A stretch of DNA of 64,000 nucleotides, taken from contig CM074762.1 of NCBI GenBank assembly GCA_037355855.1, positions 4,216,001 through 4,280,000 of the forward strand. Reading direction: 5' to 3'. How positions within the stretch are numbered: the stretch's first letter is position 1; the number at the start of each line of letters is the position of its first letter. The position numbers and the translations under genes are program-made. The notes under the pieces are model-generated. The model worked only from the letters and a program-made list of their open reading frames with translations, was not told the origin of the DNA and searched no databases. This document shows positions 1 to 64,000 of the stretch, in pieces. This DNA comes from Pseudo-nitzschia pungens (taxonomy: Eukaryota > Bacillariophyta > Bacillariophyceae > Bacillariales > Bacillariaceae).

Positions 1-2
1 CG

Positions 3-413
3 CACTTATCTCCCGAAGCGAAGGAAGAAGAACTCCGAAAGCTGAATCGAGAGATTGCCAAGTTAGAAACATTGAGAGGGATTAATACGGGAGAACTTTA
101 TACCTGGAGCGGTCGTTACAAGGCGCTGGTAAAGAATTATGGTCTCCCTCTCTTTGTTTACTATTGGACCCTGTGGGCGACGATGGGAGGTATCGTCTAC
201 CTTGGAATTGATTTCGGTGGACTAGACGCGATCGCCTTGTTGGAGCGAATCGATGCCAATACGGGGTGGGCCGTTAGCGATAAAGTGGATCCTCAACTAG
301 GAAAAATGGGGGTAGCATTGATTCTAAACGAATGCTTGGAACCTGTGCGAGTTCCGTTCGTTGTGGTAACATTGAAACCAGTAATGGACATCGTCAGCCC
401 TCCAAAGTACTAG
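3..413 (+). CDS. FAM210/DUF1279 domain protein, 3' part (5' end outside window)
   Basis: The frame is open from base 3 to a TAG at 411-413 and has no convincing start inside the window, so the gene begins upstream. The visible 136 residues start with a charged helix, then W-S-G-R-Y-K-A-L-V-K-N-Y-G, one membrane segment (LPLFVYYWTLWATMGGIVYL) and a second hydrophobic stretch near L-G-K-M-G-V-A-L-I-L-N-E. That order, with the ending R-V-P-F-V-V-V-T-L-K-P-V, is the hallmark of the DUF1279/FAM210 family. In animals these are membrane proteins of mitochondria; plants and algae also have plastid-targeted members, and without the N-terminus the organelle cannot be told. It converges on the prohibitin gene, with only 241 bp between the two stop codons. 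Confidence 0.8.
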   Translation, partial: HLSPEAKEEELRKLNREIAKLETLRGINTGELYTWSGRYKALVKNYGLPLFVYYWTLWATMGGIVYLGIDFGGLDAIALLERIDANTGWAVSDKVDPQLGKMGVALILNECLEPVRVPFVVVTLKPVMDIVSPPKY

Positions 414-654
414 GAGAAACTAGTCCATTGTGGTTCATTGTAACAAGCTCGACTTGTGGTTACTAGAGAGGGCAATTACTCATATGTTTTAATTTAATCT
501 TGTAACAAACAACACCACATTAAGAATCAATGCATGGCGTAATCCCGAAATTAAATTATCAGAAGCAATTCTTCCATGCTGGTATTCGGCGGTGTGGCTA
601 TCTACAATACGCTCCAAGCTTGGAGATCGCTTAGACGATGGTTTCCGCAAGGCC

Positions 655-1503
655 TTACTTCGCATCCAATCCCAGGAGCAAGTTGGAGCCCGATCCATTG
701 CCTCCTGCACCTGTATTGGGGAGATAGACAACATTTCGGCTGTTGGCAAGCTTTCCTGCAATTTCCTTTGCCGCATCAATGCGTCTGACCTCGATAATAC
801 CATTACCCGTTCTTTCCATCGCCTGAGTGATGATAGTCGCTGCCTCGGCTTCTCCCTCGGCACGAGTGACCATGGCTTGTCGTTCCTGTTCGGCTTTCTT
901 CACGACCCATTGCTGGCGTTCGGCCTCTTGGGAAGCGACCTGCTTGGCTTCGATGGCGGACATGAATTCCCTTCCGAAAGTAAGGTGGGTGATAGCGACG
1001 TCGTCGAATTCTAAATGGAAGCTTTTGGCGCGCTTGCTCATTTCATTTCGAATGCGCTCCGAGACTTCGGCACGCTTGCTCAAGAGCTCGACGGCGTTGT
1101 ATTGGGCTACGATAGATTTCAGAACCTCGTTTCCAATGGATGGAAGAACACGCTCGTCGAAATCCGTTCCCAATTCACGGTAGATTTGGGGCAACTCGGT
1201 TTCAGTGGGTCTCCAGAGGACACGCAATTTGATGTTTACCATCTGCAAATCTTTCGTTCCGGTGACCGAAGGAATTTCACGGGGTTTAGCCCGGATATCA
1301 AAGATGATAGGACGCTGGATGACAGGGATTAAGAAATGAGTACCTTCGCCCGACACATCGGGCAAGATTCCTCCCCGCAATTGATCGAACATAACGGCCC
1401 GTTGTCCGCCATCGACGTTGTAAATACAAGAATTGATACCGAAGGCCCCAACGGAGGCCACACCCGCCAAGCGTCCGAGTCCTCTCAATGCTTGCTGAGC
1501 CAT
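655..1503 (-). CDS. PHB1: Prohibitin-1 (PHB1-type)
   Basis: A single-exon gene of 282 residues, close to the 275-287 of PHB1 in other eukaryotes. The ATG at 1503 gives M-A-Q-Q-A-L-R-G-L-G; the frame extends a few codons upstream without another ATG. A short N-terminal hydrophobic anchor (about residues 10-30) is followed by the SPFH/PHB domain with G-G-Q-R-A-V-M-F-D, then R-A-K-P-R-E-I-P-S-V-T-G-T-K-D-L-Q-M-V-N and L-P-S-I-G-N-E-V-L-K-S-I-V-A-Q-Y-N-A. A coiled coil rich in A/E/Q (about 175-215) follows, and then a Gly/Ser-rich tail. Known role of the family: PHB1 and PHB2 alternate in a large ring in the mitochondrial inner membrane that stabilises membrane proteins and modulates m-AAA protease. 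No PHB2 partner is present in this window. Confidence 0.95.
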   Translation of the reverse strand: MAQQALRGLGRLAGVASVGAFGINSCIYNVDGGQRAVMFDQLRGGILPDVSGEGTHFLIPVIQRPIIFDIRAKPREIPSVTGTKDLQMVNIKLRVLWRPTETELPQIYRELGTDFDERVLPSIGNEVLKSIVAQYNAVELLSKRAEVSERIRNEMSKRAKSFHLEFDDVAITHLTFGREFMSAIEAKQVASQEAERQQWVVKKAEQERQAMVTRAEGEAEAATIITQAMERTGNGIIEVRRIDAAKEIAGKLANSRNVVYLPNTGAGGNGSGSNLLLGLDAK

Positions 1504-1898
1504 GATTGTTATCAGTCTTTGCAATGTACCTGTTGTATTTTCTTCTCCCGGTTGGTTTCCCTGTGTTTGGAAAAGATGATAGTAAATCGACTTGTCGTAT
1601 GAATACTGTAATGCAAAACAAACCTATCTTTTTGGGGGGGTCACATCTGCTCTCCCGCAAGAGTCAGAAACAGCAGGTGTGTGGTTGGTTCGGGTTGATC
1701 AGAGAGGTGTGTTTCGAGAAAAGAAGCAAGAAGAAAGATGTGCTGTCAGCATTCTCATTCGCGAAATGTCTGTAATGCATCCGTCAAAATTGGATGCAAC
1801 ATGTAACTAGAAACGTATGGTATGACACTATCAAACATATGATATGACGGTATTGAAAATTCAGTAATACTAGTAACTTACCAGATATGAGTAATAGG
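1504..1898. other. Upstream region of PHB1 up to the copia element
   Basis: About 395 bp between the PHB1 start codon and the left LTR. It contains a G-run (near 1633-1640) and an AT-rich tract near 1810-1890, and must hold the PHB1 promoter. No TATA-like element or gene can be assigned. The copia element landed about 0.4 kb upstream of PHB1. Confidence 0.4.
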
Positions 1899-2236
1899 TG
1901 TTGGAAATATGCCAAGTAACAATGCACGGTTTCATATGAGAGAGTACACATACTATGACCAGATGGTACCATCACAACTATCATGTGGTTAAAGAGCGAG
2001 GTGGCAGTGGAACACAAATTGGTCACAGAACATACGTGTCATATTGATATTCCACAATGATAGTGTTGAGTGGCATCATCAGCAGGAACCACGTGGTTGA
2101 AGTGGATGCGATCAGATTGCCACTGGACAACAGAAGAGTACCACTGAGTACGCATAGTTTGATTATTTGTATCTAACCAACAGAGTTAATTTTGCTCTTC
2201 TTAAGGTTTCGTAGTAAATTCCTACTGAGTTCAACA
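1899..2236 (+). repeat. Copia left LTR
   Basis: 338 bp, TG...CA ends, matching 21086-21423 with a small number of substitutions (for example ACTGAGTTC against ACTAAGTTC near the 3' end). No TGG-type tRNA primer site follows directly; the next bases are TACAAATAATT. Confidence 0.92.
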
Positions 2237-2397
2237 TACAAATAATTAAACTACGGTAACCGATACAGTGATCTCCTGTTTTGTTTGGAAGCCACCATAG
2301 TGTTTCGAACATGTACGTCAAGTCGATACCACTGAAACATCCTCCGGACACGCAAAACTGTCACAGTTGATACCAAATCCTCCAGTACTATCAAACA

Positions 2398-2820
2398 ATG
2401 GATTATCTGAACAAATCCACCAAGAACCAAGGCACCGGGAATGTACCTGGGAGCAACAGCAAACAAGGGGGCAGACCCCACAACCGCAATCGCAAAGGAT
2501 CATCCGGGAACCAGCCAAGCGAACGCAAGTTTACCGGGCTAAATCAAGATGAGCTTAAAGGAACCGTGGTAGATGGATCAAAATCTATTCAATACGACAA
2601 GCTGTTTGAGGCCCTCAAGATCGTCGCAGGAAAAAAGAACTCGAAGGTCAAAACCACGCTCATCAGCATGGAGATGCTGACCAAAAAATTGTTCCAGCCA
2701 GATGTATCACCCTGAATGCCAACAACAAAGAGATTGTCGACAATGACAAGAAACGTCTGCTCGAAGAACTGTGGGTGAAAAAAGGGGAGCGCAGCGCAAA
2801 GAAAATTGAGCTCTACCTGG
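2398..2820 (+). pseudogene. Copia gag, N-terminal fragment
   Basis: An ATG at 2398 opens a frame M-D-Y-L-N-K-S-T-K-N that stops at 2713-2715. The natural reading continues in another frame (C-I-T-L-N-A-N-N-K-E-I-V-D-N...K-K-I-E-L-Y-L), so a one-base frameshift lies near 2700. The fragment ends at the CCTGG target site at 2816-2820. Coding resumes at 12662 with L-E-D-L-K-G-L-F, and removing the insertions joins Y-L to E-D-L in frame. The composition is basic and Gln/Asn-rich, as expected for a nucleocapsid precursor. Confidence 0.75.
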
Positions 2821-3121
2821 ACCTTCCGGAACTGTAAATATTTTTGCGCAGTAAATATTTTTGCGCGAACACTCGTCCCCCTTTTGGAACACAATTTTAG
2901 GGGGATAAACTTGCACTTTTTTCCGCACTTTTTTCGAGACCAAAAAGTGCAAGTTTTCACGGGACTAAAAAAAACGTTCTTTTTCAACTCGCATTAAATG
3001 CGAGTTTCGTTCAACGGACAAAAAAAGTGTGAGTTTTCTTTGCAAATTTTTTTTCGACAAGGGAGTCGATTTGTTAATAGAGGTGCAACGATTTGCTAAG
3101 AGAGGTGCTTCATTAAAATTA

Positions 3122-3431
3122 TGCTTACGGTCCCCCCCCTATATTATCGACGCGTTGCTGCTGCTTGCTGCTTGCTGTCCCCCCCGTGTATTATCAACGC
3201 GTTGCTGCTTGCTGTCCCCCGTGTATTATCGACGCGTTGCTGCTTGCTGGCCCCCCTGTATTATCGACTATTCTTGTGTATTATCCCCCCTGTATTATCG
3301 ACGCGTTGCTGCTACTTGCTGCTTGCTGTCCCCCCCCTGTATTATCGACGCGTTGCTGCTTGCTGTCCCCCCTGTATTATCGACGCGTTGCTGCTTGCTG
3401 TCCCCCCTGTATTATCGACGCGTTGCTGCTT
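3122..3431. repeat. GC-rich minisatellite of the CCWGG-type element (left part)
   Basis: Imperfect units of about 36 bp built from TATTATCGACGCGTTGCTG, CTTGCTG and a run of 6-9 C. The array is cut at 3431 by the insertion at 3432-11382 and continues at 11383-11745; copy 2 carries the same array at 43766-44170. Long open frames across it arise from the repeat and are not genes. Confidence 0.9.
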
Positions 3432-3584
3432 CGTCTGATAACTGTCACGCAACCCCGTAGCGACCCCCCGTGGCAACCTCATTTGTGTGCAAATTTAACA
3501 CGACATATGTTTGCATCACCTCGCGTTGCACAACCTATACGTTCAAGGTTATTGCGCGGTTTGGGTCGCGCCAGGGGGTTGCGA

Positions 3585-3960
3585 AAATCAGACTCCGTGG
3601 TTGTGAAACGCAGACTCCGTGGTTGCGAAACGCAGACTCCGTGGTTGTGAAACGCAACCTCTTACTATTCTGAAATACTTCCTATGTGGTTGCGAAAATC
3701 AGACTCTGTGGTTGTGAAACGCAACCTCTTACTATTCTGAATTACTTCCTATGTGGTTGCGAAAATCAGACTCCGTGGTTGTGAAACGCAGACTCCGTGG
3801 TTGCGAAACGCAGACTCCGTGGTTGTGAAACGCAACCTCTTACTATTCTGAAATACTTCCTATGTGGTTGCGAAAATCAGACTCTGTGGTTGTGAAACGC
3901 AACCTCTTACTATTCTGAATTACTTCCTATGTGGTTGCGAAAATCAGTCTATGGGGTTGC
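3585..3960. repeat. Tandem repeat, about 40-100 bp higher-order units
   Basis: Alternation of GTGGTTGCGAAAATCAGACT, CCGTGGTTGTGAAACGCA and ACCTCTTACTATTCTGAAAT modules, repeated about five times with internal deletions. It lies directly inside the left end of the 3432-11382 element. Confidence 0.85.
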
Positions 3961-4009
3961 GAAAATCAATGTCACACTATTCTGAAACAATTCATAGTTC
4001 CCGTCGTAT

Positions 4010-5060
4010 CGTATTTTCGTATTCAGTTCCCGTTGCATCTTATTACAGTTGCGTTCAGAAGTTTTTCCCTACCAGGAGCAAGCCATCCTCGATCCTGGCA
4101 TCGGCCGCCTCCTCCGCCAAGACAGCCACCCAAAAGATCCTGGCAGAGGTTGCATGGTTCGATTGTATTTCAGTTGCCGTTGCATCATATTTTCGTATTG
4201 CAGTTACCGTTGCATCTAATTTCAGTTGCGTCCAGTGTATTCTTCCCTACCAGGAGCAAGCAGGCAATTAAATGCATGGTTAGAAGTGAACTCCATGATC
4301 GATACCCCCGGCCAATCTTGATGCAGTTCACTCACCGTCGGATTGTATTTCAGTTCCCGTCGTATCGTATTCCAGTTCCCGTCCAATCGTATTCAGTTCC
4401 CGTTGCATCGTATTTCAGTTGCGTTCAGTATGTTCTTCCCTACCAGGAGCAAGCAGGCAATTAAATGCATGGTTAGAAGTGAACTCCATGATCGATACCC
4501 CCAAGAATCTTGATGCAGTTCACTCACCGTCGGATTGTATTTCAGTTGCCGTTGCATCGTATTCCAGTTCCCGTCACATCGTATTTCAGCAGTTGCGTTC
4601 AGTGTATTCATCCCTACCAGGAGCAAGCAGCAGGCAATTAAATGCATGGTTAGAAGTGAACTCCATGATCGATACCCCCGCCCAATCTTGATGCAGTTCA
4701 CTCACCGTCGGATTGTAGTTCAGTTCCCGTCACATGATCGTATTTCAGTTGCGTTCAGTGTATTCTGCCTTCCCTACCAGGAGCAAGCAGGCAATTAAAT
4801 GCATGGTTAGAAGTGAACTCCATGATCGATACCCCCGGCCAATCTTGATGCAGTTCACTCACCGTCGGATTGTATTTCAGTTCCCGCCGTATCGTATTCC
4901 AGTTCCCGTCCAATCGTATTCAGTTCCCGTTGCATCGTATTTCAGTTGCGTTCAGTATGTTCTTCCCTACCAGGAGCAAGCAGGCAATTAAATGCATGGT
5001 TAGAAGTGAACTCCATGATCGATACCCCCGGCCAATCTTGATGCAGTTCACTCACCGTCA
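4010..5060. repeat. Tandem repeat with 160-193 bp period
   Basis: Six units, anchored by CCCTACCAGGAGCAAG at 4068, 4245, 4438, 4612, 4772 and 4965. Each has GCATGGTTAGAAGTGAACTC, a GATCGATACCCCC box and a variable run of short CGTATTTCAGTTCCCGT modules whose number sets the unit length. No coding capacity is evident. Confidence 0.88.
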
Positions 5061-5339
5061 GACCGTCCGATTATTGTGAAGTTTGGTGAAGTTTGGCACG
5101 CATTTTTTATGTGCATTTTTTGCTTCCTTTTTTTTTGCAGAAGATAAGGTTACCGTACTCATATGCTGTGTGTTAGCAGCATTTGCAGTCCGCGCCATAA
5201 TTTTTGACTACATTTTTACTACAAAACCTGGCGCACCCCGACAAGGAAAAAGGACAAAGGACAGACATCCGTTCGCAAATCAGCTAAAAGACACTAAAAA
5301 ATACACTGCTAGTAACAGTAACTACTACTAAACTATAAA

Positions 5340-6545
5340 ATGACTTATGTAAATCAATACATGGAATATTTCCACCATTCCAGTGCCAATAGTCCTCACC
5401 CTATGTATGCTTGGGACTATGAAAAAAGTCTGAGTGAGCAAGACCCAATACTTTGGATGTCACATCTATTTAATGCACATTTCCTCCAGTACTGGCATAT
5501 TTCACTAGAAAATATACAAAATGACCTATGTAAATTCAGAAATGGATTATTTCCACCATTCCAGTGCCAATAGTCCTCACTCTGTGTATGCTTGGGACTA
5601 TGAAAAAAGTCTGAGTGAGCAAGACCCAATACTTTGGATGTCACATCTATTTAATGCACATTTCCTCCAGTACTGGCATATTTCACTAGAAAATATACAA
5701 AATGACCTATGTAAATTCAGAAATGGATTATTTCCACCATTCCAGTGCCAATAGTCCTCCCTCTATGTATGCTTGGGACTATGAAAAAAGTCTGAGTGAG
5801 CAAGACCCAATACTTTGGATGTCACATCTATTTAATGCACATTTCCTCCAGTACTGGCATATTTCACTAGAAAATATACAAAATGACCTATGTAAATTCA
5901 GAAATGGATTATTTCCACCATTCCAGTGCCAATAGTCCTCCCTCTATGTATGCTTGGGACTATGAAAAAAGTCTGAGTGAGCAAGACCCAATACTTTGGA
6001 TGTCACATCTATTTAATGCACATTTCCTCCAGTACTGGCATATTTCACTAGAAAATATACAAAATGACCTATGTAAATTCAGAAATGGATTATTTCCACC
6101 ATTCCAGTGCCAATAGTCCTCCCTCTATGTATGCTTGGGACTATGAAAAAAGTCTGAGTGAGCAAGACCCAATACTTTGGATGTCACATCTATTTAATGC
6201 ACATTTCCTCCAGTACTGGCATATTTCACTAGAAAATATACAAAATGACCTATGTAAATTCAGAAATGGATTATTTCCACCATTCCAGTGCCAATAGTCC
6301 TCCCTCTATGTATGCTTGGGACTATGAAAAAAGTCTGAGTGAGCAAGACCCAATACTTTGGATGTCACATCTATTTAATGCACATTTCCTCCAGTACTGG
6401 CATATTTCACTAGAAAATATACAAAATGACCTATGTAAATTCAGAAATGGATTATTTCCACCATTCCAGTGCCAATAGTCCTCCCTCTATGTATGCTTGG
6501 GACTATGAAAAAAGTCTGAGTGAGCAAGACCTAATACTTTGGATG
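5340..6545. repeat. 181-bp satellite array, about 6.7 near-identical units
   Basis: Units begin at 5340, 5521, 5702, 5883, 6064 and 6245, spaced exactly 181 bp, with a partial unit ending near 6545. Only a few substitutions separate units, and the third to sixth look identical, indicating recent amplification. A 77-codon frame recurs in every unit, but it runs into the next unit and 181 is not a multiple of 3, so it is a by-product of the repeat. Confidence 0.95.
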
Positions 6546-6589
6546 TCACATCTATTTGATGTACTTCAGGATGGTACTGGATGGTACTA

Positions 6590-7430
6590 GGGCCCTCCAA
6601 TAGGATAGATATGTATCATAGTTACATACCTTAGCTCTTAAGAGATGAATACCATGTTAGAAGATCTACAAGATGGTAACTGAACAGGATGCTAAGCAGG
6701 ATGCTAAGCAGGATGCTGGGACTTGTATGTAGAATTTGTACCAGATCTACATACCCTAGCTCTTATCAGATCAATATTGGGAAATCTACAGGGGGTGCTA
6801 ACTGATTAACCGAACTGTAATGTGCTAAGGGGGGGGACTCAACAGGATGCTAAGCAGGATGCTGGGACTTGTATGTAGAATTTGTACCAGATCTACATAC
6901 CCTATCTCTTATCAGGAGAGCAATATCATAAATATTCAGTGTGCTAGTAACTTAAAAAGCGAACTGTGCTAGGGGGGGGCTGAACAGGATGCTAAGCAGG
7001 ATGCTGGGCCCTTCTAGTACAATTTGTACCAGATTTACATACCCTATCACTTATCAGATCAATATTGGGAGATCTACAGGGGGTGCTAACTGAATAACCG
7101 AACTCTACTGTGCAAAGGGGGACACTTAACAGGATGCCGAGCATGAGGATGCTGGGCCTTCTATGTAGAACTTGTACCAGATCTACATACCCTAGCTCTT
7201 ATCAGATCAATATTGGGAGATCTACAGGGGGTGCTAACTAATTAACCAAACTCTACTGTGCTAAGGGGGACACTTAACAGGATGCTAAGCAGGATGCTGG
7301 GCCCTTGTAGTAAAATTTGTACCAGATCTACATACCCTATCTCTTATCAGATCAATATTGGAAGATCTACAGGGGGTGCTAAACTGATTAACAGAACTCA
7401 ACTGTGCTAGGGGGGCACTAATTGTTGGGG
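6590..7430. repeat. Tandem repeat with about 145-bp period
   Basis: Five diverged units share AGATCTACATACCCTA, CTCTTATCAGATCAATATTGG, ATCTACAGGGGGTGCTAA and AGGATGCTAAGCAGGATGCT. The last motif is itself locally duplicated. Nothing coding was seen. Confidence 0.85.
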
Positions 7431-7439
7431 TTGTTACAC

Positions 7440-9040
7440 CGGCTTGGAATCAATCATAGGGGGAATGAATACCAGCACACAGCAGGCTTGGAATCAATCG
7501 TATACCACATCGACTTGGAATCGATCGTAGGGGGGATGAATACCACACAGGCTTGGAATCGATCGTAGGAGGAATAAATACCACACAGAGGAACAAACCA
7601 CCGGCTTGGATCGATGGATCTTCGGATCGTATGGGTTTAAAGGAGCAAACCACCGGCTTGGATCGAGGGATCGTACGCTTGGATCGCAGGGGTTGAAAGG
7701 AACAAACCACAGGCTTGGATCGAAGGATCGTAGGGGTTGAAAGGAGCAAACCACAGGCTTGGATCGTAGGGGATGAGGGAGATCAACAACGCATCCAATT
7801 ACAAGGGAGGTAGGTGAACAACGCTTCGAGTTACAAGGGAGATCTACAACGCTGCAGTCTACGTTAAATTATCATTTAATATTACTAATAGAGGATCAGC
7901 TCTCAGTATGATTTTGCGTGACATGTAGGTGCTCACAATATGGGCTTGGAATCGATCGTAGGGGGAAACAAACCACCAATCACACACCAGCTGGGAATGG
8001 ATCGTAGGATCGTATGGCTTGGAATCGATCGATTGTAAGGGCAATGAATACCACACAGACTTGGAATCAATCGTAAGGGCATTGAATACAACACCGGCTT
8101 GGAATCGATCGTAAGGGCATTGAATACAACACCGGCTTGGAATCGATCGTAGGGGGAATGAATACCACACCGGCTTGGAATCGATCTACCACACCGGCTT
8201 GGAATCGATCGTAGGGGGGATGAATACCACACCGGCTTGGAATCGATCTACCACAAAGACTTGGAATCAATCGTATACCACACAGGCTTGGGGCTTGGGA
8301 TGAATCGTATGGTTCAATCGATCGGATGATGAATCATAGTAGGGTTGGTGAATCGATCGGGGTTTGGGATGAATCACAGTAGGGTTGGTGAATCGATCGG
8401 GGTTTGGGATGAATCACAGTAGGGTTGGTGAATCGATCGGGGTTTGGGATGAATCGTAGTAGGGTTGGTGAATCGATCGGGGTTTGGGATGTTTGGGGTG
8501 AATCGTAGTAGGGTTGGTGAATCGATCGGGGTTTGGGGTGAATCGTAGTAGGGTTGGTGAATCGATCGGGGTTTGGGATGAATCGTAGTAGGGTTGGTGA
8601 ATCGATTGGGGTTTGGGATGAATCGTAGTAGGGTTGCTGAATCGATCGGGGTTTGGGATGAATTGTAGTAGGGTTGCTGAATCGATCGGGGTTTGGAATT
8701 GTTGGGGTTGGAATCAATCGTATACCACACCGGCTTGGAATCGATCGTAGGGGGAATGAATTACAACACCGACTTGGAATCGATCGTAGGGGGGATGACT
8801 ACCACACCGGCTTGGTATTGATCGTAAGGGGAATGACTACCACACCGGCTTGGAATCGATCGTAGGGGGAATGAATACCACGCCGGCTTGGAATCAATCG
8901 ATCGTAGGGGGAATGACTACCACACCGGCTTGGAATCGATCGATCGTAGGGGGAATGACTACCACACCGGCTTGGAATCGATCGTAGGGGGAATGAATAC
9001 CACGCCGGCTTGGAATCGATCATAAGGAGAATGATTATCG
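7440..9040. repeat. Minisatellite, 38-40 bp units (two interleaved variants)
   Basis: The main variant is GGCTTGGAATCGATCGTAGG followed by GGGAATGAATACCACACC (7440-8330 and 8700-9040). A second variant built on GGTGAATCGATCGGGGTTTG and GGATGAATCGTAGTAGG fills 8330-8700. The core ATCGATCG is common to both. Long frames on either strand reflect the repeat only. Confidence 0.9.
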
Positions 9041-9419
9041 TACTAGGATCGTGAGGTCGTTGAAAGGAACAAGGGCTTCGATTGAAAGAAACGGAATCAA
9101 ATACACCCGGTTGGTTGGAATCACTTACCGGCTAGGAAAAGATAGTAGGGAGAAGGGCGGGAAACAAAGAACACTGACGTTCTATTCTTAATCCTCGACG
9201 CGAAAACCAAGAACTTGACCGTGTTGAAGTGTTTACCAATCGGTATTCCTTCTTGTACCACTTCAAGGAGGTTATTCGGACTAAAATACAATGAGCAAAA
9301 GAGCCTACCGTAGGGCGGGTTCTAGTATTCGTTCTCGTGACGGAGTGCAATAAAGCAACTCTACTCAAAATAAGTCGGATTGTGAATCGAAACAGCAGTG
9401 ATTTGTGTTATTCCTGAAA

Positions 9420-9990
9420 ATAGTGAGTGGAGCACAAAAAAAAGTGATTACGGGAAGGAGCAAAATACAGTGATTTAATACAGTGATTTGCAAGAGCAAA
9501 ATACAGTGATTTAATACAGTGATTTGCAAAACCGGTGGGTGTCGTCGGCTCGTTTGACACCCATATTGTCATAATGACGTAAAAGATACCAAAAAATAAT
9601 AATAATGAGCCGATTAGAGGTACACTTAACCCTAATAGTGGTTCAACAACGAATTTACAGTGATTTAATACAGTGATTTGCAAGAGCAAAATACAGTGAT
9701 TTAATACAGTGATTTGCAAAACCAGTGGGTGTCGTCGGCTCGTTTGACACCCATATTGTCATAATGACGTAAAAGATACCAAAAAATAATACTTCGTAAT
9801 AAATCAAATAATATTGTCATAATGACGTGCCGGTACCATAGGATCGAATTTTTTTCTACTGCTGATATTCATGTACAGTTTGTACTGCAAAAATTCGAAT
9901 TTTTTGATTGGCTCAACCGGTGGGTGTCGTCGGGTCGGGTCATTATTGACACCCATACCGTACAGTATTGTCATAATGACGTAACGCTAC
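9420..9990. repeat. Short tandem and direct repeats
   Basis: Runs of ATACAGTGATTTGCAAGAGC occur at 9468-9535 and 9657-9720. A block starting GGTGGGTGTCGTCGGCTCGT and including ATTGTCATAATGACGTAA occurs at about 9533 and 9723 and, degraded, at about 9920. Confidence 0.8.
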
Positions 9991-10023
9991 AACCCTTAAC
10001 CCCAATGGTGCTAGCTAGATCGC

Positions 10024-11195
10024 TTGCGCTTGCGCTAACTGTTTGGGTCAGGTATCCAAGACAACGGCATAGTATCTTAGCATGGTAGCATGGTAGGTGA
10101 AAATAACCAGTATTTCATAGCATTAGCAACCCTAACCTTGTAGCACTCAGCTACACTGTATTAGTACGGATGTTATATGAAGATATCCAGGTTGCTGTGA
10201 TCTGTGCTAAGGCTCCTGTGTAGGAGAGTGTACTGGGGCTACAAGCAGCAACACCCAGTAGTAGCTGACTAACAGGTGCTGAGCTGAGTGCTGGGCTGTG
10301 TGCTAATTGCTAGCATACAGGCTTAGCAACAGGCTTAGCAACAGGCTTAGCAGCAGACCTATCCTGTTTAGTATGGATGCTAGCAGAGTTTACTAGGGTC
10401 GCCGCGTACGATTTGTACCAATCGTACGTACCCCGAGTAAAGCACCTGTTATGGTGTAGCTAAATGCTACAGGGTTAGGGTTGCTAATGCTACGAGATAC
10501 TGGTGATGCTAACCTACCATGATACCATGCTAAGATACTATGCTACCGCAGGGGTCAGGTCACTGGTGTACAATATGTACTATGACCGGACGCCTGACCC
10601 AAACAGTTACCCAACGCGCTAGCACACCTTTGAATCTAATTTTAATTGGAGCTACGCTACGCTACTCCGTACGCTACCCGTATAATACAGTACTGGAGCT
10701 ACAGAGCTCTATTATCTACGAGTTATCGGAACGCTGTCACGATACGATACAGAGCTGAGCTGCGCTCATCCCCTGTATCGCTGTAGCGCTGTATCCCCTG
10801 TAGCGCACCCTGTAGCGCTGTATCCCCTGCAGCGCTGTATCGCTGTATCCCTTCAGCGCTGTATCGCTGTATCCCTTCACCAGCGCTGAAGCGCTGAATC
10901 CCCTGTAGCGCTGTATCCCCTGCAGCGCTGTAGCGCTGTATCCCCTCCTGTAGCGCTGTATCGTAGCGCTGTATCCCTGTAAGAAAGAGTGAATAAAAGG
11001 AGCTGAGCGCAGCTCAGCTCTGTATCGTATCGTGACAGCGCTCCGATCGTAGTATAATAACAGAGCTCTGTAGCTCCGGTACTGTATTCTACGGAGTACC
11101 GTATCGGAGTAGTGTAGCTCCGATTAATTAGATCGATTCGTGTGCTAGCGAACTTGCGCTAGCCCGTTGGGTAACTGTCTGGGTCTGGGTCAAAA
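10024..11195. repeat. Nested inverted repeats (fold-back region) around a GCGCTGTATCCC minisatellite
   Basis: Two pairs of inverted arms are visible. About 10024-10145 is the inverse of about 10465-10615 (TATCTTAGCATGGTAGCATGG against CCATGATACCATGCTAAGAT). About 10596-10765 is the inverse of about 10998-11195 (for example GTCACGATACGATACAGAGC against GCTCTGTATCGTATCGTGAC). The second pair encloses 10770-10985, tandem GTAGCGCTGTATCCCCT units. The DNA could extrude large hairpins. No gene was found. Confidence 0.8.
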
Positions 11196-11414
11196 TGGTC
11201 GAAAATCAGTCGAAAATCAGTTATTAGACGTATTTTTGTCGCGACGTGGGGGGGGTTGCGAAAAACTTGGAAGAAACCTCGCGAAAATCAAGGTTAAGGT
11301 TGCGCGTGGCATAATTTAGGCTTGATTTTCTGGAAAATAGGTCGCGTTGGGTCGCGTTGGGTCGCGTGACAGTTATCAGACGTTGCTGTCCCCCCCTTGT
11401 ATTATCGACGCGTT

Positions 11415-11708
11415 GCTGCTGCTTGCTGCTTGCTGCTTGCTGCTTGCTGCTTGCTGCTTGCTGCTTGCTGCTTGCTGCTTGCTGCTTGCTGCTTGCTGCT
11501 TGCTGCTTGCTGCTTGCTGCTTGCTGCTTGCTGCTTGCTGCTTGCTGCTTGCTGCTTGCTGCTTGCTGCTTGCTGCTTGCTGCTTGCTGCTTGCTGCTTG
11601 CTGCTTGCTGCTTGCTGCTTGCTGCTTGCTGCTTGCTGCTTGCTGCTTGCTGCTTGCTGCTTGCTGCTTGCTGCTTGCTGCTTGCTGCTTGCTGCTTGCT
11701 GCTTGCTG
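11415..11708. repeat. Heptamer microsatellite (TTGCTGC)n, about 42 units
   Basis: An essentially pure run of a 7-bp unit, an expansion of the CTTGCTG segment of the neighbouring minisatellite. In copy 2 (43766-44170) the same segment appears only one to three times per unit, so the expansion is specific to this copy. Confidence 0.97.
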
Positions 11709-11929
11709 TCCCCCCCCTGTATTATTGACGCGTTGCAACAACGAGGGAGTCGATTTGCTAATAGAGGCAAAACGACGGAGTCAATTTGTTGATAGAGGCG
11801 CAACAGCGGAGTCGATTTGTTAATAGAGGCGCAACAGCAGAGTTGATTTGTTAATAGAGGCGCAACAACGAGGGAGTCGATTTGCTAAGAGAGGGGCAAC
11901 TATGCTACGAGTTTTTGGTTGAAATTTTT

Positions 11930-12110
11930 GCTGAAAACACTCATTTTCCAAAGAAAACTCGCATTTTTTAACGAAAACTCGCATTTTTTAATGAGAACTC
12001 GCATTTTAGTGCTTAAAACTCGCATTTTGTAATGAAAACTCGCATTTTTCTGCTGAAAACTCGCATTTATTGCTGTATATACGTGTTTTTTTTCTAGAGC
12101 AAAAATGCAA
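11930..12110. repeat. Subterminal AACTCGCATTTTT repeats of CCWGG-type element copy 1
   Basis: Six to seven copies of AACTCGCATTT spaced about 18-30 bp, with inverse copies (AAAATGCRAGTTT) closer to the right end and near 2900-3030 at the left end. Clustered subterminal motifs near TIRs are typical transposase-binding sites; that role is inferred. Confidence 0.7.
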
Positions 12111-12273
12111 GTTTTTTAGTACCATAAAAATCCATTCTTTTTTGAATCCCAAAAAATGCAAGTTTCTTTGGGGAGATAATAAATTTGAGGGGACACCCTC
12201 AAAATGACTAATTGGAATAAGAAAATCGCGTGGTCCGCGCATCGAAAACTAACTTTGTTCCGGAAGGTCCTGG

Positions 12274-12661
12274 AACATTATGGAAAAAAGTTTTTTTGAG
12301 AAAAATTTCCATATTCATGCGGGTTTTGCGCGCAATAAAATTGATGTAATTTTTAACGGCTGTTTTTTTTTAAATATACACTTTAACGGCTGGCTGTACG
12401 AGTACTTAGAGTGTCCTCAAACATAATGGTTGAGGACAGTCTGTTGAGGACAAAATTGTTGAGGACACTTTTTGAGGACAGTCGTTTTTTGAGGACAAAG
12501 ATGACGGTTTAAGACCATTAAATTATGGTCGCTCTTCTATAATTATTAAAAATATAGAAGAGCCGTTATTGCCCTAAGATTTTTTTGAGAGTAGTCGCGC
12601 GCACAGCACAATGCGCATGAAAATGGAAATTTTCCAGAAATTTTTTTTTTTCCATAATGTT
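12274..12661. mobile_element. 388-bp MITE with CCTGG 5-bp duplication inside copia gag
   Basis: Inverted ends AACATTATGGAAAAAA / TTTTTTCCATAATGTT extend imperfectly to about 60 bp (including TTTCCAT, TTCATGCG and GCGCGC). CCTGG flanks both sides (12269-12273 and 12662-12666). Removing it, together with 2821-12268, restores an uninterrupted copia gag reading. The interior has TTGAGGACA repeats (12415-12502) and no frame. It shares target sequence and duplication length with the ACCTTCCGGAAC elements, although the ends differ. Confidence 0.82.
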
Positions 12662-14142
12662 CCTGGAGGACCTAAAAGGTCTATTCTCCACCATCGAAGG
12701 ACAACTCAGCCCGAGTGTCAAACAACAACTGAATACTGACAAGTCATCGACTGACATTGAAATTAAACAAGACACTCTCAAGCTCCTCAAGACCCTACGA
12801 GAGTACTGTTACAGAGACAGCTCCACCAAAGTCCATCCAATGGTGGATGCCGCTAACAAAGTCATCAAGCTCTTCTCGTGCAAACAGGATGGAAACAAGG
12901 ACGTGGCCTCATATGTCAAAGAAACCAAAGTGCGATTCGATGTCCTTGTCTCGGCTGGGATCACCATCAGGTCCAAGGACATGATCAAGCTCATGCTGAA
13001 GAAAACAAACCTAGGGACAACATACTCTGAGTATGAAAAGATGGATGCATCAAACAAGCGCAAGGTTGAAACTGTCATGGAAGAAATGTTACTGTCAGTC
13101 GTCATCGTCAACGGCAGCAACAACAAAATGCACCGCGACCTTTCTGTCATCCTGAAGGATAACTATAGCCTCGGCACTGACGTATACCCTACAACACAAC
13201 CATGGGCCCTTGAACTCATGCACCAGTACAAATCAACCCGGAACAACAACCAATCATCCAACGCCAGCATGCCACGGACCGACAGGGCAACCCAGAATCA
13301 CAACAAAGATGACAAGACCACCAAAGAAACTGCTCTCATCGCCAATAGTACAAACACCAGTCCAACAATTGGCAAGGCACACCAGATACTGATGGCAGGC
13401 ATCGCCGATGGAACAGTGCATGATGAACTTTGTTTCGTACAGTTTGGCAGCGCAATAACTGGGCCCAGCGGAAAACCCACTAGCACTCCCACCGAAAAGC
13501 CCAGGAGTGCGCAGGGTACCACCCAAAAGCCCAGGAGTGCACAGGATGTTGTCACCAAAGTACATTGGATCAGCGAGGATGTGGAGGTCATTTTCTCCCA
13601 ATCACTCAGGGAAATCAACCCATACTGGGTGCTACATGATAGTCAGGCCACGTGCAACTGCATCAGCAATCTGAAGCTCCTCCAGAACATCCGGGTACAC
13701 CCAGAAGGCCGGAAGGTGCGCATCCACTGCAATGCAGAAAGCGTGCTCCTCGATCAGGTGGGAGACCTACCAGGATTTGGACTGGTCTGGTACCAGGAAG
13801 GGGGAATGGCGAACATCCTTTCCTTGAGCCTCATGTCCAACAGTTATTGAGTCACTCTCGACACCTCCATTACACAGTCGTTCTTCATGCACAAACCTGA
13901 TGGCACCACTCCGCGCTTTGACCGATCATCAACTGGGCTCTATTATTTTAATCTAAAGGAGACAGATGGCACCATCTTGGCCATCACCTCGGTGGAGGGG
14001 CAAAAGGAGCTATACTCTGATCTTGATGTACGGAGAGCGACCAAGGCCCGTAAGCTCCAGGAGACTCTTGGATTCCCAAGCACGCGAGACTACCTACAGA
14101 TCATTGACAACAACATGCTCCTGAACTGTCCAGTGACGCGCC
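12662..14142 (+). pseudogene. Copia gag C-part, protease and GAG-pre-integrase domain
   Basis: The frame runs L-E-D-L-K-G-L-F... to a TGA at 13848-13850 and continues in the same frame (V-T-L-D-T-S-I-T-Q-S-F-F) to 14142, where the gypsy element sits. The gag part (to about 13400) is helical and charged. The protease-like segment has W-V-L-H-D-S-Q-A-T-C-N-C, in which the catalytic D-S-G is changed to D-S-Q. The last block, D-V-R-R-A-T-K-A-R-K-L-Q-E-T-L-G-F-P-S, is the GAG-pre-integrase region characteristic of diatom copia elements. The TGA probably arose from CGA by C-to-T change, since related elements usually have Arg there (from memory). Confidence 0.85.
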
Positions 14143-14464
14143 TGTGACGGGCTAGCGTAGCTAGCACTCACGATTGAATAATTAACCGAATCCCATATGG
14201 GAATCAAAATTATATATTCAGTCATGAATACATTTCGATATGTGTTCTAACTATTATGGTCGAGTCCCAGGTTAGGATATATGCCTAATCGTGGGAACCG
14301 ACAATGAATCAACATTTATGGCAGAGCATGCCAAAATTTGGCTATGCTCGCGATCTCGAAATTTTATATGTTTCCATTCTCAATTCGCTTAACAATATCT
14401 CGTAAAGTATCTAAACATTCACAATTTACATACTACTCCGAAATTTCTACTCTAGACCGTAACA
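14143..14464 (+). repeat. Gypsy left LTR
   Basis: 322 bp, TG...CA, starting TGTGACGGGCTAGCGTAGC and ending GACCGTAACA. The sequence after it does not start with TGG as a usual tRNA primer site would. Instead a perfect 14-bp palindrome ACAGTAATTACTGT spans 14464-14477. Confidence 0.95.
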
Positions 14465-14583
14465 CAGTAATTACTGTTTGTGCTTTACAGTAGAAACAGT
14501 AGAATTCAGTACTGAAACAAAACAATCGAATAAACAACCCTTATCCTCAACAACAGAGGCACCTTGTATCTCCAACAAGCAAC

Positions 14584-15651
14584 ATGTCTGGTATCTACAG
14601 AGACCCCCCGATCACCTACAAGAGCTCGTTCGATCGGACCAAGCCCAAGCTCTTTACTCTATACAACGTCGATGAGGACCGAACGGACAGCATGAAAGTC
14701 CCCCTGTTTACAGAGACAGGAGGTCTGGAAGAACTGCTCTTTGTGGAGGAGTCCTTCCGGAATGCTGCCACCTACCTTAGATTGCCAATTGACATCTACC
14801 TAACCCACTTCGGACGTTGTCTCACCACAGACGCCCAGACCAAATGGAATGACATGATCAAGGACCCACTGAATCCCGAAGAATTCCAATACTCCCAAGA
14901 TGAAATTGGGGGTTATGAGCAAGCCTTCATTGACTTCACTCAGCTCTACTGCAATGCCAAAGATGCCCGGGACATCATGCACACCTATCTTCGAAGTCAC
15001 GAATGCCGAAAGACGCCATCAGTTACATGCAAGGAACATGCTGAGCGCATTCTCATACTCATGAAATACACCCAAAAACTAGAAGGAAGCAGTGCGCCTC
15101 TTTCGAGAGTGGAGAAACTCACCATCCTCCTCCATTCCTTTCCCTCTACATGGATCGAAAGCTATGGCATGATGCACAGTGGAATCCAAGAAGACACGAC
15201 AGTCCGACACATCGTGGACTACATGAGCTGTCACGAACGTCAAGCCAACAAGAAAGGCAACAGAAATAATAACAAACAGCAAAAGCGCTCGAACAACAAC
15301 AACAACAACAACAACAACAGCTCTCGCAAGCGCAACTCCCATTCGAACCACAAAGGGTCCAACAACAACAACAAAAAGAAATCCAACCCCTGTCGAATCC
15401 CAGGCCATAATCATGATTGGTCTGAGTGTCCAAAGAACCGGTTTTCCAAGAACTACAACAAGGGCTCCGGAAGCAACCAACCAACTGAGTCCTTCCATGC
15501 TCACACTCAGGCCCTCATGATTCCAGGAAGCAACGAGACCTTCCAAGCCCATATCAATGCAGCTCGGGAAGCTGCGATTGAAGAATACCATGCCAATCAT
15601 GGTGGAAGAACTGAACGGAGTATCGATGGGGAGCTTGTGTGGCTCCCCTGA
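14584..15651 (+). CDS. gag: Gypsy Gag polyprotein
   Basis: 355 residues from the ATG at 14584 (M-S-G-I-Y-R-D-P-P) to the UGA at 15649-15651. The first 220 residues are a helical retrotransposon-gag-like capsid region (F-G-R-C-L-T-T-D-A-Q-T-K-W-N-D-M; Y-L-R-S-H-E-C-R-K). A Lys/Asn-rich linker with nine consecutive Asn comes next, then a zinc knuckle of unusual spacing, C-R-I-P-G-H-N-H-D-W-S-E-C (C-X4-H-X-H-X4-C), a form I recall from diatom retroelements. Gag assembles the particle and packages RNA. The stop is followed in the same phase by pol, so a Gag-Pol fusion can arise only by reading through UGA. The 119-bp leader from LTR to ATG contains several short AC-rich repeats. Confidence 0.93.
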   Translation: MSGIYRDPPITYKSSFDRTKPKLFTLYNVDEDRTDSMKVPLFTETGGLEELLFVEESFRNAATYLRLPIDIYLTHFGRCLTTDAQTKWNDMIKDPLNPEEFQYSQDEIGGYEQAFIDFTQLYCNAKDARDIMHTYLRSHECRKTPSVTCKEHAERILILMKYTQKLEGSSAPLSRVEKLTILLHSFPSTWIESYGMMHSGIQEDTTVRHIVDYMSCHERQANKKGNRNNNKQQKRSNNNNNNNNNSSRKRNSHSNHKGSNNNNKKKSNPCRIPGHNHDWSECPKNRFSKNYNKGSGSNQPTESFHAHTQALMIPGSNETFQAHINAAREAAIEEYHANHGGRTERSIDGELVWLP

Positions 15652-15692
15652 GTCTCCAAGGCCCCCAGGCCTACCAAGAAGCCCCGGGCTTC
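15649..15692 (+). promoter_or_regulatory. Candidate UGA readthrough signal between gag and pol
   Basis: UGA occupies 15649-15651. After a 7-nt spacer come AGGCC (15659-15663), loop CCCA, GGCCT (15668-15672), then GAAGCC (15678-15683), loop CCG, GGCTTC (15687-15692). These are two GC-rich stem-loops starting 8 nt after the stop, the same distance at which the murine leukaemia virus pseudoknot begins. Gag and pol share phase and no other stop intervenes. The alternative is that the UGA is a mutated CGA in a fused gag-pol frame. Confidence 0.55.
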
Positions 15693-18600
15693 ACCAAAAC
15701 CAGCAATCACCTTGCCTCCAGCTCCCCAGGACCTGGATGCCAGAACAGCCCTGCTGTCTGGGATGACGCATGGAGGAGATCTCCCACAAAAAGAGGGGAA
15801 GGAACCTACAGGATGGAGTATTCCTGTTGAAAGCTCAGCAAAGCCTGCAAGCGCAGCAACAACAAAAACAGTTCGATTCTCGGCTACCGAGAAACAATCG
15901 AACATGGATCCGAATCGAAACCAACCGAATCGATCCAAGGGTACAGACGCGAAAGATAGTACAGCAGCAATAAATAGACCACTCCTGTCCCTGGCAAGAA
16001 ATTGGTCTACCGGTACAGCAAAAAACCTCTATTGCAATACCAAAAACTCCAAAGACTACACCAAAGGAGGTGCGCTGGAGCAAAATTATTTAAAGCTGCT
16101 GTCGACTGCTGGAAATACAGCAGAACAGGCATCGAATAAGAGCAACGTGGTTCCTATTAAGAATAAGAGCAACGTGGCTCCTATTCTTCTAACCAATGTA
16201 CAGTACATACAAGGCATCCCTACAAAATCAAGACCACTACTCGCACTACTCGATAGTGGATCCTCCGGAACGCTAATCAACAAACGAGCCCTACCATTTG
16301 GCACCATGCCAATAAGAAGCAAGCACCAAGTCATAACTACCACAGCAAATGGAAGCTTCGACACCACAGAATATGTCATCATGAAGAACATCAAGTTACA
16401 AGAGTTTGGCAACTACACCATCGACCTACAAGAGGCAAGGCTCTTCCATTCTCCTGACTGCAGATATGATCTTATACTAGGCAGAGACTTCCTCCACCTA
16501 GCACAGATCAACCTCCTATTCAAAGAAGGAGCAGTTCAGTGGATGGATCGAACCATTCCTATGAAGGACACGTCCCTATACCATGACAACCATACCATGC
16601 TCATGGAAGAACTGGAAGATGCTGAACTCTTTGCTGATGATATCTCCTTCGCAAATCCATACAAGTCCAAGGTCATTCTAGATAGAGCCTACCAAGAGAC
16701 AGATCCATCTACAGTGGCACAACAACAGTCCCACATGTCCAAAGCAGAGCAACAACAGTTCCAAGCAATACTAAACAAGTATCCGAATGTCTTCAACGGC
16801 GAACTAGGGAAATATCCACACAAACAGATATCTCTAAGATTGAAGCCCGGATCCAAGCCCATACACAAGAAGCCTTATCCAGTTGCATACAAAAGAGAAG
16901 ACCTATTCAAAAGGGAGCTCCAGAATCTTTGTAATGATGGAGTACTCAAACGCTGCACTGGACCAGCTGAATGGGCATTCCCTACCTTTATTGTCCCAAA
17001 GAAAGACAACAGAGTTAGATGGGTATCAGACTTCAGGGAATTGAATGAACTCCTTGAAAGAAGACCATATCCAATCCCCCGGATACAAGATATCATGAAC
17101 AAGCGCGGCAAGTACACCCACTTCACCAAGATTGACTTGTCCATGCAATACTACTGCTTTGAACTGGACGACGCAAGCAAGAAACTCTGTACCATAGTCA
17201 CTCCCTACGGATGTTATGAGTACCAGCGTCTACCAATGGGTGTCAAAGTCTCTCCGGATGTTGCCCAGCAACTAATGGAAGATATCCTACAAGACACCGA
17301 CTGCACTGTTTATATTGACGATATTGGTATATGGACCGATGGATCCTTTGACCTCCACATGAAGACCATCGACAAGATCCTAGATCGACTCAACCAAAAT
17401 GGACTCAAATGCAACCCACTCAAGTGTGATTGGGCTGTACAAGAAACTGACTTCCTTGGATATTGGATGACTCCCACAGCAGTTAAGCCATGGAGGAAGA
17501 AGATTGAAGCTATCCTCCATATGGACCGACCACGAACTGTGACCCAAGTCAAGTCCTTCCTCGGCGCAGTAGGATACTACAGAGATATGTGGCCTCGCAG
17601 ATCTCATGTCCTAGCTCCTCTATTTGACATAACAGGGACCCCCAAGAAAACTCCTCAAGCAGCTGCCATCAAAGGCAAGCAAAGAAAAGCTCCTTCAGCT
17701 TTCACTTGGGGTCCTGCTCAAGACAAAGCCTTTCAAGAAATGAAAGCAATGGTAGCAGCGGATGCGCTGAACACCTATCCAGACCTTAACAAGCCCTTTG
17801 AACTGTACACCGATGCCTCAGACCTGCAACTTGGTGCTGCTATACTACAAGACGGCAAGCCTATTGCATACTGGTCTAAGAAACTATCTGATGCCCAAAA
17901 GAATTATACTACTATGGAGAAAGAACTCCTCGCAATAGTACTCTGCTGCAAAGAGTACAGAAAAATGCTCCTCGGTGGAGTCATCAACGTATACACTGAC
18001 CATAAGAACCTTACCTTCAGAACCCTATCGGTCCAAAGAGTCCTCCGGTGGAGACTATTCCTTGAAGAATTTGGTGTCAACCTCACCTATGTTGAAGGCA
18101 AGAAGAATGTTCTTGCTGATGCCTTCTCCAGGCTCCCCCGGATGGATCCACCTACTGTGGGGAAGAAAGAAGCCCTTGGTAAGGGCACTCTTATCGATTT
18201 TCTGAAACTTGAAGTCCCCAAGCAAGATGAAGAACTGTTTCTAGCAGAGTTCCCGAACCTATTTCAGCACTTATGCAATGACGCAGATCAGGAATTATAC
18301 TCCTGTTTGCTGAACAATGAGTGTCTTATCAACCTTCCTAACAACCAAGACTTAGAATGCCCGGTGAACTACTCCAACATCTATCTTCATCAACAGAAGG
18401 ATCCAACCATCAAGTTCAAGATTCAATCGAAAGCCTTCTTTTACCAAGAATTAGAAGGCAACAAGATACTTTGTTATGCGAATCAAACCAATCCTGAATG
18501 CTGGAGAATCTACATACCAGCAACTCTTATCAATGATACCATTAAATGGTATCATCTTCTGTTGGGTCATTGTGGATCCACCAGATTACAACAGACGATA

Positions 18601-19578
18601 TCAGCCCGATTCTATGCTGATAATCTAACCAGTCTATGCAAGTCCTATGTATGCCCAGACCATTGCATCAAATACAAGAACCAGAACTCCCAATATGGTA
18701 AACTACCACCAAAAGAAGCGCCACTGTCCCCTTTTCATGAAGTACATGTGGATCTTATAGGTCCATGGAAGATTACAGCTCAAGGCAAGAGCTATAACTT
18801 CAAAGCCCTAACTTGTATTGATCCAGTCACCAACTTACTGGAGATCATCCGAATCAGAGACAAGTCTTCGCAACACGTCTCAGACCAGTTCAAGAACTGT
18901 TGGCTCTCAAGATATCCAAGACCTATCAGATGCGTCCATGACAATGGTGGTGAGTTCTTGGGAGCTGAGTTCCAGACCACACTCAAGCAGTATGGGATTC
19001 AGTCCATTCCAACCACAGTAAAGAATCCCCAGTCAAATGCCATCTGTGAAAGAGTCCATCATACAGTTGCTGATATTCTCAGAGTCCTAGTTCATGTGAA
19101 TCCCCCTCAAGTCAACACCAGAGCCAGTCAGCTTATGGATAATGCCCTGGCAACTTGCATGCATGCCTCTCGATGTGCTGTCAATGCTGCTTTACAGGCA
19201 TCCCCAGGGTCCCTAGTATTCAATCGGGACATGTTGGTTGATCTACCACTAACATCCAACCTGTTAGCTTTACAGCAGCTACGACAACAAGGTATTAACA
19301 AGGCTCTGCTCAGAGACAATGCCAAGCGTAAGGAACATACCTTTCAACCCAATGACAAGGTATGGATGCAACAACCAGATCCGGACAAGCTACAGCCTCG
19401 AAAAACAGGACCATTCACTATTGCCCAAGTCCACGATAATGGCACTGTTAAAATTCAGAAGACTCCAACGGTTATCGAGACAGTTAACATTCGGAAGCTA
19501 ACCCCTTACAAAGAGGTTTCAACGGACCATTTCGATTCCGAAGCTTCCGACGGCTCAGCAATCCATTGGTCAGCTTAA
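15652..19578 (+). CDS. pol: Gypsy Pol polyprotein (protease, RT, RNase H, integrase)
   Basis: 1308 codons after the gag UGA, same phase, ending at TAA 19576-19578; there is no early ATG suited to independent initiation. In order: a Pro-rich linker; an aspartic protease with L-L-D-S-G-S-S (near 16249); reverse transcriptase with F-I-V-P-K-K, W-V-S-D-F-R-E-L-N and the catalytic Y-I-D-D at 17311-17322; RNase H with Y-T-D-A-S and Y-T-D-H-K-N; integrase with an H-X4-H...C zinc region (W-Y-H-L-L-L-G-H); and a core D-D-E shown by H-V-D-L-I-G-P, H-D-N-G-G-E-F and N-A-I-C-E-R. A GPF-like C-terminal module (K-T-G-P-F-T-I) follows. No chromodomain is evident. Domain order RT-RNaseH-IN defines Ty3/gypsy. 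The frame is intact, so the element may be autonomous. Confidence 0.95.
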   Translation, partial: VSKAPRPTKKPRASPKPAITLPPAPQDLDARTALLSGMTHGGDLPQKEGKEPTGWSIPVESSAKPASAATTKTVRFSATEKQSNMDPNRNQPNRSKGTDAKDSTAAINRPLLSLARNWSTGTAKNLYCNTKNSKDYTKGGALEQNYLKLLSTAGNTAEQASNKSNVVPIKNKSNVAPILLTNVQYIQGIPTKSRPLLALLDSGSSGTLINKRALPFGTMPIRSKHQVITTTANGSFDTTEYVIMKNIKLQEFGNYTIDLQEARLFHSPDCRYDLILGRDFLHLAQINLLFKEGAVQWMDRTIPMKDTSLYHDNHTMLMEELEDAELFADDISFANPYKSKVILDRAYQETDPSTVAQQQSHMSKAEQQQFQAILNKYPNVFNGELGKYPHKQISLRLKPGSKPIHKKPYPVAYKREDLFKRELQNLCNDGVLKRCTGPAEWAFPTFIVPKKDNRVRWVSDFRELNELLERRPYPIPRIQDIMNKRGKYTHFTKIDLSMQYYCFELDDASKKLCTIVTPYGCYEYQRLPMGVKVSPDVAQQLMEDILQDTDCTVYIDDIGIWTDGSFDLHMKTIDKILDRLNQNGLKCNPLKCDWAVQETDFLGYWMTPTAVKPWRKKIEAILHMDRPRTVTQVKSFLGAVGYYRDMWPRRSHVLAPLFDITGTPKKTPQAAAIKGKQRKAPSAFTWGPAQDKAFQEMKAMVAADALNTYPDLNKPFELYTDASDLQLGAAILQDGKPIAYWSKKLSDAQKNYTTMEKELLAIVLCCKEYRKMLLGGVINVYTDHKNLTFRTLSVQRVLRWRLFLEEFGVNLTYVEGKKNVLADAFSRLPRMDPPTVGKKEALGKGTLIDFLKLEVPKQDEELFLAEFPNLFQHLCNDADQELYSCLLNNECLINLPNNQDLECPVNYSNIYLHQQKDPTIKFKIQSKAFFYQELEGNKILCYANQTNPECWRIYIPATLINDTIKWYHLLLGHCGSTRLQQTISARFYADNLTSLCKSYVCPDHCIKYKNQNSQYGKLPPKEAPLSPFHEVHVDLIGPWKITAQGKSYNFKALTCIDPVTNLLEIIRIRDKSSQHVSDQFKNCWLSRYPRPIRCVHDNGGEFLGAEFQTTLKQYGIQSIPTTVKNPQSNAICERVHHTVADILRVLVHVNPPQVNTRASQLMDNALATCMHASRCAVNAALQASPGSLVFNRDMLVDLPLTSNLLALQQLRQQGINKALLRDNAKRKEHTFQPNDKVWMQQPDPDKLQPRKTGPFTIAQVHDNGTVKIQKTPTVIETVNIRKLTPYKEVSTDHFDSEASDGSAIHWSA

Positions 19579-19608
19579 GTATGGGATTCGTTCAATCATG
19601 GGGCACTA

Positions 19609-19930
19609 TGTGACGGGCTAGCGTAGCTAGCACTCACGATTGAATAATTAACCGAATCCCATATGGGAATCAAAATTATATATTCAGTCATGAATACATT
19701 TCGATATGTGTTCTAACTATTATGGTCGAGTCCCAGGTTAGGATATATGCCTAATCGTGGGAACCGACAATGAATCAACATTTATGGCAGAGCATGCCAA
19801 AATTTGGCTATGCTCGCGATCTCGAAATTTTATATGTTTCCATTCTCAATTCGCTTAACAATATCTCGTAAAGTATCTAAACATTCACAATTTACATACT
19901 ACTCCGAAATTTCTACTCTAGACCGTAACA
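19609..19930 (+). repeat. Gypsy right LTR
   Basis: 322 bp, by eye identical to 14143-14464, followed by the GCGCC duplication. Confidence 0.95.
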
Positions 19931-20985
19931 GCGCCACGACATCCTGATTGCAGATGACATTTTTGGAGCAAACACCAACATAGTAAAAGGCAAAAGAGTG
20001 AGAAAACAACCTGAACACACACAGGAAGATGTGACACCAGTGCCCGCCAAAATCCTATCGCGTTATCGGAACATCACCTTGGGGATTGACATCTTTACTG
20101 TGAACGGAATTAAGTTCTTCCGAAGTGTGTCAAGACACATATACTTCCGCACAGTTACACCCATCAAGGATTCAACGCAAGGTACTATTCAGCGGACACT
20201 TGACGCCATCGTGGGCGTGTATGCCAGCAGGGGTTCGTGGTCACCAACATGACAGGAGACAACGAGTTCAACTGTGTTGTGAACCACCTTCTCAGCAAAG
20301 CTCCACCAATCCGGTTTGAAGGAGTTGCCAAGAACCAACATGAGCCTTTTGTCAAGCAAGACAACCGAACATGCAAAGATCGGATCTGCTGCATATTCGT
20401 GTCCGTCCCATTCAAACGGCTTCCTCGCAGAATGACCATCAACATGGTGTTGGCTGGAATATTCTGACTCAACAACTGGTGCAACAGAGTGGGGGTCTCC
20501 AAGACCATCTTGCCCAGGCACCTAATGACCGGGGTCAGGGTTTGGTATGTGGACGCATCGTTTGATGTCCACTCCGACATGAAAAGCCACACAGGAGGGG
20601 TGCTTACATTTGATCAAGGAGCTGTTCTAGCAGTGTCAACCAAGCAAAAACTTAACACAAAGAGCTCAACTGAGGCTGAATTGGTGGGCATTGACAATAC
20701 GCTACTATACAATCTTTGGTGCCACTACTATCTCAAGTGGCAAGGATATCTCTCTCAGCCAGAGAAGAGCATCAACCCAGCCAATGACGGCGAGACAACA
20801 TACCTGGGCAAGGAGAACATCCTACACCAGGACAACACCAGTGCAATGAGACTGGAGATGAATGGCGAGTCCTTGAGTACCAAGCAAACCAGACACATCA
20901 ACATCAGGTACTTCCTGACTATTTTACAAAGCCACTACAGGGGGCTTTGTTCTGAAGGTTCCGCAACACCATCATGGGTGTGAGC
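19931..20985 (+). pseudogene. Copia integrase joined to RNase H (reverse transcriptase deleted)
   Basis: After the gypsy insertion the copia pol frame resumes (H-D-I-L-I-A-D-D-I-F-G). The integrase core is recognisable: G-I-D-I-F-T-V-N-G-I-K-F-F and, after a one-base loss near 20231, V-T-N-M-T-G-D-N-E-F. A TGA at 20465 stands where related elements usually have Trp (from memory). The integrase C-part (L-P-R-H-L-M-T-G) runs directly into RNase H (V-W-Y-V-D-A-S-F-D; S-S-T-E-A-E-L; Q-D-N-T-S-A-M), which normally lies several hundred residues downstream, so the reverse transcriptase was deleted cleanly and in frame near 20540. Confidence 0.88.
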
Positions 20986-21085
20986 GATTCGGAGTTCAGT
21001 GAATACCAGAGACAATACGCCATGCGCAAGGATAAGGAATAAGTTACTATATATACGTGACCATGTCTCTAATACAGCAGGAGTG

Positions 21086-21423
21086 TGTTGGAAATATGCC
21101 AAGTAACAATGCACGGTTTCATATGAGAGAGTACACATACTATGACCAGATGGTACCATCACAACTATCATGTGGTTAAAGAGCGAGGTGGCAGTGGAAC
21201 ACAAATTGGTCACAGAACATACATGTCATACTGATATTCCAAAATGATAGTGTTCAGTGGCATCATCAGCAGGAACCACGTGGTTGAAGTGGATGCGATC
21301 AGATTGCCACTGGATGACAGAAGAGTACCACTGAGTACGCATAGTTTAATTATTTGTATCTAACCAACAGAGTTAATTTTGCTCTTCTTAAGGTTTCGTA
21401 GTAAATTCCTACTAAGTTCAACA
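21086..21423 (+). repeat. Copia right LTR
   Basis: 338 bp matching 1899-2236; starts TGTTGGAAATATGCC, ends TTCAACA, followed by ATAAG. Confidence 0.92.
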
Positions 21424-21585
21424 ATAAGTATGTACATACAGTACCGGCGGTACTTATGGTTGCAACATCATGTTGTACTTATTCTATGATGCATCTGTAC
21501 TTACTCTTGGCTGTGTTGTCTTGTAGTGAAGCATCGCTGCTTGTGTTTTTTAGGAACATGTACCAGTAAGGTTACCCCCCATACA

Positions 21586-23616
21586 ATAATAATAATATAC
21601 TTATTTAAGTAGGAAAATCCACCGAAGGTGGTTAAAAGCTACTCAGTCTGTAACCAGACTTTATCGTCGCCTCAATCGAAGAGAGGTTAGGCCCCAAGTT
21701 GTAGAACGACGCGCCGCCTCAACCATGGGGAATAGGCCCCAGGTTGTAAGGACGGCTATTTTGCAAACGAACCTTGGTAAGAAACAGGAAAAAAACGAAC
21801 CAGTCCAGAGCACAACAGACACTGCTGTTGCAAAGCGTACAGGAAACGGGGTAACAAGAACGTGAAAGGGAAAGACACAAGCAAAACTGTCCCTCCAATG
21901 CTGGTGTGCAGCATCCGTAATGCTAGTGGTCAGCTGACACAAGCAAAACCCTGACTAGATACATGGTATCTGTAATGCTAGTGGTCAGCGTACAAAAGCA
22001 AAACTCCTCTCTGAATGCTGGATTGCAGCATCACCAGTAATGCGAGTAGTCATCCCCAAACACATCCCGAACCACATTCCTTACCACTGTATGGTACATA
22101 AAGTACAGAGCCTACTACCAAATTCGTAACAGCTGTCCTCCTGTTCGAACTTAGTAGTAGCCGGAAACACGTAGAGGCGGTGGAGCCTACTACCAAATTC
22201 AAATTCGTAACAGCTGGCCTTCTGTTCGAACTTGAACTTGCTCTCCTGTAGTAGCTTGGAAACAGGGGCTCTAAGTGAAAACACTTATGGACCATCAGGG
22301 CTGTAGGCTTGAAAACAGGTCTCTGCTGTACTGTGAACTGGAGGGGTATATGTAGGTGGTGGTGCGTTAAGTAACATGTACTTAGCAGCTTTGGGGCTTG
22401 GGTCATAAAAACAGTAGGTCCATAATCAAAAACAATTATGGACTATCAGGGCAGTAGACTTGAAAACAGATGACAGTTGAAGTGTGCATCTGAGAGGGTT
22501 ATGTAGGTAGGAGAGCCTTAAGCAAGCTGTACTTAGCGGCTTTGGGGCTTGGGTCAGGAAATAGTAGGACCTTAAGTGAGAACACTTATGGTCCAGCAGG
22601 GCAGTAGACTTGAAAACAGATGACAGTTGAAGTGTGCATCTGAGAGGTATATGTAGGTAGGAGAGCCTTAAGCAAGCTGTACTTAGCGGCTTTGGGGCTT
22701 GGGTAAGGAAACAGTAGGACCATAAGCGAAAACACTTATGGTCCATCAGGGCAGTAGACTTGAAAACAGATGACAGTTGAAGAATGCATCTGAGAGGTAT
22801 ATGTAGGTAGGGGAGCCTTAAGCAAACTGTACTTAGTGGCTTTAGGGCTTGGGTCAGGAAACAGTAGGACCATAAGCGAAAACACTTAGGGTCCATCAGG
22901 GCAGTAGACTTGGAAACAGATGACATTTATACAGTACACCTGAGAGGGTTATGTAGGTGGTGGAGCCTTAAGCAAACTGTACTTAGCGGCTTTGGGGCTT
23001 GGGTCAAGAAACAGTAGGACCATAAGTGAAAACACTTAGGGTCCAGCAGGGCAATGGACTTGAAAACAGATGACAGAATTTCTTTTTAGAAAAAAAGATT
23101 CCTACAGTGGAAGGGGCTGTTCGTGAACTTCGACTTGAAAAGACTTAAGAGGACTCAGCGAGGAACTTCGAAGAATGTAGAACATTAAGTGAGAATCACT
23201 TAAGCAGCTTGGAAACAGTGTAGAACATTAAGTATAAGATATACTTAAGGGCCTTGGAATGGAGCTGGGAAACAGATCGAAGCAGAAATACAACGTTGTT
23301 GTCGGTTTTGCTGTACGGTAGAATCTGTACTGGAAGTGCTGTAGAAAATTATGTGTCGGTTTGCTGCTGTTGCTGCTGCTCGATCGATCGGCCGAGTGGT
23401 GAATTGGCAACCAAAGCAACCAAACGAAGCATCCAGCAACTGAACCGATAGCAGAAACGAAGAGCGCAGGTCTTGGTTAATACATGTAGGTCCTGGGGTT
23501 GTGATTGGGGGTGTATAAGGGAGCGAGATATCGCATGGTAAAGTTGTGTAGAAATCTACGTATTTTTAGTACTGGAACATCGGAACGTCGGACAAAATGC
23601 GCTTCGCGCAAATTGT
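21586..23616 (-). mobile_element. Non-LTR-type retroposon (non-autonomous), 2031 bp, minus strand
   Basis: It is bounded by a perfect 17-bp direct repeat AGGTTACCCCCCATACA (21569-21585 and 23617-23633). On the minus strand the 3' end, next to the left repeat, carries a (TTA)4-type tail. About 20 nt upstream of the tail is a small hairpin CCACC-TTC-GGTGG (21624-21636 on the plus strand). Long target duplications plus a microsatellite tail preceded by a conserved hairpin are the signature of target-primed reverse transcription. A second copy starts at 63408 with the same 3' end. No reverse transcriptase frame is present; much of the body is a 153-bp tandem array. Inferred: an unusually long SINE or an internally deleted LINE mobilised in trans. 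Confidence 0.72.
22290..23080. repeat. 153-bp tandem array inside the retroposon
   Basis: Five diverged units anchored by AGACTTGAAAACAGATGACA near 22450, 22604, 22757, 22905 and 23050. Each also has GAGCCTTAAGCAAGCTGTAC, GGCTTTGGGGCTTGGGT and a small inverted motif CATAAGYGAAAACACTTATG. A 166-codon minus-strand frame exists only because 153 is a multiple of 3. Confidence 0.88.
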
Positions 23617-23633
23617 AGGTTACCCCCCATACA

Positions 23634-24053
23634 GTTGGAAGAATAGTAACGCATAGCATGGTTGGTCAATGAAAAACGATTTCCATTGAGAACATAATAG
23701 CATTGTAGTAGTAAAAGTACCTACTAGTACTAAAACTATTACTGCTAGCGGCTCATACTACTAGTAGTAGTACTATTACTCGTACTAGTAGTGGTGGTAG
23801 GACTACTACTAATACTATTAGTAAGAAATCCTCCTACTAGTACAAGTACTATCAGCCAAAATCATGCTTATGCTGCTGAAAGTGCTGCTGACTGCGTCAC
23901 TAGTACTGCTTGCAATTCATCCTCATATTGTGATCTGTTTGCGGTGGTGTTGGTTGCATTTTAGGCAAGCAGAAACCGTGATCTGATTCACAATCTTGAT
24001 TTCATAACAAGGCAATCACTTCCCTCAATCAAGTGGTTCCACAAAATAAAAAT
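23634..24053. other. Spacer with CTA/TAG-rich microsatellite
   Basis: Bases 23700-23850 are a diffuse ACTAGTAGT/TACTAC repeat. The rest is probably 3' flank of the following minus-strand gene. No frame of interest was seen. Confidence 0.6.
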
Positions 24054-26311
24054 CTAGCGGGGTGTAATTGCTGTAGCATGGTGATGATGCTTGTCAGTGA
24101 AGCCCTTCTTGCTGGTGGCTGATGGTGTACTATGATGGTTGACCAGGGAGCCGCACAAGATCACTGGTACGCGAGTGGGCGTTGGCATACCCGGCATGGA
24201 TTTTGCAATGTAAATTCGTCTGACGCAGGAAGCATGAGCGCGGACCTTGCAATCTTTGCGCCCGCATTCGCACTTCTTCATCAAGCCGCTGGAATCCTTG
24301 GAGCAAATGGAACATTTCTTCGCGGTAGAAGCGACTCCCGTGTTCTCATCGCCAGCACCGAGGCGGGGAATACTGATGCGGTTTACTATCGAGGAAGAAT
24401 GCTGGTGTTTGCTGTGTTCAACCTCCTCATTGACAGCACCAGAAGATGTGTCAGTATAGGAACTCTCATTTTGGGCAGTTGAAGTGAACGAAACATTTGT
24501 CTCGATCAGGTTTGTTGAATGTTTCAATCTTCTCTCCAAGGCATAAATCTTTGCGGCTTGAGACTCTTGCCGCTTGTCGGTCGCGAGTTTCTCCAACTTA
24601 AGACTCTGGAGAAGTTCTTTCTCCTTGTTCAACTGAATACTTATCGCTTGATAGTCCTTTTGAGTACGGGTTAGCTCTTCCTGGTGGGATGCCTTATGCT
24701 TCCGCAACGATGATTGATGTTCCTGGAGTTGTTGGTGAAGATGTTGATTTGCCTCCTCCCTGCAACGATGATGAGTTAGAAGTAGGTTGAGAGAAACGAA
24801 AGATTAGAGGCCCCCAGAAGGACTTAAATTTTTCCGACGTTCAAATGTTCCGATGGAAACTTACATATGGTCCAACGCCCGCTTGCAATCATCAAGAGCA
24901 TTCCTCGATTCGGCAGCGGCTGAAGTGGAATCCACTAATAGGCTCTGAGCAGAATTCAACTCGTCTTGTAGCTTGTCTGATCGGACCTGCAGGATTTCTA
25001 GAGTTGCTTGCAGCTCTTTGAATTTTCGTTTCATGACCAACTTCCCACTCCGCTCGTGTTCCAGATCCTCTTCGACCTCACCCATGCGGTCCTTCATTTG
25101 TCGAACACGTTGGTTCAACTTGCGTTGCTCCTGTTGCATTTTTTGTTTGGTCGCATTCGAATGAGCCAGATCAACTTGCGCTTGTACAAACTCGCGTTCC
25201 ATTCTTTCCACTCCAGCCCCAATATCTTCCTGTTCTTTCAACAACAGCAGTGACGCGCGTTTGGTTTCCTTGACGACCCTCTCAAAATCTTCGACCTTTT
25301 TAGCCAGAACAGCCGCGGTGGCTTCTGCCTCATTTGCTTCGTTTCTAGGAAGAATTGAAAAACAACCAAGAATGTGAGTATCCGCCAAGGAGATTTGACA
25401 AATGGCAGATTCTACACTTTCTCTGCAAATTCACCGAGTCCACAGTTGCAGGACAAACGAAATCATTCCTAACTACATTACCTTGCTTGGGTTGCATTTT
25501 GTGAGGCACGCTTCAACGCCATTCGAAGACGTGTTTCGTTGCTCGCCTGCTGTTTCTTGCTTTCTCGCAAGTCTTCAACGATCGCTTGAAGTTGAGTTAT
25601 TTCCGATTGCTGTGAATCAACCTTTTGTTGAAGGAGGAGGCATTCGGTCTGTTTTTCTCGAACCATCTTTTGTAGAATAGGGTTAATAGTGTTAGGATGA
25701 CCGTTGCCTCCGTTGATAGATCCATTTTCTTGTATTTCTTGCGATGATAGTCGTTGGAGTTGCCGATGCGACTTTCCTTGAGATGTCGAGGGCTGAACAG
25801 TTGTCCTAGAACTGGCGGAAGCAATCTTTGTGAATGCATCATCCAAGAGCATCTTGAATCGAGCTCCCTTGCGAGAAAAATCTTGCCAAGAAGGAATATT
25901 CGTAGTGTGAAGCAGTCCAGCTGACGACACCTCCTCAATACATCTTTTCTTCTTACCCCCACTAACGCCGGTATTGGTTCTGATGCAATCGGAATTGATA
26001 CTCGAGAAGAGCTCTACCGAATCAGACTTCTTGGATGTCTTTGTGGCGTTCGTCTGTGGAAAAACACAATCGCCGGTTCTGTGATTGTCGTTGCCGTTGC
26101 CGTTGCCGTTGTCGTTGTCGTTGTCGTTGTCGTTGCCATTGCCATTGCCATTGCCATTGCCATTGCCATTGCCATTGCCATTGCCAGTGTCGGTGCCATC
26201 GATGGATTTGTGACACGACGTTGATTCGTGGTTGATACCCTCGGCCAGTTGCGATGAATCACAATCTGTTGAATGGGTGGTAATGGACGTCATATCCGTT
26301 ATCATCGTCAT
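24054..26311 (-). CDS. Coiled-coil protein with C-terminal PHD-like zinc finger (three exons)
   Basis: Exons read on the minus strand are 26311-25482, 25344-24865 and 24759-24054. The introns are 137 and 105 bp, with donors GTAATG and GTAAGT and acceptors TTCCTAG and GTTGCAG. The joined length is 2016 nt, giving 671 residues. Exon 1 encodes a Ser/Thr-rich start (ATG at 26311), an acidic Gly/Asn-Asp/Asn dipeptide repeat from a GCCATT/GTCGTT hexamer microsatellite, and a short helix. Exons 1 end to 3 form a long coiled coil (about residues 215-515, Glu/Lys/Gln/Leu-rich). Near 586-616 is C-S-I-C...C-E-C-G-R-K-D-C-K-V-R-A-H-A-S-C, spacing like the second half of an extended PHD finger. The tail is His/Thr-rich. 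Family not recognised; a chromatin or scaffold role would be speculation. Confidence 0.78.
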
Positions 26312-26918
26312 CAAAATAGCTAAACTGTTATTTTAGAAATATGAAACATCATACGAGCGATGGATGTTCCAGATGTTTGCTGAGAATGTACGAAAGGCAT
26401 TGCGAAGCAAGATGCAGCAATCGTTGCTATTAGTATTATTTTCTGTCGGAAGAAAAACGAATCAATCAAAAAAATAATACTGTAATACGGTAAGGTTACG
26501 GTAAACCTTAGAAGAGGTCGGCATCATTTTTTTCGAAAACCAGGCTCATTGTAGAAATGGAGAACTGGTTAACGATTGTTAACGCTTGTTAGGCTACACG
26601 CCCGACTGACACCTGAAAAACTAAAACAGTTCTTAAATCACGAGGATCCACGACTTAGATTGAGAAGGGTTATCGACCAATCGAATTTCAGAATGTTGGC
26701 GAGTCCATCTGTCCGGAAGACGTCTTTCATCGGAAGCATGGTTTTGCTTGATGTTCGCATTATTTTTTGTAGTTGATGAACAGAAAGTGATGTGATCCGA
26801 AAAATTCGAAAATACAATACATACAGCCATCAGAGAACAGAGCATTCCAATTTTTTTATTCGATTGCCATACAATCAATTCCAGGAGCAACTGGATCTTT
26901 CGTTGTATTGACTTGAAA
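26312..26918. other. Divergent promoter region
   Basis: 607 bp between the start of the minus-strand coiled-coil gene and the start of the phosphohexomutase gene. It contains the near-palindromic TACGGTAAGGTTACGGTA at 26486-26503. Both promoters must lie here; no TATA box can be assigned with confidence. Confidence 0.5.
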
Positions 26919-29069
26919 ATGAAGTTCGTATTCCCTATCGGCAGAATCTCGGTATCGGCCATCTGTGCCATCCACCTAGTCTTTTTTAACCCAAGGTATG
27001 TCTCGTCGTTCACGCCTCATCGTATTGGCTCGACGATCGCAACCACCACACACCGACAAAACGTCAATCATGGTCTTGGCATGGTGCACATGCCCGACGA
27101 ATCTTCAGCGGCGTTCTCCACACCGTCAACGTCGTCGGACAAAGTGCAACAACGTGTTGGTGTTGCATCGGATGCTTTTCTGAAAGAATATTTTCAATCG
27201 GAAATAGATGATCTGAATCTACCACCAAGCATGTCCATCATCCGAAGAAGCATCGGACAGCTGGCTTCTGGATCCGACATTCGTGGTCAATTTGTTCCCA
27301 ATCCAGTAACAGGAAGAATGGCAGCTTTGGCTCGCTCTATTGGGAAAACCAAAATGCCGGCCTTAACACCCTTCGCCGCGCACTGTCTGGGTTATGCCTT
27401 TGCAACCATGTTAAAAGAGGAGCAGGAGCTGAATGGGAAGCAAGATGAAGAATTGACTATATGCATTGGGCGCGACCCAAGAGAGCACGGGTTGGTGTTG
27501 GCAGATTCTTTTGCCCGAGGGGCAGGCGGATTGAAAGGAGTAAAAGTGTACTATACGGGCATTGCCACGACCCCGGCTCTCTTCGAATTCTGTCGGTACG
27601 CATTGTATTTTTGTATGATTCTCTGTTTCATGAAATGATGGAGAGTGAGAGATTTTCAAAAAAACTTTCCTCTCTGCTTTATCAGTCTATCTAAAATTTT
27701 TCATTCGCTGAATCAACCCCTTCCTAGGTCTTCGTTATGCAATGGAGGGGTTATGGTCACAGCCTCACATTTACCTGGAGATCGAAACGGTTTCAAATTC
27801 TTTGACGCATACAATGGTGGATTTCAAAAGTTGCAAATTCGCAAAATGATTGAGATCGCACAAGATCATGCACAAGTATGGTTCAATTTGGGTCTCCTTC
27901 CACCTACCAATGTAGGCTACGTCTTCTGCGATGAATATGTTAATTGGATGCAGCACTACCAAGAACAACTCAAGCTCGCACTTATTAATCAAGTAAAGAA
28001 AAAGGAAAATCCCGAGAAACCTTTGAAAGGGCTTAGAATCGTTTTAAATGCTGGCAATGGATCGGGTGGTTTCTTCAGGAACGTTTTAGAGGATTTAGGG
28101 GCCAATGTCGATGGATCCATCAATACCGAATCCGATCCTACATTTCCACAAGGTATACCAAACCCAGAAAATGACAAGATGATTGAAGACACAATTCGAG
28201 CCTGCGAAAGCGCCAACGCTGACTTGGGAATTTTGCTTGACACAGATGCCGATCGATGTGGGCTGGTCGCTCCGAGGACGTACGAAAAAATGTCGACTCC
28301 ACTGGAGAAGGAAGGCGTGCTTTTCAAGCGAACACATTATGAACCCATTAACAAAAATCGCCTCATTGCTTTGATGGGTGTTATTTATGCTCGGCAATGC
28401 CCAAGATGCGCCATTGTCACAGACTCTGTAACGTCAAACGGTCTTTCCAGATTTTTGAAAGAAGAATTAAATCTGAATCACATCCGATTTGTACGGGGAT
28501 ACGCCAATGTGATCCAAAAGGCTAAGTCAGTGAACGCAGAAATGTCGGCAAACGCAGAGGTTGCCATCGAAACCTCTGGCCACTGTGCGGTTCGAGAAAA
28601 CGGCTTTTTGGACGATGGGACTTTCACAGCCATCAAGGTTTTGGGGTTACTTGCACAAGAGAACCAAGAAACGGCATCGACGACAAGAAAGTCTCTCCTA
28701 GATCTGATTTCAACTCTTGAAGAACTGGACGAAGTGATCGAATTCCGACTTCCTGGAAAAGACGGAAGTTTGGAAAGTGTCATCAGACTTTTTGATGTGG
28801 TTGCACTCGATATCGAAACTGGTTGTGAGGAGCAGTCGGAATGGTCAGTTGATCACGAAAACCTAGAAGGAATTCGAGTGTCTACAGGAAAGGATGGTGG
28901 ATACTTTCTTCTACGCAAGAGTCTACATGATCCTGTAATGTGTCTTCAGGTCGAAGCAACAAGCAAGGCAGCTGCGAAACAATTGATTACTGAACCATTG
29001 CTGAAACTTTTTCATTCAGAACCACAGATAGGACAAACTTTGGATCTATCCGCGTTAGAGCAATACTGA
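26919..29069 (+). CDS. Alpha-D-phosphohexomutase (phosphoglucomutase/phosphomannomutase type), probably plastid-targeted, two exons
   Basis: Exons 26919-27595 and 27728-29069 (intron 132 bp, donor GTACGC, acceptor TTCCTAG) give 672 residues. The N-terminus has a hydrophobic signal (I-S-V-S-A-I-C-A-I-H-L-V-F-F) followed by Y-V-S-S-F-T-P-H-R, which resembles the signal-cleavage/transit junction with Phe at +1 used in secondary plastids. Domain 1 shows S-D-I-R-G-Q-F and the active serine in T-A-S-H-L-P-G-D-R-N-G (Ser239; most relatives have T-A-S-H-N). The Mg loop D-T-D-A-D-R is at 397-402. A sugar-binding-type loop E-T-S-G-H and F-L-D-D-G-T are present, as is the C-terminal phosphate-contact region (R-V-S-T-G-K-D-G-G). 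The family interconverts hexose 1- and 6-phosphates. Substrate preference cannot be read from sequence alone. Confidence 0.88.
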
Positions 29070-29309
29070 ATTCAGACGGCATTAACTCATTCCCATAGCG
29101 CACAATGGTACAAGTTTCTTCGAACTACCAAGTTCAAGTTTTAATATTGCGACAAGCTTTCATCAGAAGAAAGCAGAAAAACTTGAATAGATCTTAATGG
29201 CACGGAAGCTGTGGGATGTTGAAAATGGTTTTTGATTTGAGTAGACCTGCTAGTGAAAGAAAAAAATTCTAAAGCTAGAGCCTCAAAAAGATCCTTCGCA
29301 TATCACAAT

Positions 29310-31079
29310 CTAGAAGAACCTCTTCAATGCAGTCGGAGCCGTATCTTTTGCAGTTTTTGGTTCGTTCGAGGGCTTAACGATTGTGCCTTCAGAACCTCCA
29401 TTGGTGAGGGCTTCCATTTCCTTCTCTTTCTCCCTTGCTTCCCGTAATTTGGCGACTTGTTCATCAATTACGTTTCGTTGTTTTCGTCTAAGTTGCGTTT
29501 GAATCTTACTCCTTCCCCGCTTCTTGGTAGCCTGTTTCTTTGGTTTCTTGTGAGCATTGGCTAGTTCTTCTGCATCCTTCAATCGTTCGTTACGAACCTC
29601 TGGTGTACTTTCTTCCATACCACCAATTTCGTTGGGGTCTAATGTGATCATATTGTGATCCAATTTGTCCAAGAGAGCACGTACTTCTGCCTCGCGTCGT
29701 TGCTTCTTATCTTGGAAAGGATTCAAGTTGTATTCTGTGGTATCCAAATTGGGTTCTCCCGATCCCGGAATAACGACGGACGCTACACCCTTAGAGTGAC
29801 CGATGGTACAAACATCTTCAAACGGGCGGAATCGGATTGTTTCTATAGGTCCACAAGCCGGAACCGTATGGCGCATGTAGGGATCTGTCACTTTTTTCAC
29901 CAGAGCTTCTGGAGACCAAAACGTTGCATGGCCTGCGTGACCAACTCCCAACACACGGCGTTGGGATATATCCAAGGATGTTGGAATTCCAGAAATACTG
30001 AAATAAGAGTGAGTACACTGGAATTTTCGCAAGTCCCATATCTTGATCTGGCGATCAGCACCGCCAGTGGCCATATAATTCCCCGATATGTCGATGGCCA
30101 TGGAGGTGATTGGTGCTCCTTTGTGGCAGTTCATTTTTGCCAGGTATTGATTGGAAGAAGGCGACCACAAGGTAACCGTACCGTTCGAGTGCCCCAAATG
30201 CATTACGGCATTTGAAGGGTTCTGACGAAGAACATTGCAAGGTCCAAGCTTGGTACGATGTTGTGCCACCAATCCACCTGTAGATGTGTCCTGATATACA
30301 AGATGTCCTGTCCGACCTACACTTGCTAAAAGCCAATGATAGGGCAAAAAGTCCAATGCCATGGGGTCATGATGCTCGCTCAATTTGTGTACTTCGGCTC
30401 CTGTGTCATCATAAATATACACATGGTTGGTTTGAGCTGCTGCCATTAAACTGAAATTGTGCAAAAAGCAGGCATCCCGCACCCGCTCCCGAACATCGAA
30501 TTCGTTATGGAGACTCAGATGATGTGCATCCATCAAAGCCAAATGCCCTCGTTGACCGAATAATATCGAGTAACGACCCGATCGATCAAATTTACATCCG
30601 AATGGTCCAGAAGGGAGGGTCAAATCATAAATATGCCGAGCAGTATTTTCGTCGAGATGATTGCGTTTGAGTTCTACCTGGGAGAGACTCGACGTGAATT
30701 CCATTTCGTGTTCGGCTTCGAGAAACCCAGCCTGTTCTGTGTTTAAAATGATCTGTGCATCGGCAGCAGCAACAGCGGCCTCATATCGCTTGGCTTTGTA
30801 AACTTTCAGCTTGGAATGCACCGCTTTGTCCTTTCGATTGATCCGCTTTTGAATTGATCGTTTCTGATATCCGTTCATCCGACTCGTCGGGATTGCCGTA
30901 TCCTTCTCAATCTTTCGAAGACGGTCTCTTTGTTGCCTATCAACGTTGTACTTTGCGATCACATCCTTGTCAGACACTGATCGTTTCTGTTGCTGAAGCT
31001 CATTAAGCCGTTGGTTCGCAGCCTTCTCCGTCATCCCACGGGAAACCCCAAAGGTTCCGAGATCTTCCTCGTTTGCCAT
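29310..31079 (-). CDS. UTP7: UTP7/WDR46, small-subunit processome WD-repeat protein
   Basis: A single-exon frame of 589 residues from the ATG at 31079; yeast Utp7 has 554 and human WDR46 610. The N-terminal 150 residues are basic and helical (R-K-I-E-K-D-T-A-I-P-T-S-R). The WD propeller follows (about 160-400), with recognisable blades such as M-A-T-G-G-A-D-R-Q-I-K-I-W-D-L-R-K. Next is the BING4CT signature region (Y-M-R-H, then P-I-E-T-I-R-F-R-P-F-E-D-V-C-T-I-G-H-S-K-G). A Lys/Arg-rich tail (K-K-P-K-K-Q-A-T-K-K-R-G-R) fits nucleolar targeting. In yeast Utp7 is part of the U3 snoRNP processome needed for 18S rRNA maturation. It converges with the phosphohexomutase gene, 240 bp apart. Confidence 0.95.
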   Translation of the reverse strand: MANEEDLGTFGVSRGMTEKAANQRLNELQQQKRSVSDKDVIAKYNVDRQQRDRLRKIEKDTAIPTSRMNGYQKRSIQKRINRKDKAVHSKLKVYKAKRYEAAVAAADAQIILNTEQAGFLEAEHEMEFTSSLSQVELKRNHLDENTARHIYDLTLPSGPFGCKFDRSGRYSILFGQRGHLALMDAHHLSLHNEFDVRERVRDACFLHNFSLMAAAQTNHVYIYDDTGAEVHKLSEHHDPMALDFLPYHWLLASVGRTGHLVYQDTSTGGLVAQHRTKLGPCNVLRQNPSNAVMHLGHSNGTVTLWSPSSNQYLAKMNCHKGAPITSMAIDISGNYMATGGADRQIKIWDLRKFQCTHSYFSISGIPTSLDISQRRVLGVGHAGHATFWSPEALVKKVTDPYMRHTVPACGPIETIRFRPFEDVCTIGHSKGVASVVIPGSGEPNLDTTEYNLNPFQDKKQRREAEVRALLDKLDHNMITLDPNEIGGMEESTPEVRNERLKDAEELANAHKKPKKQATKKRGRSKIQTQLRRKQRNVIDEQVAKLREAREKEKEMEALTNGGSEGTIVKPSNEPKTAKDTAPTALKRFF

Positions 31080-31752
31080 AATTGTTGTTTTAGTTTGCAG
31101 TTGAAGTGAATGTTACGAATTTGATATGCTGCCGCAGAATCGACTGCCCGCAGAGAGAGCGGTGGCATTAACTATTGAACGAGGCAACCACTTCGCAACG
31201 AGTAGTCGTAAGTCACTGGCCTTGGTATGGTATCAAAAATCTAAAATAGTTGACTCCAATCGAAACTTCAGTGTCAAAAAACTCGAAACAATTGTTTTTG
31301 TTTCGATCACTGAAAAGTTGATTTTAACGATTTTCGTAGCAACCGGATGAATGGCGCTCACTGGTCAACATGCGTGACTAAACAATCGTCTGAACTTCGT
31401 TCGTAATACAGTACAATTTTTTGCAAGGTACTTCTTCTAATAGTTTCCCCAAGCTTCCATGGTTCGATGAAAAACTAGTTTGTTCGGTTTTGGCATGATT
31501 GATGATGATGATTCATGATAATGCAACTTTTCTCCCCTCGTCATCGAAATGACAAATTTTTGGGCTGCACGTCGCTTAACTCAGCACAGTAACCTTACTC
31601 GTACTATGTTGTAATACTCGTACTCGTACTCGTACGAGTAAAATTGCTCTGAACCGGGATCTACGAAGGCTTTCTTCTCTCTCAACAAGACATCGCACGA
31701 TCAACATACAATCGCGTTCGCAGCACTGTCGCTGTTTTGGTTACCGTAGCAA
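31080..31752. other. Divergent promoter region (UTP7 / FMO)
   Basis: 673 bp. It contains GTAACCTTAC at 31589-31598 and a run of four ACTCGT units at 31615-31638 ending in CGTACGAG. A pyrimidine-rich tract (TTCTTCTCTCTC) lies about 80 bp before the FMO start. No additional gene is supported. Confidence 0.5.
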
Positions 31753-33357
31753 ATGATCACGCTACGCATAGTCGTCCTTGTCTTCACGCTCTTGCATCTT
31801 GGTCATTCTTTTGCAACGAAATCGCCCATACTGTGTCCAAGGAGTGAAATGAGTCTCTCTGCAACGATTGGCAGTGCATCATCGTCTGCTTCCCCTCTCA
31901 AGGTTGCAATAATCGGTGGAGGAGCCGCGGGTCTGGTGACAGCTCGGGTCTTGAAGCGAAATGGAATCGAACCAACCGTTCTCGAAAAAGATTCGAAGGA
32001 GACTGGAGTTGGTGGTGTTTGGTCCTACAAAAGAAACTCAAATTCACGACCGATGTACCGTGGTTTGAGGACCAATCTACCGCGAGAGCTCATGGCATAT
32101 CGTGAATTTCCCTGGGGAGGAGATGGAAAGACAAGGAGCTTTGTGACTCACAATGAAGTGAAGGATTATTTAAGTAGATATTCAAAGGCCATGGGTGTGG
32201 AAGATCTGATTCGATACCAGTCCAACGTGGTCCACTTGGAAATCCTATCAGGCGATGAGAAGAAGATGGAAAATGATGAGAATGATCGTTCGTCTTGGCC
32301 TCAAATCAAGCTGGAGTGGGAATCGACCCTGGAAGGGCCAAACAATGATGAGAAATCAACGCACTCAGAAATATTTGATGCGGTATGTGTTTGCAATGGC
32401 CATTATGCAGCACCTGCGAACCCCGCGATTCCTGGTATCGAGGATTTCGAGGGGAAAATCATACACAGCATTACCTACGACGATCCCAAGATTTTCGAGG
32501 GTCAAACCGTCCTTTGCGTCGGGGGAAGGGCCAGTGGTTCAGACCTGGCGAGGGAAATATCCCACTTCGCAAAGCACGTCTACTTGTCGGATACAACGTG
32601 CCCTGCTTTGACCGATGGGAAGCCCATCACAGAAGAAAATGTGTCTTGGGTTCCGAGAACAAGCGCGGTTTTTTCGGGCTCCAGAATATCCTTTGGCCCG
32701 ACATGCAAAGAAACTCCGGAAGTCGACACCGTTATCTTCTGCTCGGGTTACGACTATCAATTTCCATTCATCAACGAACGCTCCAATCTGGATCTGTCGG
32801 TGGTTCCTGGAGAAAGGCGAGTGAAGCCGCTTTACGAACAGTTGTGGCACGCACAATATCCTTCGCTTGCGTTCATTGGACTGCAACATAGTGTCGTTCC
32901 TTTTCCTTTCTTCGAGGTGCAAGCGGAAGCCGTTGCGTCTCAATTGGTAGGTGATTCCTCTTCGAACTCTTGGGTCCTCCCTCCGTTGGAAGAAAGAGTG
33001 GAATCCGCTGAGAAAGATGCAGCTAGTGGTGGACCAAAAGAACCTGGACGAGTTCAAGACACTCATTTTCTCGGATCGTATCAATGGGAGGAATGCTTGA
33101 AGTATGCCAGATTTGCTGGTGTTTGCGACGAAGGTCTGAGGAAATACATCATGACCAACAAGGCGATCTACGATCACTCAGGTGCAGCGCGAAAGAATCT
33201 GTTTCCCGGAGGTCCAGATACATATAGATACAACAGCTATACACGAGATGACGAGAACGAATCTTTTCAGGTCTTCTCACTACAACACGAAATGGACGCT
33301 GAAGGAAAAATGGAATCACTCGGTTCTGATATAAAAAGCGTAGTTCAGGCACAATAA
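31753..33357 (+). CDS. Flavin-containing monooxygenase (FMO-like), with N-terminal signal
   Basis: 534 residues, single exon, ATG at 31753. A hydrophobic signal (I-V-V-L-V-F-T-L-L-H-L) ends in G-H-S-F-A-T-K, a Phe at +1 that would fit plastid entry; secretion is the alternative. Then come the FAD Rossmann motif I-I-G-G-G-A-A-G-L (about 53-61), E-K-D at the end of the second strand, G-G-V-W, the FMO fingerprint F-E-G-K-I-I-H-S-I-T-Y (F-x-G-x-x-x-H-x-x-x-Y) and the NADPH motif C-V-G-G-R-A-S-G-S-D. A late C-S-G-Y-D-Y block closes the fold. FMOs oxygenate N- or S-containing small molecules with NADPH and O2. Substrate unknown. Confidence 0.9.
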   Translation: MITLRIVVLVFTLLHLGHSFATKSPILCPRSEMSLSATIGSASSSASPLKVAIIGGGAAGLVTARVLKRNGIEPTVLEKDSKETGVGGVWSYKRNSNSRPMYRGLRTNLPRELMAYREFPWGGDGKTRSFVTHNEVKDYLSRYSKAMGVEDLIRYQSNVVHLEILSGDEKKMENDENDRSSWPQIKLEWESTLEGPNNDEKSTHSEIFDAVCVCNGHYAAPANPAIPGIEDFEGKIIHSITYDDPKIFEGQTVLCVGGRASGSDLAREISHFAKHVYLSDTTCPALTDGKPITEENVSWVPRTSAVFSGSRISFGPTCKETPEVDTVIFCSGYDYQFPFINERSNLDLSVVPGERRVKPLYEQLWHAQYPSLAFIGLQHSVVPFPFFEVQAEAVASQLVGDSSSNSWVLPPLEERVESAEKDAASGGPKEPGRVQDTHFLGSYQWEECLKYARFAGVCDEGLRKYIMTNKAIYDHSGAARKNLFPGGPDTYRYNSYTRDDENESFQVFSLQHEMDAEGKMESLGSDIKSVVQAQ

Positions 33358-33845
33358 TGCTTACATTTTTATTTGATTATAGCTTATCTTTTCGATTGTC
33401 ACGCAGAGGTGATGGGATAGGCTTGGCATGTAGGAGTCTTCCATTGTTGATATTGTTCAAGTAGAAGCTAGGAGCCCAGAAACCCTTCAAAGAACGAGGT
33501 TTCCTACGGTACCATACGGAATACTCTTCTTTGGAAGAGAACGCTCGATTGAAAACTCTACATCGCTAAACATAGGTTTAGCATGGAAAGCCCAAAGCTT
33601 CCACGAGCGGCTTCGTCCTTCGAACTTCGACGTCTTGGCCGTCCGAAAATTTCTCGAGTATCTCATCAAAGGGTGAGAGGTCTACATTAGACGCTAGTTG
33701 TTGATATTAACTGAAGAAAGCAGAAACTGTGAACCTTTCTTTCCTTGTATACCGTATGTCTCTTCCATACCGTGTAGTCAAAATCTCAAGAAAATACTTC
33801 GAATTCTGGTTTCTGACATTCAGCATTACACTCCAGCGCATCAAA
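33358..33845. other. Intergenic between convergent FMO and CRAL-TRIO genes
   Basis: 488 bp between two stop codons, moderately AT-rich; presumably both 3' UTRs. No repeat or frame of note. Confidence 0.5.
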
Positions 33846-35522
33846 TTAGGCGTGGTATGGCATTGTGGTCAAATATTCCAGCGCTTCCTCGTCACGACCA
33901 AGAACATCATTTGCGTAGTATTCCTCTACTTCGAAGTGAAAGATATCGGTACCACCAAGCCAGTCGGGGATGTTTTTCTTCGCTCCTAGCACTCTTTGCA
34001 GAGTTTCCATTTGTTCTTCCGGATCGTGTGGAAGCATTACAATTTTGTTGCGGACTTCTTCGGTAATGAGCGGCAAGAACAACTTTAGGAGAAGTTCGCA
34101 TATTGACCCCACGTTCACCAGAATAACAACCCCTAGTCTATCGGCAAAGTGGTCCTGTAGGATCGCAACGAGTGTTTTGACTGCACTAAGGCTTGGCATT
34201 GAACCCCAGGTAAAACCATTTCCATCCACCACTGCGTTGAACTTTCCTAGTCTGCCATTTGATCGCTGCAATGAAGCAGCAACGGCTCGGTCGAATTCCC
34301 TTATCATCGAACGAACGAAGTAGACTCGCTCATTATCATTTTCCGTCTTGTTTTTGAGGGCAAGTCGAAGCCAAACAATTGCGTGGCCACTATCTTCGCC
34401 CTCTGGATGGGGTGGGCTAAAACCACGATGATACACAAGACCTCTGCTATTTGCACGCTTGATTCCAGGAGTAACCAACCATGGCATATAACGTTCTCTG
34501 AACTCCAGAGAATGTCTGATTGCAACACTGGCCTCGCAGTCCTTTCCTTCGTTCTTTTTTCTCGCTTTGCAAAGTTTGAACGGAAAGTCGATTCGCTCTA
34601 AATCTTCTGGCCATTTCATGATGCGAAGATACGATGAAAATAGATTTCCGCCATCAATTTGGTCGAGCGGAGAACTCGGGCCGCGATGTTTGGTCTGTTG
34701 GGAATACCAATCGAATGACACTGGTGCAATCGCTTGCGGTGGACCACCCCAGGGAACTATAGATGATCGTTTCTCAAAATCCACTACGGACTCTAAAACG
34801 TCGTTCCTCATTTTTTCAACAAGTCTCTGTTGCTTGGGAGTTAGATTCGGTATTTCCGGCGTAAATGCGGTCGGGAATTGATGTATAGCTTTGAGTCGCT
34901 GCTCACGTTGTTGCTCTTCGGTTAAACTTGGTTCGGTGCTTTCGATGAGACTTAATTCGTTGCCACTGCAAGTATTTTTCGATTCAACACGATGACCCAA
35001 TGACTCCCAAACAAAGCGACAGAGACAAACCCGTGCATCTTGCGGTGGAGGAGGAACTTCTTTTGCTTGGCGATTGCGACTGCTGATGTTTTGGGCTCTC
35101 TGCGCCTTCTTCTTTTTGGAAGCAAATATTGACAGAAACGATAGTTTCTTGCGCCTCTTCGATCGTTGATCATCGCTTCCGATTCCCTCGTTGATATCTA
35201 TCCCTCGTCCTAGGTCTTGTGATTTGAAAGACGAACATGAGTTTCCCAAAGTATTGGCTGTTCCAAAGTCGAGGTTTGCCTTTTCTGGAAAACGCACATC
35301 TATAGGTCTAAGATCTTTGCAAAGAGCATAGACCGATGAAAACGCCGCAAGGGCAATCAGCATGACAGCCACAACAAAACCGAGTAAAAAGGGTTTAATG
35401 AATGACAACACCTTACTAGTAGTAGGCATGGCTGTCATGACCCGTTTGGATGCGGAGGGTGATGGGGAGTCGTGCAAGCACGACGTTGGCGTTAGAGGGA
35501 TACATTCGCGGTGGTGCGACAT
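33846..35522 (-). CDS. Membrane-anchored CRAL-TRIO (SEC14-like) domain protein
   Basis: 558 residues, single exon, ATG at 35522. One strong membrane segment (about 38-62, F-L-L-G-F-V-V-A-V-M-L-I-A-L-A-A-F) is followed by a long low-complexity basic/polar region with K-K-K-K and P-P-P-P runs. The C-terminal 200 residues have the lipid-transfer fold: F-N-A-V-V-D-G-N-G-F-T-W, V-A-I-L-Q-D-H-F-A-D-R-L-G-V-V-I-L-V-N, L-P-L-I-T-E-E-V-R-N-K-I and I-P-D-W-L-G-G-T-D. The last block corresponds to the conserved 'LP..LGG' end of CRAL-TRIO domains. SEC14 relatives carry phosphoinositides or other lipids between membranes; ligand not predictable here. A single N-terminal anchor before the domain is less usual than soluble SEC14. 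Confidence 0.85.
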   Translation of the reverse strand: MSHHRECIPLTPTSCLHDSPSPSASKRVMTAMPTTSKVLSFIKPFLLGFVVAVMLIALAAFSSVYALCKDLRPIDVRFPEKANLDFGTANTLGNSCSSFKSQDLGRGIDINEGIGSDDQRSKRRKKLSFLSIFASKKKKAQRAQNISSRNRQAKEVPPPPQDARVCLCRFVWESLGHRVESKNTCSGNELSLIESTEPSLTEEQQREQRLKAIHQFPTAFTPEIPNLTPKQQRLVEKMRNDVLESVVDFEKRSSIVPWGGPPQAIAPVSFDWYSQQTKHRGPSSPLDQIDGGNLFSSYLRIMKWPEDLERIDFPFKLCKARKKNEGKDCEASVAIRHSLEFRERYMPWLVTPGIKRANSRGLVYHRGFSPPHPEGEDSGHAIVWLRLALKNKTENDNERVYFVRSMIREFDRAVAASLQRSNGRLGKFNAVVDGNGFTWGSMPSLSAVKTLVAILQDHFADRLGVVILVNVGSICELLLKLFLPLITEEVRNKIVMLPHDPEEQMETLQRVLGAKKNIPDWLGGTDIFHFEVEEYYANDVLGRDEEALEYLTTMPYHA

Positions 35523-36422
35523 TTTATTGGTTTGTGAGAGAAAGACTTTCGGGTTCCATACAATTGTAACAACCTACGGATGGACTGTCTGTATGGATAA
35601 TGATAACGATGATGATGATGATGATGATGGCTGGTTTTGTGTGCACGCCGTTGCCGAGTGCCTATTCTGGTTCTGCTTTCTGTGAAATTGTATGATGCTG
35701 TCATGCACCGAAAAAGTCGAAATCGAATCACCGAAAACGTTTGCAACAAATGTGGTGCGTAACCTTTCAACAACCTTAAGTAAAAACCTTAGGACGTGAA
35801 TTGTGAGCTCCTTGATCAGCGATGTTTTCGTTTTTAAAAAACAAAACGTTAAATACAGTTTTAACGATGACCTCATCCAATCATCGTTAGTCGTCATCAA
35901 AGAACAAAAGCAAGGATTAGTTTTTGTCGCTCCTGCCTCCCTTGCGGAATGATGGCTACGTTTTTACTGTAAAGCGAACAATATGCCGTACGGTACGTAC
36001 GCTGCTCATCGGCAAACCAGTCGTGCAACCATTACAGTTCGTACAAGTATGTAGAGGGATACCGGTAAGGTACGACAATTTTGACCAACAGTTGTTTCTC
36101 TTTCTTTCATTCATTTTCAGCTTCTCGTACGAGTAACCTTAATTATGTTCCTATGATACCGGCACTTCCCGTGGGCGATTGTGACGTGCGCACAAATTTT
36201 TACGTTGTTCCGTGATTTTTCCACAATCTCCTCTTTCCAATCGGGAGATGGCAGAAAGTCCCATTCTATTCAATGCTGCATGGTTAATTCATTGATTTGT
36301 CATCAGATTACTTGATTGATCTAGAATCATTCGAGCGAAAAGAATTGTGGTACATGCAATAGCCAATTGTAGTCCAATACTCTGGAACTGCGCTAAAAAA
36401 CATCACTGTTTCCACAAGCAAA
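35523..36422. other. Divergent promoter region with GAT microsatellite
   Basis: 900 bp between the starts of the CRAL-TRIO gene and the transporter gene. It holds a (GAT)n run at about 35602-35630, a GTACGGTACGTACG palindromic stretch near 35988, and GGTAAGGTAC and GAGTAACCTTA motifs near 36064 and 36130. No gene is supported. Confidence 0.5.
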
Positions 36423-38089
36423 ATGGCACCAAGGGAAGAAGAATCGTTGCCTCTCATCGGAGATTATGGTACTGGCGGTGGTGGAAACAAAATGAAACGT
36501 GTCAGTTCTATTGCGGAAGAGCTTGGACCGATGGCACAAACGGGGAAGGCATCGAGGGTCAATGTTGGAATCAACCTCGCCAAGACTGCGGGTAAGAAAG
36601 AAAGAAAAAAGAACGAACGATTGTCGTTGCATGTCATCTGCCCTTAGTTGGGAGTCCTAACCTTCGTTTTTCGACGTTTGGCCCCTATTCAAAATTGAAA
36701 ATCCAAAACCTACGAACTAATGCAACAAACAATCTAACTGAACAATCATCTCATACAGCGGGGACGGGTATATTAGCGCTACCGTATGCGTGCAAACAAG
36801 GAGGCGTTTTGCTTTTCATCTTTGGGATGTTCTTAGTTGCCTTTTGGAATGTTTACTGCATGAAACAACTTTGTGATTCTCTCGAGTATCTGGTTTGTCT
36901 ATCCGATGCTCCAATTGAATATGCCAACGCAATGCCGATAGAAGATGTCAAAGAGGGACGATGTGGTAATATGTTTGGACAGTGCAAGTACGATCGGTTA
37001 AGTATCAAATTTCGCGATCCACCTCCACAGGGAACGTCTTCCTTCTCAAAACTCGGATGGTATGCACTGGGTGACCTTGGGCTGTGGTCGATCGATATCA
37101 TGATGTTGATGCTGCTAGCCTTCATCAATATTGCATTTGAAGTTGCCATTCTATCGTTTGTGGAAGCAACACCGTTTACCACTGGGGAAAAAATGCTCGA
37201 CGGGTTAATCCTAGGATTGGTGTTAGTGCCTTTCTGTGTTGTTGATGATCTATCGGCGCTATCGAAACTAAGCCGTATGGGTTTAATTATTTTAGGATTT
37301 ACAATGTCGGTAATTGCGTGGTATGGATTAAGGGGATTTCGTGATATCAAAGATACAACAGGTGGTGCTTTTGGCAGTGAAGACATTGATTCTGACAGTT
37401 ACGTGGGAGACAAGATCACATTAAATTTATTTCCAGTGAATGGTATCGAGGGTGTATCTAAGTGGTTCGGCTGCACAGTCTTTAGTTTTGGGATTGTACC
37501 GCTTACTTTCAACTTCAGAGAGTCGATGGCAGAGCCGGAAAAGTTGCCCCAGACTGCAATGATCAGTATGTCATTGGTCGGTGTGTGTTATATCATCATC
37601 GGCGTATCCTTCTTATACCTCTTTCCAAATATCGAAAATGATCTTCTCGCAGAGATTCCAACGGCTGGAATTTTAGCTACAATAACAAGACTTGCCATGA
37701 TCCTGGTTGTGATGGCGAGTACACCATTGCTGATCGTGCCCTGTGCGGAAATTGTTGAAGGCAAAATTACCAAAAGTAAAGACAGCGACGCGACACGATC
37801 GAAATCACTCATGATTTTTGTCCGAACTTCTATCGTGTTGGTCACAATCAGCGTTGCAGCCAAACTCCCGGGCTTCGTGTCGGTGTTGTCATTTGTTGGT
37901 TGCTTTGCAGTATCTATGGTGAGTTTCGTTCTGCCGCCCGCTTTACATTGGTTGCTTGTCGGACAAGGAATTCCCGCTGATCTCGAAGGAACGAATCACG
38001 CGTTCTGGTCATGCCTATGCGATGTATCAATGTTAATGGTTGGACTTGTGACAACAATCATAACAACTTGGTTTACAGGGTCTCAATGA
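36423..38089 (+). CDS. Amino acid/auxin permease (AAAP, SLC38-like) transporter, two exons
   Basis: Exons 36423-36591 and 36759-38089 (intron 167 bp, donor GTAAGA, acceptor ATACAG) give 499 residues. The cytosolic N-terminus starts M-A-P-R-E-E-E-S-L-P-L-I-G, with a dileucine-like acidic motif. The first membrane helix crosses the splice site: N-L-A-K-T-A-A-G-T-G-I-L-A-L-P-Y-A, the family hallmark (G-x-G-I-L-x-L-P). About ten more hydrophobic helices follow, with a loop of about 60 residues after helix 2 and F-S-F-G-I-V-P-L-T-F-N-F-R-E-S-M in the core. AAAP proteins are proton- or sodium-coupled amino acid transporters of plasma or vacuolar membranes; substrate unknown. Confidence 0.9.
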
Positions 38090-38227
38090 AAGTTTATCTA
38101 TGGATGGGTGAAGAGAATGAATGTGGAACAATTACTTTTTCGAAACCGGTTCCCTTAAACAAAAATATAGACTAACTTGCACAACGAAACTATGCTGTTC
38201 GTTAATGCCTTCACTCATAAGTTGGCT

Positions 38228-39535
38228 TTACTCTTCGTCGGCTCCCTTGATTCCAAGTTGACTTCGAATTTCGTCAATAACTTTCAAATTCAGGATTGTC
38301 TCCTCCAATGTAAACTGAGGGGCTTCTCGTTTGCCGGAAGCAATGCATCTCGCCACTGCTGCAGCCTCGTAACAAAAGCCTGCACTGTTTGGATAGAAAT
38401 AACCTCCGGATTCGATGATTTCTTTCGTGTCTTCGGGCAGAGGATATTCGAAAGCGAGATTCTCTCCCACCTGGCCTCGCCCTTGTCCTTTGGTTTCGAC
38501 CGATAGTTTTGTTGGACAATGGCCAGGGCTTTCAATCTTCATTCGACCTTCTGATCCCACGATTACAGTCTCTTCAGGCGTCTCACAGAGAAATCCGTAA
38601 CTCAGTGTAGCCACTCCAGCCCCGGGGAGTTTTGGATATGTATTGCCGGTCCCCATCATCGGTTGTACTGTGTCGGTAGATGGAAACGATAAAACGACTG
38701 CCGCCTGAAGTTCGACACCAGTTTGTTGATCGACCTGACCCGCAACTTGAATAGTCTCCGGCATACGACCGTCGAAGAAAAGAGCTGCAGCAGCAATAGG
38801 ATATGGTCCGACCAAAAAATTGGCCCCGCCACCAAGTTTTCTATTGTAAACGAAGGAGGTCGGATATTCTTCCGAGTCTGCAGCGTTGAAGTTGAAATCC
38901 GAAAATACGGTAGCAATCTCTCCCAACTTTTTCTCACTGCCCAACGCCAGGTCTCGTGCTTTCTGAACAGCGGGGAAGAAACGCGTCCACATCCCCTCCA
39001 TAATGAATAAGTCCTTTTCTTTAGCGAGAGCGATCAGATATTCCCCGTCTTCAAGGCAGCATGCAAATGGTTTTTCAAGCACGACATGCTTTCCAGCCAA
39101 AAGGCATTTTTCCCCAGTAGCTCTTCGAAAGGAATGAACATTTCCAACGTACACAACTTCTACCTCAGGATCCGCGAGCATTTCATCGTAGCTTCCATAG
39201 TGCTTGCCGATTCCGTGCTTTTTTGCAAATGATTCGGCGCTCTCTGCACTCCTAGCTGAGCAGGCCACAACAGATTGGGTCGGAAGATGTTTTAATGCCT
39301 GGCAGAAGTCATTTGATACTCGACCGCATCCTTACAAGAAAAATGAAACGAACGGCGCAAGATAAAATTGTTCGGTCAGTTAACGGCCGAGGAAACAAAT
39401 GATAATGGTAAGCTAAAGCGTTCGTTCGAAGCTTTTGGATAACTCACCGAGGATACCCCACTTCAACGGCGGGCACTCCAGTGGATCCGAGACATTGCGA
39501 TCATCCAGTGGTGGCGGTGGGACAGAAAATACCAT
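38228..39535 (-). CDS. Gfo/Idh/MocA-family NAD(P)-dependent oxidoreductase (dihydrodiol dehydrogenase-like), two exons
   Basis: Exons on the minus strand are 39535-39448 and 39330-38228 (intron 117 bp, donor GTGAGT, acceptor TTGTAAG), 1191 nt and 396 residues. The splice completes the dinucleotide site: K-W-G-I-L-G joined to C-G-R-V-S-N-D-F. Further marks are E-V-V-Y-V-G-N-V-H-S, the catalytic-loop E-K-P-F, and M-E-G-M-W-T-R-F-F-P, a sequence typical of trans-1,2-dihydrodiol dehydrogenase/D-xylose dehydrogenase relatives. The C-terminal half is the substrate/dimer domain with G-G-G-A-N-F-L-V-G-P-Y-P-I. Soluble enzyme, presumably cytosolic; substrate not determinable. Confidence 0.9.
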
Positions 39536-41258
39536 CGTGTAGTTTTGCGTTATTGTTTGACCCAAGTATAAATTTTGTGAGAATTGCGAATGCCGACTGC
39601 GGGATAAGGTAGTTTGTCAGAAGCATCGACAATGCGAGAGAGCGTCTGTAGGAGCACCGTAGGGAATTAGGTACATCTACTCGAGTTCGTACCAAAGACA
39701 ACTCTTACTCAATACCTCATACAAGTAAGTACGTACCGTACACGTAGTCGTACCGGTAGGTATTTTTATCCGCGAATAACGCATGACGCATGTCTTGTAC
39801 GGATTTTGATAGGTTCATTCTTCATTCTGAATTCTTACAACTCGTTGACCGTTTCATCAGTCGTACGGTACTGAAATGGTCATAATACATACGAAGTAAT
39901 ACGTAATTAGTCATAAAAGTTGTTGTTCTCTTCTTGTTGCGTTCAGTTCTTCTCGTGAGCCATTACAATCCTTTGCACACATCTGGCTTTTTCAACTCAT
40001 ACGGTAAGATCTTATGCACATATTTTCTCTAAAATACGAGAACAAGTAACTTACGTGTAGTACGTCAAGTACTAGGGAATACCTATCGGTTATCCCCTAT
40101 TTCCGTAGAAATTAGAAGTGGGGGACGTAAGGTTACCGTACAACCGGGACACAAAGCTGATAGAAATTTTGTTGTACAGTAAGATTACGTAGGGTTACCG
40201 TAAGTCTATTCCTCGTAACCTTACTTGTAACAGAACGTTGAAGATTTCGTTTCCCTTGGAATTGAGAGTAAGATTTATCGTTGAGGTTCTTTACTATCGA
40301 TCTTCGTTTTGAGAGCGACTCCCCATTGAAACTTGATGCGTGCATACGTACTACGAAGTTCCCCTCGGTTCTACATCCTCAACTACTAATTTCTACGGAA
40401 ACCGGGGGACAGCTGATAGGAATTCCGTAGTAATCAATACTACATAACACATGAATTCATACACCGGTACATTTTTTTTTTAATTAAAAAAACGAAAGCG
40501 AATTCACACATCACACAAAAGTGTTCTGGCTCATTACAGTATCAAAAGCAATAGTAGTAATTAATAGTATCGGTAGTAGAAAATAAGATGGAACACAAAA
40601 AATTAGTAGACGAATAACGAATGAATTTCATTGTCCAACTCAGTCTAATTCAACTCCTTCTAAAATGTGGCAATCGGTCAGCAAAGTATGGGAAATGCGA
40701 CTTGCGGTCGCAAGAAGTCTGTCTAATTTGAAAGTGTGTGTCGTCTTGCTGGTGGGAGCAAAAATCTCTCGTTTGTGCATTCTCAAAAGAGTTCTTTGGG
40801 GATCAACTTTTCAAACTGCACGGCACGAACACTTTTGTCATGACTCTGTCACAAAGACGAAGAGAAACGTTTGGTCGTAGTCGCTGCCATGCACAAAAGA
40901 TCCCATTATGTGAATAACTTGACAGTCCGACCATTTCTAAAGCCCTCAACGAGAAATTATATTTTGAATGGGGATTATATGATCAAGGTTGGTCGTAACC
41001 GGCCCACCGCGGGAACTCGTGAATGATGCCAGGCAACGACATATCATGAGTCGTTTCTCCTCTTCTATGTTGACTCCTGATGGGAAATAACAAATTCCTG
41101 AGTAGTGCCAAGAGCGCCTGTTGTAGCACTTCGAACTTACCTCATCTTCAATAATCTATATACGACGTAAAATGAATAGCGAGATATGAAGACAAGGATA
41201 CGAAAACCCATTCAGAAGTCCCGTGCACGAAATTTTTGACGTATTCCATGATATTCAT
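39536..41258. other. Intergenic, 1.7 kb, with MITE and dispersed GTAAGGTTAC motifs
   Basis: It contains palindromic GTACGTACCGTACACGTA near 39730, repeated GTAAGGTTACCGTA-type motifs (40127-40140, 40192-40203, 40215-40224), the MITE at 40351-40430 and a degraded relative around 40095-40185. A 71-codon frame at 40665-40880 has no family features and is not called. Confidence 0.5.
40351..40430. mobile_element. TA-flanked MITE, 80 bp
   Basis: Ends CTACGAAGTTCCCC and GGGGGACAGCTGATAGGAAT + TCCGTAG are imperfect inverts. TA flanks both sides (40349-40350, 40431-40432). The core CTAATTTCTACGGAAACC matches the core of the MITE at 42913. The left arm lacks about 13 bp relative to the right. Confidence 0.7.
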
Positions 41259-42431
41259 TTATTTTCGTAGGTAAGACATATTTACCCTCCATATTCCAAG
41301 AGAGTAGCAAGATCGTACGCATATCATATCTCTTAACATTGAGATCGATACAATTGCTAATGCCAATTTTGATGTACTGAGTTTTGATCCATCAATCTCC
41401 TTCCAACGAACTGCAACCTCGATCACGTCAATAGATACTCTGTCACATAACAGAACGATCTCCGTGTCAAATGCCCAACGTCGCAAATGTAGAGTTTGAA
41501 AGATTGCACAGCTCGCTGCCTTCGTGAAAAGTTTGAAGCCGCATTGAGTATCGTGAATTTTGGTCGAAACAAATAGACTGACAAAAAAATGAAATGCCTT
41601 CATCAAGAGTGTCCTAACAAAGGATCTTTCAGCAGTGGAATCTTTTTCCAAATGCGCCCGGGATCCAAAGAGTGCAATCATTGGCTCACCGTTGTCTTTT
41701 CTACTTCTGCCATTTTCTTCACTAGGTTTCACCATTCCAAATGTATGTGCCTCTAATTCTCGCGTCAGGTTTTCCAGACCGTATCCGAACTCAGTCGCAC
41801 CATCTGCATCTACCATAAGTTGAAACATTCCTTGAGCGAGATTCATTCCAGTCTTTACAGCTCCTCCTTTTCCGGCGTTTCTTTTCAGCGATACCAGTTT
41901 CCATTTCCAATCGTAAGCAGAAGCGACATGTGATTTGTTTTCAACATTAACGGTGACCTTTCCTGCCATCAACTCTTCGTACGTTTTCCGCACCGTATCG
42001 CAAGTTTCATCGGTTGATCCATCGTTGACAATGATCCATTCTACTTTTGGTTTGGATCCTCCATTTCGGATTTTTTCTTTCGACGACACGGTATTGTTTG
42101 TTGGTTCGTCGTCGTGGGAGGATGTCGTTTCCGGTTCTGCACATGACTGTAGCTTTTGCAGCACCTTTTCACCCCGCTGAGATGCAAGGTAATCAAAAGT
42201 CTCACGAATCATAATCGGTATCCGGTCTTGCTCGTTGTATGCCGGAATAACCAAAGATAGAAGAGGTGGTTCGGATGTCTGTGCATCCGACGACGCCATT
42301 TCTTCAACATCCCATTCTAATTGATCAGCGATCAAAGCAGCCCAGGCTGGATAGAATAGCCAGAGAAATGCAAACGTCACAACGACAGACAGTATGGCAG
42401 AAGGTATAGTGTCTATGGGGATCGTCATCAT
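41259..42431 (-). CDS. ALG5: Dolichyl-phosphate beta-glucosyltransferase (ALG5-like)
   Basis: 390 residues from the tandem ATGs at 42431; single exon; yeast Alg5 has 334. An N-terminal membrane segment (about 10-32) fixes it to the ER. The GT2 fold follows: L-V-I-P-A-Y-N-E (60-67), I-V-N-D-G-S-T-D-E (134-142), R-N-A-G-K-G-G-A-V-K-T-G-M (184-196) and the metal-binding V-D-A-D-G (207-211). The family-specific D-T-Q-C-G-F-K-L-F-T comes next, then R-W-A-F-D-T-E-I-V-L-L and V-R-W-K-E-I-D-G-S-K-L. It transfers glucose from UDP-glucose to dolichyl phosphate on the cytosolic face of the ER for N-glycan assembly. A Ser/Thr-rich insertion (about 100-125) accounts for the extra length. Confidence 0.95.
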   Translation of the reverse strand: MMTIPIDTIPSAILSVVVTFAFLWLFYPAWAALIADQLEWDVEEMASSDAQTSEPPLLSLVIPAYNEQDRIPIMIRETFDYLASQRGEKVLQKLQSCAEPETTSSHDDEPTNNTVSSKEKIRNGGSKPKVEWIIVNDGSTDETCDTVRKTYEELMAGKVTVNVENKSHVASAYDWKWKLVSLKRNAGKGGAVKTGMNLAQGMFQLMVDADGATEFGYGLENLTRELEAHTFGMVKPSEENGRSRKDNGEPMIALFGSRAHLEKDSTAERSFVRTLLMKAFHFFVSLFVSTKIHDTQCGFKLFTKAASCAIFQTLHLRRWAFDTEIVLLCDRVSIDVIEVAVRWKEIDGSKLSTSKLALAIVSISMLRDMICVRSCYSLGIWRVNMSYLRK

Positions 42432-42912
42432 TCTTTCGTTGTCTGTTGTCGATATGACTAATTCGGTTGCAGCATGATCTATTCACTCTGTTTATGCACG
42501 AATTTCATTTCCGTCTACCGGTTTTCGTTGTGGGTCAAACAGTAATTTTCAGGCCCAATACTCATAAGATCTTATGTTACCATATTGTGTAAATCTTACG
42601 GTAAGGTTAGGAGTAGCTTAAAAAATTCAACCGCACATGTAAGGTTTACCGGTAACAAAAATAAATAAATCACCACGTCGGTGAAATCACTCTCCACGAA
42701 TCTTGAGCATAATATTATGGTTTGAACGTCCGTCACTATTATTTATGGTCATAATATTAGAATAATGCAAAAGTGGCATGACTCTATCATTATTTATTAT
42801 TGCTTTACTCGTTCTTTGCCCGTCTTCGTCCCCAGATTTCATTCATCGCGTGCCTGTACCGTAGACTTATTTATGGTATGAAGTAAGGTTTATGGTGAGA
42901 CCTTATTCGATA
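42432..42912. other. Upstream region of ALG5
   Basis: 481 bp, AT-rich, with TTACGGTAAGGTTAG at 42596-42610 and GTAAGGTTTACCGGTAAC near 42639. The ALG5 promoter is expected here; no gene. Confidence 0.45.
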
Positions 42913-43003
42913 CTACAAAATTCTTATCAGCTGTCCCCTGGTTCTACGTCCTCGACTACTAATTTCTACTGAAACCCGGGGACAGCTGATAGGAATTCTG
43001 TAG
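42913..43003. mobile_element. TA-flanked MITE, 91 bp, with a hAT-like element inserted at its right end
   Basis: Ends CTACAAAATTCTTATCAGCT and its near-inverse (AGCTGATAGGAATTCTGTAG). The left flank TA is at 42911-42912; the right flank TA is displaced to 45280-45281 by the hAT-like insertion. Ends and TA duplication are of Tc1/mariner type. Related copy at 40351-40430. Confidence 0.78.
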
Positions 43004-43439
43004 CAGGGGTGATAATAGACAGGGGTGCGTCAATGCGTGAAAAAAAAATTACCCATGCGTGCACAAATAACAAAAACTGTCCTCATTTTTCTTTCCTATA
43101 TTTATTTTTAACTAACAAACACTAGTTAAAATACCTTAACTTCAGATAGTAATAACTCCATCAAAAATCAATCCTAATCTATATTTCAAATACCTACATT
43201 ATAGTTTAAAGTGTTTTAAACAAGAATATTCAATAAAAGTCAGGTTTTGAACGAGTCTAAGGTCATCTATTACTGATACAAAAATGAAGGCCATTTTTAG
43301 GCTTTTTGCAGAAGATATCCTTAATAGGTATGAAACATATGATTGATTTAGTTCGTAAATTAATTTAATTCCTCCACGAAACAACTGATAAAGTCATATC
43401 ACTAATACAGTCAAATCACTAATACATGATGCTACCAGG

Positions 43440-44680
43440 ACCTTCCGGAACTGTAAATATTTTCGCGCGAATCGCGCAATTTTTTGAGTCAAACTTGTCA
43501 ACTCACATCCCCCTTTTGGAACACAATTTGGGGGGATAAACTCGCACTTTTTTCTTTCACTTTTTCGAGACCAAAAAGTGCAAGTTTTCACGGGACTAAA
43601 AAACACATTCTTTTTCAACTCGCATTAAATGCGAGTTTGGTTCAACGGACAAAAAAAGTGCGAGTTTTCTTTGCAAAATTTTTTTTCGACGGGGGAGTCC
43701 ATTTGCTAAGAGAGGCGCAACGATGCGGGAGTCGATTTGCTAAGAGAGGTCCTTAATTAAAATTATGCTTGCTGCCCCCCCCCTATATTATCGACGCGTT
43801 GCTGCTGCTTGCTGTCCCCCCCTGTATTATCGACGCGTTGCTGCTGCTTGCTGCTTGCTGTCCCCCCCCCGTGTATTATCGACGCGTTGCTGCTGCTTGC
43901 TGCTTGCTGTCTCCCCTGTATTATCGACGCGTTGCTGCTTGCTGTCCCCCCCTCTTGTATTATCGACGCGTTGCTGCTTGCTGCTTGCTGTCCCCCCCCT
44001 GTATAATTGACGCGTTGCTGCTGCTTGCTGTCCCCCCCCCTGTATTATCGACGCGTTGCTGCTTGCTGTCCCCCCCCCTGTATTATCGACGCGTTGCTGC
44101 TTGCTGTCCCCCCCCTGTATTATCGACGCGTTGCTGCTTGCTGCTGCTTGCTGTCCCCCCCCCGTGTTGTCGACGCAACGACGGAGTCGATTTGTTAATT
44201 AATAGAGGCGCAACGATTTGCTAAGAGAGGCGCAACGACGCGGGAGTCGATTTGCTGAGAGAGGCGCGCAATGGGAGTCAATTTGTTAATAGAGGCAAAA
44301 CGACGGAGTCGAAAACGACGAGTTTTTGGTTGAAATTTTTGTTGAAAACACTCATTTTCCAAAGAAAACTCGCATTTTTTAAAGAAAACTCGCATTTTTT
44401 AAAGAAAACTCGCATTTTTCTGCTGAAAACTCGCATTTTTCTGCTGAAAACTCGCATTTTTCTGCTGAAAACTCGCATTTATTGCTGTATATACGTGTTT
44501 TTTTTCTAGAGCAAAAATGCGAGTTTTTTTTTACCATAAAAATCCGCACTTTTTTCGATCCCAAAAAATGCGAGTTTCTTTGTGGGAGATAATAAATTTA
44601 AGGGGATACCCTCAAAATGACTAACTGCAATAAAAAATCGCGCGGTCTGCGCATCGAAAACTATCTTTGTTCCGGAAGGT
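43440..44680. mobile_element. TIR DNA element, CCWGG-type, copy 2 (1241 bp)
   Basis: Ends ACCTTCCGGAAC / GTTCCGGAAGGT as in copy 1. Flanks are CCAGG (43435-43439) and CCAGT (44681-44685), a 5-bp duplication with one mismatch. The left and right 150-300 bp match copy 1 closely, including GATAAACTCGCACTTTTTTC and the AACTCGCATTTTT cluster at 44338-44480. This copy is uninterrupted and shows the element's native layout: TIR, subterminal repeats, minisatellite, subterminal repeats, TIR. No frame. Confidence 0.85.
43766..44170. repeat. GC-rich minisatellite of CCWGG-type element copy 2
   Basis: About ten units of TATTATCGACGCGTTGCTG followed by one to three CTTGCTG and a C-run. Same array as at 3122-3431 / 11383-11745. 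Confidence 0.9.
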
Positions 44681-44699
44681 CCAGTACGTAGTAATAATT

Positions 44700-44860
44700 C
44701 TTCCAAAAATTATTACTACCGGTACAGCACAGTAGTGTTAGTATTGGTAGTAGTGTTAGTATTGTTAGTGGTGTTAGTAGTGTTAGTGGTGGTACTAGTA
44801 GTGTTAGTAGTGGTAGTAGTAGTTGTAAGATTTAGTGGTGGTAGTAATCTTAGTGGCTGG
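44700..44860. repeat. GTTAGTAGT-type microsatellite
   Basis: Irregular GTGTTAGTA / GTGGTAGTAGT repeats between the CCWGG-type element and the right arm of the hAT-like element. Confidence 0.8.
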
Positions 44861-46841
44861 AATGTTCAAATTAATTAAATTAATTTACGAACTAAATCAA
44901 TCATATGTTTCATACCTATTAAGGATATCTTCTGCAAAAAGCCTAAAAATGGCCTTCATTTTTGTATCAGTAATAGATGACCTTAGACTCGTTCAAAACC
45001 TGACTTTTATTGAATATTCTTGTTTCAAACACATTAAACTATAATGTAGGTATTTGAAATATAGATTAGGATTGATTTTTGATGGAGTTATTACTATCTG
45101 AAGTTAAGGTATTTTAACTAGTGTTTGTTAGTTAAAAATAAATATAGGAAAGAAAAATGAGGACAGTTTTTGTTATTTGTGCACGCATGGGTAATTTTTT
45201 TTTTCTGATTTGAATGGAGTTTTGTACGAGAGCCCGCATTCGTGACGCACCCCTGTCTATTATCACCCCTGTTCTGTAGTAAGGTTTACTCGCACTTTCA
45301 ATTACAAAATTACAAAGTACTTTACCGGTTAACCTTAGGAGTACAAGGTACAAGTACAAAAAAAATACTTCCTCCGTTCCGAAATAACTGTGCGCTTCTC
45401 ACATACAAGCTTGTCTATCAATCAATTTTCAACCAATTCAAATCGTTCTTTTTGGGTTAAACTCTCCTCAACGAAGTCCTTATGCCTGGTTAGACACTAG
45501 TAAGGCTAGTGGTATTGCTCTGCCTTTCATTAGGACTTGAAAAGTGCCCGTTTTGCCCTTCAAATGTGATTTTACCGGTTGAAGGGGTTCCACCTGGCAT
45601 TTGAACCTCGGGGAAGGTTCTTTCGATAGCTGAGACAATGAACTTTTGTCTAGGTATAGGTGATAGAAACAGGAAGAGAGTTCTTGTACCTTCATCTTTG
45701 TTCCAAAGAGACCCATTTTAGTGCCCGGGTGATGTGTCCCATTTGCATTGTTTTGGTCTACAGGGGACCCAACGTACGCTAAAAACGGAGTTTTTGCCAG
45801 TTTTTTTTTTCAATCGTGCATTCGATCGAGTTTTTTTGTGTGTGTTTTTACACGGTGAAAAAAACACTGTACAAAAACACGTGCTTTTTCTCTTTACAGT
45901 TCATGTGCACCTATTTTGTCAACTCCAACACAGGCATTGCATCTCTCTTCTTCTTCCGTCTTTGCTCAACTCCAAGTCAGCACCACCACGAACCCTTCTC
46001 CCTCTTGAGCAGTGACAGGGACCATGTGGGCAAGTCAGTAGAAAGTGTACTGGAACCAGATGCCGACGTGCTACTCTACAGAGCCCTTGACCAAGATGGG
46101 CGGCAACAAACGACGACAAACGATCAACCAAAGACGGCGTGGACCCTTCTCTTTTGGTTGTAATGACAGGGACAACACAGGCCCGCCTGTACTATGATTA
46201 CTGCAACTGCATACCACTGTTGTACTCTACGTCCGAAAACTGTTTCGCGACCCCTCCCAAGAATTTATTTAGGGGGGTCGCGATTTATTCCTGGCTCATT
46301 TTGACGTAGCTTTTTCCTAGCTCTCTCGCGATTCGCAACCCCAATCGCGACCCAGTAACTACCTCAATTACGAAAATTAAAAAAAAAATAAAATAAAATT
46401 CATACTCGACCCGATTTTTTTTAAGACTCAATTTTTTTTCTTCAGTCACTTAATCAAATTAATCAACATTTAAAAAAAAAATATTTGTTTTCTCAAAATA
46501 ATCCCCCCCTTCCCCCAATTTTTTTCAATCTGACTCATTATTACCGACCCTACCAACATTATATATTATGAGACTGTTGCAGAAATTCACTCTCAAAAAT
46601 TGATTTCTCATCCCGACACCAGTATTTCCCATCACACCCCTCAAGAAATTCATCAGGAAAATCACAATTATTACCCGAATTACAGGAATCGCGACCCCCA
46701 TGAAAAAAATTTTGAAACACTATGATGCAAAATATAAGTCTTTCTTTTGATAAATATTGATACTACTCTAATAATTGTTTATTCTCTGTTCAGTTTTCTC
46801 ACACACTCACACACAAATTTTGGTTCGATCTCGAACAATTT

Positions 46842-48442
46842 TTAAAGACTGGCCAACGCGATATCGTTACTGCCAGTAAAGTCCTCCTCATCTTCATTTA
46901 CATCTAGCAAAGCTTGTAGCTCCGGACTAATGTATTCAGTAACTTCTTCCTCCTGCACCCAGTCCTCATCGTACGGACTGTTGTTGTTGTCATCGTTTTC
47001 ACTCTCGCGACGGAGCCTCTCTCTCAATCTTTCCTCACACTCTCTACCCGTTCTCGGATTCTTCCTCAGCACATCAATCTCCCTGCACAAGTTATTGAAC
47101 AGTGCTATACCTTCCTTCGACCATGATTGCTCCTCTCCACTGTATTGGTCACAAAATTTCTTTTTCTTCCTCCTTCTCACAATCCTGCCACCACCGTTCC
47201 TTTTTTGCTCAACATGATTCACCCAAACATCATACTCATTATGAATCATCATCAATGCAAATGCTTCATCGCTTTCTGTGAATATTTCACTCAGCAAACA
47301 TGTCGTCTTTTTCCATCTGTAGCCCCTCTCTTTTGGAGAGATGCTTGATAGAATCCGAGTCACAAAGTAATAAAAATCATCATTTTCACTGTTGTTGTCA
47401 TACCTTCTGTACCCTGGGTTCAGTCCCAGCTTCTTTCTACTACTAGTTCCACTACTACTAGTACTCTCCCGCATCACAATCTCCACTTTACCTGGAAAGG
47501 AATCTGGCACAATGCCTTCGCGATCAAGTGTGTCCTCTAGTACGACGCGTACACAGGAGTAGAAAGTGTTAGAGTAGCAGGGGAGGATATACCATCAATC
47601 TCCACCAAGCAGTAATAGCAACAAATGTATTCACTTAGTAAGCACGTACCAAGAAAATGTTTTCTAGCCAAAGTTTGAGCATTGTGCCGCAGATTTGAAA
47701 GACCCTTGTACACCAACCTTCTGTTAAACCCATAAAAAATTTCAAATGAAATACCATGGGGTGGAACGACAGCTCGGGACGCAATCGCTTTCTTCAAAAT
47801 TTTTTTGACCTTATTTTCATCCACGATAAACTTCATGCTACGAAACCAACTATTTCTTATGTGCCGTGTCAACTGTGCTTCCAAACCCGCGTCTTTTTGA
47901 TGTTTCTTAAGTTTATCCGATTGCGCCTTAGTTATCTCTAATTTTGCTTCACTTACGGTTCGTACCATCTGTGGCTTTGGCTTCTTCCCTGTTGTAGTTG
48001 CCTCCAGCGTGGGTTCTTCTTTTTTTGTATCCTTCTGCAGTGTTGTCACATCCCTCTCTAAAGAAGCTACTTTCTGCTGGCTCTCTTTTAGCTGTTGCAG
48101 CAATGCTTCGTATGTGGGTCTTGGTGTTGTTTTGGTACCGGTCGTAATCGGTCTTGGTGTAACAACACCCGGGGCGGCGGGGGGTTTGTTGGTTGGTGGT
48201 GTGGTACCAACGAAAACCGCGGTCGGGTTGTTCTTGGTTCTTTTATTTTTTTCATCAGCACCACCTGAGGTGGGTGGTAGTTTTCTACTTGTCTTTGGGT
48301 TCGATTTCGTAGGGGTAATACTAGCAGTAGTATCAGCACCTGTATTAGCATTGGAGACAATTTTTCCACTTCGATTCTTTCTTGGTGCATTGCAATCTGA
48401 TTTCTTTTCTATTTGCTGATACTCATCATATACGGTAGGCAT
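46842..48442 (-). CDS. Unrecognised transposon protein, 495 aa, two exons
   Basis: Exons on the minus strand are 48442-47650 and 47536-46842 (intron 113 bp, donor GTACGT, acceptor CGTACTAG), 1488 nt and 495 residues. The ATG at 48442 (M-P-T-V-Y-D-E-Y-Q-Q) was chosen because the frame upstream is hydrophobic and unlike the rest. The first 150 residues are Thr/Pro/Lys-rich. Then comes a short coiled coil (Y-E-A-L-L-Q-Q-L-K-E-S-Q-Q-K-V-A-S-L-E) and a globular basic region (R-N-S-W-F-R-S-M-K-F-I-V; F-E-I-F-Y-G-F-N-R-R-L-V-Y). Exon 2 has G-Y-R-W-K-K-T-T-C-L-L-S-E-I-F, a basic R-R-R-K-K-K-K stretch and an acidic tail. I do not recognise a family. Position and basic character suggest a DNA-binding accessory protein of the element; that is inference. 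Confidence 0.65.
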
Positions 48443-49976
48443 TGTTTCGGGCGTCGGAAGTAAAAAAAATATGTGAAGCCATAAAATTGTGAACACAGTT
48501 TTTTCACTACTACTAACAAAAAACCTGTTAATCATTTTCCTTTCACCATCCCCGCAACTTGTAATGGCATACACTTCACTATGGAAATTGTAGGTGACGT
48601 GGCCAAATGTTTTAGAGGATTCCCACCCGCGCCATAATTTTTTTCTATCCACCTGTGCACATCTCTGTTCATTCTCTACTGTACCCATACGGTATTCACT
48701 ATTGATTGTATTTTTGGCTCTACTATTCCCTGCGGGACAGTAGGTAGAAATTACTAGTAGTAGTACTACTACATAAGTATACCAGCAGTAGCAGAAGTTC
48801 AACTACTACGCATACGTACAGTAGTACCGGCAGTGATAGAACCAAATATATAATGACAATATCCACGGCTGAAACAAAAGGATCGTATTGTCTCTGTGGT
48901 AGCATTGTGGTCATAAGGGTCAGATGTGGCAGGATGGAATCCTTCACAATAATTATATTTTTCTTTGCCAATGGGCTAGATTACTATTTTTTTTGTCAGA
49001 TTTTTCATCCTGCTTTATTCTATTTTATATTCTTGGACATACCAGCAACCAAACAATCACCATTATCTTACATAGCCACTTGTGTATCCGTGCATTTTTA
49101 ACACTCTAAGACAAGAAAACATTGGTCAGTATGATGCCTGTTCCGGAAAAAAGCATATTTTGGGGTGGATTTTGGTCTACCGAGGATTTTTTTTACAAAG
49201 CAAGTGTCACATCCAAAATATAAGTTGCAGCAACTTTATACCCTTTTAGTATTCTAATAGATGCATATACTGACCATTATTCAGTGCGGACCACAAATAA
49301 TCTAGGACAATTTCACCCATGCACAGGAAATATGCACATTCTGTGCTGTAATTTTGTGTACTCAGAATTTTTCTCAGAAATCAGAACTTACATCCGAAAT
49401 ATAATTGGTAGCAACTTTATACCCTTTTAGTATTCTAATAGATGCATATACTGACCATTATTCAGTGCGGAACACAAGTAATCTAGGACAATTTCACCCA
49501 TCCACAGGAAATTTGCACATTCTGTGCTGTAATTTTGTGTACCCAGAATTTCTCTCAGAAATCAGAACTTACATCCGAAATATAATTGGTAGCAACTTTA
49601 TACCCTTTTAGTATTCTAATAGATGCATATACTGACCATTATTCAGTGCGGAACACAAATAATCTAGGACAATTTCACCCATCCACAGGAAATTTGCACA
49701 TTCTGTGCTGTAATTTTGTGTACCCAGAATTTCTCTAAGAAATCAGAACTTACATCCGAAATATAATTGGTAGCAACTTTATACCCTTTTAGTATTCTAA
49801 TTGATGCATATACCCACCATTATTTAAAGTATTCAAAAAGAAGTATTCAAACATTACGAATTATTCACAATTTATTAGATAAAATTACCAAATCACATTA
49901 TACTATCTTTTATAATATTCCATGACACGCCCGTTGTCTTCCTTTTCTTGTTGGGTGTACCAAATTTTGCAGACTC
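48443..49976. other. Spacer inside the 14.8-kb element, includes a 181-bp array
   Basis: 1.5 kb without a gene. Bases 48443-49190 may hold the promoter of the 495-aa gene. Bases 49200-49850 are a tandem array of about 3.5 units anchored by CAACTTTATACCC at 49231, 49412, 49593 and 49774, spaced exactly 181 bp. The rest is AT-rich flank of the next gene. Confidence 0.8.
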
Positions 49977-52127
49977 CTACTTCTGTTGTGCCCCTGCTGG
50001 AGGCTTTTTCTCTGGCTTCGGTGGACCTGGTGGAGGATGCTTCTTCATATGAGGTGGAAGGTTGGACGTTGAGTTCTGTATCCTCTTCCCCTTTTTTTTC
50101 CTTTTCTTCTTTTTCACTCTGTCTTGTTCAGTCTCCTCTTCCTTGTTTTGAACACTATTACTGAGGCTTGCTAATTTCTTCTTCTCGTCCATCCTTCTTT
50201 TCTGGTTGACGTTCTCGTGGGCGACTACGAAACAATTTTTCTTTCCTTCACGGATCGCACCATTCCCTTTCTTCTTGTAGCGTTGCCGCTCGCCCATCAC
50301 AGCATTCACCGAGCGACGGAACAACCCTTTTTCTTCTGTTGTCATAGCTTTAGTCTCCTCCCGAACGATATCTTCCATCTGTTTCTCCGTCCACTTTTCT
50401 ATTTCAGAGTGGGACACACTCTTGATGTCATCACGTTTGAATTTCCCATTTGTTGCCGGCGCAGCATCACCGAAGTTCCTATCGAAATAATCTTCCACAG
50501 TTTGTGTGTGATATGGTCCGGTCTTTTTACATTCATTCTCCTTAAACCAATTGCCAGCACTGATTAATTGATCACCAATTTTTTTTCTATATAGGTCAAA
50601 TGCGGGATCGACAAGAAATGTGAGTTTTGGTCCTTTCTTTCTCTGATAGTCCCAATCGGACTCAAAATTTGATTTAGCACTTGTTCTTGGAATGATGTCG
50701 TCGTAGGAACCCAAAAAGTTAATAAAGCCGGGACTATCTTTTTGTTTTGTCATATCTCCATAGGTGCTGCAAAACTGAAGTTCTTTTACGTTTTTTGCAA
50801 CCGTTGTTAGTTTTCCTCTAACGCCTTTGTCTTTCATGTTCTTGGCATTTTTTGGCTGTGTACTTTGTTTGCGGCCGAGCCTGCGTTCAATCCGTACCTC
50901 GTTATTGTCATAGTCAATTTTTTTGTTTTTTTTTGGGTTTGTGGCTTCGTTCGCTTTAGGAACGTCGTCCTCCACAGCCCCGATGGCTTTGTTTTGGTTT
51001 GTGGCTTCGTTCGCTTTAGGCTCGTCGTCTTCCCCACCCCTGTCGTTGGCTTTGGCATCGTCGTCTTCGCTCGAATCATCGTCCTCGCTCCAATCGTCGG
51101 CACCACGAGCCTCGAAAGAATTGTTGGTTTTTCGGTCATCGACGGGAGGATTACCTTTCTTTTCCTTTCGATCCTTGTCTTCGTCCTTGCTCGAATCGTC
51201 GTCCTCGCTTGAATCGTCGGCACCATGAGCCTCGAAAGAATTGTTGGTTTTGCGTTCGTCGTTGCCCTTGGCCCCGACGGGAGGATTATCTTTCTTTTCC
51301 TTTCGGACCTTGTCTTCGTCCTTGCTCGAATCGTCGTCATTATCTTTCTTTTCGGTTCGGTCCTCGCTGAAATCATCGGCACCGCGAGCCCCGAAAGAAT
51401 TGTTGGTCTGGTTCGGAGGATGGCGAAGAACCTCCTGCAAAGTGATATTTGTTATCACACTTACCCAGTCTTGGTCATTGTCAGGATCGTCGGTTCCCTT
51501 AGCCCCGACGGAAGGATTAGTTTTATTTTTTGCGTTCTCTTCATTATCCGCAGGATCGTCGATTTCCTTAGCCCCGACGACAGGATTAATTTTATTTTGT
51601 TCATCATCTTCGCCTTCGTTATCTTTGGGATCGTCGGCTCCCTTAGCCCCGACAGGAGTAGGATTTGTTTTGGTTGTTTCGTCTTTTTTTTCCCATGGGA
51701 AGTCAGGCATTCGCGGATGGGTGTCACGTTGCGATTCCCGGTCGTTGTCTTCATCCTCAGTGTCTTCATTCTCACTTTCCGAATCACTGTCTTCATTCTC
51801 ACTTTCCGATTCTCCATCAGAAGATTCTTCAGTGTCGGTGGAATCTTGCTCAAGTTCCTCCTCATTCTCTTGTTGGGGTTGTTCAGTGTCGGTGGAATCT
51901 TGCTCAAGTTCCTCCTCATTCTCCGATACTGGTGGAGGTACATATTTGTCACGAGCAGGTACTGCTTCAGCACCATCATCACTGCTAGATGAATCCTCAC
52001 GATAGTTTCGTTCGGGGGGTGAACGGGGTGATCTTCTCGGAGGATTTGTTGTTCGGCGCCGTGTGGACCGAGATGGATTTCCAGACCGACGAGATGGTGA
52101 ATCTCTATTCCTTTTGTGCCTTGCCAT
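49977..52127 (-). CDS. Unrecognised transposon protein, 716 aa, acidic repeats
   Basis: A single open frame from the ATG at 52127 (M-A-R-H-K-R-N-R-D-S-P-S-R-R). The Arg/Ser-Pro-rich start of about 45 residues is followed by a very acidic region (about 45-400) with degenerate repeats such as N-N-S-F-E-A-R-G-A-D-D and P-V-G-A-K-G-A-D-D. A conserved-looking globular part (about 420-640) follows: Y-G-D-M-T-K-Q-K-D-S-P-G-F-I-N-F-L-G-S-Y-D-D, W-D-Y-Q-R-K-K-G-P-K-L-T-F-L-V-D-P-A-F-D-L-Y and T-V-E-D-Y-F-D-R-N-F-G-D. The tail is basic and Pro-rich. Bases 51434-51463 read, on the minus strand, as a complete GTAAGT...TTTGCAG segment of 30 nt and may be a minimal intron or just coding. Family unknown. 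Confidence 0.6.
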   Translation of the reverse strand: MARHKRNRDSPSRRSGNPSRSTRRRTTNPPRRSPRSPPERNYREDSSSSDDGAEAVPARDKYVPPPVSENEEELEQDSTDTEQPQQENEEELEQDSTDTEESSDGESESENEDSDSESENEDTEDEDNDRESQRDTHPRMPDFPWEKKDETTKTNPTPVGAKGADDPKDNEGEDDEQNKINPVVGAKEIDDPADNEENAKNKTNPSVGAKGTDDPDNDQDWVSVITNITLQEVLRHPPNQTNNSFGARGADDFSEDRTEKKDNDDDSSKDEDKVRKEKKDNPPVGAKGNDERKTNNSFEAHGADDSSEDDDSSKDEDKDRKEKKGNPPVDDRKTNNSFEARGADDWSEDDDSSEDDDAKANDRGGEDDEPKANEATNQNKAIGAVEDDVPKANEATNPKKNKKIDYDNNEVRIERRLGRKQSTQPKNAKNMKDKGVRGKLTTVAKNVKELQFCSTYGDMTKQKDSPGFINFLGSYDDIIPRTSAKSNFESDWDYQRKKGPKLTFLVDPAFDLYRKKIGDQLISAGNWFKENECKKTGPYHTQTVEDYFDRNFGDAAPATNGKFKRDDIKSVSHSEIEKWTEKQMEDIVREETKAMTTEEKGLFRRSVNAVMGERQRYKKKGNGAIREGKKNCFVVAHENVNQKRRMDEKKKLASLSNSVQNKEEETEQDRVKKKKRKKKGKRIQNSTSNLPPHMKKHPPPGPPKPEKKPPAGAQQK

Positions 52128-52489
52128 GATGTTTCACAGTGAACTGATGCTCCTGTATGAAAATTGAAATTATGTTTGTTCATCTTAAAGGCTCCGAAGC
52201 ATGAATTCATTAGGCAATTGCTTGATCGTAACAATTGATCTCAAAATGTTTAAAATGTAAACACGATGTGATCCTTTTTTTCACCGTGGAACAAAACAAG
52301 TTTGAACTGAATGTTTTGGAAACTGAAAAAAAACCGTTGTCCATAGGCACTACTAACAGTCAAGGGTCGGTCATGCGTCGTGGGCAAGGTTTTGTTTAGG
52401 GGGTAATAATAATGATAGGAATAACGTATTGGTTTGCAAAGAAATCAATGTTACTCCCACCACTTTCTGTTGGCATCGTGTTAAAATGT

Positions 52490-52880
52490 ATTGTAGTACA
52501 GCCTACTGCAAGCAACATACAGTGGTCACTACTAGCAAATAATATTACAGCCTAGTAGTGCTAGCAACATACAGTGGGCACTATTATGATGCTAGCAAAT
52601 AATATTACAGCCTAGTAGTGCTAGCAACATACAGTGGGCACTATTACGATGCTAGCAAATAATATTACAGCCTAGTAGTGCTAGCAACATACAGTGGGCA
52701 CTATTACGATGCTAGCAAATAATATTACAGCCGAGTGCTAGCAACATACAGTGGGCACTATTACGATGCTAGCAAATAATATTACAGCCGATTGCTAGCA
52801 ACATACAGTGGGCAGTATTATGATCCCTAGCAAATAATATTACAGCCGAGTGCTAGCAACATACAGTGGGCAGTATTATG
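52490..52880. repeat. 60-bp tandem repeat
   Basis: About seven units with AATATTACAGCCTAGTAGTG, CTAGCAACATACAGTGGGCA and CTATTACGATGCTAGCAAAT; later units lose a few bases in the middle. Confidence 0.9.
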
Positions 52881-53429
52881 ATGCTAAGGTTAATACCATA
52901 CATACCATACCGGGACAACCAACCACAACTTCGCGCCAAAAGATTTGTACCAGTACCGTACGTACAGTGTACACAGTACTGGAAACCTACACATCCCCTG
53001 CATACAAGCCTCTGCAAACCAGTCGTTTTTTGTACTCAACAGCATGTACAGTTCCTACTGCAAGTTACGTACACTGATGTCATTTTTTCATGCAGTCTGT
53101 ACACCCGGTACCGTAGACTACTGTAAAGTACGTAACTATCGCGGTGAACAGTACTTGATCATCGCAAAATCGATTTTCCGCCCCACATCTCCCTCGTCAA
53201 AATTTTCATAATTTTCATTTTTGTTTCGGTGTTGGAATTTTCTGGCCGGTCCAGTTGAAAGTGAACCACGAGGCGCCTGGTACCATCTTGGAGAGACAAA
53301 CAGCAAAGAGAGTACGGAACAGGCCATTCTTGAAATCCTTGCTGTTTTCTTTTGTTATCAAGGTAGGGTGGGCTGCAGTCCTCGAATCACCTGGCTTACC
53401 CAGATATCTACGAGTACGACGCTAGGGAC

Positions 53430-54640
53430 AACAAATATCGATCGTAGGAGGGACGACAACAACAGGAGGTACGACGAGAAAAGGAGGTACGTGCATCGGA
53501 ACAAAGAGGAACGATGGGAACGAGGAGGGACGACGACGAAGAGGGACGACGAAGAAAATCGTAACTAACAGTCCGTTGTTGTTTTTGTACATTAGCAAGA
53601 GGGACGACGACGACGATCGGAACGAGGAGGGACGACGACGACGATTGGAACGAGGAGGGACGACGACGACGATCGGAACGAGGAGGGACGACGACCGGAA
53701 CGAGGAGGGACGACGACGACGATCGGAACGAGGAGGGACGACGACGACCATCGGTACGAGGAGCAACGACGACGACCATCGGAACGAGAAAGGACGACGA
53801 AGCAAGGTACTTCACTTGAACCGATCGGGACGAAGAGGGACGACGAAGAAAATAGTAGCTAACGGTCTGTTGTTTATTTTGTACATTCAGAACAGTGAGG
53901 GGGGACGACGACCATTGGAACGAAGAGGGACGACGACGACGATCGGAACGAGGAGGGACGACGACGACGATCGGAACGATCGGAAAAGGTATGCATAGTT
54001 TCCTAAAAATATTCTCGTATTTTCTGCCTCTAAGATGTAGGTGTACGGTGTATTTTTGATTTAGACTCGTTACTACTAGTACTAACATTTTTCACATCTA
54101 ACCACCGGTTACGACGATTTCAGGGACGACGACAACGACGATCGAAACGAAGCGCGACGACGATTCCGGACAAGCGCGACGACGATTTAAGACGGTCGCA
54201 ACGTAGCGCGACGACGATTTCGATCGATCGACGACGATCGAAGCGAAGAGCGACCACTATTTCAAGCAACGAAGACGATCGTAGCGAAGAGCAACGACGA
54301 TTTCACGGACGACGACAAAGACGATCGAAACATAGCACGACGACGATCTCAGTGACGACGAAGACGATCGAAGCGAAGAGGGAAGCGAAGGGCGACGACG
54401 ATTTCGATCGTAGCGAAGAGCGACGACGATTTCAGGGACAACGACAAAGACGATCGATTTCAGGGACAACGACAAAGACGATCGAAACGTAGCACGACGA
54501 CGATCTCAGGGACGACGAAGACGATCGAAGCGAAGAGCGACGACGATTTCAGGGACGAGGACATAGACGATCGAATCGAAGAGCAACGACGATTTCAGGG
54601 ACGACGACGACGACCGAAGTGAAGAGCAACGACCCTCACA
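53430..54640. repeat. GAC/GAA-rich minisatellite upstream of the 723-aa gene
   Basis: Two variants. GGGACGACGACGACGATCGG + AACGAGGA occurs at 53430-53990. A unit of about 40 bp, ACGACGATTTCAGGGACGAC + GAAGACGATCGAAGCGAAGAG, occurs at 54115-54640 and runs to within a few bases of the start codon. A segment of about 60 bp (TAACRGTCYGTTGTT and TTTTGTACATT) is duplicated at 53560 and 53855. Long minus-strand frames here are repeat artefacts. Confidence 0.88.
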
Positions 54641-54642
54641 TA

Positions 54643-56814
54643 ATGACACGATCCACATCTTCCAAGAGGAACAAAAAAATTGGGACCGACCTTGTTGAAA
54701 ACAAGGAGATAAGGCAGGAGAGGTTGAGGAGAAAGGACGAGCAGAAAAGTAAGGACAATTCGTGCCGGTGCAATTTGGGTCGCATAGCGACGTTGACGCA
54801 GGCAAGTACAAGGGGGAAGAAGGGCACTAAGAACTGTCGACGCACCTCTGATGGAATTGTTTGCACAAGGTGTAACACATTTTCTTGCAGAAAATGCTTG
54901 CAGTCTATTTTTAGACTCATAGAAAAAAGGACAGGCGGTAGCAGCGTCGATCTGCCTGATGGGATCAAACAAATGAAAAATGCTTTGATTGATAACCGGA
55001 GAGAGGTATCAGTTTGTCACGGCTGTATTTTTGTTGATCAAAGAGAGGAGGTACTGAGGTCCCATCGTCATTTCATTCATGTGGAATGCAGACAAGTGCA
55101 ACTTAGGTTTGATGGTTACATCGTGTTACCAGAGTACAATGTGATAATCGACACCCCTCTTATCTCGGAGAATGTCATTGATTGCCATGGATTCGGGAAG
55201 GAGCCAAACCTTGCTGGAGTGAAACATTTTGTCGTGGGGTACAATCTTGCTAGAGAAGCTGCAGCAATGGATGTTAGACCCAGCAAACTTACCAACAATT
55301 CCGACACGGTGAAAACAAGTGTGGTGAATGTCATGTGTCCCGGGATTGCCAATCCAAATAAAAAAAGAACGTACAGGGTGCAACTCATCGTAGTGCATGG
55401 TTCCCAGTGTACCAAAGGCATCAATGAAGTTCCGGAATATACAGCGGGATCACTCAGCAATTCCAGGGTATTCTCAGTTCAGGATCGTGGGGAAGAATGT
55501 GACGTTACCATCATTGTTGGAAGTTTTTCTGAATCACCTAAATTGGGACAGAAACAGAACCTGCTTTTGGCTCGGTTCTATCATGGAAGTGATGCTCTTC
55601 AAATGAAGCAGAAGGAGGTTCGATCGTTGTTTCTGGAAGTTCAGAAAATGACGAGAACTAACCACATAGAAAGGAGTCGTTCTGGGGGCAGCAGTGGAGT
55701 ATACAGTGGACCAACTCGAGCCCTCTTCCAGATGCTTGAAAACCCGAGTGTTACACCTAGGAAGGGAAATGCAACCTTCGTTGTTCCAGACGGGCACAAA
55801 ATACGTGTGTTTTACATCAACAGAAGAGGACGTCCAATTCATTGGGCATATTCCAACCCTCAGTATGGAGGACAGATCGGGCCGATCACCAAGGATTTGT
55901 TTTCGCGATACAAATTCTTTCAGCCATTCACAGCGTCGAAGATAGTCAGTGCATTACTTCTGAGAGAGCTGAGCAACATTGTTGTTGAAGGAGTGGAAGG
56001 GGTGCTGAATGTGGTACCTCTTGCTGTTGCGCGAGAGTTGAGAAACCACAAGAAAGCCATGACCCGTGCAGGTTCGAATGACATTGGTGAAATTTTGTAT
56101 CAGTTTTGTTCCCTTAATTCCACAACACTTGTGCAACACCCGGTCGGTCTTCACTATGACAAATTTGGTACAGACGAAGAAGGTACTGTTTTCAGTCTGG
56201 AGAACAAGATTGGTTTTGCCACCAAAAACCCTGAATTTCACAGAAAATACGGAATGGGAAGGGGAGGTCGTGGTCCAGAAACATTTGTGTTCTGTTTGCT
56301 TGATTGGGGCAAACACAGAAGAGCAAGACGTGTGGCCGAAGTTAATTTGCAGGCAGCGCAAGTAGAGCTCGCGCAACGACAGGCTGAGTGGCAAGCTGCG
56401 TTGGACCGTTGGCTAGAAATTGATGAGAATCAAAATGCCACTCAGGATGAAAGGTATGAGGCAGAGGCGGAAGAAATGGCAACCCAAGCAGCTCGTGATG
56501 AAGCCGTGGCAGCCAGAGACGCTGCCCAAGTTGCCTTTGATCAAGCAGATGCGGCCGTTGCTGAGGCTGATGCTGCAGCCAATAATCCCCCTGGGAATGA
56601 CGATGAGGATGCTGGTGATGCTGGTTCTGATGCGGCCGTTGATGAGGCTGATGCTGCAGCCAATAATCCCCCTGGGAATGACGATGAGGATTCTGGTGAT
56701 GCTGGTTCTGATTCAGATTCAGATTCGGATGCGGAATTCTACGACTCCGATTTGGAACTTTCGGAATCAGACACGGAGGCAGAGGACGTTTCAGAGTTCA
56801 GGCGGAACGACTGA
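54643..56814 (+). CDS. Unrecognised transposon protein, 723 aa, Cys-rich N-terminus
   Basis: The ATG at 54643 (M-T-R-S-T-S-S-K-R-N-K-K) begins a single-exon frame. A basic start is followed by a zinc-binding-like cluster: S-C-R-C, then I-V-C-T-R-C-N-T-F-S-C-R-K-C and V-C-H-G-C (residues about 45-145). A large globular region then has R-G-R-P-I-H-W-A-Y-S-N-P-Q-Y-G-G-Q-I-G and L-H-Y-D-K-F-G-T-D-E-E-G-T-V-F. The last 150 residues are an Ala/Glu-rich helix followed by an acidic tail with a duplicated segment (A-D-A-A-A-N-N-P-P-G-N-D-D-E-D). No known catalytic motif was found. It is the only plus-strand gene in the 14.8-kb element and is hemmed on both sides by the same minisatellite. Function unknown. 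Confidence 0.65.
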   Translation: MTRSTSSKRNKKIGTDLVENKEIRQERLRRKDEQKSKDNSCRCNLGRIATLTQASTRGKKGTKNCRRTSDGIVCTRCNTFSCRKCLQSIFRLIEKRTGGSSVDLPDGIKQMKNALIDNRREVSVCHGCIFVDQREEVLRSHRHFIHVECRQVQLRFDGYIVLPEYNVIIDTPLISENVIDCHGFGKEPNLAGVKHFVVGYNLAREAAAMDVRPSKLTNNSDTVKTSVVNVMCPGIANPNKKRTYRVQLIVVHGSQCTKGINEVPEYTAGSLSNSRVFSVQDRGEECDVTIIVGSFSESPKLGQKQNLLLARFYHGSDALQMKQKEVRSLFLEVQKMTRTNHIERSRSGGSSGVYSGPTRALFQMLENPSVTPRKGNATFVVPDGHKIRVFYINRRGRPIHWAYSNPQYGGQIGPITKDLFSRYKFFQPFTASKIVSALLLRELSNIVVEGVEGVLNVVPLAVARELRNHKKAMTRAGSNDIGEILYQFCSLNSTTLVQHPVGLHYDKFGTDEEGTVFSLENKIGFATKNPEFHRKYGMGRGGRGPETFVFCLLDWGKHRRARRVAEVNLQAAQVELAQRQAEWQAALDRWLEIDENQNATQDERYEAEAEEMATQAARDEAVAARDAAQVAFDQADAAVAEADAAANNPPGNDDEDAGDAGSDAAVDEADAAANNPPGNDDEDSGDAGSDSDSDSDAEFYDSDLELSESDTEAEDVSEFRRND

Positions 56815-57420
56815 TTCAAATAGAAGATCGAAGAGACGACCACGAAGACAACCGAAGCGAGGAGCAACGAGCAACGACGACTTCAAAGAGCAACGACGAT
56901 TTTAGGGAGGACGACGAAGCGGAAGGCCATCGGAGCGAAGAGCAACGACGATTTCAATGACGACGAAGACAATCGATGCGAAGAGCGACGACGATTTCAA
57001 GGACGAAGAAAGAGGAAGGCTATCGGAGCGAAGAGCAACGACGATTTTAGGGAGGACGACGAAGAGAAAGGCCATCGTAGCGAAGAGCAACGACGATTTC
57101 AATGACGACGAACAGAATCGAATCGAAGAGGGACGACGATTTCGAGGACGAAGAGAGAGGAAGACAATCGGTGCGAAGAGCGACGACGATTTCAAGGACG
57201 AAGAGGAAGGCTATCGGAGCGAAGGGCAACGACGATTTTAGGAAGGACGACGAAGAGAAAGGCTATCGGAGCAAAGAGCAACGACGATTTTAATGACGAC
57301 GAAGATAATCGAATCGAAGAGCGACGACAATTTTAATGACGACGAAGACAATCGATTTCAATCACGCCGGAAGCAAATGATACAAAGATTTTTTATTGTT
57401 TAGTTACCTGCCTAGTGTAG
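56815..57420. repeat. GAC/GAA-rich minisatellite downstream of the 723-aa gene
   Basis: About 13 units of the ACGACGATTT(C/T)A + GGACGACGAAGA + CGAAGAGC family seen upstream of the gene, so the coding region looks like an island within one array. Confidence 0.88.
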
Positions 57421-57426
57421 AATGGT

Positions 57427-60400
57427 TCATTCAGCAATGCCGGTGCTGTCTGATTCCTCTCGTTGTACGGGGCAAGCGGAGTAGAGGCTCTCGTAGGTAG
57501 TATAGGTCATAGAATTATTCCTCTTTTCAAAGAATTCGAGCCATTGCAATCGATTGTGAACAACGAACCACCGACCATTGTTTACTGGTTCCGCATTCTC
57601 GTCCAGTTCAGGAACAACTGCCAGTTCCGAAAGAATAGTGTCAGTGTTAAATAAATATAAAGTATTGTCGAGATAGCCACTTTTTACAAAGTGAGATGAT
57701 GTAGACCTTGGATCTTCTCTAAACTTTCTGACAACCGCGTAGATGCCATCTGAATCAACATCGTATCCATTCACAGCCGATGTGGGTTGTTTCAAATCTT
57801 TCACGTGCAGAAAACACAGCATTTGACAGGGGATTTCAGTGTTGTCATCAACTGCAAACATTGCCCAGTCAAACCATACACTGTTAACTTGGCCTGAATC
57901 AGACCTGTATGAGGGGTGACATCGGAACAGGTAGTTGACGCGATTCACAGAATCCCATCTGTTGTGTTCGGTGAACCCAAATATGCTGGATCTGTCATCC
58001 AGCAAAGGAAGGACGGAGTCACAAACAAAATCTAGTACAATTGTTGAATGAAATGGTTTGTTGTAGTTTCGTCTTAAGTCCCATTTCATTGAACCTCTAG
58101 TTCCGTCACGAAAAATGGTGAAACGGGACCCAGACTGTGGAGGACGAGGGGAAATGACTTTAGGATCACCACCCACTTTCTTCAACTTGTGATGAGAGGT
58201 TGCGAGTCGAAGGAGAGATGCTTCTTCTTTCCGACAGGTTGTCTGATGGACTAAGGTTGCGGCATTTTGTTGAGTGTTTTTGGATGGTGCTTTTATTTCT
58301 GTCTTGTGGTGACTTTCACTGTATGCAGAATCGAAACCTAATGTTGGACCCCACAGACTGATGTACTTTGGAATGTGAAAGTAGAGGTGATTTTTGATCA
58401 GTTTTGTTCCCATTCCCTTCCTAAGGCAGGTGCCATTGATAGAGTTGAGGAAATGAATAATGGTTTTGGGTAGATTTTTGATGCACTTTGTGGTAGGCCG
58501 GCCGTGTTTGAGAAATTCTTCCATTGAGATGATTTGTTCGATGACATCAATGTGTTTCTTCACAAATGAGGGGTCGCTCAAAACTGCATTGCCGGATTCA
58601 GAAACCAATGTTAGAAGAATCGAAATCAGCATACCACTGTAATCGTGCCCCTCTTTTTTAGTGACAGATAGAAGATTGGAGCTGAATTTAGTTCTGGGAA
58701 AGTCACGATCCGACTGCCTTGACAGTAGGGCTCCATATTTTTGAGAGACATGCCCAATTGTATTTACTGTGGAAACACCGGTCTTTAGGTGATCAGCATA
58801 CGGGCATGGTATTGAACCCTTCATCAGTTGCTCCAGGGATTCTACCTCTCGTTTGGCACACCCCAGCTGGTGCATGTGGAGGCATTCACCGGGCGTGGCT
58901 AGGTGGATATTGTTTACATTGGTACCAAAGTTGAGACCGTGGAATGCATTTCTGATTTGGTGGTGAGAAATATTGTTGAAATATTCCTTGGTGGTGGTGG
59001 CATCTGAGTCTGGAAATGTATGAAAATCTGATGGGACCCAAAGAGAGGCTGTTTGTTGTGCTGATGGAATATTTATGTCCTTGGTGGAACAATTACAGTG
59101 TCGGCAAAGCTTTTGTACACCACCCGACCGGGAACCATATTTGCCACATAATTTATCATGCAGTTCGGTGTCACCGATGACATAGGCTATTGCAAATTTC
59201 ATTTTGACTTGCCACAATTGGCCGGCATATGGGAGAAAATCCCATTGGATGCCTTCGTGGGTGGACTCACATGCTTCTTTGAAAGATCGGAGCGCCACTT
59301 CTAGGGCATTATGGAGGTTTTGGATTGATTCTTTTGGAGATGGTTTTCTTGAATGGTGGATGCTCTCCAAATCAGAGTCAGGATGAAAATAGATTGTTGT
59401 CCATGCTTCCGGCCTTTTCCTGGTTTCGATGTTGAATATGCCTAGGGTCATGTTGAGTGGAGTCAGTGATAGTCTTCCGTGCGCATCCAAGCTAATTCCA
59501 TCCATGTAAAAAATGATGGGAACAAGGATTTCAGAATTTTCTTCTATGCAAAGGGATCTCCAGGAATCCGACCACCAGGATCCGTGATGCAACTCTGTGA
59601 TGGGACAGGAATCAGTTCGAACCGGGAAATGCTCTGGTGACAAGGGGGTGTTGCTGTTGGGGAATGACAAATTTTCTTCCATCATTAAATCTGGGTTCGA
59701 CAGAAGGGAATACAAAGCATCCAGAAAAGAGCGGACATATATTTGAGCAGGTTTGTGGTCGGGAAGCCAATTCACAATTTTGGGCTCAAATTTTGGTTCG
59801 GAAGATATGCCAAGATTTTTTTTTATTTCTTGGAAAATGGCATCACGTTTTCTTGTTGGTGTAACCTTGAAATCAAAACCGGGAAGATTGTTGCTGTCTT
59901 TCGCCCAATTGAAAATGGTTTGATAAGTGGAAAGAGGTAGCTTGTATTGTGATATAATGTTGAGGAGGTTGATTTCGGCAATAAGTTCCGGGCGGGGTGG
60001 GAACAGAGTGCGATTCCGGAATGTTTCCTCTCTTTCGTTTATGGAAATGGTGGTGCTTTTCATGATTTCGGAATCAGATATTTCGGTGTCGGAACTGGCA
60101 TCAAAATGGTCTGAGGCATCAACAGCGGAATCGATTGCATTCATTTGTTCCTCATTTTCAGCCATATGCGATTCGATTGCCTGTCTGTCCATGGGTGGGA
60201 TCAATACATTGGCGATCACTTGAGGATTGAGTGAGGTATGGATAGAAGTTGTTGCGGCGGTGTTCGTTTCGGCACGGGAGGGGGGGATTTGTGGTCCATT
60301 CTGTGTCATTGTCAGTCCATACTGAGATGGTGTGTGTCGGACCAAAGGGAGGGTGACTTCTGCTTTCGCAGAAGAAATAAAATCCATAAGATCGTTCTTA

Positions 60401-60618
60401 ACATAATAAGTTCGGCAATCGCTGTTGGAATAGAGATGCCTGGAGAGGCCTTGAGATACATATCGGTAGGTGTGAAAGTGGCTCGATTCTTGTTTGTATC
60501 CCTTGAAGGATTTTGATTTTCTTCTTCTTCCAGAGGCAATGCAGTTGCGACAATGGAATGTCTTGGGTATTCTGGGCTCATTGGCAAAGTGCCTTGGGTC
60601 GGAGGAGGCTTTCGGCAT
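57427..60618 (-). CDS. Plavaka/CACTA-like transposase, 1063 aa
   Basis: A single open frame from the ATG at 60618. Residues 22-72 form a zinc-finger-like N-terminus (F-H-C-R-N-C...L-S-R-H-L-Y-S-N-S-D-C-R-T-Y-Y). An acidic linker follows, then the transposase core: V-P-I-I-F-Y-M-D-G-I-S-L-D-A-H-G-R (first Asp 373), W-Q-V-K-M-K-F-A-I-A-Y-V-I-G-D-T-E-L-H-D-K-L-C-G (Asp 483), a cysteine motif L-C-R-H-C-N-C (505-510), and T-P-G-E-C-L-H-M-H-Q-L-G (574-585), corresponding to the conserved P-x-[DE]-x-L-H region. The order and G-D...D-K-L-C-G-x-Y-G motif are what I know from Plavaka proteins, a branch of the CACTA/EnSpm group. The C-terminal 200 residues are of unknown role. The gene looks intact. Confidence 0.72.
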   Translation of the reverse strand: MPKASSDPRHFANEPRIPKTFHCRNCIASGRRRKSKSFKGYKQESSHFHTYRYVSQGLSRHLYSNSDCRTYYVKNDLMDFISSAKAEVTLPLVRHTPSQYGLTMTQNGPQIPPSRAETNTAATTSIHTSLNPQVIANVLIPPMDRQAIESHMAENEEQMNAIDSAVDASDHFDASSDTEISDSEIMKSTTISINEREETFRNRTLFPPRPELIAEINLLNIISQYKLPLSTYQTIFNWAKDSNNLPGFDFKVTPTRKRDAIFQEIKKNLGISSEPKFEPKIVNWLPDHKPAQIYVRSFLDALYSLLSNPDLMMEENLSFPNSNTPLSPEHFPVRTDSCPITELHHGSWWSDSWRSLCIEENSEILVPIIFYMDGISLDAHGRLSLTPLNMTLGIFNIETRKRPEAWTTIYFHPDSDLESIHHSRKPSPKESIQNLHNALEVALRSFKEACESTHEGIQWDFLPYAGQLWQVKMKFAIAYVIGDTELHDKLCGKYGSRSGGVQKLCRHCNCSTKDINIPSAQQTASLWVPSDFHTFPDSDATTTKEYFNNISHHQIRNAFHGLNFGTNVNNIHLATPGECLHMHQLGCAKREVESLEQLMKGSIPCPYADHLKTGVSTVNTIGHVSQKYGALLSRQSDRDFPRTKFSSNLLSVTKKEGHDYSGMLISILLTLVSESGNAVLSDPSFVKKHIDVIEQIISMEEFLKHGRPTTKCIKNLPKTIIHFLNSINGTCLRKGMGTKLIKNHLYFHIPKYISLWGPTLGFDSAYSESHHKTEIKAPSKNTQQNAATLVHQTTCRKEEASLLRLATSHHKLKKVGGDPKVISPRPPQSGSRFTIFRDGTRGSMKWDLRRNYNKPFHSTIVLDFVCDSVLPLLDDRSSIFGFTEHNRWDSVNRVNYLFRCHPSYRSDSGQVNSVWFDWAMFAVDDNTEIPCQMLCFLHVKDLKQPTSAVNGYDVDSDGIYAVVRKFREDPRSTSSHFVKSGYLDNTLYLFNTDTILSELAVVPELDENAEPVNNGRWFVVHNRLQWLEFFEKRNNSMTYTTYESLYSACPVQREESDSTGIAE

Positions 60619-60949
60619 GGTGGTGTGTGTTTTTGTGATGCGATTCTTAGCTGGGGTACCGGTATGTGATGTGACACCACTGAAAAAAAAAGTTCACAAA
60701 GGTGCACGACGTAACACTTTGGTGTGATTGAAGTAAATTGGATTAAAAATTATTTGTTGTGTTGAGTCAAGTGTGTCAAATGTGTAAAATGGAATGAAAG
60801 TGTGAAGAGGGACTGAATGTCAGGGTCTAGAACAGAACATTTCCGTCGACCCGTTGGGGGAGTTGAGAAAAGGGAGAAATGTGGTTGAGAATAATGGAAA
60901 AAAGTTGAGAATAATAAAAAAGAGGTTGTGAAATAAAAAATTGGGGTTG

Positions 60950-61029
60950 AATTTTTTTTAGACAAGTCGCGATGGGGTCGCGATCGGGTCGCGATTGGTC
61001 GCGATGGGTCGCGAAACAGTTTTCGGACG
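60950..61029. repeat. Subterminal GGTCGCGA repeats and right TIR of the 14.8-kb element
   Basis: GTCGCGA occurs five times in about 55 bp (GTCGCGATGGG, GTCGCGATCGG, GTCGCGATTG, GTCGCGATGG, GTCGCGAAACAG), the last merging with the TIR. Likely transposase or accessory-protein binding sites (inferred). Confidence 0.85.
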
Positions 61030-61381
61030 TACATGGAAATCAACTGGGAGAGGCAAACGTTTGATCCACAAAAAGCCGTGCGTTCGATCGTCCATAGGGC
61101 TGCAAAAAGCGGCGCGTTCGATCCACCTCCTTTCCATCGACGCCAGGCCCGACCTGTACAATTTGGTATTGCTGTACACACCCCAAGCTTGGGAAAACAT
61201 GGCGCAGACTAGCAGGGGCGCCAGCAGGCAAGGCAACAGCAGCATGAGCAACAACAGCAGCAACAACAACAGCAACGATTGAACGATCGATCAAACGATC
61301 GACCGATCAAACGTCGACAATCAACCATCTCACTAACCACAGGTTCTTCTCTCATAACCCCCACACTACATTAAGAACAAG

Positions 61382-63076
61382 ATGAACTTTGTTCCTGGAT
61401 TGGAAGTGCTGTTGGCAGCTCTCAATCAGGAAGAAGAGAGAGTTGACAGCTTTGACTTTACAAGTGCCGAAGCAGACAGCATAGTGGTCCATGGCAGCAA
61501 AACCGGCGGCGAAAGTAGCAAAACTGGTACAACCTCCAGTGGTACAACCTCCAGTGGTACAACCTCCAGTGGTACAACCTCCAGTGGTACAAGCATTTGG
61601 GAACAATTTATTGCCCAGCAACTCCCTGCCAATGGTGGTACAAGTACCCGTCCCACCGGTCCCAAGAAGAATCGAAACCTGACAAACAGCGAGCGACTCA
61701 AGGTATTGCTGCTGCTTGTTCCACACGAGTCGCCCGGTGGGAGATTACACCGGAGTGTCACTTGCAAAGCTGCTGAGTTCTTCCAGATCCATCCAATGAC
61801 TTGCAGAAGGATTTGGAAGAGATTTAAGGAGACTGCTACCAAAGACTGTCCCGCCGGAAATGTGTCTAACAGGAGAAGCAACTGTGGCCGGAAGTTGAGA
61901 TCCACTGAAGACCTGGAGGTCATTCGATTGATACCACACCACCAGAGGGGGGACTTGAGGAGTCTTGCAGGAGCTACTGGTATCCCTAAGACTACTCTTT
62001 GGCATCTTCTAGGGAGAAATGTGCTGAGACGGCATACTAGGACTACAAAGCCCCTACTGACGGAGGAGAACAAGGTGCAGCGAGTTCAGTGGGCGCTATC
62101 CCATCTGCACCATGATGGGAGGTTCCAGAACATGTTCAACACAGTCCATGTAGACGAAAAGTGGTTCTATATTTGCTGTTTGACTGTGGGAACATACATT
62201 TTGACAGACGAGGAACCTCCTCCAGAGCCGAAATGTAAGTTGAAGCGATATCGGCTGAAAGTCATGTTTTTGTGTGCTGTTGCACGCCCCAGATATGATA
62301 CTGCCCGCAGACGGTGGTTCGATGGCAAGATCAGTTGCTGGCCGTATGTTTACAAGGAAGCTGCACAGCGGACGTCAAGGAACCAGGTACGAGGTACGCT
62401 GGTCACCAAGACGAAGAATGTTGATAAGGCGGAGTACAAACGAATGATGTTGGAGAAGGTCCTTCCAGCAATCTACGCCAAATGGCCTGACCCGAACAAG
62501 GCGATCACTATTCAAGAAGACAATGCGAAGCCTCATCATGCTTGCACTCGGGATGCAGTACGAGAGAAAGCTGTACGAGACGGCTGGGATATCACCATCA
62601 AGCCTCAACCACCTAATAGTCCTGATTTTAATGTCCTCGACTTGGGATTTTTTGCTTCCATCCAAAACTTGCAGTACAAACAGCAAACACCCCATGGTCT
62701 TGACAGGATTATCAGCTCTGTCCAGAAAGCTTTCGATGATTCACCTCGCAGTATGATGAATGATGGGATGTATTCTTGTCCCTCCAGTGTGCTTTCTGGG
62801 ATTCGTTGTCTGTTGAACACTTACAAGCTCAGTCACATGGGTAAGGACAAACTTTGGAGAGAGGGCCGTCTTCCTACCTCTATTACATGCCAGGACCCTA
62901 GTCTCATTGCAAGAGGTCTTGCAGTGTTGGAGAAGGCTTGCAATCATATTTGTACTGTTCCTGCTACTAATAATACTAGTGATACTACTACTGGTAGCAA
63001 TGAAAATGGTCTACCGGTCGCGAGTGAAAATCCTGTACGTTTTAGTACTGGAAACGCCGTACTCACAACAGTGTAA
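61382..63076 (+). CDS. Mariner transposase, plant-type DD39D
   Basis: 564 residues, ATG at 61382, intact. The N-terminal extension has a T-T-S-S-G repeat (15-bp unit, 61530-61590). A helix-turn-helix region (about 100-220) follows: L-T-N-S-E-R-L-K-V-L-L-L-L; A-G-A-T-G-I-P-K-T-T-L-W-H-L-L. Catalytic motifs are V-H-V-D-E-K-W-F-Y, I-Q-E-D-N-A-K-P-H and N-S-P-D-F-N-V-L-D-L-G-F-F. Thirty-nine residues separate the second Asp from the Asp in N-V-L-D, the DD39D spacing of plant mariner-like elements that mobilise Stowaway MITEs. The protein excises and inserts the element at TA. All three acidic residues are present, so it may be functional, although the element is now split by 14.8 kb. Confidence 0.93.
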   Translation: MNFVPGLEVLLAALNQEEERVDSFDFTSAEADSIVVHGSKTGGESSKTGTTSSGTTSSGTTSSGTTSSGTSIWEQFIAQQLPANGGTSTRPTGPKKNRNLTNSERLKVLLLLVPHESPGGRLHRSVTCKAAEFFQIHPMTCRRIWKRFKETATKDCPAGNVSNRRSNCGRKLRSTEDLEVIRLIPHHQRGDLRSLAGATGIPKTTLWHLLGRNVLRRHTRTTKPLLTEENKVQRVQWALSHLHHDGRFQNMFNTVHVDEKWFYICCLTVGTYILTDEEPPPEPKCKLKRYRLKVMFLCAVARPRYDTARRRWFDGKISCWPYVYKEAAQRTSRNQVRGTLVTKTKNVDKAEYKRMMLEKVLPAIYAKWPDPNKAITIQEDNAKPHHACTRDAVREKAVRDGWDITIKPQPPNSPDFNVLDLGFFASIQNLQYKQQTPHGLDRIISSVQKAFDDSPRSMMNDGMYSCPSSVLSGIRCLLNTYKLSHMGKDKLWREGRLPTSITCQDPSLIARGLAVLEKACNHICTVPATNNTSDTTTGSNENGLPVASENPVRFSTGNAVLTTV

Positions 63077-63407
63077 CAAGTGTTCTATAGAAAATTGTGC
63101 AGTGCACAAAAAAAGAAAATTAAAAAAAAAATTTGATGTTCGTGGTACACCTTCTACATATTTTCTACACAAAGCAACAGTTATTTCGGAACGCACACGT
63201 TTCGGTCATCGCACAGTTATTTCAGAACGGAGGAAGTAGTACCAGTATGGAATAGTGGTAACCCTACTGAAAAGGCTCCCTTATCCAAGAGGTTTATTGA
63301 GATTTACCTTTTTGTTGATTCACTACCGGTACCCAGGAAAAACTATAATGGATCAAGTCAGAGTGACAGATTGTTGCCTCACTATCTGACCAAATACCTC
63401 CTCGCAG

Positions 63408-64000
63408 TAATAATAATAATATACTTATTTAAGTAGGAAAATCCACCGAAGGTGGTTAAAAGCTACTCAGTCTGTAACCAGACTTTATCGTCGCCTCAAT
63501 CGAAGAGAGGTTAGGCCCCAAGTTGTAGAACGACGCGCCGCCTCAACCATGGGGAATAGGCCCCAGGTTGTAAGGACGGCTATTTTGCAAACGAACCTTG
63601 GTAAGAAACAGGAAAAAAACGAACCAGTCCAGAGCACAACAGACACTGCTGTTGCAAAGCGTACAGGAAACGGGGTAACAAGAACGTGAAAGGGAAAGAC
63701 ACAAGCAAAACTGTCCCTCCAATGCTGGTGTGCAGCATCCGTAATGCTAGTGGTCAGCTGACACAAGCAAAACCCTGACTAGATACATGGTATCTGTAAT
63801 GCTAGTGGTCAGCGTACAAAAGCAAAACTCCTCTCTGAATGCTGGATTGCAGCATCACCAGTAATGCGAGTAGTCATCCCCAAACACATCCCGAACCACA
63901 TTCCTTACCACTGTATGGTACATAAAGTACAGAGCCTACTACCAAATTCAGAACAGCTGTCCTCCTGTTCGAACTTAGTAGTAGCCAGAAACACGTAGAG
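63408..64000 (-). mobile_element. Second copy of the non-LTR-type retroposon (3' part, continues beyond window)
   Basis: It matches 21584-22176 nearly base for base at a constant offset of 41,824, with single differences such as TTCGTAACAGC against TTCAGAACAGC. Starting with the (AAT)n run it includes the same hairpin at 63448-63460. Upstream flanking DNA is unrelated to that of the first copy, which sets the 3' boundary. The 5' end and target duplication lie outside the window. Confidence 0.85.

Follow-up and report, generated by a model that had tools for sequence, protein, structure and literature searches.

Genes and ends of the element

The window, by which we mean the whole 64,000-nucleotide stretch of Pseudo-nitzschia pungens DNA that was analysed, contains a transposable element of 14,800 bp (positions 46230-61029) bounded by inverted tips that are identical to each other; its four genes follow one another as G (495 amino acids), V (716), S (723) and T (1063). 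The original prediction had proposed, from the letters alone, a 14.8-kb element with terminal inverted repeats, perfect 24-bp inverted ends and four genes of these lengths. When checked against the sequence its coordinates were exact, the left tip (46230..46253, forward strand) was the same as the right (61006..61029, reverse strand) over 24 nt, and all four genes were located, G by means of a predicted splice. A repeat search returned a single 29-nt inverted pair at 97% identity, which takes in the flanking TA. The tips read 5'-CGTCCG..CGGACG-3'. Clusters of the motif GTCGCGA lie near them, as had also been predicted: the left subterminal region (46230..46729) holds four copies of GTCGCGA/TCGCGAC, and motif and repeat searches place a tandem cluster at 60966..61014 on the right. 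Counted on both strands, the motif occurs four times in the first 500 bp of the element, once in the next 500 bp and five times in the last 500 bp, and it is absent from the intervening 13.3 kb.

Gene T (57427..60618, reverse strand) encodes a Plavaka transposase of the CMCT clade with a RAG1-like DDE core, and several lines of evidence agree on this identification, which the original prediction had worded as Plavaka-like. The protein scores E 1.2e-5 and 25.1 bits against the Plavaka profile PF18759, slightly below the curated cut-off of 26.3; it has relatives at 26-60% identity, and 41 of the 120 among the matches listed carry PF18759 (manual count). A confident structure model of T matches RAG1 and Transib; by sequence, T gave no match against PDB at E up to 1. 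The RAG1/Transib-like region (58171..59994, reverse strand; residues 209-816) includes the triad D373, D483 and E768, which is kept in 53, 54 and 54 rows, respectively, of a 54-row alignment. Between the second D and the E of this triad lies a C(2)C motif, formed by C505 (54 rows) and C508 (53 rows). H572 is kept in 53 of the 54 rows and H581 in all 54, and the two may correspond to the H(3-4)H motif described for Plavaka between the second D and the E. A BAH-like C-terminal domain (57559..58149, reverse strand; residues 824-1020) is a fold match only.

The other three genes are of a different kind. Gene G is read from the reverse strand as two exons (47650..48442 and 46842..47536), separated by a predicted GT-AG intron of 113 bp whose removal yields the 495-residue protein, and its exons have 92 match rows in the same genome. 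Genes V (49977..52127, reverse strand) and S (54643..56814, forward strand) are orphans that occur as distinct types, A and B for V, and A1, A2, A3 and B for S. The S protein has a Cys-rich N-terminal part and an acidic C-terminus, and its motif H504-Y-D506 is invariant in 11 rows. None of the three matched a known family in the searches made, which included profiles and, for S, PHROG and PDB: no Pfam family was above cut-off for S or V, and no profile was above cut-off for G. The protein search scored, for S and V respectively, the 7,994 and 7,979 candidates with the most words in common, and the outcome is a weak negative for each. Since no known family was matched, the roles that we assign to S, V and G below are guesses. 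S as a TET/JBP dioxygenase or another named enzyme was rejected because no Pfam, PHROG or PDB match carried weight. Of 11 members, 3 gave hits to zf-RING_5, with a best E of 0.16, and 7 to DUF2102, with a best E of 0.0077; both were too weak, and a fold of S predicted without relatives was set aside at a mean pLDDT of 33. Rfam, run over the whole window, gave nothing at the gathering score.

Tandem repeats lie between these genes. A 181-bp satellite array of 3.4 copies (49209..49824) lies between G and V, and a 60-bp tandem repeat (52532..52886), detected by repeat search, lies upstream of V. Minisatellites of the GACGACGA type are found upstream of S (53446..54633) and again in the interval between S and T (56886..57356).

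Copies in the genome and insertion sites

A paired-end search of the assembly, which had been suggested as a check, was carried out with a 13-base tip. The tip occurs 420 times (208 + 212), compared with 0 + 1 occurrences of the reversed pattern, and so it is abundant beyond chance. These tips gave 123 paired ends, of which 34 are at least 11 kb long and 89 are shorter. Of the 34 large pairs, 22 contain all four genes, always arranged in one order (intactness being checked for T only), and near-identical copies occur at different places in the genome. On the other hand, 85 of the 89 pairs under 11 kb match none of the four genes, nor do six of the large pairs. The expectation that the four genes co-occur therefore holds for most of the large copies and fails for nearly all of the short ones. 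Copies lacking the accessory genes had been named as evidence against the element as predicted, and such copies do exist in part; however, the short ones lack T as well, which marks them as passengers that were deleted or refilled, and not as autonomous elements of a simpler kind.

The element is flanked by TA on both sides (46228..46229 and 61030..61031), as had been noted. A matching duplication of exactly 2 bp is present in 115 of the 123 paired ends, 84 of them shorter tip pairs, while in 500 shuffles of partners a mean of 16.3 and a maximum of 27 matched. The duplicated dinucleotides comprise TA (31), TT (13), AT (12), TG (12), AA (11), CA (11) and eight others (25 together). The TA flanks are thus real, but TA is not a fixed target, and fixed-TA insertion is rejected. 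Tc1/mariner elements, by comparison, use a fixed TA, from which the present element differs. Its duplications do fall within the 2-5 bp by which CMCT elements are recognised.

The flanks also bear on the boundaries, which they had been said to confirm. When the two flanks are joined (448 nt, junction at 250), the product matches other genomic places without interruption; by manual count, 15 of the 46 match rows, at 69-83% identity, run across the junction and reach 25 bases or more into either flank. These empty sites uphold the boundaries. The flank is a repeat, whose adjoining open reading frame matches DUF7769 and, under cut-off, HTH_Tnp_Tc3_2. Hence the earlier statement that the element sits inside a mariner stands as far as insertion into a repeat is concerned, but the mariner identity of that repeat is tentative.

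Probable exchange of the inner genes

Most copies share 92-99% identity in T, in G and in the ends, and G does not vary with cassette type. The block formed by the satellite, V and S, by contrast, is either of type A or of type B, with no mixture of the two in any of 29 copies, and S is further divided into subtypes. Identity falls sharply at the borders of this cassette, and the borders are at or near minisatellites: the array upstream of S falls in the zone where S exchange has its left border, and the array separating S from T in the zone where cassette exchange has its right border.

At the protein level, matches to S range from 41 to 100% identity, as against 83 to 100% for T. This difference might be explained by two separate transposon families, A and B, in which T, G and the ends evolve slowly and S and V fast, much as VANC is more variable than its transposase in VANDAL elements (accessible text of PMC5735166). 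However, the gap lies at synonymous sites: in the same six element pairs, dS is 0.04-0.14 for T and 0.35-2.0, reaching saturation, for S. Moreover, one pair is reversed, with a dS of 0.127 for T and 0.015 for S. In comparisons with the copy in the window, constraint on S equals that on T (S dN/dS 0.15-0.21, six comparisons). Synonymous rates that differ in both directions rule out fast evolution of S in place of exchange, and, together with the sharp borders and the rejection of a single B clade on the T tree, these data speak against two families for the copies compared; we regard that explanation as very unlikely.

The B cassette requires six changes on the T tree, compared with an average of 8.5 for shuffled labels, so that on this tree types A and B are only mildly scattered relative to chance, as mobile copies would be. 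Since T is itself probably recombinant, the number of switches is approximate. From the opposing synonymous divergences of T and S, together with the six changes on the tree, we infer that the middle of the element has been exchanged repeatedly; the inner genes appear to be swapped between copies like cartridges. In such comparisons, exchange of the cassette would look the same as T and G moving onto old cassettes. The predicted accessory set is therefore borne out in that large extra genes stay together, but it is not one fixed set, because V and S are exchangeable between A and B.

A further question is whether V and S matter to the element at all, or are passengers, that is, captured genes or remnants with no role in its life cycle. 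The many short tip pairs devoid of genes imply that an element can do without V and S in cis, both proteins are without a known domain, and four close pairs of B-type S have dN/dS of 0.33-0.85; these values come from few changes and leave selection on the recent B copies uncertain. Yet the four genes are kept together and in order in most large copies, and the dN/dS of S against the window copy is low. On balance we consider it unlikely that V and S are passengers.

Comparison with known transposons

According to the accessible text of PMC12730594, fungal PlavakaA elements have TGT..ACA termini and 2-bp duplications, PlavakaB elements have CATCA..TGATG termini and 2-3 bp duplications, and some PlavakaB carry extra TET/JBP genes. 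Our element resembles PlavakaA in its 2-bp duplication, and Plavaka elements generally in its transposase family, in the C(2)C motif between the second D and E, and in that extra genes are possible (PMC12730594, accessible text; PF18759). Its CGTCCG tips, however, match neither kind of terminus, which bears out the claim of unusual ends, and it differs also in its GTCGCGA clusters, its exchangeable cassette and its three orphan accessory genes, for which Pfam gave no TET/JBP match. The proposal of a distinct lineage with its own helper proteins thus holds for the tips, the Plavaka transposase and the presence of extra genes, but not for a fixed V and S set. Brown and red algae harbour giant EnSpm/CACTA elements that likewise exceed 10 kb and have a CMCT transposase and accessory genes; their genes were compared by description only, and the accessible text of PMC12477816 makes no mention of block exchange.

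CACTA/EnSpm elements proper end in 5'-CAC..GTG-3', which the CGTCCG tips do not fit. Maize En/Spm encodes TnpD and TnpA, has a repeated subterminal motif and moves short deleted derivatives in trans. The likeness to our element is one of layout only (a second protein, a subterminal motif and short derivatives), G having no profile above cut-off. The VANDAL elements of Arabidopsis belong to the MULE superfamily, and we found no sequence shared with them. They are alike in that a conserved transposase stands beside a variable accessory protein (VANA, VANC) and that noncoding tandem repeats vary between related elements (accessible text of PMC5735166 and PMC10398659). VANDAL elements change by gain and loss of repeats and by rapid divergence, as described in the accessible text of PMC5735166, whereas our element exchanges whole old alleles. 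A literature search, for which subscription papers were mostly out of reach, showed no diatom Plavaka element and no cassette exchange within a DNA transposon family among the titles and opening lines of abstracts that it listed.

The size of the element, its several orphan genes and the presence of old, diverged cassettes in one genome could also suggest a degraded virus-like transposon whose accessory genes would help it to pass from cell to cell or from one species to another. Nevertheless, the profile searches made gave no packaging, polymerase or capsid match, and the ends and duplications are of the CMCT cut-and-paste type. Viral contigs, searched with two or three peptide patterns each for S, V and T, contained matches to the patterns and no confirmed related locus, a search of limited reach. 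We regard a virus-like role of this kind as extremely improbable.

Proposed mechanism and significance

The element is probably an autonomous Plavaka cut-and-paste transposon, recently mobile, built as a mosaic with a swappable inner module, its accessory genes having the roles suggested here. As judged from sequence comparison, its outer modules (the left end with G, and T with the right end) are drawn from a common pool, whereas the inner module, which may be the 181-bp satellite with V and S or just S, exists as several alleles that are old and diverged, each copy having one of them. T would cut and join at the tips, and G, which is constant across cassettes, may assist at the conserved GTCGCGA ends in the manner of TnpA. 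Exchange between copies would proceed through homologous recombination or conversion that starts in the conserved flanks and the minisatellites. By likeness to VANC and its tandem-repeat targets in VANDAL, V and S may be regulatory or anti-silencing factors, partnered by the satellite that the element itself carries or by a factor of the host. A change of cassette would then alter regulation while transposition stays compatible.

It is also possible, albeit doubtful, that the element is organised in two layers, so that swapping to a rarer cassette provides escape from silencing. A shared chassis would consist of the ends, G and T with its chromatin-reader-like BAH domain, and an identity cassette would consist of the nucleosome-length 181-bp satellite, V recognising that satellite, and S as an effector. 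The host would silence the common type and copies taking up the rarer cassette would escape, for which reason old cassette alleles would coexist in one genome. If this were true, a transposon would evolve by switching cassettes, as phages do with immunity modules.

As for the significance of the mosaic transposon itself, the analysis documents a Plavaka element that has four genes, tips of its own and three families of orphan proteins, and that can be studied in 22 tip-bounded four-gene copies. Within one genome, and with internal controls, it shows that an inner block of several genes can be exchanged between copies of a cut-and-paste transposon that draw on a single transposase pool. The A and B cassettes, as alleles swapped by nature on an element that is otherwise almost constant, make it possible to test how transposons might evade silencing with the transposase unchanged.

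The satellite follows V closely: its type travels with the V type in 33 of 33 copies. The two lie at most 1.6 kb apart in all 33, and their joint travel can be simple physical linkage. A third kind of 181-bp satellite was present in both of the gene-less copies inspected (L039 and L062), and in the 8 kb inspected of L062, one of the six large tip pairs that match none of the genes, it is accompanied by minisatellites and a stub of the N-terminus of T.

Bounds and genomic copies of the element

The genome of Pseudo-nitzschia pungens itself (66.9 Mb in 28 contigs, with the window at positions 4216001-4280000 of contig C5) was searched for further copies of the transposon. In agreement with the original prediction, the element at 46230-61029 is 14,800 bp long; its tips agree at all 24 nt, and TA flanks it on either side. 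From left to right it carries the three orphan accessory genes, G (minus strand, 495 aa, with a single 113-bp intron), V (minus strand, 716 aa) and S (plus strand, 723 aa), followed by the transposase gene T (minus strand, 1063 aa). When the two flanks are joined as an empty site, 15 of the 46 rows that match elsewhere in the genome span the junction. An open reading frame of 564 aa adjoins the insertion (61382-63076), with a match to DUF7769 and a weak Tc3-type HTH match; it is part of the flanking repeat.

The tip CGTCCGAAAACTG occurs 208 + 212 times in the genome, versus 0 + 1 times for the reversed pattern. With four longer tip patterns the match counts were 84, 54, 124 and 89, and the pairing drew on 84, 54, 100 and 89 of these (327 of the 420 tips); pairing left-type and right-type tips that face each other at most 30 kb apart yields at least 123 pairs among the matches listed. 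Exactly two flanking bases are duplicated in 115 of these 123 listed pairs, and a three-base duplication fits one of them; when partners are shuffled, the two-base duplication occurs in 16.3 pairs on average and in 27 at most (500 shuffles). In the remaining 8 pairs, the tips may be wrongly paired or the copy rearranged. TA, as seen at the window copy, is the commonest duplication (31 of 115 among the matches listed), and most duplications consist of other two-base combinations; C is enriched one base outside the duplication, at 93 of 230 listed flanks. Copies of T at other loci differ by a dS of only 0.004-0.006 within one group of three. The element family is real and recently mobile. By impression, tips look crowded in parts of some contigs (for example C1 3.1-7.5 Mb, C4 5.2-6.5 Mb, C7 1.2-4.7 Mb), with nested copies.

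Size classes and gene content

Among the matches listed, the 115 duplication-flanked pairs comprise 84 of 1.2-9.3 kb (68 of them at about 5.4-7.1 kb), 3 of 11.5-13.4 kb, 18 of 13.6-16.6 kb and 10 above 20 kb. Some longer pairs contain others, as with C1:3145818-3152816 within C1:3144443-3167162. Of the 89 listed pairs below 11 kb, 4 show a match to at least one of the four genes, gene searches being lower bounds for large families. The expectation that the accessory genes accompany the transposase is borne out in part: among listed pairs of at least 11 kb, 22 of 34 contain the complete gene set arranged as G-V-S-T, as checked by position with strands compared in part, and 6 of 34 hold none. 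All four genes are present in 16 of the 19 listed pairs of 13.6-16.6 kb.

A short pair that was read from end to end, L039 (6.5 kb), retains stretches of the left end's first 600 bp at 85-95% identity and, on the right, some 360 bp of the terminal sequence at 92%, around an interior of minisatellites and a 181-bp array. Two other copies, L005 and L062, still hold about 105 residues from the N-terminus of T as a stub. The satellite of the gene-less copies L039 (1900-3305) and L062 (7154-8001) is of a third kind, again with a period of 181 bp; the two arrays share about 89% identity and are, where alignable, only about 57-69% identical to the two kinds described below.

Lineage and proposed mobilisation

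Membership of the Plavaka lineage, as first proposed, is supported. The named relatives of T come from Pseudo-nitzschia and Cylindrotheca fusiformis, and the tips fit neither of the fungal Plavaka subgroups, so far as these are set out in the available part of PMC12730594. Algae are already known to host large CMCT elements that carry accessory genes (PMC12477816, excerpt), and EnSpm-Plavaka elements occur in a green alga (PMC12633428, excerpt). Our literature search found no description of a diatom Plavaka element, and no exchange of a multi-gene cassette within a cut-and-paste family.

We propose that T recognises the tips and the GTCGCGA-rich ends and mobilises the full element as well as the short derivatives, each insertion producing a 2-bp duplication; the duplications are directly observed, and catalysis by T is inferred from its family and fold.

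Probable exchange of an inner block

Identity to the window copy is uneven along the element. T and G mostly stand at 92-99%, their lowest outliers being 83% for T and 76% for G. S forms main groups near 97-100, 82-83, 72-76 and 55-64%, apart from some intermediate pieces; V forms a high group and a 27-36% group, besides some old pieces at 58-64%. Two diverged versions of the inner block satellite-V-S can be scored, type A (S 72-100%, V 84-100%) and type B (S 56-64%, V 27-34%). Both S and V lie near 29 of the 43 T matches, the other 14, in which S, V or both are missing, being left out of type scoring; 18 are A/A, 11 B/B and none mixed. The type of the 181-bp satellite, cut at 80% identity, tracks that of V: taking one row per array (40 arrays out of 90 rows), V lies within 2.5 kb of 33, with 24 A-A and 9 B-B.

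Three other elements were compared with the window copy at full length. C7:3079731-3095092 is 95-96% identical over the left 5.2 kb and right 4.1 kb, versus 78% in S; C4:6161446-6178011 is 93% identical over the left 2.7 kb and 95% over the right 3.7 kb, versus 77% in the satellite and 68% in S; and C8:1678039-1692478 is 94-100% identical per 400 bp over its first 2.4 kb, then 74-86% in the satellite zone and mostly 70-72% in pieces of S, with 96% over the right 3.7 kb. In this comparison the A and B versions of V did not align as DNA. The identity borders fall into three zones: one separates G from the satellite (about 48.6-49.0 kb), and two, at about 52.9-54.5 kb and about 56.6-57.4 kb, lie within or next to minisatellites of the GACGACGA kind, which flank S on both sides in equal direction.

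Such a pattern might reflect either exchange of S or its faster evolution. In six element pairs, dS is 0.041-0.142 for T, versus 0.345, 0.688, 0.699, 1.93, 1.99 and 2.01 for S, where the three highest values approach saturation. The dN/dS ratio ranges over 0.13-0.24 in T and 0.15-0.21 in S. The reverse case is found in the B elements L017 and L034, whose T genes differ by a dS of 0.127 and whose S genes (L046 and L040) by 0.015. Against exchange, four close B-type S pairs have a dN/dS of 0.33-0.85, based on few changes. As judged from sequence comparison, we attribute the divergence of S relative to T to exchange, not to speed of evolution.

On a tree of T built by a quick method (29 rows from 30 fetched, L036 having no long frame), the B label (10 rows) requires 6 changes, every one of them imposed by starred branches. 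All subtypes jointly require 11 among 27 typed rows. These counts are approximate, since T itself is probably recombinant. Shuffled labels require 8.5 changes on average, with 28 of 500 shuffles as low as 6, so that the types are somewhat clustered on the tree, as recent copies would be. A single B clade was rejected (AU p 5e-61). V, S and the satellite form an inner block that has probably been changed between copies several times.

Two side observations concern individual copies. Within one tip pair, C4:6300584-6320919, G exon 1 together with B-type satellite occurs three times at a spacing of about 3.1 kb, which is an internal tandem duplication. In the C4 element L040 (7925-9457), a 510-aa frame between satellite and G has, by eye, an RNase H look, and is probably a retroelement piece inserted into that copy.

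The orphan genes

Genome matches number 66 rows for S, 104 for V and 92 for G, counting pieces rather than copies. No Pfam profile scored above cut-off for any of the three, and NCBIfam and PHROGs returned nothing of weight (for G, entered as two separate ORF pieces, the best PHROG hit had E 0.0035). PDB sequence comparison gave no meaningful match for S or V, and a large protein set held no relatives of either at E up to 0.001, a weak negative because scoring was limited to the 7,994 and 7,979 candidates sharing most words.

The nearest understood parallel to the V/S/satellite block is the VANDAL system of VANC and tandem repeats, as far as the available parts of PMC5735166 and PMC10398659 describe it. 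Element-specific anti-silencing or self-regulation is a possible, if somewhat doubtful, function for the block. G belongs to the conserved chassis and appears the best candidate for an end-binding helper.

Eleven aligned copies of S share invariant cysteines, including C43, C65, C74, C77, C82, C85 and C125, and S ends in an acidic tail. B-type S matches at C8:3385669, C5:4917736 and C3:5643086 end near residue 655, and each contains a single in-frame TAA, suggestive of a lineage whose tail has been shortened. In G-like genes at C1:5986544-5988142, C4:5616395-5617999 and C7:4352257-4353846, both exon matches lie in open frames of 585-590 aa rather than in two short frames.
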